A stretch of 38,343 bases of DNA from a virus, in the IMG/VR virus record IMGVR_UViG_3300022924_000025, positions 1-38,343 of that record; one strand, written 5' to 3'. The position numbers were made by a program, and so were the translations under genes. The notes under the pieces were generated by a model. It was given only the letters and a program-made list of their open reading frames with translations, was not told the origin of the DNA and made no database searches. Of this stretch, positions 1-38,343 are shown in pieces. Positions within the stretch are counted from its first letter, which is position 1. Every line of letters begins with the position of its first letter.

Positions 1-10
1 TGAATCCTAC
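1..10. repeat. 10-bp terminal direct repeat (circularisation overlap), left copy
   Basis: TGAATCCTAC at the left end is identical to the last 10 bases of the window. The minus-strand tail-fibre gene is cut here. Its frame continues without a stop from the right end only if the 10 bases are counted once, so the ends join into a circle. It could also be a real 10-nt cohesive end, but a cos site inside a fibre gene would be unusual. Confidence 0.8.
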
Positions 11-1330
11 GTTTACATTTGGATATGCGGAATTCAATGCGGCTTTTGTAAGCGCGACCGTGCTATTATTAACCGCGCCTAATTGTCCTAATGCTACTGC
101 GTGATTTGAAGCCGTTGCATTCTGTATTTCTAATTGCCCTGAATAATTCATTCTTGCAACAATCACCGCGCCATTTTGCTGCCAGGTTTGCATATCGCCA
201 CTTGCTGCCAATTGCCTTAAATCAAAAACAGCTCTTCCTGGCTGATTTGATTGGATTCTAGGAGCGGCCGAACCGGAACCAAAAGAGAATTGCCCCAAAG
301 CTGCGCTCGTCGAGTTCTCCAAGTTCATCACTTTCATACTGCCTGTAATCGTAGGCCCATTGTTAAAAACCGCGACCGCACCGGCAGAATATCCTGTTTC
401 GTCAGATAATGCAGCAGCTAATCCGTCTGAGTTGGTCAGCAATGTTTGAAAATATGCCTTACTTGCCGATACGCTTGGAGCTTTGTCCGTTTCAGAACCT
501 GATAGCGTGTTTAGTACTTTGCTATCAGCATAATTGGTTCTTGCAGTCGTGTAAGCCGATGCAATACCAATTACCGGTGTTGTTGTCCCACTCGCTACGG
601 TTGTTTCTCCTGATACGCCTGTAACGCTTGTGACGGTTCCGTTTCCTTTGGCGTTCCAAGTTGCTTTTTCCGATGCGTTTGTCCATTTGTTTGTAGTTCC
701 AGAATCTGAAATATCATCCGCGTCTAAAACAACCGTTCCGGTTTGTCCGTTTACTGAATCAACCGCACCGCCTCCGGGAATAGCTGCCGCAATAGCATCA
801 TCTACGTATCCCTTTTGCGTAAAGTACATTCGTTCTTCTGACAATCCTGTTAAATCGAATTCTTGATTAGCTTTAAATCCTGTAAATTCTGTGTTTTCAG
901 TATATAATTCTAAATAAGAATTATACAGGCCTAAAGATGTGAAGATGTTTTCGTCTTTATTAAGATCAATCATCCGAGGAATATCTGTTATAGCAAATCC
1001 AAAACGCCTATTTTCATCATCGTACACAACACCTTTGCCTTCGTCAAAAGGGAATTTTATATCTAAATTAGTTTCATTCCCATTCTCTAAAGTCTGCTGT
1101 AAGTTTTGAGAACCGCCAGCCTCTGTGTTTATTTGATAAGGGTCAATAGCCGTTCCTGTTCCGGTTACGGTTGTGTTTTCGCCGTCAATGATTATAGTGG
1201 CAGACGCTTCTTCGTCAATCGCCGCGTAAAGCTCATTAAAATTGCTTTCCGCTTTCCTTTGACTTTCCCGAAGTGTGTCCCCGGTTCCGTCATTTGGCGC
1301 TGTTCCGTAGTTTATATGTTCTTGCGACAT
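1..1330 (-). CDS. tail fibre protein, N-terminal 443 residues (continues across the circular junction)
   Basis: The start at 1330 gives MSQEHINYGTAPNDGTGDTL, a beginning very common in phage fibre and tail-appendage proteins, followed by a REAxRKAESNFNEL-like helix. The middle is rich in Gly, Ser, Thr and Ala with fibre-type repeats (NGQTGTVVLDADDI, SETDKAPSVSASKAY). The reading frame leaves the window at base 1 and resumes at 38343, ending at 38227, for about 478 residues in total. It is the last gene of the virion operon, after portal and connector, and overlaps a 38-codon frame at its start. It probably makes receptor contact. The fibre role is inferred from composition and position. Confidence 0.85.
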   Translation of the reverse strand, partial: MSQEHINYGTAPNDGTGDTLRESQRKAESNFNELYAAIDEEASATIIIDGENTTVTGTGTAIDPYQINTEAGGSQNLQQTLENGNETNLDIKFPFDEGKGVVYDDENRRFGFAITDIPRMIDLNKDENIFTSLGLYNSYLELYTENTEFTGFKANQEFDLTGLSEERMYFTQKGYVDDAIAAAIPGGGAVDSVNGQTGTVVLDADDISDSGTTNKWTNASEKATWNAKGNGTVTSVTGVSGETTVASGTTTPVIGIASAYTTARTNYADSKVLNTLSGSETDKAPSVSASKAYFQTLLTNSDGLAAALSDETGYSAGAVAVFNNGPTITGSMKVMNLENSTSAALGQFSFGSGSAAPRIQSNQPGRAVFDLRQLAASGDMQTWQQNGAVIVARMNYSGQLEIQNATASNHAVALGQLGAVNNSTVALTKAALNSAYPNVNVGF

Positions 1331-1406
1331 CTGGATTCTTTTTTAAATAAATTCTTACTTTTTCAATGATGTTTTTGTCTTTTACTTTTTTTGGCTTTTC
1401 TTTCAT
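1290..1406 (-). CDS. small basic protein, 38 aa
   Basis: A short frame beginning MKEKPKKVKDKNIIEKV and ending TYKLRNSAK. Its ATG overlaps the TGA of the upstream connector gene as ATGA, the junction used by many gene pairs here, which favours translational coupling. The N-terminus is strongly lysine rich, followed by a probable amphipathic helix. Its last 41 bases overlap the tail-fibre start in another frame, which lowers confidence. No family is recognised. Confidence 0.42.
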   Translation of the reverse strand: MKEKPKKVKDKNIIEKVRIYLKKNPDVARTYKLRNSAK

Positions 1407-1891
1407 ACAAAATCATAAGATTCTCCGAAGTCTCGGATTGGGTTAACTGAATTTTCTGTACTGCATTTGTATTCCGGCATTTTAGAGCCGTTTTTACAAA
1501 GGTATTTTTCTAATCTGATCCGATACATTTGTGCTTTATACTGCTGATTTTTCAATAACAAATCATTCTCGGTTTTGTCGTTTGGATTTCCATTAACCGG
1601 CGTTGCTTTGTAAATTCCGGCGTTTGATATTTGGTAAGCTCCCACCAACAAATATTCCGCAGTCGACTGGTGTATTAAAAACAATCTGACATAAGGATAA
1701 AGCAGTTCGTATTCTCCCGAAAAATTTGGAAAATCAGTAACCATCTTTTCTTTTAATTCGCTGCCTAAAATTTCCTCCAAAGCCGACTGCTGAGCATCAA
1801 TGATGCAAAACTTATATCTGTCAACGTCAATATTCCCGCCCATAGGCGTGTTTTTGGTAAGGTCGTTGTCTTTTAATATAATCTTATCCAT
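1403..1891 (-). CDS. head-tail connector/adaptor-like protein
   Basis: 162 residues. Position directly after the portal (3-bp gap) and a helical layout suit a gp6-type connector that sits under the portal ring; the sequence resembles the DUF6712-type proteins of Bacteroidota phages as I remember them. Visible features are the start MDKIILKDNDL, a central YPYVRLFLIHQSTAEYLLVG helix and a second helix around QQYKAQMYRIRLEKYLC. Four cysteines lie in the sequence but no metal site is evident. The role comes mainly from gene order; a profile search would settle it. Confidence 0.6.
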   Translation of the reverse strand: MDKIILKDNDLTKNTPMGGNIDVDRYKFCIIDAQQSALEEILGSELKEKMVTDFPNFSGEYELLYPYVRLFLIHQSTAEYLLVGAYQISNAGIYKATPVNGNPNDKTENDLLLKNQQYKAQMYRIRLEKYLCKNGSKMPEYKCSTENSVNPIRDFGESYDFV

Positions 1892-1894
1892 AAC

Positions 1895-3568
1895 TTAGTT
1901 TAAATATCCGTGATTAGGCATATCTGTAGGCATTTTAGCGACTAAAGGATCGTTTTGTTCATAATTTGCTGCCTTTCTTTCGGACGGATCAAGCGAATTA
2001 AGCAACTCTCTGGCCTTTGCGGTTGTTATTTTGTCTTGATTCGACTTCAAATAGATGTTTCTTTGCCAAAAATGCTGACAATTCGCACCGCCTTTGTATA
2101 GAAAAAGGTTGTATTTGTCTGATCCGTATGGGCCTAATCCGGGATTGACGGCCTTTTTACTCGCCGCTTCGATGTCTTCTTTTCGGTAAACTAAACCGGC
2201 AGACATCATTTTTGCGCAAAACTGCCTTTGCGGGGCTAAACTTCCTTTGTATTCGTATCGAATTTTGAACAAAGTAGTGTCCTGATCACTGTTTCTTTCA
2301 GGAAAATTACTAGGAACGTAAGCCAAATGCAGCGATATTTCAGTTAAATCGGGTTCTCCTTCTTGTTTTTTCTCTGAAATGCACTCCCATTCTGATAAAT
2401 CAACCACTTCGCCTAATCCGATTAGCGCGTCCGCAATTAAATCATCGGTATTTTCGTGGCTGCTAAGGTTTGTTTTTACTGCCTCTCCATTGGCATTAAT
2501 TGTTCTTAATGGAATGAAGTCCAAATCAATGGTATATCCGGCCTTTCCGAATATTTCACCAAGATTATCTAGCACTTCTTCCTGAATCGGCTGGATTACA
2601 TTAATCATCAACTCATTAAAAGCGCTTTCCATTTCGTTAGCGTTGTTTCCAAGCCCTGTGCTGTCTTTTATGCCAAAAAGAATAGGCGATGTCACCCTGT
2701 GCGCAATAAGTAGCTTTTGAACGCTTTCTCCTGATAAAAAGTTATACTGTTCGTGCGCGTCCGATACTTCAAGAGCTTCAATAGTAATAGCCGTTTCTTT
2801 ATCTGAGTTCCAATTTATGTAAGTCCGGTTTGCATTTGTGCTTCCGGTCCCTTCTCGTTTAATATCGGCAATAATTTTTCTTTTAACTTCTTTACTGGCA
2901 GGTTCTCCATTGTTCATATTCCAAACATGGCCAAAAGAAAGTCCGTTCTTAATATGATTGATACAGTAGTTAGCGATTTCTTCTTCTAGTTCAGCGTAAG
3001 GAAGTCCTGACGTGTATGACGGATCATTGAAATACGTTTTCCCTGCTTGGTACTCTTCGGAAACATATAAAAGTGAGCCGGATTTCGTTTCTGAAAAGTA
3101 AAACGAATCGATTTCTACAGGCGGGTATTTACGAATGTTATCGAAGTCCAAAGACCACCAATAAGAATAGACATCTCCGTTATCGTCCATTTTAGATGGC
3201 AACACCTGATTCTTTGGCACGTGCTTGATCATCACTAAATTGCCTTTTTGGTAAATCAATTCAAGCGCACCCTGGCCAAACATATACTTATCTTTAATGT
3301 AGGCTTTCAAATCTTTTTTAGACAACAATTTATTGACCATTGCGAATTGAATCGGCTTAAAAGATTGTTGTTTAGAAGTCAATCCCTTTCCGTAAATGAA
3401 TTGCGTGTAACTGTCTATGATTGCTCTGTTTGTAGGCGAACCATTATACCGGTCAATAATGTACTTGTAAAAAGAGTTTTTAGGACCATTGAAAACGTAG
3501 CTATCGCCGGAAGTTTCTTGGACTTTCGGCCTAACATAACTCGATAATTGTATTACGTCAAAATTCAT
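1895..3568 (-). CDS. portal protein with C-terminal Cys/His module
   Basis: 557 residues. The N-terminal two thirds have portal character: early FYKYIIDRYNGSPTNRAIID, then a helical stem and wing region with AHRVTSPILFGIKDSTGLGN near residue 290-310, like the clip/crown part of Bacteroidota phage portals. From about residue 425 an extra domain follows with RQFCAKMMSAGLVYRKEDI, then NPGLGPYG, then GANCQHFW with Cys about 497 and His about 499, and an end at DMPNHGYLN. I remember this module from other Bacteroidota phage structural proteins, where its job is unknown. The start overlaps the upstream gene's stop as ATGA. The portal forms the dodecameric DNA channel at one capsid vertex. Confidence 0.82.
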   Translation of the reverse strand: MNFDVIQLSSYVRPKVQETSGDSYVFNGPKNSFYKYIIDRYNGSPTNRAIIDSYTQFIYGKGLTSKQQSFKPIQFAMVNKLLSKKDLKAYIKDKYMFGQGALELIYQKGNLVMIKHVPKNQVLPSKMDDNGDVYSYWWSLDFDNIRKYPPVEIDSFYFSETKSGSLLYVSEEYQAGKTYFNDPSYTSGLPYAELEEEIANYCINHIKNGLSFGHVWNMNNGEPASKEVKRKIIADIKREGTGSTNANRTYINWNSDKETAITIEALEVSDAHEQYNFLSGESVQKLLIAHRVTSPILFGIKDSTGLGNNANEMESAFNELMINVIQPIQEEVLDNLGEIFGKAGYTIDLDFIPLRTINANGEAVKTNLSSHENTDDLIADALIGLGEVVDLSEWECISEKKQEGEPDLTEISLHLAYVPSNFPERNSDQDTTLFKIRYEYKGSLAPQRQFCAKMMSAGLVYRKEDIEAASKKAVNPGLGPYGSDKYNLFLYKGGANCQHFWQRNIYLKSNQDKITTAKARELLNSLDPSERKAANYEQNDPLVAKMPTDMPNHGYLN

Positions 3569-3837
3569 TGTTGCTGTGGTTCTGTTGTGGCGTATCCTTT
3601 TCCTCTGTAAATGACAGTCCCTTGATCATCTTTAATTTCCAATTCAAAGGATTGTCCTTCCTCCATTTCAAGGTCAAAAGAAGTCGAAAGATAACCATTT
3701 GTTTTTAAACAAACAAGATTGTGCGTCGTGGTTTTATCCTGTAACTCATATCTAACCGTCATTACCGCAGAATCTACGTAATATCTTGGTATTACCAAAA
3801 GTGGATGCGTTGTGATTTCAGGATTGAATATTTTCAT
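3565..3837 (-). CDS. small beta-rich virion-operon protein
   Basis: 90 residues, predicted mostly beta strand: alternating hydrophobic segments (VMTVRYELQD, STSFDLEMEEGQSFELEI, GTVIYRGKGY) and a Gln-rich tail. It lies just after a hairpin terminator and overlaps the portal start by ATGA, so it is co-translated with the portal. It could be a small head or head-tail component. No family is recognised. Confidence 0.6.
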   Translation of the reverse strand: MKIFNPEITTHPLLVIPRYYVDSAVMTVRYELQDKTTTHNLVCLKTNGYLSTSFDLEMEEGQSFELEIKDDQGTVIYRGKGYATTEPQQQ

Positions 3838-3851
3838 AAATGCGTTTTATA

Positions 3852-3885
3852 AAAAAAGCCTTACTTTATCGAGCAAGGCTTTTTT
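3852..3885 (-). terminator. intrinsic terminator/attenuator inside the virion operon
   Basis: AAAAAAGCCTT (3852-3862) and AAGGCTTTTTT (3875-3885) form a perfect 11-bp stem with a 12-nt loop and a run of T on either strand. For minus-strand transcription it follows the 177-aa gene and precedes the portal pair, so it may lower portal expression relative to capsid. Confidence 0.75.
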
Positions 3886-3912
3886 GTTCGATTCGGTTTC
3901 CCGAACTTTTCC

Positions 3913-4446
3913 TTAAGGCGTAACGACTTCGTCAGAAACTAACGCTGTTAAGGCTGTTTTTGCTGCGGGGCTTAAAAACGGACTAAACTTACTATCCATT
4001 GCCTGTAAAGCTACGGTATATCCCGACAAATCCGTTCCCGCGCCTCCGGTTACTTTCGTGCCGGTTGTAGCGTCCGCGCCGCTGTCAATTCCGACTACAT
4101 TGACGTTCCCGTTGTAGTCCCAAACAAACGCAATCACTTGACCGGCTAAAAGAGCCTGGACTTCTACCTGTGATTCCGCGCCTAATTTTGGGAGCGTAAC
4201 CGCTAAAGCCTGTACAATTTCGGTTGTTCTGTTATCCGCGCTTACGGTTGCTGTTTCAGTCAAAGTGTTTACGGTTGCTTTGACTTCGTATCTAAACACT
4301 TCTTCCAAAGAAACAGGTAGAGTAGTAATCAATTCCGAAGCAACAACAAATCCGTAATCTTTATAAACAGCAAAATCAATCATCTTGATTCCGCCGCGCT
4401 GGTCTTTACACGTATTTTTACGTCCTTTTGTAATATCACAAGGCAT
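3913..4446 (-). CDS. putative structural protein (tail-tube-like candidate)
   Basis: 177 residues. It begins MPCDITKGRKNTCKDQRGGI, a Cys-containing opening I recognise from a family common in Bacteroidota phages next to capsid genes. The body is beta rich (EVKATVNTLTETATVSADNR, QVIAFVWDYNGNVNVVGIDS) and ends in SGYTVALQAMDSKFSPF. The central pattern with DNNGxxxxVGxxxGAD could suit a tube or decoration protein with an immunoglobulin-like or tube fold. No other gene here is an obvious major tail-tube protein, which is why I raise that option. It is flanked by a terminator on each side, so its transcript level may be set separately. Confidence 0.6.
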   Translation of the reverse strand: MPCDITKGRKNTCKDQRGGIKMIDFAVYKDYGFVVASELITTLPVSLEEVFRYEVKATVNTLTETATVSADNRTTEIVQALAVTLPKLGAESQVEVQALLAGQVIAFVWDYNGNVNVVGIDSGADATTGTKVTGGAGTDLSGYTVALQAMDSKFSPFLSPAAKTALTALVSDEVVTP

Positions 4447-4463
4447 ATCTTTTTAATTTAAAA

Positions 4464-4484
4464 AAGGGGAAATTTCATCCCCTT
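4464..4484 (-). terminator. terminator directly after the major capsid gene
   Basis: AAGGGGA (4464-4470) pairs with TCCCCTT (4478-4484) across a 7-nt loop; on the minus strand the stem is followed by TTTTTAAATT. It lies 8 bases after the capsid stop codon. A leaky terminator here would make capsid mRNA more abundant than downstream portal mRNA. Confidence 0.7.
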
Positions 4485-4491
4485 GTTATTT

Positions 4492-5520
4492 TTATCCTAC
4501 GTAAAGAACGTTAAATCTTTGGCCTACAACGTGAGTCGTAAGCGTAGCAACAACTTTGATCCACCATTCGTCAGAACCGTCTGCAAATTGTTTCATTTCA
4601 ACACGGTTGTAATCTGAAGCTAAATCTGTGGCCCAAACCAAATGTTCTTTTGGCGCAGCGATCATCACGTTTTCAGGAATCGGCACGAATACGATTTCAA
4701 TTCCGTTGAAGAAATACTTTTCTCCCGTTACGGAAAACGCTGTTTTGAATTGCGCCGGATCATTGTTGTAAATGCTGATCATTTGCTGGTGGCTGTAAGG
4801 CGCGTAAATTACCGGAGTTCTTTTTTTACCTTTCAAAATCCTTGACGGAATCGCTGCGTACAATTTGTCGTATTCAGCCTTGATGTTCGCGGTTGTGATG
4901 GTTGTTCCTGCAACTTTGATTCTACCGCCAACACCAGCGGTTTGCGCTTGGTTTGATGAATTGTAAATCATTCTCTGAACGATACCGTCCCAAGCCGCGT
5001 TTGTTGTCCCTGTTGGTGTAGCTGCTACCAAAGCTTTTTCTGCGGTAGAAACTTGGTTTTGGGCTGTCCCTGCGGTAAGCGCTGCAACTGCTGTTTTTGT
5101 GGCCGCTGTAACGTTGCTCCAGAAAAGATTTTGCATCTGCTCTGAAATGTCACTGCCGTACATCTGCATCATAAGTTTCTCAAACTCGGAACTCATTACG
5201 TTCCATGCTCCGGGCTTCATATCTCTTTTGAAACGTGAAAATCGCAGATTGTCTGGGCAGAATTTAGCGAAGAACATAAATTTAACAGGTGTCACCACCG
5301 TGTCAAACATTGTAATGTCTCCGTCCGCCGTAGGAACTCCGCACGTGTATGGCTGTAAAGCGATATCAACGGTTGCTTCGGTGAAAATAGTTTCGGCTTT
5401 GATGTCGTCCTCCAAACGCACAAGGTTGTCAGAAATGGTTTCGTTGTCGTAGAAAATTTCTTCGAAAATAGGCTCTGCGGCTACTCCGCGAATATCTACT
5501 GAGTTGTAAGTAATTGCCAT
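4492..5520 (-). CDS. major capsid protein
   Basis: 342 residues, with the size and composition of an HK97-fold capsid subunit: N-terminal acidic helix region (EEIFYDNETISDNLVRLEDD), a central helix with CPDNLRFSRFKRDMKPGAWN, an Ala/Thr-rich stretch about residues 145-175, a KGKKRTPVIYAPYSHQQMIS segment and a beta-rich C-terminus. It directly follows the protease gene and the 109-aa gene, the usual order of maturation genes, and has its own downstream terminator as expected for the most abundant product. No delta domain is obvious at the N-terminus; scaffolding may come from the long protease tail. Confidence 0.85.
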   Translation of the reverse strand: MAITYNSVDIRGVAAEPIFEEIFYDNETISDNLVRLEDDIKAETIFTEATVDIALQPYTCGVPTADGDITMFDTVVTPVKFMFFAKFCPDNLRFSRFKRDMKPGAWNVMSSEFEKLMMQMYGSDISEQMQNLFWSNVTAATKTAVAALTAGTAQNQVSTAEKALVAATPTGTTNAAWDGIVQRMIYNSSNQAQTAGVGGRIKVAGTTITTANIKAEYDKLYAAIPSRILKGKKRTPVIYAPYSHQQMISIYNNDPAQFKTAFSVTGEKYFFNGIEIVFVPIPENVMIAAPKEHLVWATDLASDYNRVEMKQFADGSDEWWIKVVATLTTHVVGQRFNVLYVG

Positions 5521-5530
5521 TGTTTATTTT

Positions 5531-5860
5531 TTATTTAGTTGTTTTTGTTTTTTCTTTCCATCCCTTTGGAAGCGTCTCGAAATCTTCTTTTGTTGCTCTT
5601 TCAGAATCCAATAACCAAGTCGCGATTTCGTCAGTCAGGTCTTTAGGACCAATAAGGCTGCTTTGTCCGAACGGTCTGATTTCTACACCTGATTTGAATT
5701 TAGCCGCCGCTTCTTTTGGTTCAGACTTCTTCGCTGTTGGTTTCTTAGCGGCTTCTTTTGGATCGGTCGCTCCCTGCTCGACAATTAGCGTTGTTTCGGG
5801 TTTATTGTCCTGATCTTCAGATTCTTTGTTTTTATCGATTGTTAAGTGTTCCGTTTTCAT
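5531..5860 (-). CDS. small charged protein before the capsid gene
   Basis: 109 residues. The first 55 are low complexity and very rich in Lys, Glu, Ala and Pro (AAKKPTAKKSEPKEAAAK), then a folded-looking part SGVEIRPFGQSSLIGPKDLT and a C-terminal helix. Its start overlaps the protease stop by ATGA and its stop is 10 bases before the capsid start. Position between protease and capsid suggests a head accessory or scaffold helper. No family is recognised. Confidence 0.6.
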   Translation of the reverse strand: MKTEHLTIDKNKESEDQDNKPETTLIVEQGATDPKEAAKKPTAKKSEPKEAAAKFKSGVEIRPFGQSSLIGPKDLTDEIATWLLDSERATKEDFETLPKGWKEKTKTTK

Positions 5861-7008
5861 AACTCGTTTTGTTTGTTAAACCTTCTTTTTTCCAAAGCAG
5901 TCATTTCTTCATACTTTTTTTCAACTTTCTTTGCTTTCGTTAAGCTGACAATTTCCTCAGTAGATTCTTTTGAAAACTCAGCCTTGAAAGCCTTGATTTT
6001 TTCATCAACAAGTTTTTCGGCTTGTTTTCCGAACTCCAAAACCATTGCGTTGAAATCTTCTTTTGAAAGTTGATAAAAAACTTCCTGCGTGTGCTTTTCG
6101 CTTTTAACAGTTGGCAATGGTGCTGCTGGTGCTTCGGGAGCAGCTTCTAACTCAGCCGGTGCATTTTCTTCCGGCGCGGCTTCTCTGACTTCTTCAGCTA
6201 ACGAGCCTACAACTTTCAACACTTTACCATCTTCTAAAGTGTATTCTCCATCAGGGACAGGCAACTGATCGCCGTCCGGCCCGGTCATTGTCAACTGTGT
6301 TTTTGGCGAAATGGTTTCGCCTTCAAAATTAATAGTTATTGATCCGTGTCCCAAGTCGGCAGTCATTACTTTTCCGAGTTCAATTTTCTTTGAAGTAAGC
6401 AATGCAAAACCGTCTTTAATTGCTGTGATGATCTGAGCGCCTAAACTTACTTTTTCGTCTTCTTTAGTCATTTCTTGTTTGTTTAAATTTATTTTTTCAA
6501 GGTCAAAAAAACCATCAATTGAAAATCCTTTTACTTTACCGGTTTTTACAAAGTCATTCCAAACTTCATCGTTGTCAACTTTCATACTCGCAAACCAAGT
6601 CCCAATAGGCTCGTCAAACCCGTACTTTACCGATTTATCATTTACCATATCTTCCTTGATCCAACTCTCCACAAATGTAACCTGCGATAACTTCAAACTT
6701 TCGTCGTGGTTAATCGTTGAACTACTTTGATAACTTTCTTTTAAAAAATTCTCACTTGCCAATCTGATTGTTTCAGCAGGGAAAATAATATTAAATTCTT
6801 TATTGTCTGTTTTTCTGTAAACCGGTTTGTCTGGAATCAAAACAGCGCCTAATAAAATTCTTTTTTCGGTATCAACCGCTTTTAAAGTTATACTTTCTTC
6901 TTTTTTCAAAGCAATAAACATCGATTCCATTGCTGGGCTATCAACGAGTGATATTCCATAAACTCCGGTTGTTTCTCCCTTCTTAAAAATTACGTTGTAT
7001 GTTTCCAT
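5857..7008 (-). CDS. prohead protease (XkdF/S78-like) with scaffold-like tail
   Basis: 383 residues from the ATG at 7008, which begins METYNVIFKKGE. A longer reading to 7098 would run 50 bases into the tape-measure gene and adds an unlikely leader. The first 170 residues match the HK97/herpesvirus-type prohead protease pattern: GVYGISLVDSPAM, FNIIFPAETI, His about 101 in STINHD and Ser about 163 in KGFSIDGFF. After this comes a glycine-containing beta part, an Ala/Glu/Pro-rich linker (about 285-310) and a coiled-coil C-terminus. A fused protease-scaffold is well known in such phages. It should process capsid and scaffold during head maturation. Confidence 0.8.
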   Translation of the reverse strand: METYNVIFKKGETTGVYGISLVDSPAMESMFIALKKEESITLKAVDTEKRILLGAVLIPDKPVYRKTDNKEFNIIFPAETIRLASENFLKESYQSSSTINHDESLKLSQVTFVESWIKEDMVNDKSVKYGFDEPIGTWFASMKVDNDEVWNDFVKTGKVKGFSIDGFFDLEKINLNKQEMTKEDEKVSLGAQIITAIKDGFALLTSKKIELGKVMTADLGHGSITINFEGETISPKTQLTMTGPDGDQLPVPDGEYTLEDGKVLKVVGSLAEEVREAAPEENAPAELEAAPEAPAAPLPTVKSEKHTQEVFYQLSKEDFNAMVLEFGKQAEKLVDEKIKAFKAEFSKESTEEIVSLTKAKKVEKKYEEMTALEKRRFNKQNEL

Positions 7009-7048
7009 TTTATATATAACTGAAAAGTTTATTTTTGGACTATTTTTT

Positions 7049-8851
7049 TTAATTGAATGTAGCGGTTGCGATCCTGTTTCTATCCAACGCCTGCGCATTC
7101 GAAACTTCCGTTGAAACTACAAACGCTTGAATTGGATCCTGTTTCTGCTGGTTATTGATAGTCTCAGCCAATTGATTGGTTCCGCTCTGACCAACTACGT
7201 TAAACTGTGGAGGCGCGGCGATTGTCGGTGGACTTGGAACGCCACCCGCGCCACCTCCACCTCCTGGCGTTTTAACTGCTAATATTTTTTTAACAGATGC
7301 ATAGCCCGAAGCAACAACTCCGGCAGCAGCTACGGCGCCTAAAGCTATTCCTACAGGACCCGGTATAGATTGAACCATTCCGGTAAACGCAGATATACCG
7401 CCTCTAATCGTGTCTATGGTAGTGGCCGCAACTGCTAACGCTTTACCCGCAGCTGTTGATTCTCCAGCCAATTTAGACGCGGTGGCTAAGCCATTAGCTA
7501 GCTGCCCAGACATTTCTAATTTAGCAGCAACTTCTTCTTTGAACAATTGCTTTCTCGCTTCTGTGTTTTTTGCTAATGCTTCGGTCCGCTGTTCTTCGGA
7601 TAAATTATCAGCGTCAAGAATCATCTGTCTTTGCTCTTCTAAAACAGCATATCTTGTTTCGAATTCTAGCTTTTGATTTTCAATAGCTGCGTTCCTTGCT
7701 TCTATTTCTGTCGATTGTTGGCTGGATAATATTTCTTGTCTGCGTCCCTCAAAAGTTACTTCCAAATCCAACAACTCCTGCTGCGTTGCGTTCGCTTGAT
7801 CTAATGTGGCACGCGCCGTTTTGTAGTCTTCAGATAATTTAGTCAGTGCGTTTTCGGCACGCAGCGATTTTAGAACCGCATCTTTTTCATTTTGTCTTTC
7901 CAACTCCAAAGCAAATTGATTGTCTTCAGCGGCTAAGACGGCAAGATTAAAAGCCTTTAAATCTTCGAGTAATTGTTTTTGATATTCGCGTTGTTTTGCA
8001 AGTTTTTCTTCAAGTCTTTTTTTATTGGCTTCCGCAAGTTTTTCAGCGGCCGCTTTTTCTTCGTCCCTTACGCGTTGCGCGTCCTCTGCTCTTTCGTCTG
8101 CCTGACGTTGTAGTCCTTCGGTAAAAACCTGACTGTATTCTTTAGAAAGTTCTTGCCGTCTCTTGATGTTTTTTTCGGCTGCTTCTCCTGTTAAGTTTTC
8201 TAATTCGAATTGTTTGGTTAATGCTTCCTGTTCGGCGCTTATTTGGGCGAGTTTTTCGAAATGCGCATCCGTTTCGATTTTACGTAATTCATCGACAGAA
8301 GCCCCTCGTTCTTTGGCTCTGGCTAATGCTAATTTTGTGTTTCGGTCTAATTCTGCCGTGTTTTCTTTAAGTAGCGCGGTTGATCTTTCGAGTGCCTTTG
8401 CATAATCCTCTTGTTGTTTCTTAGCTTCTTCGGTCACTTCTCCGGACTCTGCCATTACCGTAACCAAATAACCTAACGCGACTACTAAAAGACCAACCCC
8501 TGTGGAGGCTAACGCGATTTTAAACGCTTTTAATGCGCCTGTTGATGTACCAACTACAGCGGTATAGATTTTTTGCCCTAAAGTAGCTATGGTAGTTCCC
8601 TTTGTGAACAGTCCAGACGCTTCGACCGCGTCTTTAACAGTCATAGCGTAGCCTCCGGTCACTTCGTTAAGGATTCCCATTGCTCCGCCATTGTCTAAAA
8701 TAGACTGACCAGACTCTTTAAACGAGCCGGAAATGTTTTTATTTGCCGACTCTAAATTATCCAACGAGCTTTCCAAACGATTAACATCAGCTATTGCCTT
8801 GTCGGTTCCGGATTCATTTACGATTATATTGACTATTTTTTCAATTGCCAT
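7049..8851 (-). CDS. tail tape measure protein
   Basis: 600 residues. It starts MAIEKIVNIIVNESGTDKAI, then a short helical region, a hydrophobic segment about 107-135 (STGVGLLVVALGYLVTVMAE), a long charged coiled coil rich in Glu, Lys and Ala (about 140-430), a second hydrophobic Gly/Ala segment (GPVGIALGAVAAAGVVASGY) and a Gly/Pro-rich tail. This architecture is that of a tape measure, which sets tail length and helps DNA ejection. At roughly 1.5 angstrom per residue it would suit a tail shorter than 100 nm. It lies far from the frameshifted chaperone genes, which normally sit just upstream. Confidence 0.82.
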   Translation of the reverse strand: MAIEKIVNIIVNESGTDKAIADVNRLESSLDNLESANKNISGSFKESGQSILDNGGAMGILNEVTGGYAMTVKDAVEASGLFTKGTTIATLGQKIYTAVVGTSTGALKAFKIALASTGVGLLVVALGYLVTVMAESGEVTEEAKKQQEDYAKALERSTALLKENTAELDRNTKLALARAKERGASVDELRKIETDAHFEKLAQISAEQEALTKQFELENLTGEAAEKNIKRRQELSKEYSQVFTEGLQRQADERAEDAQRVRDEEKAAAEKLAEANKKRLEEKLAKQREYQKQLLEDLKAFNLAVLAAEDNQFALELERQNEKDAVLKSLRAENALTKLSEDYKTARATLDQANATQQELLDLEVTFEGRRQEILSSQQSTEIEARNAAIENQKLEFETRYAVLEEQRQMILDADNLSEEQRTEALAKNTEARKQLFKEEVAAKLEMSGQLANGLATASKLAGESTAAGKALAVAATTIDTIRGGISAFTGMVQSIPGPVGIALGAVAAAGVVASGYASVKKILAVKTPGGGGGAGGVPSPPTIAAPPQFNVVGQSGTNQLAETINNQQKQDPIQAFVVSTEVSNAQALDRNRIATATFN

Positions 8852-8985
8852 TGTCTTTTTGCTTTTTTGATTGCTCCACTTACATTTTTAGGTAGTTCAA
8901 ACTTTCCTTTTGCGATTTCAATTTCTTCGGATTTTATGTTTGTCCAATCCTGAGACTGCAACAAATCTATAATTTGCTTTATCAT
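8833..8985 (-). CDS. small protein, 50 aa, before the tape measure
   Basis: Reads MIKQIIDLLQSQDWTNIKSE and ends AIKKAKRQWQLKK. The ATG overlaps the TGA of the BACON-domain tail gene as ATGA, and the stop overlaps the tape-measure start by 19 bases. This double junction, with no other start nearby, makes it a convincing gene. A helical N-terminus and basic C-terminus are visible. The role is unknown; a tail assembly helper is possible from position. Confidence 0.65.
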   Translation of the reverse strand: MIKQIIDLLQSQDWTNIKSEEIEIAKGKFELPKNVSGAIKKAKRQWQLKK

Positions 8986-11321
8986 ACATTTTGTGTTATT
9001 AGAATATCAAAATTATCTGCGCCTATTGTTACTCTTAATACGCCCGAACGAACCGAACCTGAATTGTAATTTGTGGACGCTCTGACATAATCGGACCTGA
9101 AGCCGTTTACTTTATTAGAATTAAACCATCCGGTACCATCCCCTGTATCTACTTTAGAAACAGTCCATACCGTATTAGCGGTTACTTTAATCTCAAAGTT
9201 TTCGGCCGACGCGGTCGATGCGTAATTATCCAAACTAATTCCGTTTTGAATGTACGATGTTACCGGCTCGTGTACGGAAACCTGATCAACCGTGTACTGT
9301 TCAGAGTCTACTGTTATGAATGTATTGTCAACAGTCAATGGAATTACGTTTGCAGCCGAATCAATTGGCGAAGAAAAATCTGTAAATATTTCAAGGTCGC
9401 ATTGTCCGGTCGTTAGGTCCGCTTTTATAATTGAAATTTTATATTTCTTATCCGATATAATGAATATGTCGTTCAGGGAAATTGCATATAACACGCTTAC
9501 CGGAAGAACGGCTTTTATATTGTAAATCCTCGTTTTCCTGTTATACAAATCAGATATAAATGTTTTCCAAAAATTAAAATATAATCCTTTTTCAATAGGC
9601 GAATAGAAATAACTTGAAATGTCACTGCCATAGTTTAACGAATTTGTAACCTGGCCAAACTCAATGTTATCTTCTGTTGCCGTATGATAAATTCGCGTAG
9701 TTTGATGCGCTGGCTGTATCGTTATTTCGGGCCCATCAGAAAAAGAATTTCTGTAAAAGAAATATGGCTTTCCTTTGTACGGTTTTAGCTCTGCATTAAT
9801 AGAAAAACCGACCTGATAATCTGTAAGTTCTTCTGTCGATTCGTCCTGCAACCTTTCGAACAACATATTTTCAAGTTGTGGCTGTATCTTTAAGTCGGTT
9901 CCATCTGTTTCGAAATTAGCTTTTAGATCGCCGTAACCAATGCCGTTGTTTTCAAAATATTTTGCGCCCAATATCGCTCCGGATTTTTGATAAGCAAACT
10001 CGATTTGTTTTTTTACATCAGGTCTTTTAACAGTCATTTCTTTAATATCAACGTATTTCGTGATATCAAAAGCTACGCCTTTATCGTAAAAGCTATCGAG
10101 TGTGTCAACTGTAAAGTCTGTCGATCCATTGGGTTTAATTATTAAATTTGACAATGCAATACAGGAATTTATAAAATCCCTTACTGTCATTTCAGGCATC
10201 TGTTGAGACACAACGACACTCGATGTTATCGATTGCTCTGGGTTAGATTCTTCCCCAGCCGTATTTCCTAAATTAGTTCTTAAGCGAACATATATCTTGG
10301 ATGTAAAATCAAAAGACGCTGACGATGTTACCTTAGCTTTTATTGTTATAGATGTTGTGCTTTCTGATTCGTATAACAAAGCTAGTCCGCCGGATCCCTC
10401 TTTTGACGCTACAACTTCTCCGTCTAATTCAATATCTATTTTATAGCCAACATTTTCGAAACCAACAGACGGCACGATAAACACATACAAATATCTTTTA
10501 TTTAACCCAGATCCTTTAGGAACGTAGCTAATGGTGTCGTTTACGGTGTCAATCGAAACGCCTACACTTGCAAGATTACCGGAGTTTGTCAAATCGACAT
10601 AAACAGGATTTCCGAATGCTTTTAACTGTTCAGCGTCTCGATGCAGCCACATAAAAATATTATAAAATACTGACCTATCGAAAAAGTCTCTGGAAAAAAC
10701 AACCCCGTATTTTAATTCTATTGCCTCAACAATGCGTATAATTCTAAGCGCCGGTTTAAATTCACGCCAGGATATTTCATTAGATGGATTTAATAAATCC
10801 CTGCCACCGCCGGTACCTATACTTATTTCATCAGTAGATGTTATAAGTGGGTAGTAAATATCGCCGTTGCCGATGCTAGGCGAACGCATCGCTTCGAAAA
10901 CTATATCGTCATTATATTCATGATCGTACTCTGAAAACTCTAGTGATGATAATTGATCATCTTTAAACAAGTCCGTTAGATTAACGGCTTTTGAATAAAA
11001 GGTAATGCTGTAAGACGATGGGAGTCCATTTTTTAATTTAGCAGAATCCAATTGAATGCAGCCAAATCTAAAAGGCAAAGACTTCAATTCGATGTACGCA
11101 TCGATCCTGATGTTTGCGTTAAATGTTCCGTCTACAGTCGCGTCGTACCAATGTGTGAATATTTCATTATTGGTTGGTGAAGCTGGAACAGAAAAAGACT
11201 GTGTGAAGTCAGACAGCACCTTTCCGATATCTGATAGATTTTTAATCGAAAGATTGATTGATATTTTTTCGTCTTTGAAAAGGTCGAGCCTTGTTTCTTT
11301 TATGTAAATAGCAACATCCAT
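8982..11321 (-). CDS. large tail/baseplate protein with C-terminal BACON-type domain
   Basis: 779 residues. The N-terminus (MDVAIYIKETRLDLFKDEKI, then LSDFTQSFSVPASPTNNEIF) is a pattern I recognise from tail-tip proteins of Bacteroidota phages. The middle is beta rich. The last 80 residues have the BACON signature: hydrophobic strand, NTVWTVSKVDTGDGTGWFN, VRASTNYNSGSVRSGVLRVT, and the end DNFDILITQNV, where a final I-x-Q is typical. BACON domains are thought to bind glycans or mucin. It follows another tail protein, sharing the boundary base 11321, and precedes the tape measure. I infer a tail-tip protein with carbohydrate contact. Confidence 0.75.
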   Translation of the reverse strand: MDVAIYIKETRLDLFKDEKISINLSIKNLSDIGKVLSDFTQSFSVPASPTNNEIFTHWYDATVDGTFNANIRIDAYIELKSLPFRFGCIQLDSAKLKNGLPSSYSITFYSKAVNLTDLFKDDQLSSLEFSEYDHEYNDDIVFEAMRSPSIGNGDIYYPLITSTDEISIGTGGGRDLLNPSNEISWREFKPALRIIRIVEAIELKYGVVFSRDFFDRSVFYNIFMWLHRDAEQLKAFGNPVYVDLTNSGNLASVGVSIDTVNDTISYVPKGSGLNKRYLYVFIVPSVGFENVGYKIDIELDGEVVASKEGSGGLALLYESESTTSITIKAKVTSSASFDFTSKIYVRLRTNLGNTAGEESNPEQSITSSVVVSQQMPEMTVRDFINSCIALSNLIIKPNGSTDFTVDTLDSFYDKGVAFDITKYVDIKEMTVKRPDVKKQIEFAYQKSGAILGAKYFENNGIGYGDLKANFETDGTDLKIQPQLENMLFERLQDESTEELTDYQVGFSINAELKPYKGKPYFFYRNSFSDGPEITIQPAHQTTRIYHTATEDNIEFGQVTNSLNYGSDISSYFYSPIEKGLYFNFWKTFISDLYNRKTRIYNIKAVLPVSVLYAISLNDIFIISDKKYKISIIKADLTTGQCDLEIFTDFSSPIDSAANVIPLTVDNTFITVDSEQYTVDQVSVHEPVTSYIQNGISLDNYASTASAENFEIKVTANTVWTVSKVDTGDGTGWFNSNKVNGFRSDYVRASTNYNSGSVRSGVLRVTIGADNFDILITQNV

Positions 11322-12766
11322 CAGACTACAGTATTCATTAGGTTATACGAGAATTCAAAATCCATAGAATACTGAATCAGTTTGTTTACCAATTTGGTTT
11401 TCTTTTCGAATGTTTTTTTAATCAGGTTAACCGGATAAAATATGCCGTCGTTTTGTTGAATGTAAACGAATTCGCTCAATAGCAACTCTTGAAAAAGCGC
11501 GTTGTAGTTCTCGGATATAAAATCGGTATTAACAGTTATGCGCTCTTTTCCGTTGAATAAATATTGTTTTTTGTTGTGCGACTGCAAAGAGTAGCTTCCA
11601 AAGTTTGAAACTATCGGGCTGTAATCCTCGCTGTCTACATCAATGTTTCTTTTCGAAGATTTCGAAAACGGTATGCTTTGCCAAAAACCAAACTTATTTT
11701 TGAAAAAGCAATTGACAACATCGAAACGGCACTCCGTTTTCATTTGAAAGCTATGCGCTTCTGTAACTTCGTCCTCATAAACAAAAATAGCTTGGTATAT
11801 GTTTTCGTCCACAGCATAATTTGCAGCATTTACATACCCGATTACCTGATTGTTGAAGTCATTATTGAATGTAAACGGTACGTTTTCGCCGTTTATAGTG
11901 ATCGAAACGAGTTTATCGGTAACGAAATATAATGGATAGTCCGATCCAGCATAAAAAATATGTGAATTTATGGAGCTTAAAACGTTTTTTTGCAGTATAG
12001 GATTAGCTAATTCTGTGTGATATCCAAATCCATCGACCGCCATAAAAGATTTGTTTACGGTGCCGACGTCAATTCCTAAATATTTAGCGGTTATTTCAGC
12101 CTCTATCCAGACCGAATCAAATGATGAAGTCGTAAAAGACCCTTCTGCTCCAAATATTCCTATTGAATTTTTTACGTAATCGTTGACTAAATTATGAATA
12201 TCAAAAACAATGTAGGGCTGTCCGGCCTGTACCGCCAATTTTGAAAGAGAATAAACGGGCACTGCAGGCTTGTCGTTAACGAAATCGCCACGCCATATTT
12301 TTAAATTCATTATCGCTTGGTCAAACGGAACGCTTGGTGATATGTTCACGAATCTTGGCGATCTTGACAGGATTATTTTATCGCGCGTAAATGTTTCTGG
12401 AGGCGTTGGCTCAATTGTGGTTGTGTGAGTGATCACAACCTCTCCTGGATTGAAATTAGTTGTTAAGGTTGAAGACGTGGCTATATCTAAGTTAATCAAA
12501 ATGCTTGCGCCATCAACATTTTGCTGTCCCGTAACGAATGAATACTCGGCATATCTAGCAACAATGTTGTTGTAAAGATTTATCCTAGTCTGAGCCAGCG
12601 ATATTTGGCTAGAAACAAATTCGCCCCCAATATCCGACACTGGTCCGCCCACAAAAGTGAATTGGCTTTCTACGGTCTGCAACTCACTGACAAACCCTAA
12701 TGATAATTTAAATCCTTGCCCGGTTGTTAATAAACTATTTAGTACAATTTTAATTTCTCTTACCAT
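11321..12766 (-). CDS. tail protein (distal tail/baseplate-like)
   Basis: 481 residues, beta rich with many Asn, Ser, Thr and aromatic residues (PYIVFDIHNLVNDYVKN, YDGFGYHTEL-type segments, HNKKQYLFNGKERITVNTDF). It starts MVREIKIVLNSLLTTGQGFK, overlaps the upstream gp10-like gene by 17 bases and touches the BACON protein. It lacks catalytic motifs. Position and composition suggest a distal tail or tip component. No exact family is assigned. Confidence 0.6.
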   Translation of the reverse strand: MVREIKIVLNSLLTTGQGFKLSLGFVSELQTVESQFTFVGGPVSDIGGEFVSSQISLAQTRINLYNNIVARYAEYSFVTGQQNVDGASILINLDIATSSTLTTNFNPGEVVITHTTTIEPTPPETFTRDKIILSRSPRFVNISPSVPFDQAIMNLKIWRGDFVNDKPAVPVYSLSKLAVQAGQPYIVFDIHNLVNDYVKNSIGIFGAEGSFTTSSFDSVWIEAEITAKYLGIDVGTVNKSFMAVDGFGYHTELANPILQKNVLSSINSHIFYAGSDYPLYFVTDKLVSITINGENVPFTFNNDFNNQVIGYVNAANYAVDENIYQAIFVYEDEVTEAHSFQMKTECRFDVVNCFFKNKFGFWQSIPFSKSSKRNIDVDSEDYSPIVSNFGSYSLQSHNKKQYLFNGKERITVNTDFISENYNALFQELLLSEFVYIQQNDGIFYPVNLIKKTFEKKTKLVNKLIQYSMDFEFSYNLMNTVV

Positions 12767-13292
12767 TTTCTAATGTGGTTTTTAAAAATGTTTCAACATC
12801 TAATCCAAACGCTTCAACTATATCGTCAGGCAATCTTTCAAATGATTTTTCAAATGGTTTAGAAAAGAAATTTTTAGGCTTCATTCCTTTTTGATAAACC
12901 GACCGAGTTATTAAATCAGCGGTATCATCAAAGCTCATAAATTTACCGTTCTTTTTATTTCTGAACTGAAAGCCCCTTGCTCTTACCCATTGATTTATGC
13001 CAGAAGTCAATCCGCCTTTTCTGCCTGTGCCACTTCCGAATTTAAACGGACTGTTCGGGGCTTTTAAATTCGATACAGACCCTTTAACCCCCTGATCTTG
13101 ATATGGTCCGTACTCCGCCATTTCAAAAGACAGCTCCAGGCTATTCGGGTTTACTAAAACCGTTCCCTTGATGCTGTTGTAAAGATCCTTCGAAACGTTA
13201 GAATCCGACTTCGTCAGTATCGACCTTGACTGCTGAACGATGTACGCATTGAACGCGTCAAGGCTTTTCTTTGTTTCTTCACGGTTTAACAT
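12750..13292 (-). CDS. HK97 gp10-like tail completion/neck protein
   Basis: 180 residues. The central motif AEYGPYQDQGVKG followed by a basic Gly-rich loop (FGSGTGRKGGLTSG) and the end segment GMKPKNFFSKPFEKSFERLP match the gp10-like family, where Y-x-x-Y/F-x-D-x-G-x-K and P-x-P-F are typical. Such proteins join head and tail. It overlaps the upstream tail-terminator-like gene by 7 bases and the downstream tail gene by 17 bases. Confidence 0.68.
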   Translation of the reverse strand: MLNREETKKSLDAFNAYIVQQSRSILTKSDSNVSKDLYNSIKGTVLVNPNSLELSFEMAEYGPYQDQGVKGSVSNLKAPNSPFKFGSGTGRKGGLTSGINQWVRARGFQFRNKKNGKFMSFDDTADLITRSVYQKGMKPKNFFSKPFEKSFERLPDDIVEAFGLDVETFLKTTLENGKRN

Positions 13293-13741
13293 ACTTCGAT
13301 TTGATTATTTGGAATTGACAACGAAACATCAATTTCCCACCCGTCAAGACCGTTTAAAAATTCCAATTCTACCGGTAAAGGCGTGGGATCATTTACCATT
13401 TCAATATCAGATTCGTTATCCTGTAATCTCAATCTTGTGATCAATCGGTTTATAACCGCAAAGCACGTGTTTAGATTGTCGAGTTCGTTATCGTTTCGCA
13501 GCCATTTATCCAGCACAGATTCCTTCGAAACGTTCCTTTGGTCGAGTACGTGAATCTTGAAATTGAATACTACCTGTCCCTGCTGGATAAGTGCTGATGT
13601 GATAAGGACGTTCGCCAACGGATAAGTGGCTTTTTTAAACAAATCAATTCCTTGCACGGATTCGTGTGTGACTGTATTCACATCGACATCAGACAACAGC
13701 GCATCTTTTAAATAATAGGCCACCGTGTAAAACTCATTCAT
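13286..13741 (-). CDS. tail terminator-like protein
   Basis: 151 residues. It starts MNEFYTVAYYLKDALLSDVD and contains a central strand-rich part (QGQVVFNFKIHVLDQRN) and end NGLDGWEIDVSLSIPNNQIE. Length, alpha/beta pattern and position before a gp10-like gene suit the tail-terminator group (lambda gpU-like), which caps the tube and binds the neck. Its start overlaps the stop of the frameshifted chaperone product. The assignment is inferred from context. Confidence 0.5.
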   Translation of the reverse strand: MNEFYTVAYYLKDALLSDVDVNTVTHESVQGIDLFKKATYPLANVLITSALIQQGQVVFNFKIHVLDQRNVSKESVLDKWLRNDNELDNLNTCFAVINRLITRLRLQDNESDIEMVNDPTPLPVELEFLNGLDGWEIDVSLSIPNNQIEVC

Positions 13742-14479
13742 TTCGCATTAATTTTAATTGTCTTTTTTCTTCTGCCGCCAGATCGACTTTGTACTCTAAA
13801 AACGTCATAAACTCGTGGACGTTAAGTTTAACAGCCGTTTCAAATCCTGCCTGCTTTCCGTCAGCAACTGTATAAATTGAGCTGTACCAACCCCACTTTT
13901 CATTAAACCCGCTTTCATTTCTTCCGCTTCCGGTGTCGGTTGTTGTATAAAGTGAATTGTAGCGTTCAATAATTCCGAGCCTAAATTGTAAAAAAAAACC
14001 TTTGCGCCTAAAGCAACACTCAGAGGACATTCTTTCATTATATCGGAATACTTTTCCGCTGATTCGTATGGCTCAATTTGATATAGGTTTTTAAACGTTT
14101 TGCCTTGGATTATTGGCCGGTAAAGAATAGCCATTGCGTTATGCAGTTCTTCTTCTTCGGTAAATTTATCGTCAAGGTCGATGTATTCACCCGCACTCAT
14201 TCCGTCAAGATTCGGGATAAATCCGTACTCGACACCGTCTTTTACGAATCTTTGGATGTGCCTTGCCGGCTCGTTTAATACCGCGGCAATTTGGTCAGCA
14301 GTTTCTTTAAGGTCTTTCGATGAAATTGATTTCGCCTCTGCGACGGTAATATTACAGAATATTGTAACTAAGGCCAACTGAACGAAAGCCGGTTCTTGAC
14401 TTTCTTTTATAACGCGATGGTAGTTTTGCCATTGCCTTAACGTCATTTCTGACAACGATGTCGGTACTGTTATTTTCAT
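13734..14479 (-). CDS. tail assembly chaperone, -1 frameshift fusion (gpGT-type)
   Basis: About 248 residues. It shares 192 codons with the shorter product, then slips -1 at GGGTTTA (13910-13904) and continues for 56 codons to TGA at 13736-13734. The new tail reads NEKWGWYSSIYTVADGKQAG and ends EEKRQLKLMRNE; this GWYxxIYxxA motif is familiar from the T parts of Bacteroidota phage chaperones. In lambda-type phages the fusion and the short form bind the tape measure in a fixed ratio during tail assembly. The distal frame is open back to 14030, but an independent start there is unlikely. Confidence 0.8.
13805..14479 (-). CDS. tail assembly chaperone, unshifted product (gpG-type)
   Basis: 224 residues beginning MKITVPTSLSEMTLRQWQNY, a helical protein. 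The opening (pattern PTSLxEMTLxQWQxY) is typical of the G-type chaperone in these phages. It starts 3 bases after the large terminase stop. Translation without slippage runs 32 codons beyond the slippery site and ends after TSTSL. It works with the fusion form to coat the tape measure. Confidence 0.78.
   Translation of the reverse strand: MKITVPTSLSEMTLRQWQNYHRVIKESQEPAFVQLALVTIFCNITVAEAKSISSKDLKETADQIAAVLNEPARHIQRFVKDGVEYGFIPNLDGMSAGEYIDLDDKFTEEEELHNAMAILYRPIIQGKTFKNLYQIEPYESAEKYSDIMKECPLSVALGAKVFFYNLGSELLNATIHFIQQPTPEAEEMKAGLMKSGVGTAQFIQLLTESRQDLKRLLNLTSTSL
13904..13910 (-). promoter_or_regulatory. -1 ribosomal slippery site G GGT TTA
   Basis: On the minus strand GCG GGT TTA in the zero frame gives the X XXY YYZ heptamer G GGT TTA. 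After slipping, GGG TTT is read in the frame of the 56-codon extension. The phase was checked against both reading frames (first bases congruent to 1 and 2 modulo 3, a -1 shift). A run of nine T at 13998-13990 is a second, weaker candidate. Confidence 0.78.
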
Positions 14480-14481
14480 AA

Positions 14482-15744
14482 TTAATCGATATTGTATATT
14501 CCTGATGCGTCCATTTCAAAAAACATCCTCATAATAAAAGCGTCAAGCCTGTCAGGGGAATGTCCTATTTGCTCCTTAACTTTTGCTTTAGGAAGAAGCT
14601 GTATCTTCCCTTCATCGTCTAGTTTGTAGGACTGTAGGCACTCAAATTCTTTTATAAACTCAGTCTTTGGAACGTCGCAATTTATGAAAATTTCTCCTTT
14701 GTTTATCTTTTCTGCTAATTTATATCCGCACTCCGACTTTAAATTCTTGTAGCGCTTATCTTTTTTCGGTGTTGCGCCGTTGTTGAATGGCTTTGCCCCC
14801 TGTAAATATCCTCTTAAAAACGAACCTAAACCATCAGCATCATAGGCGATATTGTTTCGCATTACAGAATATTTTTCTGCTTTTTCTTTTAACAACTTCT
14901 CTACTTCAGGCGCATCGCATTTGTCAACCTCTTGATAATTTACCAATTGTAAACCATCCCAAACACACACAATGAACTTGTCGGAACCGTGCAAAGCAAT
15001 GTCGGCGGTGATGTATTTCTTTCCTTTGACTGCGTGAGTGTTGGTCCATAAAGAATTAATATTGTCAAAGCTGCATAATTGGTCGTCGACCTCCATTTCT
15101 TCAGCTAGATAAAGCTGATTGAATATTCTTTTAGGTAAATCTTTTTGGGCTTGCAGTATTTCATCCTCAGAAAGAATACCTTCCCGGACCGCGTCCCAAG
15201 CCGTAATTTTAAAGTACGCGTACTGCGTCGAATCCGTTTTCGACTTTTCTTTTAATTGGTGCATCCAGTTAGCCGTGCCGCCAAAGTTGCCAATCAACTT
15301 CATTATACCTCCTGTCGCTGTTATTGTAGATCGTAACGCGTAGAACGCAGCCACCTTGGCGCGTGGTGCTTCATCAAATACTACCGAGTATACATCCTCT
15401 CCGTAAAGATTGTCTGGCTTGTCTGCTGACTTGAATCTGATGTGAACCCCGTTCGGACAGGTTATTATAAGTTCACTAGCATTTATCTTATACAGCCCGG
15501 TCTTTCCAACTTTGGCTCGCAATCTGTTGAAGGCAATTTTAGCCTGATCATAAACCGGGGCAACCCACCAATGATTATAGTTTGGTTTATTCCACGTTTC
15601 GTGGGCGCGTTCGTAAATCCACCATATATGAGAAAACGTCTTACCAACTTTGGTAGACGCTTCTGTTATTGTGAACCGGCAAGAGTTATAGAGAAAGTCT
15701 TTTTGGTAAGACGTTAGGTTTGGTTTTTTTATTACAATGTTCAT
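14482..15744 (-). CDS. terL: terminase large subunit
   Basis: 420 residues. N-terminal ATPase: a variant Walker A ASTKVGKT (about 29-36) in place of the usual Gly-rich loop, and Walker B VVFDEA with Asp124 and Glu125. C-terminal RNase H-like nuclease: Asp in YITADIA (about 248), Asp in AYDADGLG (about 302-304) and the acidic SPDRLDA near 394-400. It starts one base after the small terminase stop. It pumps DNA into the prohead and cuts the concatemer. All key residues are present. Confidence 0.92.
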   Translation of the reverse strand: MNIVIKKPNLTSYQKDFLYNSCRFTITEASTKVGKTFSHIWWIYERAHETWNKPNYNHWWVAPVYDQAKIAFNRLRAKVGKTGLYKINASELIITCPNGVHIRFKSADKPDNLYGEDVYSVVFDEAPRAKVAAFYALRSTITATGGIMKLIGNFGGTANWMHQLKEKSKTDSTQYAYFKITAWDAVREGILSEDEILQAQKDLPKRIFNQLYLAEEMEVDDQLCSFDNINSLWTNTHAVKGKKYITADIALHGSDKFIVCVWDGLQLVNYQEVDKCDAPEVEKLLKEKAEKYSVMRNNIAYDADGLGSFLRGYLQGAKPFNNGATPKKDKRYKNLKSECGYKLAEKINKGEIFINCDVPKTEFIKEFECLQSYKLDDEGKIQLLPKAKVKEQIGHSPDRLDAFIMRMFFEMDASGIYNID

Positions 15745-16143
15745 TTAATCTTCAAATGAAATGTGTATCGGGGCATCTTCGTCTCCAGAGTGAATGATTT
15801 TGTCGCCGTACTTTTTAGGGTTCATTTTAGAAAGGGCCCATTTACGAACATCTACTCTTAATCGGCTTCTTTGCACGACTTCGGGATTAACGACATTATA
15901 CTCCATATCGCCTTTTGTTACAGTCATAAAGTCATTACTGCCGTCGTCTGATATTTTTATGATTTCATCCAACAGGAAGTTTTCTCTTTCCTCGCACGCG
16001 TGCGCGTATTGTTTTCTGAGCTCTTCGTCTTTAATCCATTCATAAAATGTTTTAGAACTCATTCCCTCGTCTTTTAAAGATTGACGCAAAGAACTACCTG
16101 ATTCAATTTTACTTAAAATTAGATTAAACTTTTGAACATCCAT
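15745..16143 (-). CDS. terS: terminase small subunit
   Basis: 132 residues. The N-terminus is a helix-turn-helix of the terminase type (SLRQSLKDEGMSSKTFYEWI), then a helical oligomerisation region with RSRLRVDVRKWALSKMNPKK YGDK, typical of this family. It directly precedes the large subunit and shares one base with the stop of the upstream lipoprotein gene (TAATG). It recognises the packaging site on phage DNA. Confidence 0.88.
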   Translation of the reverse strand: MDVQKFNLILSKIESGSSLRQSLKDEGMSSKTFYEWIKDEELRKQYAHACEERENFLLDEIIKISDDGSNDFMTVTKGDMEYNVVNPEVVQRSRLRVDVRKWALSKMNPKKYGDKIIHSGDEDAPIHISFED

Positions 16144-16385
16144 TACTTACATTTTTTATCGCCATTACGATAAGTACCTGCATTTTCGTAATGCTTAATT
16201 ACTCCGGTGCAATCGTTCTTTAAATCAAAACTCGTTTCGATTGTTCCGGCCACGTTGAACGATTGCCAATTTTGAACGGTTCCGCAGTTGCAGTTTAATT
16301 CTGCTGTTACCTGATCGTTAACTTCATCTGCGGAACACGAAATTAAAATAGTTGCGATTCCGAGTAATAGTATTTTATTTTTCAT
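16143..16385 (-). CDS. small lipoprotein
   Basis: 80 residues. Signal sequence MKNKILLLGIATILISC with lipobox LISC and Cys17 as the lipidated residue, then a short mature part with Cys in ELNCNCGT, KNDCTG and the end KKCK. The even set of cysteines suggests disulfides in the periplasm. The TAATG junction with terS and overlap with the upstream gene show co-translation in the virion operon. Phage lipoproteins can block superinfection or receptor binding; that is only a guess here. Confidence 0.75.
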   Translation of the reverse strand: MKNKILLLGIATILISCSADEVNDQVTAELNCNCGTVQNWQSFNVAGTIETSFDLKNDCTGVIKHYENAGTYRNGDKKCK

Positions 16386-16737
16386 AATTAAAAAGTTTGT
16401 TTAGTTTACCTAACACGATTTTATTTTGTCCTTCACATCCGGCGCAATAATTTATCTGTGTTTGAAATGTGGAATTATACACTTCATAAATATCGTGCCA
16501 ATCTTTTGATTCAATTTTTTCTTGGTTGATTTTTCCGAATACTTCTTTTTGATCCGTTGTCATTTCTTTGACTCGGTGAAACGGGAATAGGATATTTAGA
16601 TAATCCTTTCTTTCATTACATCCTTGGCAAGGATTAACTCCAATTGCGTCGGTGATATTTTGGATAACATCTCCAAGTCCTGATGTTTTTTTCTTACTTC
16701 CTGACGAAACTCGTTTATTATTTTTTGGATCTGACAT
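16375..16737 (-). CDS. terminase-proximal protein with two CxxC pairs
   Basis: 120 residues. It has a basic Ser/Lys start, then GLGDVIQNITDAIGVNPCQG, CNERKDYLNILFPF and NYCAGCEGQNK. I remember this GLGDxIxxxTxxxG...CGCxxRKxxLNxLFP family from flavobacterial phages, next to terminase genes; its function is not known to me. The CQGC and CAGC pairs could bind one zinc. Its first 142 bases overlap the 3' end of the sigma-like gene in another frame. Confidence 0.68.
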   Translation of the reverse strand: MSDPKNNKRVSSGSKKKTSGLGDVIQNITDAIGVNPCQGCNERKDYLNILFPFHRVKEMTTDQKEVFGKINQEKIESKDWHDIYEVYNSTFQTQINYCAGCEGQNKIVLGKLNKLFNYEK

Positions 16738-17111
16738 CTTGATATTCCTGATTTTAATGAAAACTTTCTGATTCCTTGCTTATGGCTTTCGACAATTATT
16801 ATTTTCTTATAAGTTTTTTGTTTATCGAATATCATTTTAGCGGATATTGACTCAAAACCTAATTCAGATAACAAATCTTTGTCGCTGTCCGAATACTCTA
16901 CATCGTTTGGTAAACTTTCTTTTTTGGACAACTGATCGATGTAGATGTTTTTTATCACTGAAAAAACATAACTGTTGCTTATTTCTTTCTTGCAATCGTG
17001 CAGCTTTAGATACATATCCTGAACCAAGTCTTTTGACAATTCTGAATCTTTGCAAATTGATTTTGCGTATTTAATCCATAGACTTTGATTTTTTGAAAGC
17101 TGCACGATCAT
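16596..17111 (-). CDS. ECF-like RNA polymerase sigma factor
   Basis: 171 residues. Region 2 features lie at about 12-62: YAKSICKDSELSKDLVQDMY (the DLVQDxxLKL pattern) and SYVFSVIKNIYIDQLSKKE. A region 4-like helix-turn-helix follows at about 103-142 (KQGIRKFSLKSGISRCQIQK). It is small and divergent but has both parts. It is placed at the head of the packaging and virion operon, so it may direct late phage promoters. The C-terminal 47 codons overlap the next gene in another frame, including part of the recognition helix region. Confidence 0.7.
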   Translation of the reverse strand: MIVQLSKNQSLWIKYAKSICKDSELSKDLVQDMYLKLHDCKKEISNSYVFSVIKNIYIDQLSKKESLPNDVEYSDSDKDLLSELGFESISAKMIFDKQKTYKKIIIVESHKQGIRKFSLKSGISRCQIQKIINEFRQEVRKKHQDLEMLSKISPTQLELILAKDVMKERII

Positions 17112-17115
17112 TTGT

Positions 17116-17123
17116 CAAATATA
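17116..17123 (-). promoter_or_regulatory. possible -7 element before the sigma-like gene
   Basis: TATATTTG on the minus strand matches the Bacteroidota -7 consensus TANNTTTG and lies just before the ATG at 17111. No TTG is found 19-20 bases upstream, so the -33 part is missing or different. If used, the mRNA would have almost no leader. Confidence 0.4.
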
Positions 17124-17131
17124 ACAATTAT

Positions 17132-17332
17132 TTACAAAACTTGTATAACATCTTTGTATTCGTAGTTGAAATAATATTTTAACCCATCTTTTTGAAAGAC
17201 TTGAGCGGTGTGTGTGTCTTCACAAGCATCACATTCATACTCAAAATCAAATTCAGAACCTACTTTCGTAAATCCTTTTTCTAAGAACTTTTTTTCGTAA
17301 TTATCTATATTAAAATCTTCAAACATAATCAT
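17132..17332 (-). CDS. small hypothetical protein with CxxC
   Basis: 66 residues starting MIMFEDFNIDNYEKKFLEKG, with YECDACEDTHTAQVF in the middle and the end YEYKDVIQVL. It is acidic and probably alpha/beta. The start overlaps the stop of the 52-aa gene by ATGA. The single CxxC may bind metal only as a dimer. No family is known. Confidence 0.58.
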   Translation of the reverse strand: MIMFEDFNIDNYEKKFLEKGFTKVGSEFDFEYECDACEDTHTAQVFQKDGLKYYFNYEYKDVIQVL

Positions 17333-17487
17333 TTATTTATTGTTACCACCCTAATAAATTCATCGCTTCCAATTACGCGTAGGATCCAATGTGTTGTGTC
17401 GCGTCCTGAAATGTATACTTGCTTGCCTTGGTAAGTGAAAGGCGTTTCGTTTATTGGGATGTTGTTTTTTGATCCGGCGCGGCTCAT
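17329..17487 (-). CDS. small protein, 52 aa, next to the DNA methyltransferase
   Basis: Reads MSRAGSKNNIPINETPFTYQ, then GKQVYISGRDTTHWILRVIG and ends FIRVVTINK. The ATG overlaps the methyltransferase stop as ATGA, and its own TGA overlaps the next ATG as ATGA. These two junctions make it very likely to be translated. It is basic and beta rich. Its role is unknown; the neighbour suggests a DNA-modification helper at most as a guess. Confidence 0.65.
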   Translation of the reverse strand: MSRAGSKNNIPINETPFTYQGKQVYISGRDTTHWILRVIGSDEFIRVVTINK

Positions 17488-18245
17488 AATGCTTCATATT
17501 CGTTAATCGCTTTGAAAATCTTTTCTGCTATTTGTGGTACGATTGCGTTTCCGTATCCGTGGAGTTGCTCCCTAGCCAATTTTCCGGATAACCCATTATC
17601 CACGCATATAGTTGGGGGTTCACTCGACCAGAAACCGCCCCGAAAAGTCTGTACAAGTGTTCCGAAGTGCCACCAGGGCTTCTGTGATGCCTTCTCCCGT
17701 ACATAGGAAAAGAAAGTCTGTCCCTGTTGCATTCTGATGCTGTCGGGGTAAGCAACGATATACAACCGGGCGCGGTGATGGACTGCACCGACTTCTGAAG
17801 CACGACAAACTCGCCATTCTGCATTGTACCCCATTGCGGATAATTCGGTGAGAATTGCGCTAAAGTCTGCCCCGCCGTTAGTTTTAAGAATATTAGCCAC
17901 GTTTTCGGCAACAATCCACTTTGGTTGGATTTCTCGAATAGCTCTACAGAATTCATAGAATAGTCCAGTTCTTTCGCCTTGTAACCCCTGTTGACCTTTA
18001 CCGTGTTGTTTCGCAATACTTGCGTCCTGACAAGGGAATCCGCCGGTAAGAACATCGCATTTTCCTCTGTAAATCCTAAAGTCTGTTGTTGAAATATCTC
18101 CGTGTCCTTTTGCATTTGGAAAGTTTTGTTTTAATTTTTCTTGTTTATAAGGAATCCATTCGCACCAAGCGGTTGTTTCCCATCCTGCCCAACGTGCTGC
18201 CAATGAAAAGCCGCCGATGCCTTCAAATAATCCGATATGCTTCAT
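17484..18245 (-). CDS. dcm: C5-cytosine DNA methyltransferase
   Basis: 253 residues with all core motifs: I FEGIGGF (7-13, AdoMet binding), IV GGFPCQDAS with catalytic Cys72, VI ENVAN (Glu114), VIII HHRARLY (about 156-162) and X GYGNAIVPQ near 230-238. The target-recognition region between VIII and X is short (about 65 residues). It is shorter than bacterial enzymes but complete. It methylates cytosine in a sequence-specific manner. No restriction endonuclease is next to it, so it is an orphan that probably protects phage DNA from host restriction. Confidence 0.93.
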   Translation of the reverse strand: MKHIGLFEGIGGFSLAARWAGWETTAWCEWIPYKQEKLKQNFPNAKGHGDISTTDFRIYRGKCDVLTGGFPCQDASIAKQHGKGQQGLQGERTGLFYEFCRAIREIQPKWIVAENVANILKTNGGADFSAILTELSAMGYNAEWRVCRASEVGAVHHRARLYIVAYPDSIRMQQGQTFFSYVREKASQKPWWHFGTLVQTFRGGFWSSEPPTICVDNGLSGKLAREQLHGYGNAIVPQIAEKIFKAINEYEAL

Positions 18246-18568
18246 GGCGTTTTGTCTTCGTGTTTATCAATACAGACGTGACACAATCTGAGAAGTTCTT
18301 TATCTGTTCCCGCGTCTGAATCTTTTAACCATAATTCTTGCCTGCATCTAACGCATTCAGTTGGCTTAAACTTTCCCTCCGGCTCATTCCGGTTTGCTGT
18401 AAATTTTATTATTCCTTTTTGTTCTAGGTGTTGGACGTATTCCGCGAGTAGCTCTATTGTGTTTATATCTTTACTTGCATTACCGTATGTTGGGATGTAT
18501 TCCGGTAGGCTATAGTGATCCTCCCAATACTCCCTTGCGTTTTTCAGGTCTTTTTCTTGGTTTGTCAT
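18242..18568 (-). CDS. hypothetical zinc-ribbon-like protein
   Basis: 108 residues. The N-terminal half is acidic and helical (LAEYVQHLEQKG). The C-terminal half has CVRCRQELW and CHVC about 30 residues apart, a probable four-cysteine zinc site. Its stop overlaps the methyltransferase start. It may be a small DNA- or RNA-binding protein. No family is assigned. Confidence 0.6.
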   Translation of the reverse strand: MTNQEKDLKNAREYWEDHYSLPEYIPTYGNASKDINTIELLAEYVQHLEQKGIIKFTANRNEPEGKFKPTECVRCRQELWLKDSDAGTDKELLRLCHVCIDKHEDKTP

Positions 18569-18592
18569 TGTGTTATGATTTTAGGTTTTTTC

Positions 18593-19237
18593 TTACTTCT
18601 TTTTAGAGTAATTACCTATTTTAATTGGATGATCTACAGCTTTTTGATGATCCCATCCCCTTAAGATTCTGCCTCTTATTGAAGCATAACTATTTAGTTT
18701 TCCTAGATTAAACAAAACCATTGATAGAGATTGCTTTTCTTGGTTGTAATTAATCATGAACGTGTTATCGCGATTATTGCAATTTACTCTAGGAACTACC
18801 CATCTGCAATTTTTAGGACAATAACCTTTTGAGTTGTCCCTCCTATCAATTTGCAAACCTTCTTTGTAGCCATTTTTTATAGACCACTTCATAAACGATT
18901 CGTAACTAATCATCCATTCATCACATACTTTTATCCCTTTATCGAAATATAAATGTCTAGCCCGATAAGTGTCCAAACACCTGCTTTTCATTTGCCTCCA
19001 TACCTTGCAAAGTAATGTGCCTCCTTTACCTTTTTGTTTTTTTTGAATGCAACCGCAACTAGATATTTTTCCTCTTACCAAATGTCCAATCCTTACGTTG
19101 GTTTCGATGCCGCATTCGCACTTACAGTTAAATATTCTATTTATTTGACCGCTAGGCAATCTTTTAGAAGGTTGTTCTTTTATAACGGTTAACATATTAA
19201 AAACGTCCCCCCGACTTACACTCAATCTTTTGCTCAT
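18593..19237 (-). CDS. HNH/AP2-type mobile DNA-binding protein (possible homing endonuclease)
   Basis: 214 residues. The N-terminus has a Cys cluster (CKCECG at 38-43, SSCGC at 60-63), likely a zinc finger. The rest follows the phage HNH/AP2 pattern KGIKVCDEWM, FMKWSIKNGYKEGLQIDRRD and GYCPKNCRWV (about 95-143), with a helix-turn-helix-like C-terminus (LSMVLFNLGKLNSYASIRGR). A strict HNH triad is not fully visible, so it may be a DNA-binding relative rather than an active nuclease. It has its own promoter within an inverted repeat and interrupts the compact operon, a sign of mobile origin. Confidence 0.72.
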   Translation of the reverse strand: MSKRLSVSRGDVFNMLTVIKEQPSKRLPSGQINRIFNCKCECGIETNVRIGHLVRGKISSCGCIQKKQKGKGGTLLCKVWRQMKSRCLDTYRARHLYFDKGIKVCDEWMISYESFMKWSIKNGYKEGLQIDRRDNSKGYCPKNCRWVVPRVNCNNRDNTFMINYNQEKQSLSMVLFNLGKLNSYASIRGRILRGWDHQKAVDHPIKIGNYSKKK

Positions 19238-19278
19238 AATATTAAAGTTACATAATAAGCAAATGTAACTTTAATATT
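19238..19278 (-). repeat. 16-bp perfect inverted repeat at the start of the HNH/AP2-like gene
   Basis: AATATTAAAGTTACAT (19238-19253) and ATGTAACTTTAATATT (19263-19278) with a 9-nt loop. On the minus strand the second arm touches the ATG at 19237. In an mRNA read through from upstream it would bury the start region in a hairpin. The -7 box of a promoter lies in the loop and first arm. Confidence 0.85.
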
Positions 19279-19289
19279 TAAAAACGCAA
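19260..19289 (-). promoter_or_regulatory. Bacteroidota-type promoter for the HNH/AP2-like gene
   Basis: The minus strand reads TTG (19289-19287), 19 bases, then TACATTTG (19267-19260), an exact fit to TTG-N19-TANNTTTG. The expected start, about 5-7 bases on, lies near 19253-19255, inside the inverted repeat, so this transcript would contain only one arm and could not form the hairpin. Confidence 0.7.
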
Positions 19290-19978
19290 AAATTTTCTTC
19301 GTAAATATTCAATTCTGCATTACATTCATTTCTGAGTTTTATTCTTTGCTCAGGATTTAACTCATTAACGCTTTTTTCAAGCCTAAGAGCGATTGTTTTT
19401 GCTCTGGCGTATATTTGTATCATTTCCGATTTATTTAGCTTTAAATCAGGTGTTTTTTTAAGTGATGAAACAAACTCAAAATAATCATTACCGTAAATCT
19501 CTTTTAATCCTTCGATGTAAAGTAAAGGATCACCTCCTGACATTCCATTGCTTTCAAAATTTTGTATGTGTATGTTGTGCAGGTTGTACGCGGTCGTTCG
19601 GTTTGAACCCACGGAAAAGAAATGACCTCCAGCCATCTTGCCAAATCTTTTAGTCGCGATGCAAGGCTGACCATAATCGATTAACCTCGCTATTTTGTTT
19701 ATTACGGGTTGTATGTAAGTTTTACGGTATTCATCATTTGACATTAAACTTATTTTTGTTGTTTTATCTTTTGCTTTGCCTTCTGCAATTCTTGGCTTCT
19801 GAACCTTAAAAATAGACTTCTGCATCTTTATCTTTCCGTTTTCTGAATTAAGCAGCCAATCAGAATAGCAACCACACATTTTCCCCAATCCGTAAACCCG
19901 GTTTTCAATACTGGTTAATTTTCCGCAGCCGTGACCTTTTGCAAGTCCCTGCCCAAAACATTTCTTTTGTTTAATCAT
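19271..19978 (-). CDS. ninG: NinG-like recombination protein
   Basis: 235 residues. The C-terminal half matches the NinG/Rap pattern: INKIARLIDYGQPCIATKRF, GKMAGGHFFSVGSNRTTAYN and NIHIQNFESNGMSGGDPLLY. Lambda NinG promotes recombination and has nuclease-like features. The N-terminus carries Cys7, Cys18, Cys35 and Cys37, a possible zinc knuckle. Some usual cysteines of the central finger are replaced (CIATKRF). It sits among recombination and replication genes and overlaps the upstream gene by 4 bases. Confidence 0.72.
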   Translation of the reverse strand: MIKQKKCFGQGLAKGHGCGKLTSIENRVYGLGKMCGCYSDWLLNSENGKIKMQKSIFKVQKPRIAEGKAKDKTTKISLMSNDEYRKTYIQPVINKIARLIDYGQPCIATKRFGKMAGGHFFSVGSNRTTAYNLHNIHIQNFESNGMSGGDPLLYIEGLKEIYGNDYFEFVSSLKKTPDLKLNKSEMIQIYARAKTIALRLEKSVNELNPEQRIKLRNECNAELNIYEENFCVFKY

Positions 19979-20292
19979 TTCCTTTTTGCTAAATAAAATT
20001 CAAAATGTATTCTTGTTTCGTCGTAATCTTCTCGGTAAAAATTGATAAAATTTCTCGCTTCTTTTAACAATTCGTCTTTTGCTTTTTCAATGTTATGTTC
20101 AACATGTTTATCTGCTAACTCTGGTCTAAGGTGCAAATAAACGTCATGGTCATTTTGTAAAACATATTTAAGTTTTATAACCTCAAAACCTTGTTCGCTT
20201 AAAATTATATTTTTTGGCTTTGTAGCTTTTATAATATACTCTGAAAAATGTTTCCATAGGAATCTTTTAATTGCGTCTTTAATCTTTTTCAT
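19975..20292 (-). CDS. hypothetical protein
   Basis: 105 residues, basic N-terminus (MKKIKDAIKRFLWKHFSEYI), then alpha/beta with HDVYLHLRPELADKHVEHNI and ETRIHFEFYLAKRK at the end. It lies between the DUF1367-like and NinG-like genes, overlapping the latter, so a DNA metabolism role is possible. No family is recognised. Confidence 0.58.
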   Translation of the reverse strand: MKKIKDAIKRFLWKHFSEYIIKATKPKNIILSEQGFEVIKLKYVLQNDHDVYLHLRPELADKHVEHNIEKAKDELLKEARNFINFYREDYDETRIHFEFYLAKRK

Positions 20293-20296
20293 AATT

Positions 20297-20713
20297 TTAA
20301 AAATATTGTTGTAGTTCTTCTTCTAACGTTTCGCTTTCAATCCCTAAAAAATTTATAATCACATCGCGAACCGCGGTGTAAACTTCTGCAAATTCGGTAT
20401 CATCCATAGTGGAAAAGGATATTGAATTTGGTTTTTTCCTAATCTCGCCTGTAATTACATTTACGACTTCGGTATAAAATCCGGCTTCAATTGTAACATC
20501 GTGGCGCAAGTCCTCTAAGTTACGGTAACTGTCCTGATTTTCAAAACACAATTTTAACATTGCGAAAAACAAGCGATGAAATTTAGGGTTTCGTACTTTC
20601 TTATATTCGATTTCAAAAACCTCGTTTAATGGCATTTTACCAAACTGCTCGTGATCGGAATCATAAGCGGGTTTTAAGAATCCGTTTATTGTTTTGGCTA
20701 CTAGAATTTTCAT
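20297..20713 (-). CDS. DUF1367-like phage protein
   Basis: 138 residues. The core KVRNPKFHRLFFAMLKLCFE (about 40-60) is the hallmark of the DUF1367 family found in phage replication/recombination regions near nin-type genes. The rest has an acidic C-terminus (ESETLEEELQQYF). The biochemical role is unknown. It overlaps the upstream HNH gene by 4 bases and is in the same operon as ninG. Confidence 0.72.
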   Translation of the reverse strand: MKILVAKTINGFLKPAYDSDHEQFGKMPLNEVFEIEYKKVRNPKFHRLFFAMLKLCFENQDSYRNLEDLRHDVTIEAGFYTEVVNVITGEIRKKPNSISFSTMDDTEFAEVYTAVRDVIINFLGIESETLEEELQQYF

Positions 20714-21048
20714 TTTAATTTTTTTCTTCTCGCTTTTTCTTTGGAATCATACCGTAAATGGCATAGTTGGCACATCGCTTTTAAACGATCATCAGAAACA
20801 TTTTGATTTGTTTCATCGTGATCGAGGTGTGCAATCGTAAGAATGACTTTTACTTTTTTGAACGACTCAGTTATTAAGTCTTCAAAAGCTTGGTTTACCC
20901 AAAAAATTTTTCCGTTTTCTTTATACGACAGCATTGTAGAATAATTTTCAGCATTACAGCATTCACATTCATTCTTTGCACGTTCTAATATTCTGGGCCG
21001 AATTTCGGATTTCCAATTTGGCGGATATTTTTTATAATCTATTGGCAT
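20710..21048 (-). CDS. HNH endonuclease-like protein
   Basis: 112 residues. The opening MPIDYKKYPPNWKSEIRPRI and the motifs CECCNAEN, IAHLDHDETN and MCQLCHLRYD form a zinc-binding HNH fold (CxxC near 28-31, His-x-x-His/Asp in the centre, CxxCH near the end). This short family is common in Bacteroidota phages. It may nick or cut DNA; the catalytic His appears to be in AHLDHD. It is part of the replication operon. Confidence 0.75.
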   Translation of the reverse strand: MPIDYKKYPPNWKSEIRPRILERAKNECECCNAENYSTMLSYKENGKIFWVNQAFEDLITESFKKVKVILTIAHLDHDETNQNVSDDRLKAMCQLCHLRYDSKEKARRKKLK

Positions 21049-21061
21049 AATTTCTATTTTT

Positions 21062-21349
21062 TTAAAAAGGTATTTCTAAATACATATCCTTTGCTTTTCT
21101 TATTTCCGAATCCGGAAGCTTATGAACCACATAGGTAAAAGTATTTCCGAACTTGTTCTTTTTGGTTCTGCGCTCCGAAACTAATTTCAATCCCTTTCGG
21201 TTGAGTTCGCTTACTCGCGTTCTGAATCCTGACAACCACGGAAATTCCATAATTGAAACTGAGCCGGTGTTAATCAAAGTTAGCAGTATTTCTTCAGTGT
21301 TGGTCTTTGGCTGTGGTAAGCCTCCGAATATGTCTTGTTGTGTGTTCAT
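21062..21349 (-). CDS. winged-helix-like protein
   Basis: 95 residues. After a short leader, TEEILLTLINTGSVSIMEF, GFRTRVSELNRKGLKLVSER and the strand pair FGNTFTYVVHKL give a winged-helix DNA-binding layout. The extreme C-terminus MYLEIPF resembles the acidic hydrophobic tip used by SSB-like proteins, as in two nearby genes. Its start overlaps the upstream HNH gene's stop by 4 bases. Confidence 0.6.
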   Translation of the reverse strand: MNTQQDIFGGLPQPKTNTEEILLTLINTGSVSIMEFPWLSGFRTRVSELNRKGLKLVSERRTKKNKFGNTFTYVVHKLPDSEIRKAKDMYLEIPF

Positions 21350-21633
21350 GGTCTAATTTTTAAGTTTTTACGCACCCAATTCATTATAGAATCTAAATAC
21401 TCGGTTTGTCTTGCATTGTGTTCAGCTTGGTGACAATCTCGGCAAAGCGTAACTAAATAATAATCTTCATACTCCCACGCCTTACGCCCTTTCAAATAAA
21501 CAACGTGATGAACTTCTAACTGTCTTTCGAAATTATCACAAAGGCATTTGCTACAAACGAAATTATCCCTTTCGAGTATTTCGTATTTTTTACGCATCCA
21601 CGCCGATGTTTTTAGTTGGTCTGAATATTTCAT
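21346..21633 (-). CDS. HNH endonuclease
   Basis: 95 residues from the ATG at 21633, one base after the helicase stop; an earlier start at 21687 would run into the helicase gene and is less likely. Motifs: CSKC (27-30), VHHVVYLKGR (His42, His43), LCRDCHQAEH (Cys64, Cys67, His68). This is the McrA-type HNH arrangement with structural zinc and catalytic His. Many phages keep such a nuclease near packaging or replication genes. Confidence 0.85.
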   Translation of the reverse strand: MKYSDQLKTSAWMRKKYEILERDNFVCSKCLCDNFERQLEVHHVVYLKGRKAWEYEDYYLVTLCRDCHQAEHNARQTEYLDSIMNWVRKNLKIRP

Positions 21634-21634
21634 T

Positions 21635-23473
21635 TTAGAAAGGAATGTTTTCATCTTCATCGTCGATATATGGTTCTCCAAAAGCATCTACTAATTCGAT
21701 TCTCGGCAATTCTTTTGACAATTCTGGCTCCGGTGATGTTTTTTTTCTATCTCTGTCAATTGGACTAAATCCGCAGACGCCATTAAAATAATATCGATTT
21801 TCTTTAAACTCGAAAGTAATCCGGTCTACTTCGCAGGGACGCGCAACAAGTTTTTGTTTTTTAATTTTCTGACTACCGAAAATAACTTCATTGTCCCGAA
21901 AATCAATTGCTCGGTTTGGTCGCCATACAAACAAAACGTTATCAACTTTATCGGCAAACGTTCCGCCGCCTTTAACTTTGTTTAGATCCGGTTTAAAGTA
22001 CCTACCTCCGTCTTTATCGTTTGGTCGTGCCGTCAATTGATGCGCCACAAGGTGTATGCTTATTTCGTTTTCTACCGCAAATCTTTTTAACTGTGATATA
22101 AAGCGCGAAATATATAAATCTTCGCGTTCTCCTGGATTCATTAAATGCTCGATCGTGTTGTAAGGATCAATTATCAAATGGCGAATCCCTTGTTTTCGAA
22201 TCAAATACAAAACCCGCTTAAATATGCTTTCGATCTTAAAATCGTTTTCAGGATAGATGACAAAAAATCTTTTATCAATAAATCCCATAGCTTCAAGATA
22301 ATCGCCTTCTGACATTTGCAAGTTACCATAGTGCGGGTCCGTAGTCGTTCCGATATACATTTCTGCTAAATCATTCCAAAAATCGTCCATCGGCATATTT
22401 TCAGGACTAAATACAGCAAACTTGTCACCGTCCCAATATGATTTTATTACGGCTAACTGATTCAGAAACAGAGACTTTCCTTCATTTTGATACCCAGTCC
22501 AAAGATTAACTTCTCCGGTTCTCCATTTCCAAGCCTTATCAACAGCTTCAATATGGGTACTTTCTCCACGCTTCTGACCATTTTTAAAACCGTCCATCAT
22601 TGACGAAAAACTATCCTGAAGCGTGAAAACTCCTTCTACTTTCACATCTTTTGCATCTTTCAGAAGTAAGTTTAATTCGAAAGTACCGTGTTTAATCAGG
22701 TATTCGTTTGCGTCCTTGCACTCTTTAAAATCGACCAACTTACATTTTTCTGCACCAAACCTACGAATCAACTCTTTTTGCAGCCGAATACCGTTATTAT
22801 CAGAATCAACAGCAATATAAATTAATTCTGCCTGCTCAAAAACATCAAAGCAGTTTGTAATACATTCTAACTTTTTATCGATGTTTGTATCGTTTTCATT
22901 TGGTGCGCCCTGATTTACGGTTGTGTGATTTGAGTGTCCGGCCACTTCCCAACTCATAGAATCGAATTCGCCTTCACAAACTATAATTTCTTTTTGTCCT
23001 TTGATCCGGTCAAGGTTAAACATTATCGGCTCAGCTTCTTTTGCTTGAAAGAATTTCTTTTCGGCAATCATACGTATTTTGTAATTGACAAGTTTGCCGT
23101 CACGCAGGTAAGGAAAGACAATACCGTTGCCGTCTTTAGTCATCACGATTTTGTTTTCTTTTATTACTTCCTGAGTGATTCCGCGACTTTCGAAATAAGT
23201 CAAACCTACCGCGCTTAATTCGGTAAGATTTTGCTTTGTAGGTTTTTTGTAAACCGGAGCAATATCATAAGGTTTTTTAACATAATCCTGTGGCGCAACG
23301 CATCCTTTCCAACCACATTTAAAACAGTTATATAATCCGGTTTCTATGTTTATAGAAAGGCAAGTGTCTTTTATGTGTGTTTTACCTAAAGATACGCAAT
23401 TTGGGCAAGCAACCTTTTGATCCTTTCTATTCCCTTTGGGCTCTATCCCTTTTGCTATAAATTCGTTAATCAT
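21635..23473 (-). CDS. DNA primase-helicase (Twinkle/T7 gp4-like)
   Basis: 612 residues. Zinc finger with Cys23, Cys26, Cys50 and Cys53; TOPRIM core IIVCEGEFDSM (about 164-174) and YIAVDSDNNG; DnaB-type helicase with Walker A GYQNEGKS (about 330), IIDPYNTIEH as Walker B region, HLVAHQ (sensor) and KGGGTFADKVDN. Both the zinc and TOPRIM parts are present, so it should prime as well as unwind. The last residues, DDEDENIPF, look like the acidic tip of SSB proteins. It overlaps the initiator-like gene by 8 bases. Confidence 0.92.
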   Translation of the reverse strand: MINEFIAKGIEPKGNRKDQKVACPNCVSLGKTHIKDTCLSINIETGLYNCFKCGWKGCVAPQDYVKKPYDIAPVYKKPTKQNLTELSAVGLTYFESRGITQEVIKENKIVMTKDGNGIVFPYLRDGKLVNYKIRMIAEKKFFQAKEAEPIMFNLDRIKGQKEIIVCEGEFDSMSWEVAGHSNHTTVNQGAPNENDTNIDKKLECITNCFDVFEQAELIYIAVDSDNNGIRLQKELIRRFGAEKCKLVDFKECKDANEYLIKHGTFELNLLLKDAKDVKVEGVFTLQDSFSSMMDGFKNGQKRGESTHIEAVDKAWKWRTGEVNLWTGYQNEGKSLFLNQLAVIKSYWDGDKFAVFSPENMPMDDFWNDLAEMYIGTTTDPHYGNLQMSEGDYLEAMGFIDKRFFVIYPENDFKIESIFKRVLYLIRKQGIRHLIIDPYNTIEHLMNPGEREDLYISRFISQLKRFAVENEISIHLVAHQLTARPNDKDGGRYFKPDLNKVKGGGTFADKVDNVLFVWRPNRAIDFRDNEVIFGSQKIKKQKLVARPCEVDRITFEFKENRYYFNGVCGFSPIDRDRKKTSPEPELSKELPRIELVDAFGEPYIDDEDENIPF

Positions 23474-24161
23474 CGTACTTTTGGGTTAGTTGGTTAGTTT
23501 TACCTATAATATTTTGTTTCGGTTCTAAAGCAGGTATAGGATCATTAAACCTTTTTTGACTTAGGTATGTGTATGGATTAGGATGCGTGTATTTATCGAA
23601 TGGTTTGTAAGAAATAAACGCCTCCAAAGTCTCAGATATTTTTTGCTTATCAGTTACCGCCATTTTATTATACAGACCTCTGCACTTTTCTTTGGCGACT
23701 TTTTTAGGATAAAGCAACCAAAAACTATCAAAGCCGTTTTCGGCGTTATATTCTTCTTTTCTTTTATTCTTATTTACTTCTTCTTTGCTTTCTTTCGCTT
23801 TCGATTCGGTTAACGGTCGTAAAGCGGTCGTAAAGCGGTCGGTTTTTTTTGGACGCCCTCCTTTCGATCCATTAGCAGAATTTGTTACTGAAATATGATT
23901 GGCATCAATAAGCTGTTCGTCTAAAAACTTTATAGAAATAAAATCATTTTCTACTTTAAAAAAGTGATCAATTAAATCAGGTAATTCGACAGGATTTTTA
24001 TATCGTTTATTTATTTCAGATAGCGAAAGAACACCATCCCTTTGCCAATATAAAGCGCAAATATTAATAAATAAACCTTGTACAGCGAATGATTCGTAAA
24101 CGATATTTCCGGTCATCCATTCTGTAACAATAAACTTGAAGTAAGGAAAGTTTTTTGCCAT
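23466..24161 (-). CDS. replication initiator/helicase loader-like protein
   Basis: 231 residues. The N-terminus MAKNFPYFKFIVTEWMTGNI and the following FAVQGLFINICALYWQRDGV match the Lin1244/Lin1753-like or DUF7833-type N-terminal domain found on phage replication proteins. A basic low-complexity linker (about 100-135) leads to a DnaD/loader-like end: FDSFWLLYPKKVAKEKCRGL and HPNPYTYLSQKRFND. It is the first gene after a strong promoter and precedes the primase-helicase, so it probably recognises the origin or loads the helicase. Confidence 0.75.
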   Translation of the reverse strand: MAKNFPYFKFIVTEWMTGNIVYESFAVQGLFINICALYWQRDGVLSLSEINKRYKNPVELPDLIDHFFKVENDFISIKFLDEQLIDANHISVTNSANGSKGGRPKKTDRFTTALRPLTESKAKESKEEVNKNKRKEEYNAENGFDSFWLLYPKKVAKEKCRGLYNKMAVTDKQKISETLEAFISYKPFDKYTHPNPYTYLSQKRFNDPIPALEPKQNIIGKTNQLTQKYDD

Positions 24162-24201
24162 TGTATAGTGAGTAAAAAGTTAAAGTCCCATAAATCCCCT
24201 G

Positions 24202-24258
24202 CTCACTACTTCAGGTTCATTATAGGACTTTTATAATGCTTTTAGATAACGTAGTGAG
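24202..24258 (-). promoter_or_regulatory. operator-like nested inverted repeat in the replication leader
   Basis: CTCACTAC (24202-24209) pairs with GTAGTGAG (24251-24258); inside it CATTATA (24218-24224) pairs with TATAATG (24232-24238). A further ACTCACTAT copy lies near 24166-24174 just before the initiator start. The outer arm begins at the expected transcription start, so it may be a DNA operator or a leader hairpin. Confidence 0.6.
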
Positions 24259-24263
24259 TTATG

Positions 24264-24293
24264 CAAATATAGTAATATTATTTCAATAATCAA
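24264..24293 (-). promoter_or_regulatory. promoter of the replication operon
   Basis: TTG (24293-24291), a 19-base spacer and TATATTTG (24271-24264) fit TTG-N19-TANNTTTG exactly. It is between a terminator and the initiator-like gene, 100 bases before its ATG. It should be read by the host major sigma factor, so early or middle expression is likely. Confidence 0.78.
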
Positions 24294-24294
24294 T

Positions 24295-24327
24295 AAAAAA
24301 AGCCGGAGAAATTACCAAAACTCCGGC
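24295..24327 (-). terminator. terminator of the recombination operon
   Basis: GCCGGAG (24302-24308) and CTCCGGC (24321-24327) form a perfect 7-bp stem with a 12-nt loop, followed on the minus strand by seven T. It ends transcription from the HTH/SSB genes, just before the replication promoter, whose -33 box abuts the T run. Confidence 0.85.
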
Positions 24328-24375
24328 CTTAACCAACCAAAACAAATTATGAAAGTGGAAAGGTAGGAAAAAAAA

Positions 24376-24726
24376 TTAATAACGAAAACGATTAACTTTA
24401 CTTTCTAACGTTATACATCCATCTTTTTTTAATTGATTGGTGTAAAGGTAGGTTTGCGATAAGGATATTCCTGACAATTTAGATATTTCTTTTATTTTTA
24501 AATCAACACCTAACGCGTTTACGACACTTTCAATTTTATCAAACGAGGTTCGTTGACCATTGTTATTGCTGAATATTTTATAATTTAAAAATTTAGAATC
24601 TTCAAGACTTATAAAGCAATTTTGACCTTTTTTTACTCGAGTGATTTTCCAATAACGAATGCGCTCGTTAAGCAGTCTTTCCGATATTCCTATCTTTTTT
24701 GACAGGGATTTAATACTTATCTGCAT
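24376..24726 (-). CDS. HTH DNA-binding protein
   Basis: 116 residues with two helix-turn-helix-like segments: SIKSLSKKIGISERLLNERI (3-22) and KIKEISKLSGISLSQTYLYT (about 76-96), the second followed by NQLKKDGCITLES like a winged helix. It is basic. It is the last gene before a terminator and the replication promoter, so it could control that promoter, or bind an origin. Its start overlaps the SSB stop (TGATG). Confidence 0.65.
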   Translation of the reverse strand: MQISIKSLSKKIGISERLLNERIRYWKITRVKKGQNCFISLEDSKFLNYKIFSNNNGQRTSFDKIESVVNALGVDLKIKEISKLSGISLSQTYLYTNQLKKDGCITLESKVNRFRY

Positions 24727-25100
24727 CAGAAAGGCAAATCGTCGTACTCTTCTTCTTTAAAACTTGGCGCTGGCTGGAATAAAGGTTTTGCCGGAGCTGC
24801 CGCTTGTGGCTTCGCAGGGGCTTGTCCTTGTTCTTTTTCAATCCTCCAACCTTGGATGCTGTTGAAATATTTGGTTTCGCCCTGTGGATTTACCCATTCG
24901 CGGCCTCTCAAGTTGATTGACACTTTTACAGGTTCTCCCGGCTGATAATTGTTCAATAAATCGCATTTGTCTTGAGCGAACTCAATCAAAATATGCTGAG
25001 GATAAGTTTCTTCGGTTGTTACCACTAATTCTCTTTTTTGAAACGAAGAAGATACTTGTTGTGTAGGTTTTAGCTCTTTAATTTTTCCTGTGATTTCCAT
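24726..25100 (-). CDS. ssb: single-strand DNA-binding-like protein (DUF3127)
   Basis: 124 residues. The OB-fold-like core (MEITGKIKELKPTQQVSSSF, KRELVVTTEETYPQHILIEF, INLRGREWVNPQGETKYFNS) matches DUF3127, a family seen in Bacteroidota phages in place of ssb. A Pro/Ala/Gln-rich linker leads to an acidic C-terminal tip EEEYDDLPF, as in bacterial SSB, which recruits other replication proteins. It is in the recombination operon with the ERF gene. Confidence 0.85.
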   Translation of the reverse strand: MEITGKIKELKPTQQVSSSFQKRELVVTTEETYPQHILIEFAQDKCDLLNNYQPGEPVKVSINLRGREWVNPQGETKYFNSIQGWRIEKEQGQAPAKPQAAAPAKPLFQPAPSFKEEEYDDLPF

Positions 25101-25103
25101 AAT

Positions 25104-25556
25104 TTAATTTATTAAATGATATTTATTTTTTCCTTCCTTATACGCTTCGTTGGCTTCTGCTTCGGTTTTAAAGTAACCTAAGAATTTATTTTTTCCATTT
25201 ATCATAATAGAGGCTGAATATTTTAGATTTCTTTTATCGAAACATGTTCCTTTAAAATCAGTATTAAACGCGTTTTGCTGTTTTGTAATTGATCGTAGAT
25301 TTAATATTTTATTGTCAGTTTTTATTCGATTTTTGTGATCAATTAAATTTACACACTCCTTAAACTCAAAATACCAAGCAAATTGATGTCCGTACAAATA
25401 AAAAGTTCCTGTTTTATTTCTTATAGTTAGCATAATGTAACCGTTTTTAGAAACCTTTGAGGCTGTTTTGCCTGTTGGAGTTGTGATTGATCCAGTTTCT
25501 TTTTCATAAGAAAAACCTTTTTTAATTGCTAACTCACATTTTTCTAATCTTGTCAT
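25104..25556 (-). CDS. HNH/AP2 homing endonuclease
   Basis: 150 residues from the ATG at 25556 (MTRLEKCELAIKKGFSYEKE); the longer reading to 25592 would start inside a structured leader. HNH part: YLYGHQFAWYFEF (His57), NLIDHKNRIKTDNKILNLRS (Asp73, His74, Asn86). AP2-like DNA-binding C-terminus: KYSASIMINGKNKFLGYFKT and AEANEAYKEGKNKYH. It sits between SSB and a small gene with its own promoter box and leader, which is typical of a free-standing mobile endonuclease gene. Confidence 0.87.
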   Translation of the reverse strand: MTRLEKCELAIKKGFSYEKETGSITTPTGKTASKVSKNGYIMLTIRNKTGTFYLYGHQFAWYFEFKECVNLIDHKNRIKTDNKILNLRSITKQQNAFNTDFKGTCFDKRNLKYSASIMINGKNKFLGYFKTEAEANEAYKEGKNKYHLIN

Positions 25557-25564
25557 AATTAAAA

Positions 25565-25632
25565 ATTCCCTCTCAAGTTTACCGCCAAGCAAAACAAGAA
25601 AGGGAATCGTTTTAAATTCTTAATCTTGGCGG
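25565..25632 (-). promoter_or_regulatory. possible H-type RNA pseudoknot leader of the HNH gene
   Basis: Stem 1: CCGCCAAG (minus of 25632-25625) with CTTGGCGG (25589-25582), 8 bp. Stem 2: ATTCCCTTTC (25607-25598) with GAGAGGGAAT (25574-25565), 10 bp with one G-T. The arms interleave, so both can form only as a pseudoknot or as alternatives. The 3' arm of stem 2 contains the only purine-rich SD-like stretch before the ATG at 25556. Confidence 0.65.
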
Positions 25633-25640
25633 ATTTACAA

Positions 25641-25648
25641 CAAATATA
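25641..25648 (-). promoter_or_regulatory. possible -7 element for the HNH gene
   Basis: TATATTTG on the minus strand, right before the structured leader. No TTG is at the right distance upstream, so the match is partial. A start near 25635 would keep the whole pseudoknot in the mRNA. Confidence 0.42.
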
Positions 25649-25654
25649 ATAATA

Positions 25655-25891
25655 TTATTTTAATTTCCTTCGCTCTTCTCTTAATTGATATTGGCGTTCT
25701 TCCAAATCTTTTTTAATTCGTTTAATTTCGTTGTATAGCTTTTGAAAATGAATATCTTTCATATTTTCCGCCCAATCGTCGTTAACTGAATCAACACGTT
25801 TTGAACTTAAAAACGTGGTTCTTATTTCTTCTGGAACGCTAAGATAATGTTCTTCGGTCATTCTTAAAAGTAATTCTTTTGATGCTCCCAT
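25655..25891 (-). CDS. small charged helical protein
   Basis: 78 residues. The C-terminal half is a strongly charged coiled coil (LYNEIKRIKKDLEERQYQLR). The start shares a base with the ERF stop (TAATG), so the two are co-translated. It may assist the annealing protein; this is only an inference from position. Confidence 0.6.
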   Translation of the reverse strand: MGASKELLLRMTEEHYLSVPEEIRTTFLSSKRVDSVNDDWAENMKDIHFQKLYNEIKRIKKDLEERQYQLREERRKLK

Positions 25892-26556
25892 TATTTCTTT
25901 GGTGTTAGTTTATTTTTTAATGACACTACGTATTCTTTGAACAAAACTTGATCCTCTTTAGACAATTCTTTGTATTTTTGTCCAAGTTCATCAGTGGATT
26001 TTGTAGCATCCAAAACTCGCTGTATGCCTATTCTGCGTGCAGTCTCTTTTGCTTCGGCCTCAACACGTAATCTTTCGGCTTCAAGTTCTTCAGCTTTTCG
26101 TTCGGGATTATCAATGTCATCTTCGTCGGTGTTGATGTGGAAGTACTTTAGCAAAAAATACCTTTCAGCATAAGTCAGAGCGCTTCCTACCCCTTTATCC
26201 CAATCGTTTTGACCATTAGCCCCGAAAGTGTTTTCGTCTTTATCTCCGGTATCGCAGTCAATCCACGTAAACTTCATCATTACCTTAGATAAAATCTCTG
26301 TTTTTGGTTTTCCACCCCAAACTTTCGTTTCCTGATTTTGATTTAAAGATGTTGAATAATCTTGCCTAACGTTTTCAATAGAAGTTACTTCCTGCTTTAA
26401 AAGTAGACCGTGCTTAATCATTAATGGCTTAACGTGGTCCAAGACTTTCGAGCCGGTAACATACTTATAGTTTTGACCGTCTTTATCTTTTCCAAGTCCT
26501 TTGACTTCTTCCTGGATTTTAGCTAACTTTTGGTAAAGATTCAATTTTGTACTCAT
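25891..26556 (-). CDS. erf: ERF-family single-strand annealing protein
   Basis: 221 residues. The ERF pattern is clear: NYKYVTGSKVLDHVKPLM (about 29-46), a central strand region and GANGQNDWDKGVGSALTYAE followed by RYFLLKYFHI (about 113-142), where GxxxSYAxRYxLxxxFxI is the family motif. The C-terminus is a Glu/Lys/Arg-rich helix. ERF anneals complementary strands in phage recombination and genome circularisation. Neighbours are SSB-like and DUF proteins of the same operon. Confidence 0.87.
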   Translation of the reverse strand: MSTKLNLYQKLAKIQEEVKGLGKDKDGQNYKYVTGSKVLDHVKPLMIKHGLLLKQEVTSIENVRQDYSTSLNQNQETKVWGGKPKTEILSKVMMKFTWIDCDTGDKDENTFGANGQNDWDKGVGSALTYAERYFLLKYFHINTDEDDIDNPERKAEELEAERLRVEAEAKETARRIGIQRVLDATKSTDELGQKYKELSKEDQVLFKEYVVSLKNKLTPKK

Positions 26557-26568
26557 AATCTTAATTTA

Positions 26569-26895
26569 TTATTGGTTAGTTGAATATTTAGGTGTTCCGT
26601 TTTGATTTTCTGCCACGCCATTTGGACTGATAATTTCGAAGTTCACATCAGGTATTTTTTCATCAAATGCCGGGTCGTATTCTCTTTTAGGGGCTGAACA
26701 ATGCTTTTCAATTAATGCCGCCTCTTTTTTGATTTGCTCTTTTTTAAGAAGCATTTCGGCATTGAACCTCATTTTTACATTTTCGAAAAGAGCAATGCTT
26801 TCTTCGATAGTTCGGTCTTTTGTCAGCAGTTCTAAAACAAAGGTTTCTTTATTTTTTAGCTCTAGGGTTTTGAATAGTTGGATGAAGTATTTCAT
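26569..26895 (-). CDS. hypothetical protein upstream of erf
   Basis: 108 residues. A helical N-terminal part (KYFIQLFKTLELKNKETFVL, MRFNAEMLLKKEQIKKEAAL) and a polar tail. It is 12 bases before erf and overlaps the duplicated gene by 4 bases. No family is recognised; a recombination accessory role is possible. Confidence 0.58.
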   Translation of the reverse strand: MKYFIQLFKTLELKNKETFVLELLTKDRTIEESIALFENVKMRFNAEMLLKKEQIKKEAALIEKHCSAPKREYDPAFDEKIPDVNFEIISPNGVAENQNGTPKYSTNQ

Positions 26896-27125
26896 AATTG
26901 TTCTGGTTTTTCTCTTTCGGTTAACATTGCGTCGGCACAGCTATATGAAACATCAGAAACAATACTGTTTTGCATTAGATATTTCTCGCCATTATAGTCT
27001 TTCATCCAATTAGGATTAGACAGTATTGCTTGCATCGCTTTTGCCGCGAAATAATCTCTTAATGTCATTCCTGGCCAAACCGTGCCGTCTGCGTCGGTAA
27101 ATGGAAATGCTGGTTCTGTCTTCAT
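26892..27125 (-). CDS. small phage protein, duplicated (copy 1)
   Basis: 77 residues. It starts MKTEPAFPFTDADGTVWPGM and continues TLRDYFAAKAMQAILSNPNW; the LRDYFAAKAMQ pattern is common in phage and prophage proteins of unknown role. The end ADAMLTEREKPEQL matches the second copy (27361-27630). The middle is different. Start overlaps the upstream gene by ATGA. Confidence 0.68.
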   Translation of the reverse strand: MKTEPAFPFTDADGTVWPGMTLRDYFAAKAMQAILSNPNWMKDYNGEKYLMQNSIVSDVSYSCADAMLTEREKPEQL

Positions 27126-27130
27126 AATCT
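27046..27130 (-). repeat. 85-bp direct repeat, copy 1
   Basis: Identical to 27551-27635 except one base (T/C at the ninth codon region). It covers the first 27 codons and the start region of the duplicated gene. The 505-bp distance and near identity show a recent duplication or conversion. Confidence 0.9.
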
Positions 27131-27379
27131 AATCTGTTTTAATTGGTTTAAAAGAATGACTTTCATTCCTGATTCGTCGTCCATTCCTTGAATGAATATT
27201 TTAAGGTTCGCAAACGCTTTCCGATTCCGCTCACTATCCGCGTGCATTTCGTCAAAGTAATAATCCACCTCTGACCAGTCGCAATGTTTCGGAAACTCGT
27301 ATTTAATCGCTTCAATCGCTTCGAATAGATTGGCTGATTTTAGCGGTGTTGGGTCGGGTGTTAGGGTTGGATTTGGCAT
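27122..27379 (-). CDS. hypothetical protein between the duplicated genes
   Basis: 85 residues from the ATG at 27379 (MPNPTLTPDPTPLKSANLFE); an earlier start at 27448 gives a basic leader that only re-reads the neighbouring gene. Acidic, helical: AIEAIKYEFPKHCDWSEVDY, YFDEMHADSERNRKAFANLK. Overlaps its neighbours at both ends (19 and 4 bases). No family is recognised. Confidence 0.6.
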   Translation of the reverse strand: MPNPTLTPDPTPLKSANLFEAIEAIKYEFPKHCDWSEVDYYFDEMHADSERNRKAFANLKIFIQGMDDESGMKVILLNQLKQIRL

Positions 27380-27630
27380 GGCTTTTCTCTTTCTATTAAC
27401 ATTGCGTCGGCTTTCATATATTGAAGCTTTGACTCTACTGAATACCAAAACATAATCCCATCAATGCCCGTAGGTATATCGTCTACACCCATTAGTTTTT
27501 GAATAATTTCTTTTGAATAATTTGCGATATCAAAGTCACTTGCGGAATTTGCGAAATAATCTCTTAACGTCATTCCTGGCCAAACCGTGCCGTCTGCGTC
27601 GGTAAATGGAAATGCTGGTTCTGTCTTCAT
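27361..27630 (-). CDS. small phage protein, duplicated (copy 2)
   Basis: 89 residues. The first 27 residues are identical to copy 1, with the same LRDYFA segment, and the end ADAMLIEREKPCQ is nearly the same. The middle (NSASDFDIANYSKEIIQKLM, IPTGIDGIMFWYSVESKLQY) is unrelated to copy 1. This shows a duplication with exchange or rapid change of the middle part. Confidence 0.68.
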   Translation of the reverse strand: MKTEPAFPFTDADGTVWPGMTLRDYFANSASDFDIANYSKEIIQKLMGVDDIPTGIDGIMFWYSVESKLQYMKADAMLIEREKPCQIQP

Positions 27631-27635
27631 AATCT
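27551..27635 (-). repeat. 85-bp direct repeat, copy 2
   Basis: Second copy of the repeat at 27046-27130, one mismatch in 85 bases. It includes the leader AAGATT and the start ATG of the gene ending at 27361. Confidence 0.9.
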
Positions 27636-27638
27636 TAA

Positions 27639-27944
27639 TTATTTAGTTTTTCCTAATTCTGAATTTGTAAGTGCGTTGTTCTGCACCGCGTTAATTAATC
27701 TTGAATCCTCTTTTGAGTAGGTTTCGAGTTGGTTGGATTTTACCGCGAATGTTATCGTCTTAGCGTGCTGAATTAAAAAAGACTTTAACGCGGTTAGGTG
27801 CTTTTCCGTGAAGTTGTTTCTCGGGTTTCCATCGCTTTTATTGAACTTAAAAGTATTTTTTGAAATACCCATAGCTTTACAAGCCGCCTCATTCGTAATT
27901 TTAGAATCTTGGATTAGGCTTAATATTTCTTGCTTGTAGTTCAT
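27639..27944 (-). CDS. HTH-like phage protein (paralogue A)
   Basis: 101 residues from ATG 27944 (MNYKQEILSLIQDSKITNEA); a start at 27992 would lie inside the upstream gene and lacks similarity to the paralogue. HTH segment KITNEAACKAMGISKNTFKF, then NKSDGNPRNNFTEKHLTALK. It is related along most of its N-terminal 60 residues to the gene at 28422-28664. The pattern resembles Cro/XRE-like small binding proteins. Target unknown. Confidence 0.65.
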   Translation of the reverse strand: MNYKQEILSLIQDSKITNEAACKAMGISKNTFKFNKSDGNPRNNFTEKHLTALKSFLIQHAKTITFAVKSNQLETYSKEDSRLINAVQNNALTNSELGKTK

Positions 27945-27945
27945 A

Positions 27946-28416
27946 TCACACAAATTGAAGTTCCTTAACCGGTTTGTCGTTTTCAGTTTCAAACAATGAA
28001 GTAAAATCCATAATGTTTGGAATGTTGTCGAGTTCGCATAGGTATTCGATTACGGCGCATAGACCTTTGAATTGATATTCTTTATTATTGATGTCGTTCA
28101 AACCCCACGCGGCCCATCTGGGAGAATCTTTATTTTCGTGAGACATCATTCCAAAAACAAAAATATGCTCAACTTCAAATAATTCTTTAATTGAGTATCC
28201 ACTATCTCTAATTAGTGAAATTCCGTTTGAGGTAGGGAAAGGCTTGATTACGCCGGCGCAAAAAACATCTTGCCATTCATTTTTATTCGACAAAATATTC
28301 CCAACTGCGCAAGCTTTACAATCGAGTGCATTCAATCTGTTCTCGTGAAAAGCATTATACAATTTACTAACTGCATCTGTAAATCTTTTCGGTAATTGTT
28401 GTTGTAGTGTATTCAT
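27946..28416 (-). CDS. conserved flavobacterial protein with Cys motif
   Basis: 156 residues. FTDAVSKLYNAFHENRLNAL, then DCKACAVGNIL, and near the end YLCELDNIPNIMDFTSLFE. I recognise this as a family widespread in Flavobacteriia that is often mislabelled as an NADH:quinone reductase (Na+-translocating) subunit. It has no such enzyme motifs here. The CKACAVGN motif may bind metal. It supports a flavobacterial host. It lies between two related HTH genes. Confidence 0.72.
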   Translation of the reverse strand: MNTLQQQLPKRFTDAVSKLYNAFHENRLNALDCKACAVGNILSNKNEWQDVFCAGVIKPFPTSNGISLIRDSGYSIKELFEVEHIFVFGMMSHENKDSPRWAAWGLNDINNKEYQFKGLCAVIEYLCELDNIPNIMDFTSLFETENDKPVKELQFV

Positions 28417-28421
28417 AGTTT

Positions 28422-28664
28422 CTATTTTAAATTAGCTGATTGATTAAATGATTCTTCCCTTAGTAACGCCATTAGTTTATCTCCGTGCTCGACAAGATAA
28501 GTGCGTAAGTCGTTATAGTTCTTTTCAGTGAAGTTGTTTCTTTTACGAGTATCGCTTTTATTGTCTGCAAATGTTTGCGGCTTTATCCCCATTGCATCGG
28601 CAGCGGTTTTGTCGGATATTTTCGCGTCTTGGATTAATTGTAGGATGTGGTCTTTGTAGTTCAT
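28422..28664 (-). CDS. HTH-like phage protein (paralogue B)
   Basis: 80 residues, MNYKDHILQLIQDAKISDKT, then AAADAMGIKPQTFADNKSD and RNNFTEKNYNDLRTYLVEHG. Closely related to the gene at 27639-27944 (same MNYK..IL.LIQD.KI, AMGI, TF..NKSD, RNNFTEK). One base separates it from the DUF3560 stop. It could be a regulator or an RNA/DNA-binding accessory protein. Confidence 0.65.
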   Translation of the reverse strand: MNYKDHILQLIQDAKISDKTAADAMGIKPQTFADNKSDTRKRNNFTEKNYNDLRTYLVEHGDKLMALLREESFNQSANLK

Positions 28665-29312
28665 TTATTTCCAAAGTTTTTTTGCCGTTGCTAAATTTTT
28701 TTCTGCCTCGTTTACCGCTTTCTTAGCGTAGGTTAAAGAAAAGGAATGCGATCGTTCATACTTGCCGGATTTTAAGCCCTCGTGAAGCTCTTTGGCCTCT
28801 TCGACTTTGTACTCGTAAAACTCTAAACTTTCTGGCATTGACAAATTAATGTCGTTTGCTTTTCGCGCCCAGTATTCCGCTTTACCTTCGTGATGCTCTA
28901 CTTTATCCATTTCCGCTACTGCCTTTCCAATTCTGTTCCAATTTCTGTCTATTAGGGCGCGGTGTCTTTTCTCTGAATGGTGACCAACTTTTATCGGCTC
29001 GCCTAGTGCTAAAAAGTCCGCGCCTTCTTTCGATGCTTCCCAATACTCATTTGATTTGAGTTCCGCGCCAGCGGCCCAACGCTGATAACGCTCTGATTTT
29101 GCTTTCGCTCTTTCCTGAACATTGTAGCCGTCAGCCCTTACGATTGAGTAGTAGAAATTCCCGTCTTTATCTTTACCAACAAGATTGAAAACAATGCACT
29201 CGTTTTCTTTTCCGTATTTGGTTTCAACTAAAATCTTTGATCCCTTTTCCTGCATTTCAGCGCATTTTGCAACAAAAACATTTGGTGCGTATTTTGCGTA
29301 TGTGTTAGCCAT
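28665..29312 (-). CDS. DUF3560 domain protein
   Basis: 215 residues. Central KVGHHSEKRHRALIDRNWNR, then AEYWARKANDINLSMPESLE and FYEYKVEEAKELHEGLKSGK match DUF3560, common on plasmids and in phages, unknown role. The N-terminus is small alpha/beta. It is the first gene of the recombination operon, 150 bases after a terminator. Confidence 0.82.
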   Translation of the reverse strand: MANTYAKYAPNVFVAKCAEMQEKGSKILVETKYGKENECIVFNLVGKDKDGNFYYSIVRADGYNVQERAKAKSERYQRWAAGAELKSNEYWEASKEGADFLALGEPIKVGHHSEKRHRALIDRNWNRIGKAVAEMDKVEHHEGKAEYWARKANDINLSMPESLEFYEYKVEEAKELHEGLKSGKYERSHSFSLTYAKKAVNEAEKNLATAKKLWK

Positions 29313-29340
29313 AATTCCTATTATTTAAATTTCTATACAA

Positions 29341-29371
29341 CAATATTACACTATGTTTTAATAGTGCGCAA
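29341..29371 (-). promoter_or_regulatory. possible promoter of the recombination operon
   Basis: TTG (29371-29369), 20 bases, TAATATTG (29348-29341) on the minus strand: seven of eight bases of spacing and sequence fit TTG-N19-TANNTTTG except A for T in the -7 box. It is 29 bases before the DUF3560 ATG, after a terminator. The rest of 29313-29430 has no gene. Confidence 0.5.
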
Positions 29372-29431
29372 ATAAAACTTAATAAATCCGACCAAATGCA
29401 ATAAATATCGACTAAGTTAATTGTGTTGTAA

Positions 29432-29460
29432 GAAAAAAGCCAGTTTTTAAGCTGGCTTAA
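29432..29460 (-). terminator. terminator of the accessory operon
   Basis: AAGCCAG (29437-29443) and CTGGCTT (29452-29458) form a 7-bp stem (extendable by GC) with an 8-nt loop; the minus strand continues with TTTTTTC. It follows the coiled-coil gene ending at 29485. Confidence 0.85.
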
Positions 29461-29484
29461 TTAAAGAATCAATGTGGTAAATAA

Positions 29485-29832
29485 TCAGTTTCGCGCCAAC
29501 CAAACCCCGCCAACCAAACCCAATCCGCCATAAAACAACGGATGTTTGTACCAAGGCGTTGGCTTATCCATTTTTAATTTGCATTCCTGGTCTTTGAGTT
29601 TAACAATATTCTTAATCGCATTGTCATTCATCGTCGCGACATTTTGCAGTCGCTCATCCATCCGAACGGCAATTTCAAACAACGAATCCCGCGCTTCTTT
29701 CAAATCGGCTATTTGCTGGTCTTTTTGCTTATCGATGTAGTAATGGCGTTTTACAAGTTCCCAATCTTCGGGGCTTAGTGTGCTTTGCGCGAATGTGGGG
29801 ATTGTTAGGATTAGGAGAATTAGGGTTTTCAT
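29485..29832 (-). CDS. membrane-anchored coiled-coil protein (spanin-like or structural)
   Basis: 115 residues. N-terminal signal sequence MKTLILLILTIPTFAQ with likely cleavage after FAQ, a periplasmic coiled coil (QQIADLKEARDSLFEIAVRM), and a C-terminal membrane helix HPLFYGGLGLVGGVWLARN. This shape is found in small Bacteroidota phage envelope proteins and might act as a spanin, but a clearer spanin pair lies in the lysis region. Overlaps YopX by 4 bases. Confidence 0.6.
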   Translation of the reverse strand: MKTLILLILTIPTFAQSTLSPEDWELVKRHYYIDKQKDQQIADLKEARDSLFEIAVRMDERLQNVATMNDNAIKNIVKLKDQECKLKMDKPTPWYKHPLFYGGLGLVGGVWLARN

Positions 29833-30176
29833 ATCAGTTCTGGGTTTTGATGAATGTTTCCTAATATGGAAATCAAATTAGGATCTAAAGTTTGCATACT
29901 ACCACTTGTAGGAAGTTCTGGCTTATCTATGTAACGATATCCAAAACCAGCACTTTCATTATTATACACAATAATCAAATCAGAGAAAGCCTGAGGAGTT
30001 CTTAAAATATCGCCTTCATAAATTTCTTTCCCGTTTTTATCTTTTAATCCCGTGAATTGCTCGAACAAAAAACGAGTATATGTATTAATATCTCTTACCA
30101 TTGTTCTGCTTAAATGATACTCACTGTATTCGTTAAAATATGAATCCCACAACCTAAACTTAATTTCTCTTTCCAT
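29829..30176 (-). CDS. YopX family protein
   Basis: 115 residues. MEREIKFRLWDSYFNEY, then FEQFTGLKDKNGKEIYEGDI and the end ISILGNIHQNPELI are the canonical YopX pattern (IKFRxWD, FTGLKDKNGKEIYEGDI, GNIxxNPEL). YopX proteins are common in phages; their function is not known. Confidence 0.93.
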   Translation of the reverse strand: MEREIKFRLWDSYFNEYSEYHLSRTMVRDINTYTRFLFEQFTGLKDKNGKEIYEGDILRTPQAFSDLIIVYNNESAGFGYRYIDKPELPTSGSMQTLDPNLISILGNIHQNPELI

Positions 30177-30177
30177 A

Positions 30178-30489
30178 CTACCTAAAATTATACCATTTCC
30201 AAATTACACTATCCACTTCTTTAGCGACAGGACGAACATTATTACCTTTGTTTTGCCATTTAACGGCTTTTTGTGCATCTGACGCGCTTTGTTCTGCTGC
30301 GGTTTGATTTGATGCTTTAGACGAGTTAATTTCGGTTTCTATTTTCGATTGAACTTCTTTTGTTTGCGATTCATTTAGGCGGGATTTGTAATAGTGCGCA
30401 GTAATTGCAAAACCAATGGCTACCAATGCAAAGAAAATGCAAAGGTAGATTTGCCATTTAGGTAGTTTGTCTGTTGTTGTGATTTTCAT
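30178..30489 (-). CDS. small single-pass membrane protein
   Basis: 103 residues. One N-terminal membrane helix (WQIYLCIFFALVAIGFAITA, about 12-31), then a polar coiled region rich in Ser, Glu, Gln and Ala and a short folded end VDSVIWKWYNFR. N-in, C-out topology suits an inner-membrane anchored periplasmic protein. Its ATG overlaps the 54-aa gene's stop by ATGA. No family is recognised. Confidence 0.62.
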   Translation of the reverse strand: MKITTTDKLPKWQIYLCIFFALVAIGFAITAHYYKSRLNESQTKEVQSKIETEINSSKASNQTAAEQSASDAQKAVKWQNKGNNVRPVAKEVDSVIWKWYNFR

Positions 30490-30650
30490 AATCGATTAGT
30501 TTTTATTAAAAAATTAGTAACGTTATTTTTACCACAAACTTCTTTTTGGCAATCATTGCATTTTGCTTTATAAAACAATCCTGTTTTGCTAATTGTAATT
30601 AGGCTTTTATGTGGTTTGCAGCAATTTTTATTTGTTGTATATGACTTCAT
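30486..30650 (-). CDS. small zinc-ribbon-like protein, 54 aa
   Basis: Reads MKSYTTNKNCCKPHKSLITI, then FYKAKCNDCQKEVCG and ends FLIKTNRL. Cys-Cys and His near the N-terminus plus CNDC and C could form one zinc site. The stop overlaps the next gene's ATG as ATGA. The fit of both sequence and junction makes it a probable gene. Confidence 0.62.
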   Translation of the reverse strand: MKSYTTNKNCCKPHKSLITISKTGLFYKAKCNDCQKEVCGKNNVTNFLIKTNRL

Positions 30651-30689
30651 CTTTTCTATTGTTTTAAATTAACCCCGTCCGTAGGTTTT

Positions 30690-31034
30690 TTATTGGTAAT
30701 CAATTATTTCAGCAATTAATTCAGCTTTGGTAAAAATCACTTTTCTATTACTCGGATACCACAATTTAGGCATCAAAGCATTTATCTTATCAAAATCAAT
30801 GTTTTCGTTTAGGATTTTTGCAACATCCTCTCTTTCATCACCTGATTCGCTTAGCCTTTCATCTTCTATGGCAGTTTCTGAAATGTGATTACCGTCTAAT
30901 TGTACGATAAATTGTAAATCGCATTCGTGGGCTTCGACTGTAAAATCATCGCTTTGCGCTACTAAAAATTCATATTCAAGGTGTTCTGCTATCTCTTGAA
31001 CTTCTTTAAAAAATCTGTCGTCAATTGCGTACAT
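30690..31034 (-). CDS. hypothetical acidic protein
   Basis: 114 residues, strongly acidic (DDRFFKEVQEIAEHLEYEFL, RLSESGDEREDVAKILNENI). No motif beyond a possible mixed alpha/beta fold. Preceded by a gene-free 107-bp stretch. Unknown role. Confidence 0.58.
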   Translation of the reverse strand: MYAIDDRFFKEVQEIAEHLEYEFLVAQSDDFTVEAHECDLQFIVQLDGNHISETAIEDERLSESGDEREDVAKILNENIDFDKINALMPKLWYPSNRKVIFTKAELIAEIIDYQ

Positions 31035-31071
31035 TTCTCTCTTAATTTAATTGGTTAATACTTTTAAATTA

Positions 31072-31135
31072 ACCCGCCCTATCGATGCTACTCACAATTC
31101 ATACCCCTATGTTTTAAGTTAAATCGGAGGCGGGT
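31072..31135 (-). repeat. inverted repeat in a gene-free gap
   Basis: ACCCGCC (31072-31078) and GGCGGGT (31129-31135) are 50 bases apart in the GC-rich edges of an AT-rich gap (31035-31141). The minus-strand RNA could pair them. The left edge also shares TTTTAAATTAACCC with the gap at about 30662. No gene is seen in the gap. Confidence 0.45.
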
Positions 31136-31141
31136 GTTATT

Positions 31142-31285
31142 TTAGTCTTCAAATTCAAAGTCTAGTTCTAATTGCCTTGGCTTTTTAAGTTCCATCTCTA
31201 GCCATAACTCGAACTTGTCTTTTTTGTCTTGGTTATCTCCGAAAATAACAGATAATAACCAATCATATTCGCTTTGTTTTTTCAT
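31142..31285 (-). CDS. small acidic protein, 47 aa
   Basis: Reads MKKQSEYDWLLSVIFGDNQD, KKDKFELWLEMELKKPRQLE and ends LDFEFED. It starts one base after the previous stop (TAA A ATG). Helical and amphipathic. No family is recognised. Confidence 0.58.
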   Translation of the reverse strand: MKKQSEYDWLLSVIFGDNQDKKDKFELWLEMELKKPRQLELDFEFED

Positions 31286-31286
31286 T

Positions 31287-31541
31287 TTAGTCTAGGGTTA
31301 TTGGTTGGTCGAAATGTAATTCTTGAACAACAAAAACTCCCTCTAATAATTCAGGTATCGCATTGTTATATTCTTTTTTAGAAAGCAATAAATCCTTATA
31401 TTCTAATATTTTATTGTTTGCGTATTCTTTCATTGCTTTTACAATCAATGATTCTTCATAATCGTTTAATATTAAAATATGCTTGGTTAGTGTTGTCTCT
31501 GCGTTCATTTTCCTGACTTCTTGTCTTTCCTCTGCTGTCAT
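31287..31541 (-). CDS. hypothetical protein
   Basis: 84 residues, MTAEERQEVRKMNAETTLTK, then helical with ILNDYEESLIVKAMKEYANN. The start is preceded by AATTAAATAGAT, as in the next two upstream genes. A start at MNAETTL is also possible. Unknown function. Confidence 0.58.
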   Translation of the reverse strand: MTAEERQEVRKMNAETTLTKHILILNDYEESLIVKAMKEYANNKILEYKDLLLSKKEYNNAIPELLEGVFVVQELHFDQPITLD

Positions 31542-31543
31542 AT

Positions 31544-31813
31544 CTATTTAATTTTTGGTTGCGGTTTGATTGGCTGTCCGGTAGCTTTATCGTGGCTGAA
31601 AAAAGTGTCTTTGGTTCGTAAATATTCCATGAAATCAATTGGCTCATATGAAATGAAGCGTGTTGGCGCTCCTGAGTTTCTGAAACTTGTAAATCGTTTA
31701 AAAAAAGCAATCTTTGCATTTATAGACACTTGGCAACCATCAGGAGTGCGAAACTTTAAAAAATCATAATTTAAACACGCGGCGAAAACTTGCTTTCTGG
31801 TTAGTCGTTTCAT
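31544..31813 (-). CDS. hypothetical basic protein
   Basis: 89 residues, MKRLTRKQVFAACLNYDFLK, then NAKIAFFKRFTSFRNSGAPT and a Lys/Pro tail. Probably alpha/beta, basic. Leader AATTAAATAGAT before the ATG. No family is recognised. Confidence 0.58.
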   Translation of the reverse strand: MKRLTRKQVFAACLNYDFLKFRTPDGCQVSINAKIAFFKRFTSFRNSGAPTRFISYEPIDFMEYLRTKDTFFSHDKATGQPIKPQPKIK

Positions 31814-31819
31814 ATCTAT

Positions 31820-32002
31820 TTAATTCAAAAATTTATATCCTTTTTTAACTTTGTTGGCTTCTTTTTCAGTATCAAAAAATATTTTCGATTTAGATATGGT
31901 TCCGTAAGAATTAAAGCTAACTTCCACTCCCCAACAACCCGATGATTCTTCAAAAAATGGTTTTGACAACAACTCGACAACATAACAATCTACTAAGTTC
32001 AT
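31820..32002 (-). CDS. hypothetical protein
   Basis: 60 residues, beta rich with an end helix: CYVVELLSKPFFEESSGCWG, VEVSFNSYGTISKSKIFFDT, EKEANKVKKGYKFLN. The last part resembles small phage beta-sheet proteins. Leader AATTAAATAGAT before the ATG. Confidence 0.58.
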   Translation of the reverse strand: MNLVDCYVVELLSKPFFEESSGCWGVEVSFNSYGTISKSKIFFDTEKEANKVKKGYKFLN

Positions 32003-32033
32003 ATCTATTTAATTTTACCCGTTAAGGGAGTGG

Positions 32034-32453
32034 TTAGTAAAGTGGTTTTGAGAACTCGACTACAGGCCTGTAATGCGTAGGAGTTCTGCCAAACTTGTTT
32101 TTCCAGTGCATCACAACAGTACTTCCGTAAGTCGCGTCAGAGAATCCGTATATTTCAAAATCTCCGTTTAGCTTTAATTCTGCCATTCTGAATAGTTTCC
32201 ACTTATCAATTTCTTTCGGCAAATCCGCTTCCGATTCAATTTTAATCCAACCGTTGTTGTTTTCGATGCCGGAAAGTGATTTTGGGCGAATTCTATGAAT
32301 TTTTGAATTAGTTTTCAGCAAGTCAACTTTATCGTATTTTGAACTGTATTGCCCTGGCTTAATTTTAGTCCAACCAGAATCTAACGATGTGTTTTCGTTT
32401 AAAGGCAATCCGACTTCTCCATAAGCCTTTTCAATAACTTCTAATTTTGTCAT
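32034..32453 (-). CDS. DUF551-like phage protein
   Basis: 139 residues. NNGWIKIESEADLPKEIDKW and the end VMHWKNKFGRTPTHYRPVVE are like DUF551-type proteins (W-x-x-ADLP ... T-H-W/Y-x-P), which are frequent in phages with no known role. The N-terminal 60 residues are a separate part. Confidence 0.6.
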   Translation of the reverse strand: MTKLEVIEKAYGEVGLPLNENTSLDSGWTKIKPGQYSSKYDKVDLLKTNSKIHRIRPKSLSGIENNNGWIKIESEADLPKEIDKWKLFRMAELKLNGDFEIYGFSDATYGSTVVMHWKNKFGRTPTHYRPVVEFSKPLY

Positions 32454-32495
32454 AATATTTAATTTTAAATGCTCATTTATGTAGCATAAGGTTGG

Positions 32496-32744
32496 TTAAC
32501 ATTCTACAATAGCTTGTTCTAATTTAAATATTTCGCTATTAGCATAATCAAGATTGACTTTGAGAAGCCCTATTTCATTGTTTAACCAGGATAATTCAAA
32601 CTGGTCTTTTAACGGTAATCCTAACAAGTTCCTGATTAAATGTAAAATTGATCGATAGTTTTTCTTTTGCCTTTCTTCGTCTTTTATTAATGCCCTCATA
32701 TATTCAGCGTATTTATTTGCTTTATTCTCTAAATTATTTTCCAT
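32496..32744 (-). CDS. small helical protein
   Basis: 82 residues, mostly helix with charged pairs (LENKANKYAEYMRALIKDEE, INEIGLLKVNLDYA-like end). Coiled coil likely. The start at 32744 is 5 bases after the stop of the split gene. Unknown role. Confidence 0.55.
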   Translation of the reverse strand: MENNLENKANKYAEYMRALIKDEERQKKNYRSILHLIRNLLGLPLKDQFELSWLNNEIGLLKVNLDYANSEIFKLEQAIVEC

Positions 32745-32749
32745 ATCCC

Positions 32750-32917
32750 CTATAATTTTTGTGATGGCAAAGCATCGGTTAAAACTTCTGCGTTATAAAT
32801 TTCAATAATTACTGAATCTTTGAAAATTCCGTAAGCGAGAGTATTCCTGTATTTTAAACCTAATCTCGTCTTTTCAGAAGGATCTAATTTCTCCCACCAT
32901 TCCTTTTCTATATCCCT
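32750..32917 (-). pseudogene. 3' half of a possible split gene (no start codon)
   Basis: 55 codons in frame directly after a TAA: RDIEKEWWEKLDPSEKTRLG, then LKYRNTLAYGIFKDSVIIEI. The WWEKLDPSEK pattern looks like a real phage protein, but no ATG, GTG or TTG is in frame. It continues the 43-aa frame upstream without a shift. It may be a disrupted gene, read by stop-codon readthrough, or a sequencing error at 32918-32920. Confidence 0.45.
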
Positions 32918-33049
32918 TTATTTAATTTGTTTATCCCGGAGTTCATTCATTTCTTTGTCTTTTTCCCTGACTATTTTTTTTAGCTCAGGTTCGTTGTGTT
33001 TGTTCACACGAATAGACATTACTTTGTTTTCTGACTTTTTTCTTCCCAT
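32918..33049 (-). CDS. small basic protein, 43 aa, ribbon-helix-helix-like
   Basis: Reads MGRKKSENKVMSIRVNKHNE, PELKKIVREKDKEMNELRDK and QIK, then TAA. The strand VMSIRVN followed by helices resembles a ribbon-helix-helix repressor start. It stands second in the operon after the palindrome promoter. The frame goes on beyond the stop into a WWEKL-type part. Confidence 0.5.
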   Translation of the reverse strand: MGRKKSENKVMSIRVNKHNEPELKKIVREKDKEMNELRDKQIK

Positions 33050-33060
33050 AATTTTTATTA

Positions 33061-33252
33061 TTATATTCCGACCTCAATATTTAGTAAACTTGCAACTTCT
33101 ACGTAAGTTTCTTTCGGTTTAAAGAAATCATCTTCAGAAAAAGAAACAGCGCAACATCCATCCTGCCATTTTGTAATGCTCCTTATTTTTTGAACATTTA
33201 CTAAAATTGAATTGCCATTATCTAAATGCAGCTCTATAAATTTATTTTCCAT
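33061..33252 (-). CDS. hypothetical protein, first gene of the accessory operon
   Basis: 63 residues, beta rich: MENKFIELHLDNGNSILVNV, QKIRSITKWQDGCCAVSFSE, then TYVEVASLLNIEVGI. It lies 21 bases after the -7 box of the palindrome promoter. This compact fold is often seen in small phage proteins; no role is known. Confidence 0.62.
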   Translation of the reverse strand: MENKFIELHLDNGNSILVNVQKIRSITKWQDGCCAVSFSEDDFFKPKETYVEVASLLNIEVGI

Positions 33253-33272
33253 TATTTAGTTTTTAAGTTTAT

Positions 33273-33303
33273 CAAATGTAATATAAAATGTATACGTATA
33301 CAA
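33273..33303 (-). promoter_or_regulatory. promoter of the accessory operon
   Basis: TTG (33303-33301), 20 bases, TACATTTG (33280-33273) on the minus strand, close to TTG-N19-TANNTTTG. It drives the gene cluster from 33252 to 29485. The spacer contains a palindrome. Confidence 0.72.
33289..33302. promoter_or_regulatory. 14-bp palindromic operator candidate
   Basis: TGTATACGTATACA is a perfect palindrome, overlapping the -33 TTG and the spacer. A dimeric repressor bound here would block RNA polymerase. No second copy was noticed in the window. Confidence 0.68.
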
Positions 33304-33330
33304 GTAATATTAAAACTTTAACATACTAAA

Positions 33331-33358
33331 AACAAAAACGCCCCAATTAAGGAGCGTT
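33331..33358 (-). terminator. terminator of the lysis operon
   Basis: AACGCCCC (33337-33344) with GGAGCGTT (33351-33358), 8 bp with one G-T, loop AATTAA; the minus strand goes on with TTTTTGTTTTT. It follows the lysozyme gene by 40 bases. Confidence 0.82.
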
Positions 33359-33397
33359 TGAGATAGTTCCATTTTGGAACGTACTGATTTATTTCGA

Positions 33398-33841
33398 TTA
33401 ACCGAAGTAAATATCAGCTTCTTTTTTTCTGCGATTGGTTAATCCTGGAATAACTTTACCGCCAGCTTTGTTCCATTTGAGAAACTCGGTTCGAATTGTT
33501 GGATCAAGGCTGTTTGCGTTTACTTTTTTCTTTAATGTAGATTTTGAATAATTCCCTAATCCTACATTATAAGCGAATGAAACTAAAGCGTTGAAACGGT
33601 CTTGATTTATAACCAACGTTTGCGCGCTAACTTTTGCCGCAAACTTATCAGCAGTCACTTTAAGCAACTCCATTGCGTAAGCCTTAGTAATTTTCGGGTC
33701 GGACATTTTAACCTTTCTACCATCCGGATAATAAGTGTTTCCGTAACCTATTGTAGGTATGCCTATGCTGTCTTTGTAAGGCACTAACGACAATCCCTCG
33801 AACGAAGCGATTAAGTCGTAACCGTTTTGATCTAATTTCAT
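33398..33841 (-). CDS. T4-type lysozyme (GH24 endolysin)
   Basis: 147 residues. Catalytic triad Glu15, Asp24, Thr30 in SFEGLSLVPYKDSIGIPTIG, the same spacing as Glu11-Asp20-Thr26 of T4 lysozyme; YGN after it; central SFAYNVGLGNYSKSTL and end GLTNRRKKEADIYFG. No signal peptide, so it needs a holin. It cuts peptidoglycan glycan strands. The start overlaps the stop of a 34-aa membrane peptide by ATGA. Confidence 0.95.
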   Translation of the reverse strand: MKLDQNGYDLIASFEGLSLVPYKDSIGIPTIGYGNTYYPDGRKVKMSDPKITKAYAMELLKVTADKFAAKVSAQTLVINQDRFNALVSFAYNVGLGNYSKSTLKKKVNANSLDPTIRTEFLKWNKAGGKVIPGLTNRRKKEADIYFG

Positions 33842-33942
33842 AAACTTTCAATTATCCCCTTAACCACCAACACAACTAAAGCAAATCCAATGAGTGCAAA
33901 AATGCAAATTATTGTGAATGGAAATATCGGGAGGGTTATCAT
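33838..33942 (-). CDS. 34-aa membrane peptide next to the lysozyme
   Basis: MITLPIFPFTIICIFALIGF, then ALVVLVVKGIIESL: one membrane helix over most of its length. ATGA overlaps with both the spanin-like gene before and the lysozyme after, so it is embedded in the lysis operon. It could be a small holin, pinholin-like peptide or holin regulator. The evidence is context and hydrophobicity. Confidence 0.6.
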   Translation of the reverse strand: MITLPIFPFTIICIFALIGFALVVLVVKGIIESL

Positions 33943-34154
33943 TTAAAGGCTTGTTTTATTTCGGAAGTAGAGATATATGCTTCTTGTGCTTTTTTATCCC
34001 ATTCATTCTTAGAACAGCGATATTCGATGCGTATCGCGTCCAAAGGATCAACTATTGAAACGTATTCTTTTGCTGGCTTAATGTTGTGCGGTGTTTCGCT
34101 TGTACAAACCACTAAAACCAACCCCATTAATAATATTTCGTATAGTTTCATCAT
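33939..34154 (-). CDS. small lipoprotein, outer-membrane spanin candidate
   Basis: 71 residues (68-71 depending on which of two adjacent ATG is used). Signal MMKLYEILLMGLVLVVC with lipobox VVC, Cys17. Mature part is short and charged (DPLDAIRIEYRCSKNEWDKK). Directly after the coiled-coil membrane gene and before the lysozyme, like Rz1. I infer an o-spanin that links to the inner-membrane partner in outer-membrane disruption. Confidence 0.62.
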   Translation of the reverse strand: MMKLYEILLMGLVLVVCTSETPHNIKPAKEYVSIVDPLDAIRIEYRCSKNEWDKKAQEAYISTSEIKQAFK

Positions 34155-34468
34155 TTGATATTTAATTTCTCTTTGATGATTTTAAGGTCAAAATTGATAC
34201 TGTCGAGTCTTGGAGTTCCATTTTTGTAGAAACTGCCATTTTCAATAAGGAGCGATTTATTTTCTTTTCGAAGTTCCTTATTATCATTCCTTTGTTCATT
34301 ATACAATATCTTTAAACTGTTATATCTTTTATCGGCAGATTCCTGTATTTTAGTCGCTGAACGGTCGTTTGACCATCCGAAATATAAAACCATTCCAACC
34401 GTTAGGATAGTATATTTTTTCCGATCACTAAAATTTGCAAAATCGAATAAATCGGAAAGGTTAGGCAT
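34151..34468 (-). CDS. inner-membrane spanin-like protein
   Basis: 105 residues. One N-terminal membrane helix (YTILTVGMVLYFGW, about 19-32), then a coiled coil in the periplasm (NSLKILYNEQRNDNKELRKE, NKSLLIENGSF). Overlap with the lipoprotein gene by ATGA and its place beside the lysozyme fit an Rz-like i-spanin. Sequence similarity is not expected for spanins, so this rests on topology. Confidence 0.6.
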   Translation of the reverse strand: MPNLSDLFDFANFSDRKKYTILTVGMVLYFGWSNDRSATKIQESADKRYNSLKILYNEQRNDNKELRKENKSLLIENGSFYKNGTPRLDSINFDLKIIKEKLNIK

Positions 34469-34603
34469 CTATTTTACTTCAATGTCGTTGATTAATATTT
34501 GTTCGGCTGGTGTTGGTTCGTAGTTAAAGTAGTCAATGATATCCTCAGGCGTTATAGACTCTAAAACTTCATCTAATTTTTTGGCAAGTCTTTTTAGGTC
34601 CAT
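34469..34603 (-). CDS. small acidic protein, 44 aa
   Basis: Reads MDLKRLAKKLDEVLESITPE, DIIDYFNYEPTPAEQILIND and IEVK. Its stop TAG touches the ATG of the spanin-like gene (adjacent, no gap). Helical and acidic. It may regulate lysis; unknown. Confidence 0.55.
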   Translation of the reverse strand: MDLKRLAKKLDEVLESITPEDIIDYFNYEPTPAEQILINDIEVK

Positions 34604-34604
34604 A

Positions 34605-34673
34605 TTATCCAATTATAATGTCGTATAAGATTATGTCTCCGAACCAGCTGCTCCCTTTTTTGTAGTTATTCAT
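34605..34673 (-). CDS. possible 22-aa peptide
   Basis: Reads MNNYKKGSSWFGDIILYDII G. It begins inside the holin-like gene's end (ATG at 34673) and stops one base before the ATG at 34603. The tight fit favours translation, but it is too short to be sure. Confidence 0.3.
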   Translation of the reverse strand: MNNYKKGSSWFGDIILYDIIIG

Positions 34674-34959
34674 TATTTAACTTGTTTTGTTTCAATATTT
34701 CAGTCCTGTCTTTCTCGCTAATTCCGCGATGTTCATAGCGATTATTTATTTCGGCTTTTGTTTCGGCTTCTGGACCAACGCCTGTAACTACTTTATCTTT
34801 TGCAAGCAATCCCATCCCGATAAATGCAAAGAACGAACTAGCCCCTCCTACGATTTTAAGCCACTCTGGAACTTCGGTTAAATTCAAATATTCAATGGCG
34901 CCAGGGACTAAACCCAACGCGGTAACAATCGACGCTAAACTTGTTCTCCAATTTTTCAT
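34666..34959 (-). CDS. holin-like membrane protein
   Basis: 97 residues from ATG 34959 (MKNWRTSLASIVTALGLVPG); the longer frame to 35028 only reads through the neighbour. Two hydrophobic helices (SLASIVTALGLVPGAIEYL and IVGGASSFFAFIGMGLLAKD) followed by KVVTGVGPEAE and a charged helix. The MGLLAKDxxVTG end is familiar in small Bacteroidota phage membrane proteins that are called holins by context. The start overlaps the upstream stop by ATGA. Confidence 0.62.
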   Translation of the reverse strand: MKNWRTSLASIVTALGLVPGAIEYLNLTEVPEWLKIVGGASSFFAFIGMGLLAKDKVVTGVGPEAETKAEINNRYEHRGISEKDRTEILKQNKLNNE

Positions 34960-35348
34960 ACTCCAAAATATTTTAATGTTAGCCACAAAGATAGCAAACT
35001 TCCGATAAATGCGCCATAATCGCCCCATCTAACGTCGCCCCAATCGAATATATTGATTCCGTCGATTTTAAACGAGCGCATATCTTGTAAATGCTCGACA
35101 ACGGCACTAATAAGCCACCCAAAGAAAGTGATTAATACAATTGAAGCGGCATACGTTCCGAACCCAAGCCCATACCATTTAGAAACTCTAATCAGCAAGT
35201 GCATCAATATCGCGCCAATTAACATAGTTCCAAAGAAATGTTTATGCCGGTTTTTCAACAACCATTCTGCTATTGAGCCGTTGGTAAAGTCCGATGTGCT
35301 GAAGAACATATTTACGAAGTTCTTAAAGCCGTGTAGTTTTATTTTCAT
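34956..35348 (-). CDS. membrane protein of the lysis region
   Basis: 130 residues from the ATG at 35348 (the codon before is GTG). About three membrane helices: FFGTMLIGAILMHLLI, TYAASIVLITFFGWLISAVV and YGAFIGSLLSLWLTLKYFG. The last part with DWGDVRWGDYGAFIGS is typical of a small phage membrane family. It overlaps the next gene by ATGA. Possible holin or antiholin. Confidence 0.6.
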   Translation of the reverse strand: MKIKLHGFKNFVNMFFSTSDFTNGSIAEWLLKNRHKHFFGTMLIGAILMHLLIRVSKWYGLGFGTYAASIVLITFFGWLISAVVEHLQDMRSFKIDGINIFDWGDVRWGDYGAFIGSLLSLWLTLKYFGV

Positions 35349-35620
35349 CACGATTTGTTTTCAAAGATATGCCAAACTAATGCACCGTTATGCTCTTGTA
35401 CTGTTTTGATATACTCAAGGTCATACTCGTTAACTTCCTCGCCTGTTCCGTAAGCTCTAAACTCGCGTTCTTCGACTTGTTGTTCGTCGTCATTTACACG
35501 GGCCCAAAGACAAAGTTTGTCGTCCTGGAATTGAACTGTTAGAACTTTTGCATTAATTGGCATTTTTAATTTGCAAACCGACTCTTCAAATTGCAATGGG
35601 TATTTGTGGATTGTTTTCAT
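35348..35620 (-). CDS. DUF7352-like protein
   Basis: 90 residues. MKTIHKYPLQFEESVCKLKM, then PINAKVLTVQFQDDKLCLWA and the end YIKTVQEHNGALVWHIFE match a small phage/bacterial family (KYPL, MPxxAKxLxVQ, LWAxV, YIxT, WHxFE) known as DUF7352. Role unknown. It stands first in the lysis operon; no clear promoter is seen before it, only a weak TACATTTA, so readthrough from the tRNA unit is possible. Confidence 0.78.
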   Translation of the reverse strand: MKTIHKYPLQFEESVCKLKMPINAKVLTVQFQDDKLCLWARVNDDEQQVEEREFRAYGTGEEVNEYDLEYIKTVQEHNGALVWHIFENKS

Positions 35621-35652
35621 AGTTAAATGTTTAGAATGTAAATGTAATAAAA

Positions 35653-35682
35653 AAATCCTTACTCGGTTAAAAGTAAGGATTT
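35653..35682 (-). terminator. terminator after the tRNA genes
   Basis: AAATCCTTACT (35653-35663) and AGTAAGGATTT (35672-35682), a perfect 11-bp stem with an 8-nt loop, followed on the minus strand by T7. It is 8 bases after the end of tRNA-Arg. Confidence 0.88.
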
Positions 35683-35689
35683 AAGATTG

Positions 35690-35761
35690 TGCGACTACCA
35701 AGATTCGAACTTGGAACGTTCGGGTCGTAACCGAAAGGTTTATCCGTTAGCCTATAATCGC
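35690..35761 (-). tRNA. tRNA-Arg (anticodon ACG)
   Basis: Acceptor GCGATTA with TAGTCGC (one G-T), anticodon stem TTCGG/CCGAA with loop TTACGAC, T arm CCAAG TTCGAAT CTTGG. Discriminator A; CCA is not encoded. A34 would be deaminated to inosine, reading CGU, CGC and CGA. D stem has one mismatch. Confidence 0.87.
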
Positions 35762-35765
35762 GTTG

Positions 35766-35847
35766 TACGCCTGAGAGGATTTGAAGCTCCAAAGGTAACG
35801 GGTCTAAGCCGCCAAGCTGTGCCAATTCGCAATGAACCCACAGGCGC
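35766..35847 (-). tRNA. tRNA-Leu (anticodon TAG), divergent
   Basis: Acceptor GCGCCTG with CAGGCGT (G-T at the first pair), D loop with GAATTGG, anticodon loop CTTAGAC on a stem with two G-T pairs, T arm around TTCAAAT with one mismatch; 82 nt as for class II. Discriminator A; no CCA. Weak stems leave open that it is partly degenerate. A37 is unusual for this tRNA. Confidence 0.7.
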
Positions 35848-35851
35848 GTTT

Positions 35852-35925
35852 GGGTGTTTTCGGGATTCGAACCCTGCTTTTCGGGTTCACAGTCCGACGT
35901 TCTAACCGAATGAACTAAAAACACC
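35852..35925 (-). tRNA. tRNA-His (anticodon GTG)
   Basis: Acceptor GGTGTTT with AAACACC, D arm with TTCGGTTAGAACG, anticodon loop CTGTGAA, T arm CAGGG TTCGAAT CCCG. Discriminator C as expected for His. CCA is not encoded. Confidence 0.9.
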
Positions 35926-35929
35926 ATTT

Positions 35930-36002
35930 GTTTCAGATACTGGATTCGAACCAATTCAAGCAGAGTCAAAGTCTGCGATGCTACCGTTACATCAATCTGA
36001 AA
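35930..36002 (-). tRNA. tRNA-Gln (anticodon TTG)
   Basis: Acceptor TTTCAGA with TCTGAAA, anticodon stem GCAGA/TCTGC with loop CTTTGAC, T arm with TTCGAAT. Seven perfect acceptor pairs. No encoded CCA. Reads CAA, probably CAG by wobble. Confidence 0.9.
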
Positions 36003-36080
36003 TGTGCGCTTTTGGAACGGCTGCGCTTACCGGTTTATTTCTCGACTCCAAATGTGAATAAACAGACCTTTTCTGTTTTG

Positions 36081-36153
36081 TCGGGGTTGCAGGACTCGAA
36101 CCTACAGTCTCTCGCTTCCAAGGCGAGCGCGTAACCAATTTTGTCAAACCCCG
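36081..36153 (-). tRNA. tRNA-Pro (anticodon TGG)
   Basis: Acceptor CGGGGTT with AACCCCG (C1-G72 and A73, Pro identity), anticodon stem CTCGC/GCGAG with loop CTTGGAA, T arm GTAGG TTCGAGT CCTGC. No encoded CCA. Position 37 is A, not the usual G. First tRNA of the cluster, 9 bases after a hairpin. The spacer 36003-36080 has no clear tRNA. Confidence 0.88.
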
Positions 36154-36162
36154 TAAATAAAA

Positions 36163-36187
36163 AAAGTCCTCCAAATTGGAAGACTTT
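36163..36187 (-). terminator. hairpin terminator before the tRNA cluster
   Basis: AAAGTCCTCCA (36163-36173) and TGGAAGACTTT (36177-36187), 11 bp with one mismatch, loop AAT; T-rich minus-strand continuation of seven T. It ends the short unit started at 36285, or lets some transcription through to the tRNAs. Confidence 0.75.
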
Positions 36188-36210
36188 AGCGCTGTGCATA
36201 TATTTTAAAA

Positions 36211-36285
36211 TTAGCCATACCAAGTACTTCCCATTAATTTAATAGGTTGTTGCGGGTGGCGAAGTGTATTTTTAATCGTTTTCAT
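36211..36285 (-). CDS. possible 24-aa peptide in a short transcript
   Basis: MKTIKNTLRHPQQPIKLMGS, then TWYG and TAA. The ATG is almost at the expected transcription start (leaderless). It is the only start-to-stop frame in the promoter-terminator unit. A non-coding RNA is the alternative. Confidence 0.38.
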   Translation of the reverse strand: MKTIKNTLRHPQQPIKLMGSTWYG

Positions 36286-36290
36286 AGATG

Positions 36291-36321
36291 CAAACATAAT
36301 AATTTATTTCGGAATAATCAA
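36291..36321 (-). promoter_or_regulatory. promoter upstream of the tRNA region
   Basis: TTG (36321-36319), 20 bases, TATGTTTG (36298-36291), close to TTG-N19-TANNTTTG. The -33 box abuts the T run of the upstream terminator. The expected start is near 36285. Confidence 0.7.
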
Positions 36322-36350
36322 AAAAAATCCTCAACAACAAGTCAAGGATT
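36320..36350 (-). terminator. terminator after the 75-aa gene
   Basis: AATCCT (36326-36331) with AGGATT (36345-36350), plus weaker inner pairs, followed by seven to eight T on the minus strand. It is 50 bases after the stop at 36403; that 50-base gap shows no gene. Confidence 0.65.
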
Positions 36351-36402
36351 CAAAAACGCTATTAAAACCGATTCCCCAACCGATTGTTAAATTTAGTTTT
36401 TA

Positions 36403-36630
36403 TCAGCGTAGAGTATGGTTAACCGCTGATTTTCTTATGATGCTGGTTTGCCAATTGTCCGATTCCGGTAAGCTGCTTAAAACAGCATTAAGTTTTCGCT
36501 TAGTGTCAATGTCAAAGCCTGAATTTGGTAACTTATCATACATAGTCATATCTTCCGATACAATGTACACGGTCTTAAATGCGAACTCGCAGAAGATGTA
36601 TAGGTATGATGGTTTTCCGAATTGGCTCAT
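36403..36630 (-). CDS. hypothetical protein
   Basis: 75 residues, MSQFGKPSYLYIFCEFAFKT, VYIVSEDMTMYDKLPNSGFD and a polar end. Its start lies 4 bases after a TATATTTG box. No family is recognised. Confidence 0.55.
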   Translation of the reverse strand: MSQFGKPSYLYIFCEFAFKTVYIVSEDMTMYDKLPNSGFDIDTKRKLNAVLSSLPESDNWQTSIIRKSAVNHTLR

Positions 36631-36634
36631 AATT

Positions 36635-36642
36635 CAAATATA
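36635..36642 (-). promoter_or_regulatory. possible -7 element before the 75-aa gene
   Basis: TATATTTG (minus strand of 36642-36635), an exact TANNTTTG. No TTG at 19-20 bases upstream. It would give a leaderless mRNA for the gene at 36630. Confidence 0.4.
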
Positions 36643-36651
36643 ATAAAAAAT

Positions 36652-36969
36652 TTATTCAGCTACATAAATTTGCCCCGCTCTTTCAGATTCGACATATTTT
36701 TTTTCGCCCTCATGAAAATTGTCTTGAATTGTTTTTCCGTCATTTGGTTTTTCTTCACACTTAACAGCGTAATGGATTTGGCAGCCAGCAACTATAACAT
36801 GGTTATTTTCACTTCCTACTTTAGCAAACCAATTTGATGAGCGTACGTTGGTTTTTATTCCTAAAATAGCATCTGAAACTATCTCTACCTCGCCCCAAAC
36901 ACCTCTGTACTGTTTTCCGTCCGGGGCAAAAAACCAATTGTCTGTAGTAATTAAATATTTACCTTGCAT
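36652..36969 (-). CDS. conserved phage hypothetical protein
   Basis: 105 residues, beta rich: MQGKYLITTDNWFFAPDGKQ, YRGVWGEVEIVSDAILGIKT, SSNWFAKVGSENNHVIVAGC and QIHYAVKCEEKP. I remember the ITTDNWFxAPDG...AGCQIHYA pattern from other Bacteroidota phages; no role is known. A weak TTG-N18-TACTTTTA lies just upstream. Confidence 0.65.
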   Translation of the reverse strand: MQGKYLITTDNWFFAPDGKQYRGVWGEVEIVSDAILGIKTNVRSSNWFAKVGSENNHVIVAGCQIHYAVKCEEKPNDGKTIQDNFHEGEKKYVESERAGQIYVAE

Positions 36970-36991
36970 AACATAAAAGTATTAAACCGAA

Positions 36992-37023
36992 AAAACCCGC
37001 AACACTCGAATGCTACGGGTTTT
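36992..37023 (-). terminator. strong terminator after the membrane protein gene
   Basis: AAAACCCG (36992-36999) with CGGGTTTT (37016-37023), extended by five more pairs including G-T around a TTCGAG loop; T-rich on the minus strand. It follows the gene at 37106-37513. A second AT-rich hairpin (TATCAAA/TTTGATA, 37027-37048) lies next to it; no gene is seen in 36970-37105. Confidence 0.85.
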
Positions 37024-37105
37024 CCCTATCAAATTAAATAGTTTGATAATCGACCGTTAGACGTTTCGAGCCATTTAACAGTAAGGTAAAACTACAAATT
37101 ATATT

Positions 37106-37513
37106 TCAAACCTCAAGCCATTTATCCCAATTAATTACAAAATAAAAAAAAACGAATAATGCAAATAGCCCTGAAATGAAGTAGTGAACTGACAGCCATT
37201 CGATTTGGGTATTATCAATAAACCGCTCCACCATTGATAATGATCGGGTTCTGTTTGATAGGTATATTACGGTTGCAGTTGTGTTTTGGAGTAGTCCCGT
37301 TATAGCATATCCATACATAGCAGCCAACGGTATGCTTATTAATGTTTGGCGCGGAACTTTCAAATAGAAATAAGTAATAACCATCAACGCATAAATCCAT
37401 TCAATTGAGTAAATTAATCCTTGAAAGTAATAGTACAATTGAATGTAGTCTAAATACAAAATAGCTGCATTCCATAAGAACACAGCTATTACTTGTTTGT
37501 AAATGAAATGCAT
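37106..37513 (-). CDS. four-helix membrane protein
   Basis: 135 residues. Helices: VIAVFLWNAAILYLDYI, YSIEWIYALMVITYFYL, LISIPLAAMYGYAITGL and YFISGLFALFVFFYFVI. It is the last gene after the fibre-like group and ends at a strong terminator. Start shares a base with the 56-aa gene's stop. It could be a holin or an exclusion protein. No family is recognised. Confidence 0.62.
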   Translation of the reverse strand: MHFIYKQVIAVFLWNAAILYLDYIQLYYYFQGLIYSIEWIYALMVITYFYLKVPRQTLISIPLAAMYGYAITGLLQNTTATVIYLSNRTRSLSMVERFIDNTQIEWLSVHYFISGLFALFVFFYFVINWDKWLEV

Positions 37514-37683
37514 TACGCAGGTTGTACGGGTCTTGTTGGTCTTGGATGTATGCCTAAACGAGCCATATCCACCGTCTGAACTAAATTTCCAGCGGCTTCT
37601 TCCGCTTCGACCATCGCCAACAAGTCAGCGGCTTCAGTTGAGTTCTTTGGTGCCTTGGTCCTGATAATTACAATGTCTGCCAT
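37513..37683 (-). CDS. small protein, 56 aa
   Basis: MADIVIIRTKAPKNSTEAAD, LLAMVEAEEAAGNLVQTVDM, then ARLGIHPRPTRPVQPA. TAATG junction with the membrane gene downstream and an 17-base gap to the gene upstream. Alpha helical centre and Pro/Arg-rich tail. Position suggests a fibre or tail accessory protein. Confidence 0.6.
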   Translation of the reverse strand: MADIVIIRTKAPKNSTEAADLLAMVEAEEAAGNLVQTVDMARLGIHPRPTRPVQPA

Positions 37684-37700
37684 TTTTATTTATTTAAGGG

Positions 37701-38216
37701 TTATTTTTCAGTGATTAATACGTCAACAGGCGCGCTGGGAACAACGACTGTAGCCGCCGCCAATAATTCCAATCCTAACACGGTCAGTGATGCGCGTGCG
37801 AAAGTATTTACGGTAAATCCGGTAGTTGTGATAGAAGATATTCGCAAGAATTGATTCGTTGCCGATTGGTTTACCATATTCGCCTGAATATTCGGGGCCA
37901 CTGCGTAAGCCGTAGGAAATGTAACGGTGTAAATACCTGATGCGTTTGTCGTTCCCGAATACGGTGTTGACTTTTTTGGCGCGGCAATTCTGTTCAGTTG
38001 CTTAGTCGTGTTATTGTGGACTACGATACTATCGGCACTCGTGCCAACGCCTAAATAATTCACTTTCAAGCTTTCAATAGTTGCATCGGTAAAGAAGTAG
38101 GAAACAGGATTTGTTCCGATTGGTCCGTCTGTTTTCTTTTCATTATAAGAAGCGAAGAAACACGAAATAGCAATCAAGCCTAAAAATGCTACTAAAACTT
38201 TTGTCAATTTATCCAT
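37701..38216 (-). CDS. tail-tip-like protein with N-terminal lipobox/signal
   Basis: 171 residues. The N-terminus MDKLTKVLVAFLGLIAISC has a hydrophobic helix and a lipobox-like AISC (Cys19). The rest is fibre-like: SADSIVVHNNTTKQLNRIAA, then a beta-rich end TVTFPTAYAVAPNIQANMVN and GLELLAAATVVVPSAPVDVL, a C-terminal tip pattern I recall from Bacteroidota phage tail proteins. It is right after the tail fibre. Either a virion protein with a hydrophobic start, or an exported lipoprotein with a fibre tip domain. Confidence 0.65.
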   Translation of the reverse strand: MDKLTKVLVAFLGLIAISCFFASYNEKKTDGPIGTNPVSYFFTDATIESLKVNYLGVGTSADSIVVHNNTTKQLNRIAAPKKSTPYSGTTNASGIYTVTFPTAYAVAPNIQANMVNQSATNQFLRISSITTTGFTVNTFARASLTVLGLELLAAATVVVPSAPVDVLITEK

Positions 38217-38226
38217 TTTTATAAAA

Positions 38227-38343
38227 TTAAGGTGTTACTGTTGCTACTACAGAAAGCCATACGTCTGAACTTCCAGCCTCTGAATTCTTAATGTAAATCA
38301 TCGCCCCTGTTGTGATTAATGGAGCTTGCACGATGAATCCTAC
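38227..38343 (-). CDS. tail fibre protein, C-terminal 38 codons (continues from base 1330)
   Basis: VGFIVQAPLITTGAMIYIKN, then SEAGSSDVWLSVVATVTP and TAA at 38229-38227. The first three codons repeat those read at 10-2 on the left end. This completes the fibre of about 478 residues. The beta-rich ending suits a fibre tip. It lies 10 bases before the lipobox/tail-tip gene. Confidence 0.82.
   Translation of the reverse strand, partial: VGFIVQAPLITTGAMIYIKNSEAGSSDVWLSVVATVTP
38334..38343. repeat. 10-bp terminal direct repeat (circularisation overlap), right copy
   Basis: TGAATCCTAC, identical to bases 1-10. See the left copy for the reading-frame argument. Confidence 0.8.

Follow-up and report, generated by a model that had tools for sequence, protein, structure and literature searches.

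A recurrent set of phage tRNAs for the C-first codons carries A37 where sampled Bacteroidia tRNAs carry G37

The window analyzed in this study, a 38,343-base IMG/VR virus record, was found to carry five minus-strand tRNA genes for Pro, Gln, His, Leu, and Arg, the isotypes of the C-first row of the genetic code, and the same set recurred in other viral records. All five window tRNAs had A at position 37, where the corresponding housekeeping tRNAs of sampled Bacteroidia have mostly G. A tentative reading, given slightly less than an even chance of being right, is that the phage brings these genes as a C-row reserve, which stays intact when the G36-G37 tRNAs of the host are selectively inactivated. 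The features of the array were as follows.

35646 to 35683, minus strand: hairpin and T run resembling an intrinsic terminator, immediately following tRNA-Arg, read from the sequence
35689 to 35761, minus strand: tRNA-Arg(ACG), found by ARAGORN and Rfam; anticodon loop TTACGAC, A37
35766 to 35847, minus strand: unusual tRNA-Leu(UAG), placed by hand; short variable loop, G1-U72, A37
35852 to 35925, minus strand: tRNA-His(GUG), found by ARAGORN and Rfam; anticodon loop CTGTGAA, A37
35930 to 36001, minus strand: tRNA-Gln(UUG), found by ARAGORN and Rfam; anticodon loop CTTTGAC, A37
36002 to 36079, minus strand: Pro-Gln spacer of 78 nt with predicted hairpins
36080 to 36153, minus strand: tRNA-Pro(UGG), found by ARAGORN and Rfam; anticodon loop CTTGGAA, A37 (G37 in Bacteroidia hosts); CCA not encoded
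36157 to 36190, minus strand: hairpin and T run, reaching to within about 4 nt of the start of tRNA-Pro, read from the sequence

The preliminary description of this DNA had claimed that the five tRNAs cover the C-first row, and this held. The minus-strand genes for Arg(acg), His(gtg), Gln(ttg), and Pro(tgg) were called by ARAGORN, and an Rfam scan of the whole window matched the same four at 52 to 54 bits, with no further tRNA and no other isotype. The fifth, Leu(TAG), scored below the thresholds of both programs and appeared in relaxed ARAGORN as a mis-framed Leu(tag); it was established by covariation. Together, the five tRNAs can read CUN, CCN, CAN, and most CGN codons, with CGG uncovered, and conversion of ACG to ICG in tRNA-Arg would need TadA. 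The T-stem of tRNA-His was one base short on its 3' side.

The tRNA-Leu(UAG) had about 8 extra nt ahead of the D-stem and lacked the long class II variable arm of canonical bacterial tRNA-Leu, a short loop being present instead in the window and in most Leu genes of related cassettes. It belongs to a family shared with five relatives (L199, L472, L478, L517, and L544), in which six pairs in the acceptor, D-, and T-stems were changed on both sides, 97.5% of cells were paired, and the covariation score was reached by 0 of 500 shuffles. Because of this covariation, the gene was judged to encode a real, unusual tRNA, with its cloverleaf apparently kept by compensatory changes. The window copy may be weak or decaying, since the conserved G53-C61 pair is replaced in it by C-C. 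Another unusual form of Leu(UAG), in which more sequence precedes the D-arm, was seen in L495, L504, L533, L538, L505, and L667; this stretch, TGACGTAAAAGCG, was complete only in L667, since ARAGORN had clipped the remaining genes at their 5' ends.

The Pro-Gln spacer showed one apparent compensatory change between the window and L199 (TTTGGA/TCCAAA versus TTCGGA/TCCGAA). It was present only in these two and was rejected as an element common to the cassettes. At the same place, between tRNA-Pro and tRNA-Gln, a circularly permuted tRNA-like element was observed in L184 (also L671/L672) and L537 (also L683), with a shorter form in L214, and was absent from the window. It began with the T-arm, followed by the 3' half of the acceptor, a loop, the 5' half of the acceptor, and the D-arm, and its two ends paired into an anticodon stem. 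The stems of L184 and L537 differed compensatorily, and the rotated sequences were accepted by ARAGORN at a relaxed threshold. Nothing matching permuted phage tRNAs was found in the literature searched.

To find related cassettes, IMG/VR was scanned with a His anchor and then with a Gln-to-His pattern. Exact Pro, Gln, His, Leu, and Arg arrays were identified in at least nine other viral contigs (L213, L214, L494, L495, L503, L520, L523, L533, and L537), while L538 had the five isotypes plus one additional Pro, and in L199 and L472 the unusual Leu accompanied four called tRNAs. Rfam matched exactly five tRNAs, the size of the cassette, in G043 (34 kb), G047 (42 kb), G048 (28 kb), G049 (57 kb), G052 (26 kb), and G053 (39 kb), so that the set comprises the only tRNAs in these six viral records of 26 to 57 kb. 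One carrier, L503/G049, is an isolate, Cellulophaga phage phi19:1 (KC821607). It is a different phage from that of the window but has the same five isotypes in the order Pro-Gln-His-Leu-Arg, all with A37, as the only tRNAs in its 57 kb. Four of its five tRNAs are listed in the GenBank annotation, from which tRNA-Pro(TGG), at about 31057 to 31131 of KC821607 (L503:3383-3457), is absent.

The C row accounted for 20% of tRNAs in a viral sample anchored on Asn, and with the row frequencies of that sample, the chance that all three further tRNAs of a Gln-plus-His array belong to the C row was about 0.008. Among the five-tRNA Gln-His arrays of IMG/VR, 9 of 12 were C-row only, against about 0.008 expected for each, although the cassettes are partly homologous and these counts overstate independence (L495 and L533, like L520 and L523, have identical or near-identical genes in common), so that the calculated tail probability is too low to be read at face value. 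The five-tRNA set is thus not due to chance, in agreement with the earlier claim that a random set would rarely fill one row. C-row-only sets made up 17 of 46 arrays with A37 anchors and 0 of 13 with G37 anchors, the latter being the Gln-His arrays, each with up to 12 tRNAs, found in a scan anchored on G37; C-row sets with the host-like G37 were therefore rejected.

The window portal was 42% identical to that of Nonlabens phage P12024S, and the terminase resembled those of Flavobacterium and Bacteroides phages. Because both resemble proteins of phages of this group, the host is likely a member of the Bacteroidota. No tRNA was found in the closest TerL relatives (69 to 82%), and conservation of the array among these was rejected. 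The refuting condition named in the preliminary description, relatives with random tRNA sets, was not borne out: the TerL relatives have none, but other phages carry the same set.

No gene family was present in all carriers at an E value of 1e-6, and a nuclease or repair enzyme common to all of them was rejected on this ground. G048, G052, G055, and G066 formed one group by their terminase and portal (phrog_6681 and phrog_6547 types); the portal was 37% identical to that of Flavobacterium elemo phages and matched Cellulophaga phages as well. A second terminase was common to the window, G043, G054, and G057, and G047 had a different major head protein and no close isolate. By their proteins, the carriers, mostly flavobacterial phages, belong to two lineages at least, and probably to three, with nothing in common but the tRNAs. 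The cassette order also varied (Leu-Arg, Arg-Leu, or Leu first), and at least three forms of Leu gene occurred. Window tRNA-Pro was 99% identical to its best phage match and tRNA-Gln 90% identical to that of L213, while tRNA-His reached at most 76% identity to any phage. Single tRNA genes therefore look as though they were exchanged between cassettes while the set stayed.

At position 37, A was found in 15/16 Pro, 11/11 Leu, and 15/15 Arg tRNAs of the cassettes; the A37 of the relatives' His and Gln tRNAs was ascertained, as the anchors required it, while Pro, Leu, Arg, and the window itself were unaffected. In the Asn-anchored viral background, A37 was found in 2/30 Pro tRNAs, and phage Pro tRNAs with A37 also occurred outside these arrays. 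Housekeeping Pro, Leu, Arg(ACG), and His tRNAs of sampled Bacteroidia had G37, and most Gln-like matches had G37 too, two genomes apart from a cassette having A37; isotypes were assigned to pattern matches by loop and arm shape rather than full gene models. All five window tRNAs therefore differ in this anticodon-loop base from the same isotypes in the sampled Bacteroidia, which may not include the host of the window. Compared with those G36-G37 tRNAs, the cassette tRNAs keep G36, carry A37, and are diverged elsewhere; this difference, as judged from the gene sequences, appears to be new.

The motif of the tRNA methyltransferase TrmD is G36-G37. Bacteroidia housekeeping His, Gln, and Arg(ACG) appear to have G37, unlike those of E. 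coli, and therefore the whole C row would be TrmD substrates. In Salmonella, m1G37 is reported in all tRNAs reading C-first codons except the CAN readers (PMC13191261), whereas the CAN readers of Bacteroidia have G37 too. Nothing connecting m1G37 or TrmD with phage tRNAs was found in the literature searched.

TRNAs of the same type were also found on bacterial chromosomes. At least seven Flavobacteriaceae genomes carried an additional array in which A37 C-row tRNAs were mixed with other isotypes (seen in L577, L604, L615, L616, L564, L583, L601, and L628), and several of these arrays adjoined RtcB, RF-1-domain, Band_7, or RlaP genes. Their Leu(UAG) lacked the long arm, as in the window, which thus shares both A37 C-row tRNAs and a short-arm Leu(UAG) with the RtcB-linked reserve arrays. 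No RtcB, RF-1-domain, or Band_7 gene was found beside the window array in Pfam scans of the window genes. Phage tRNAs were mostly closer to the chromosomal A37 tRNAs than to housekeeping ones, of which one or two per isotype, and none for Gln, were compared. C-row-only A37 sets stood beside ordinary bacterial genes in three Bacteroidota assemblies, a Cytophagales MAG (L896), Sporocytophaga (L897), and Bacteroidetes UBA8524 (L895), where mis-binning is possible. The A37 Gln-His tandem was rejected as a general bacterial feature, being present in 2/395 Bacteroidia genomes, both of them prior matches.

If the array is a spare set, host G36-G37 tRNAs would be selectively inactivated during infection, most likely by an anticodon-loop nuclease of host defense as the candidate agent. 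The phage A37 tRNAs would escape because the recognized base differs, and C-first codons would thus still be translated from the phage set, which would rely on host CCA addition, synthetases, and TadA. Rescue is favored because all five phage tRNAs have A37 against G37 in Bacteroidia and because their A37 kin adjoin RNA-repair genes. The set was also kept despite changes of order, at least three Leu types, and exchanged genes; against this, the TerL relatives live without any tRNA, and the window Leu looks damaged. On these grounds the earlier idea of rescue from a nuclease that cuts G36 tRNAs gained weight. We know of no G36-G37-specific nuclease, and none was found among the window genes with Pfam and PHROGs, nor did the window genes scanned with these include an RNA ligase, RtcB, TrmD, or any anticodon nuclease. 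A broader proposal, which we hold to be on the unlikely side, is that an undescribed anticodon-directed weapon or defense of Bacteroidota recognizes G36-G37 (or m1G37) tRNAs as a class, shutting a whole row of the code, and that phages and some bacteria independently keep A37 spares.

The same base difference would allow independence from m1G37. A37 tRNAs would need no methylation by TrmD, and if infection lowers SAM or blocks TrmD, new host C-row tRNAs would stall or frameshift while the phage set decodes normally. The set coincides with the tRNAs that have the TrmD motif in sampled Bacteroidia, where, beyond the Salmonella m1G37 set, the CAN readers are included. However, tRNAs already methylated would be expected to retain m1G37, so that its loss within one infection needs turnover, and no TrmD inhibitor or SAM-degrading gene was recognized in the window; we regard this explanation as improbable. 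Much the same weight is given to simple inheritance, in which a small Pro-Glu-Gln-His-Leu-Arg block was passed around between flavobacterial phages and Glu dropped out of it several times, with no selection on the row. Such a block exists in L544 and in phi38:1, most cassettes show a related order, and a spacer often persists between Pro and Gln; part of the five-set may indeed derive from this older block. (In phi38:1, tRNA-Pro and tRNA-Glu, at KC821614 38141-38297 or L907:8142-8298, overlap an annotated hypothetical coding sequence, gp071.) However, the set has persisted through changes of order and of Leu gene type, G047 departs from the others in order, in its class II Leu, and in its diverged genes, C-row-only sets also occur in the bacterial-looking assemblies, and complete C-row sets dominate the five-tRNA arrays. 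Codon supply, in which late translation in an AT-rich host is held back by a shortage of the host's C-row tRNAs, is quite improbable in our view. C-first codons were the rarest row in the phages, at 9 to 15% in carriers, and in the sampled AT-rich hosts, and their tRNAs may accordingly be scarce. Carriers nevertheless used CNN codons no more than relatives without tRNAs (10 to 15%) or Bacteroidota (13 to 20%, from small samples of contigs that may not represent the host of the window), and this explanation leaves A37 and the link to RNA-repair loci without a cause. Compensation for a high demand for C-row codons was therefore rejected as unsupported; the codon data weigh less against low host supply, the form suggested in the preliminary description.

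Phage tRNAs that evade tRNA-targeting defense have precedents (van den Berg 2023, PMC10264068; retron evasion, PMC11555353). As in those systems, phage and host tRNAs differ here in the anticodon loop, and replacement of cleaved host tRNAs is proposed; unlike them, the window set corresponds to a single row of the code and a single base, position 37, and the nuclease is a candidate only. The literature searched yielded no row-wide tRNA set linked to base 37. In Anabaena, a reserve trn operon shares one TrcR regulon with RtcB and a slipin gene (PMC10272220). The flavobacterial A37 arrays, adjoining RtcB, RF-1-domain, and Band_7 genes, resemble that association of a reserve set, translational stress, and RNA repair, but the Anabaena operon is bacterial and TrcR regulated, with 26 tRNAs of many isotypes, and the window array has no repair gene nearby. 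A C-row composition is also known outside phages. The E. coli argX-hisR-leuT-proM operon consists solely of C-row isotypes, like the window set, but is a housekeeping operon of another phylum that lacks Gln and has other Arg and Leu anticodons.

The reason for tRNA genes in phages is a long-standing open question. The minimal set described here, found repeatedly in unrelated phages, is defined by a single chemical feature common to its members, G36, and by a single base that differs from the hosts, A37. With phi19:1 of Cellulophaga baltica as a cultured carrier, an attack on C-row tRNAs becomes directly testable.
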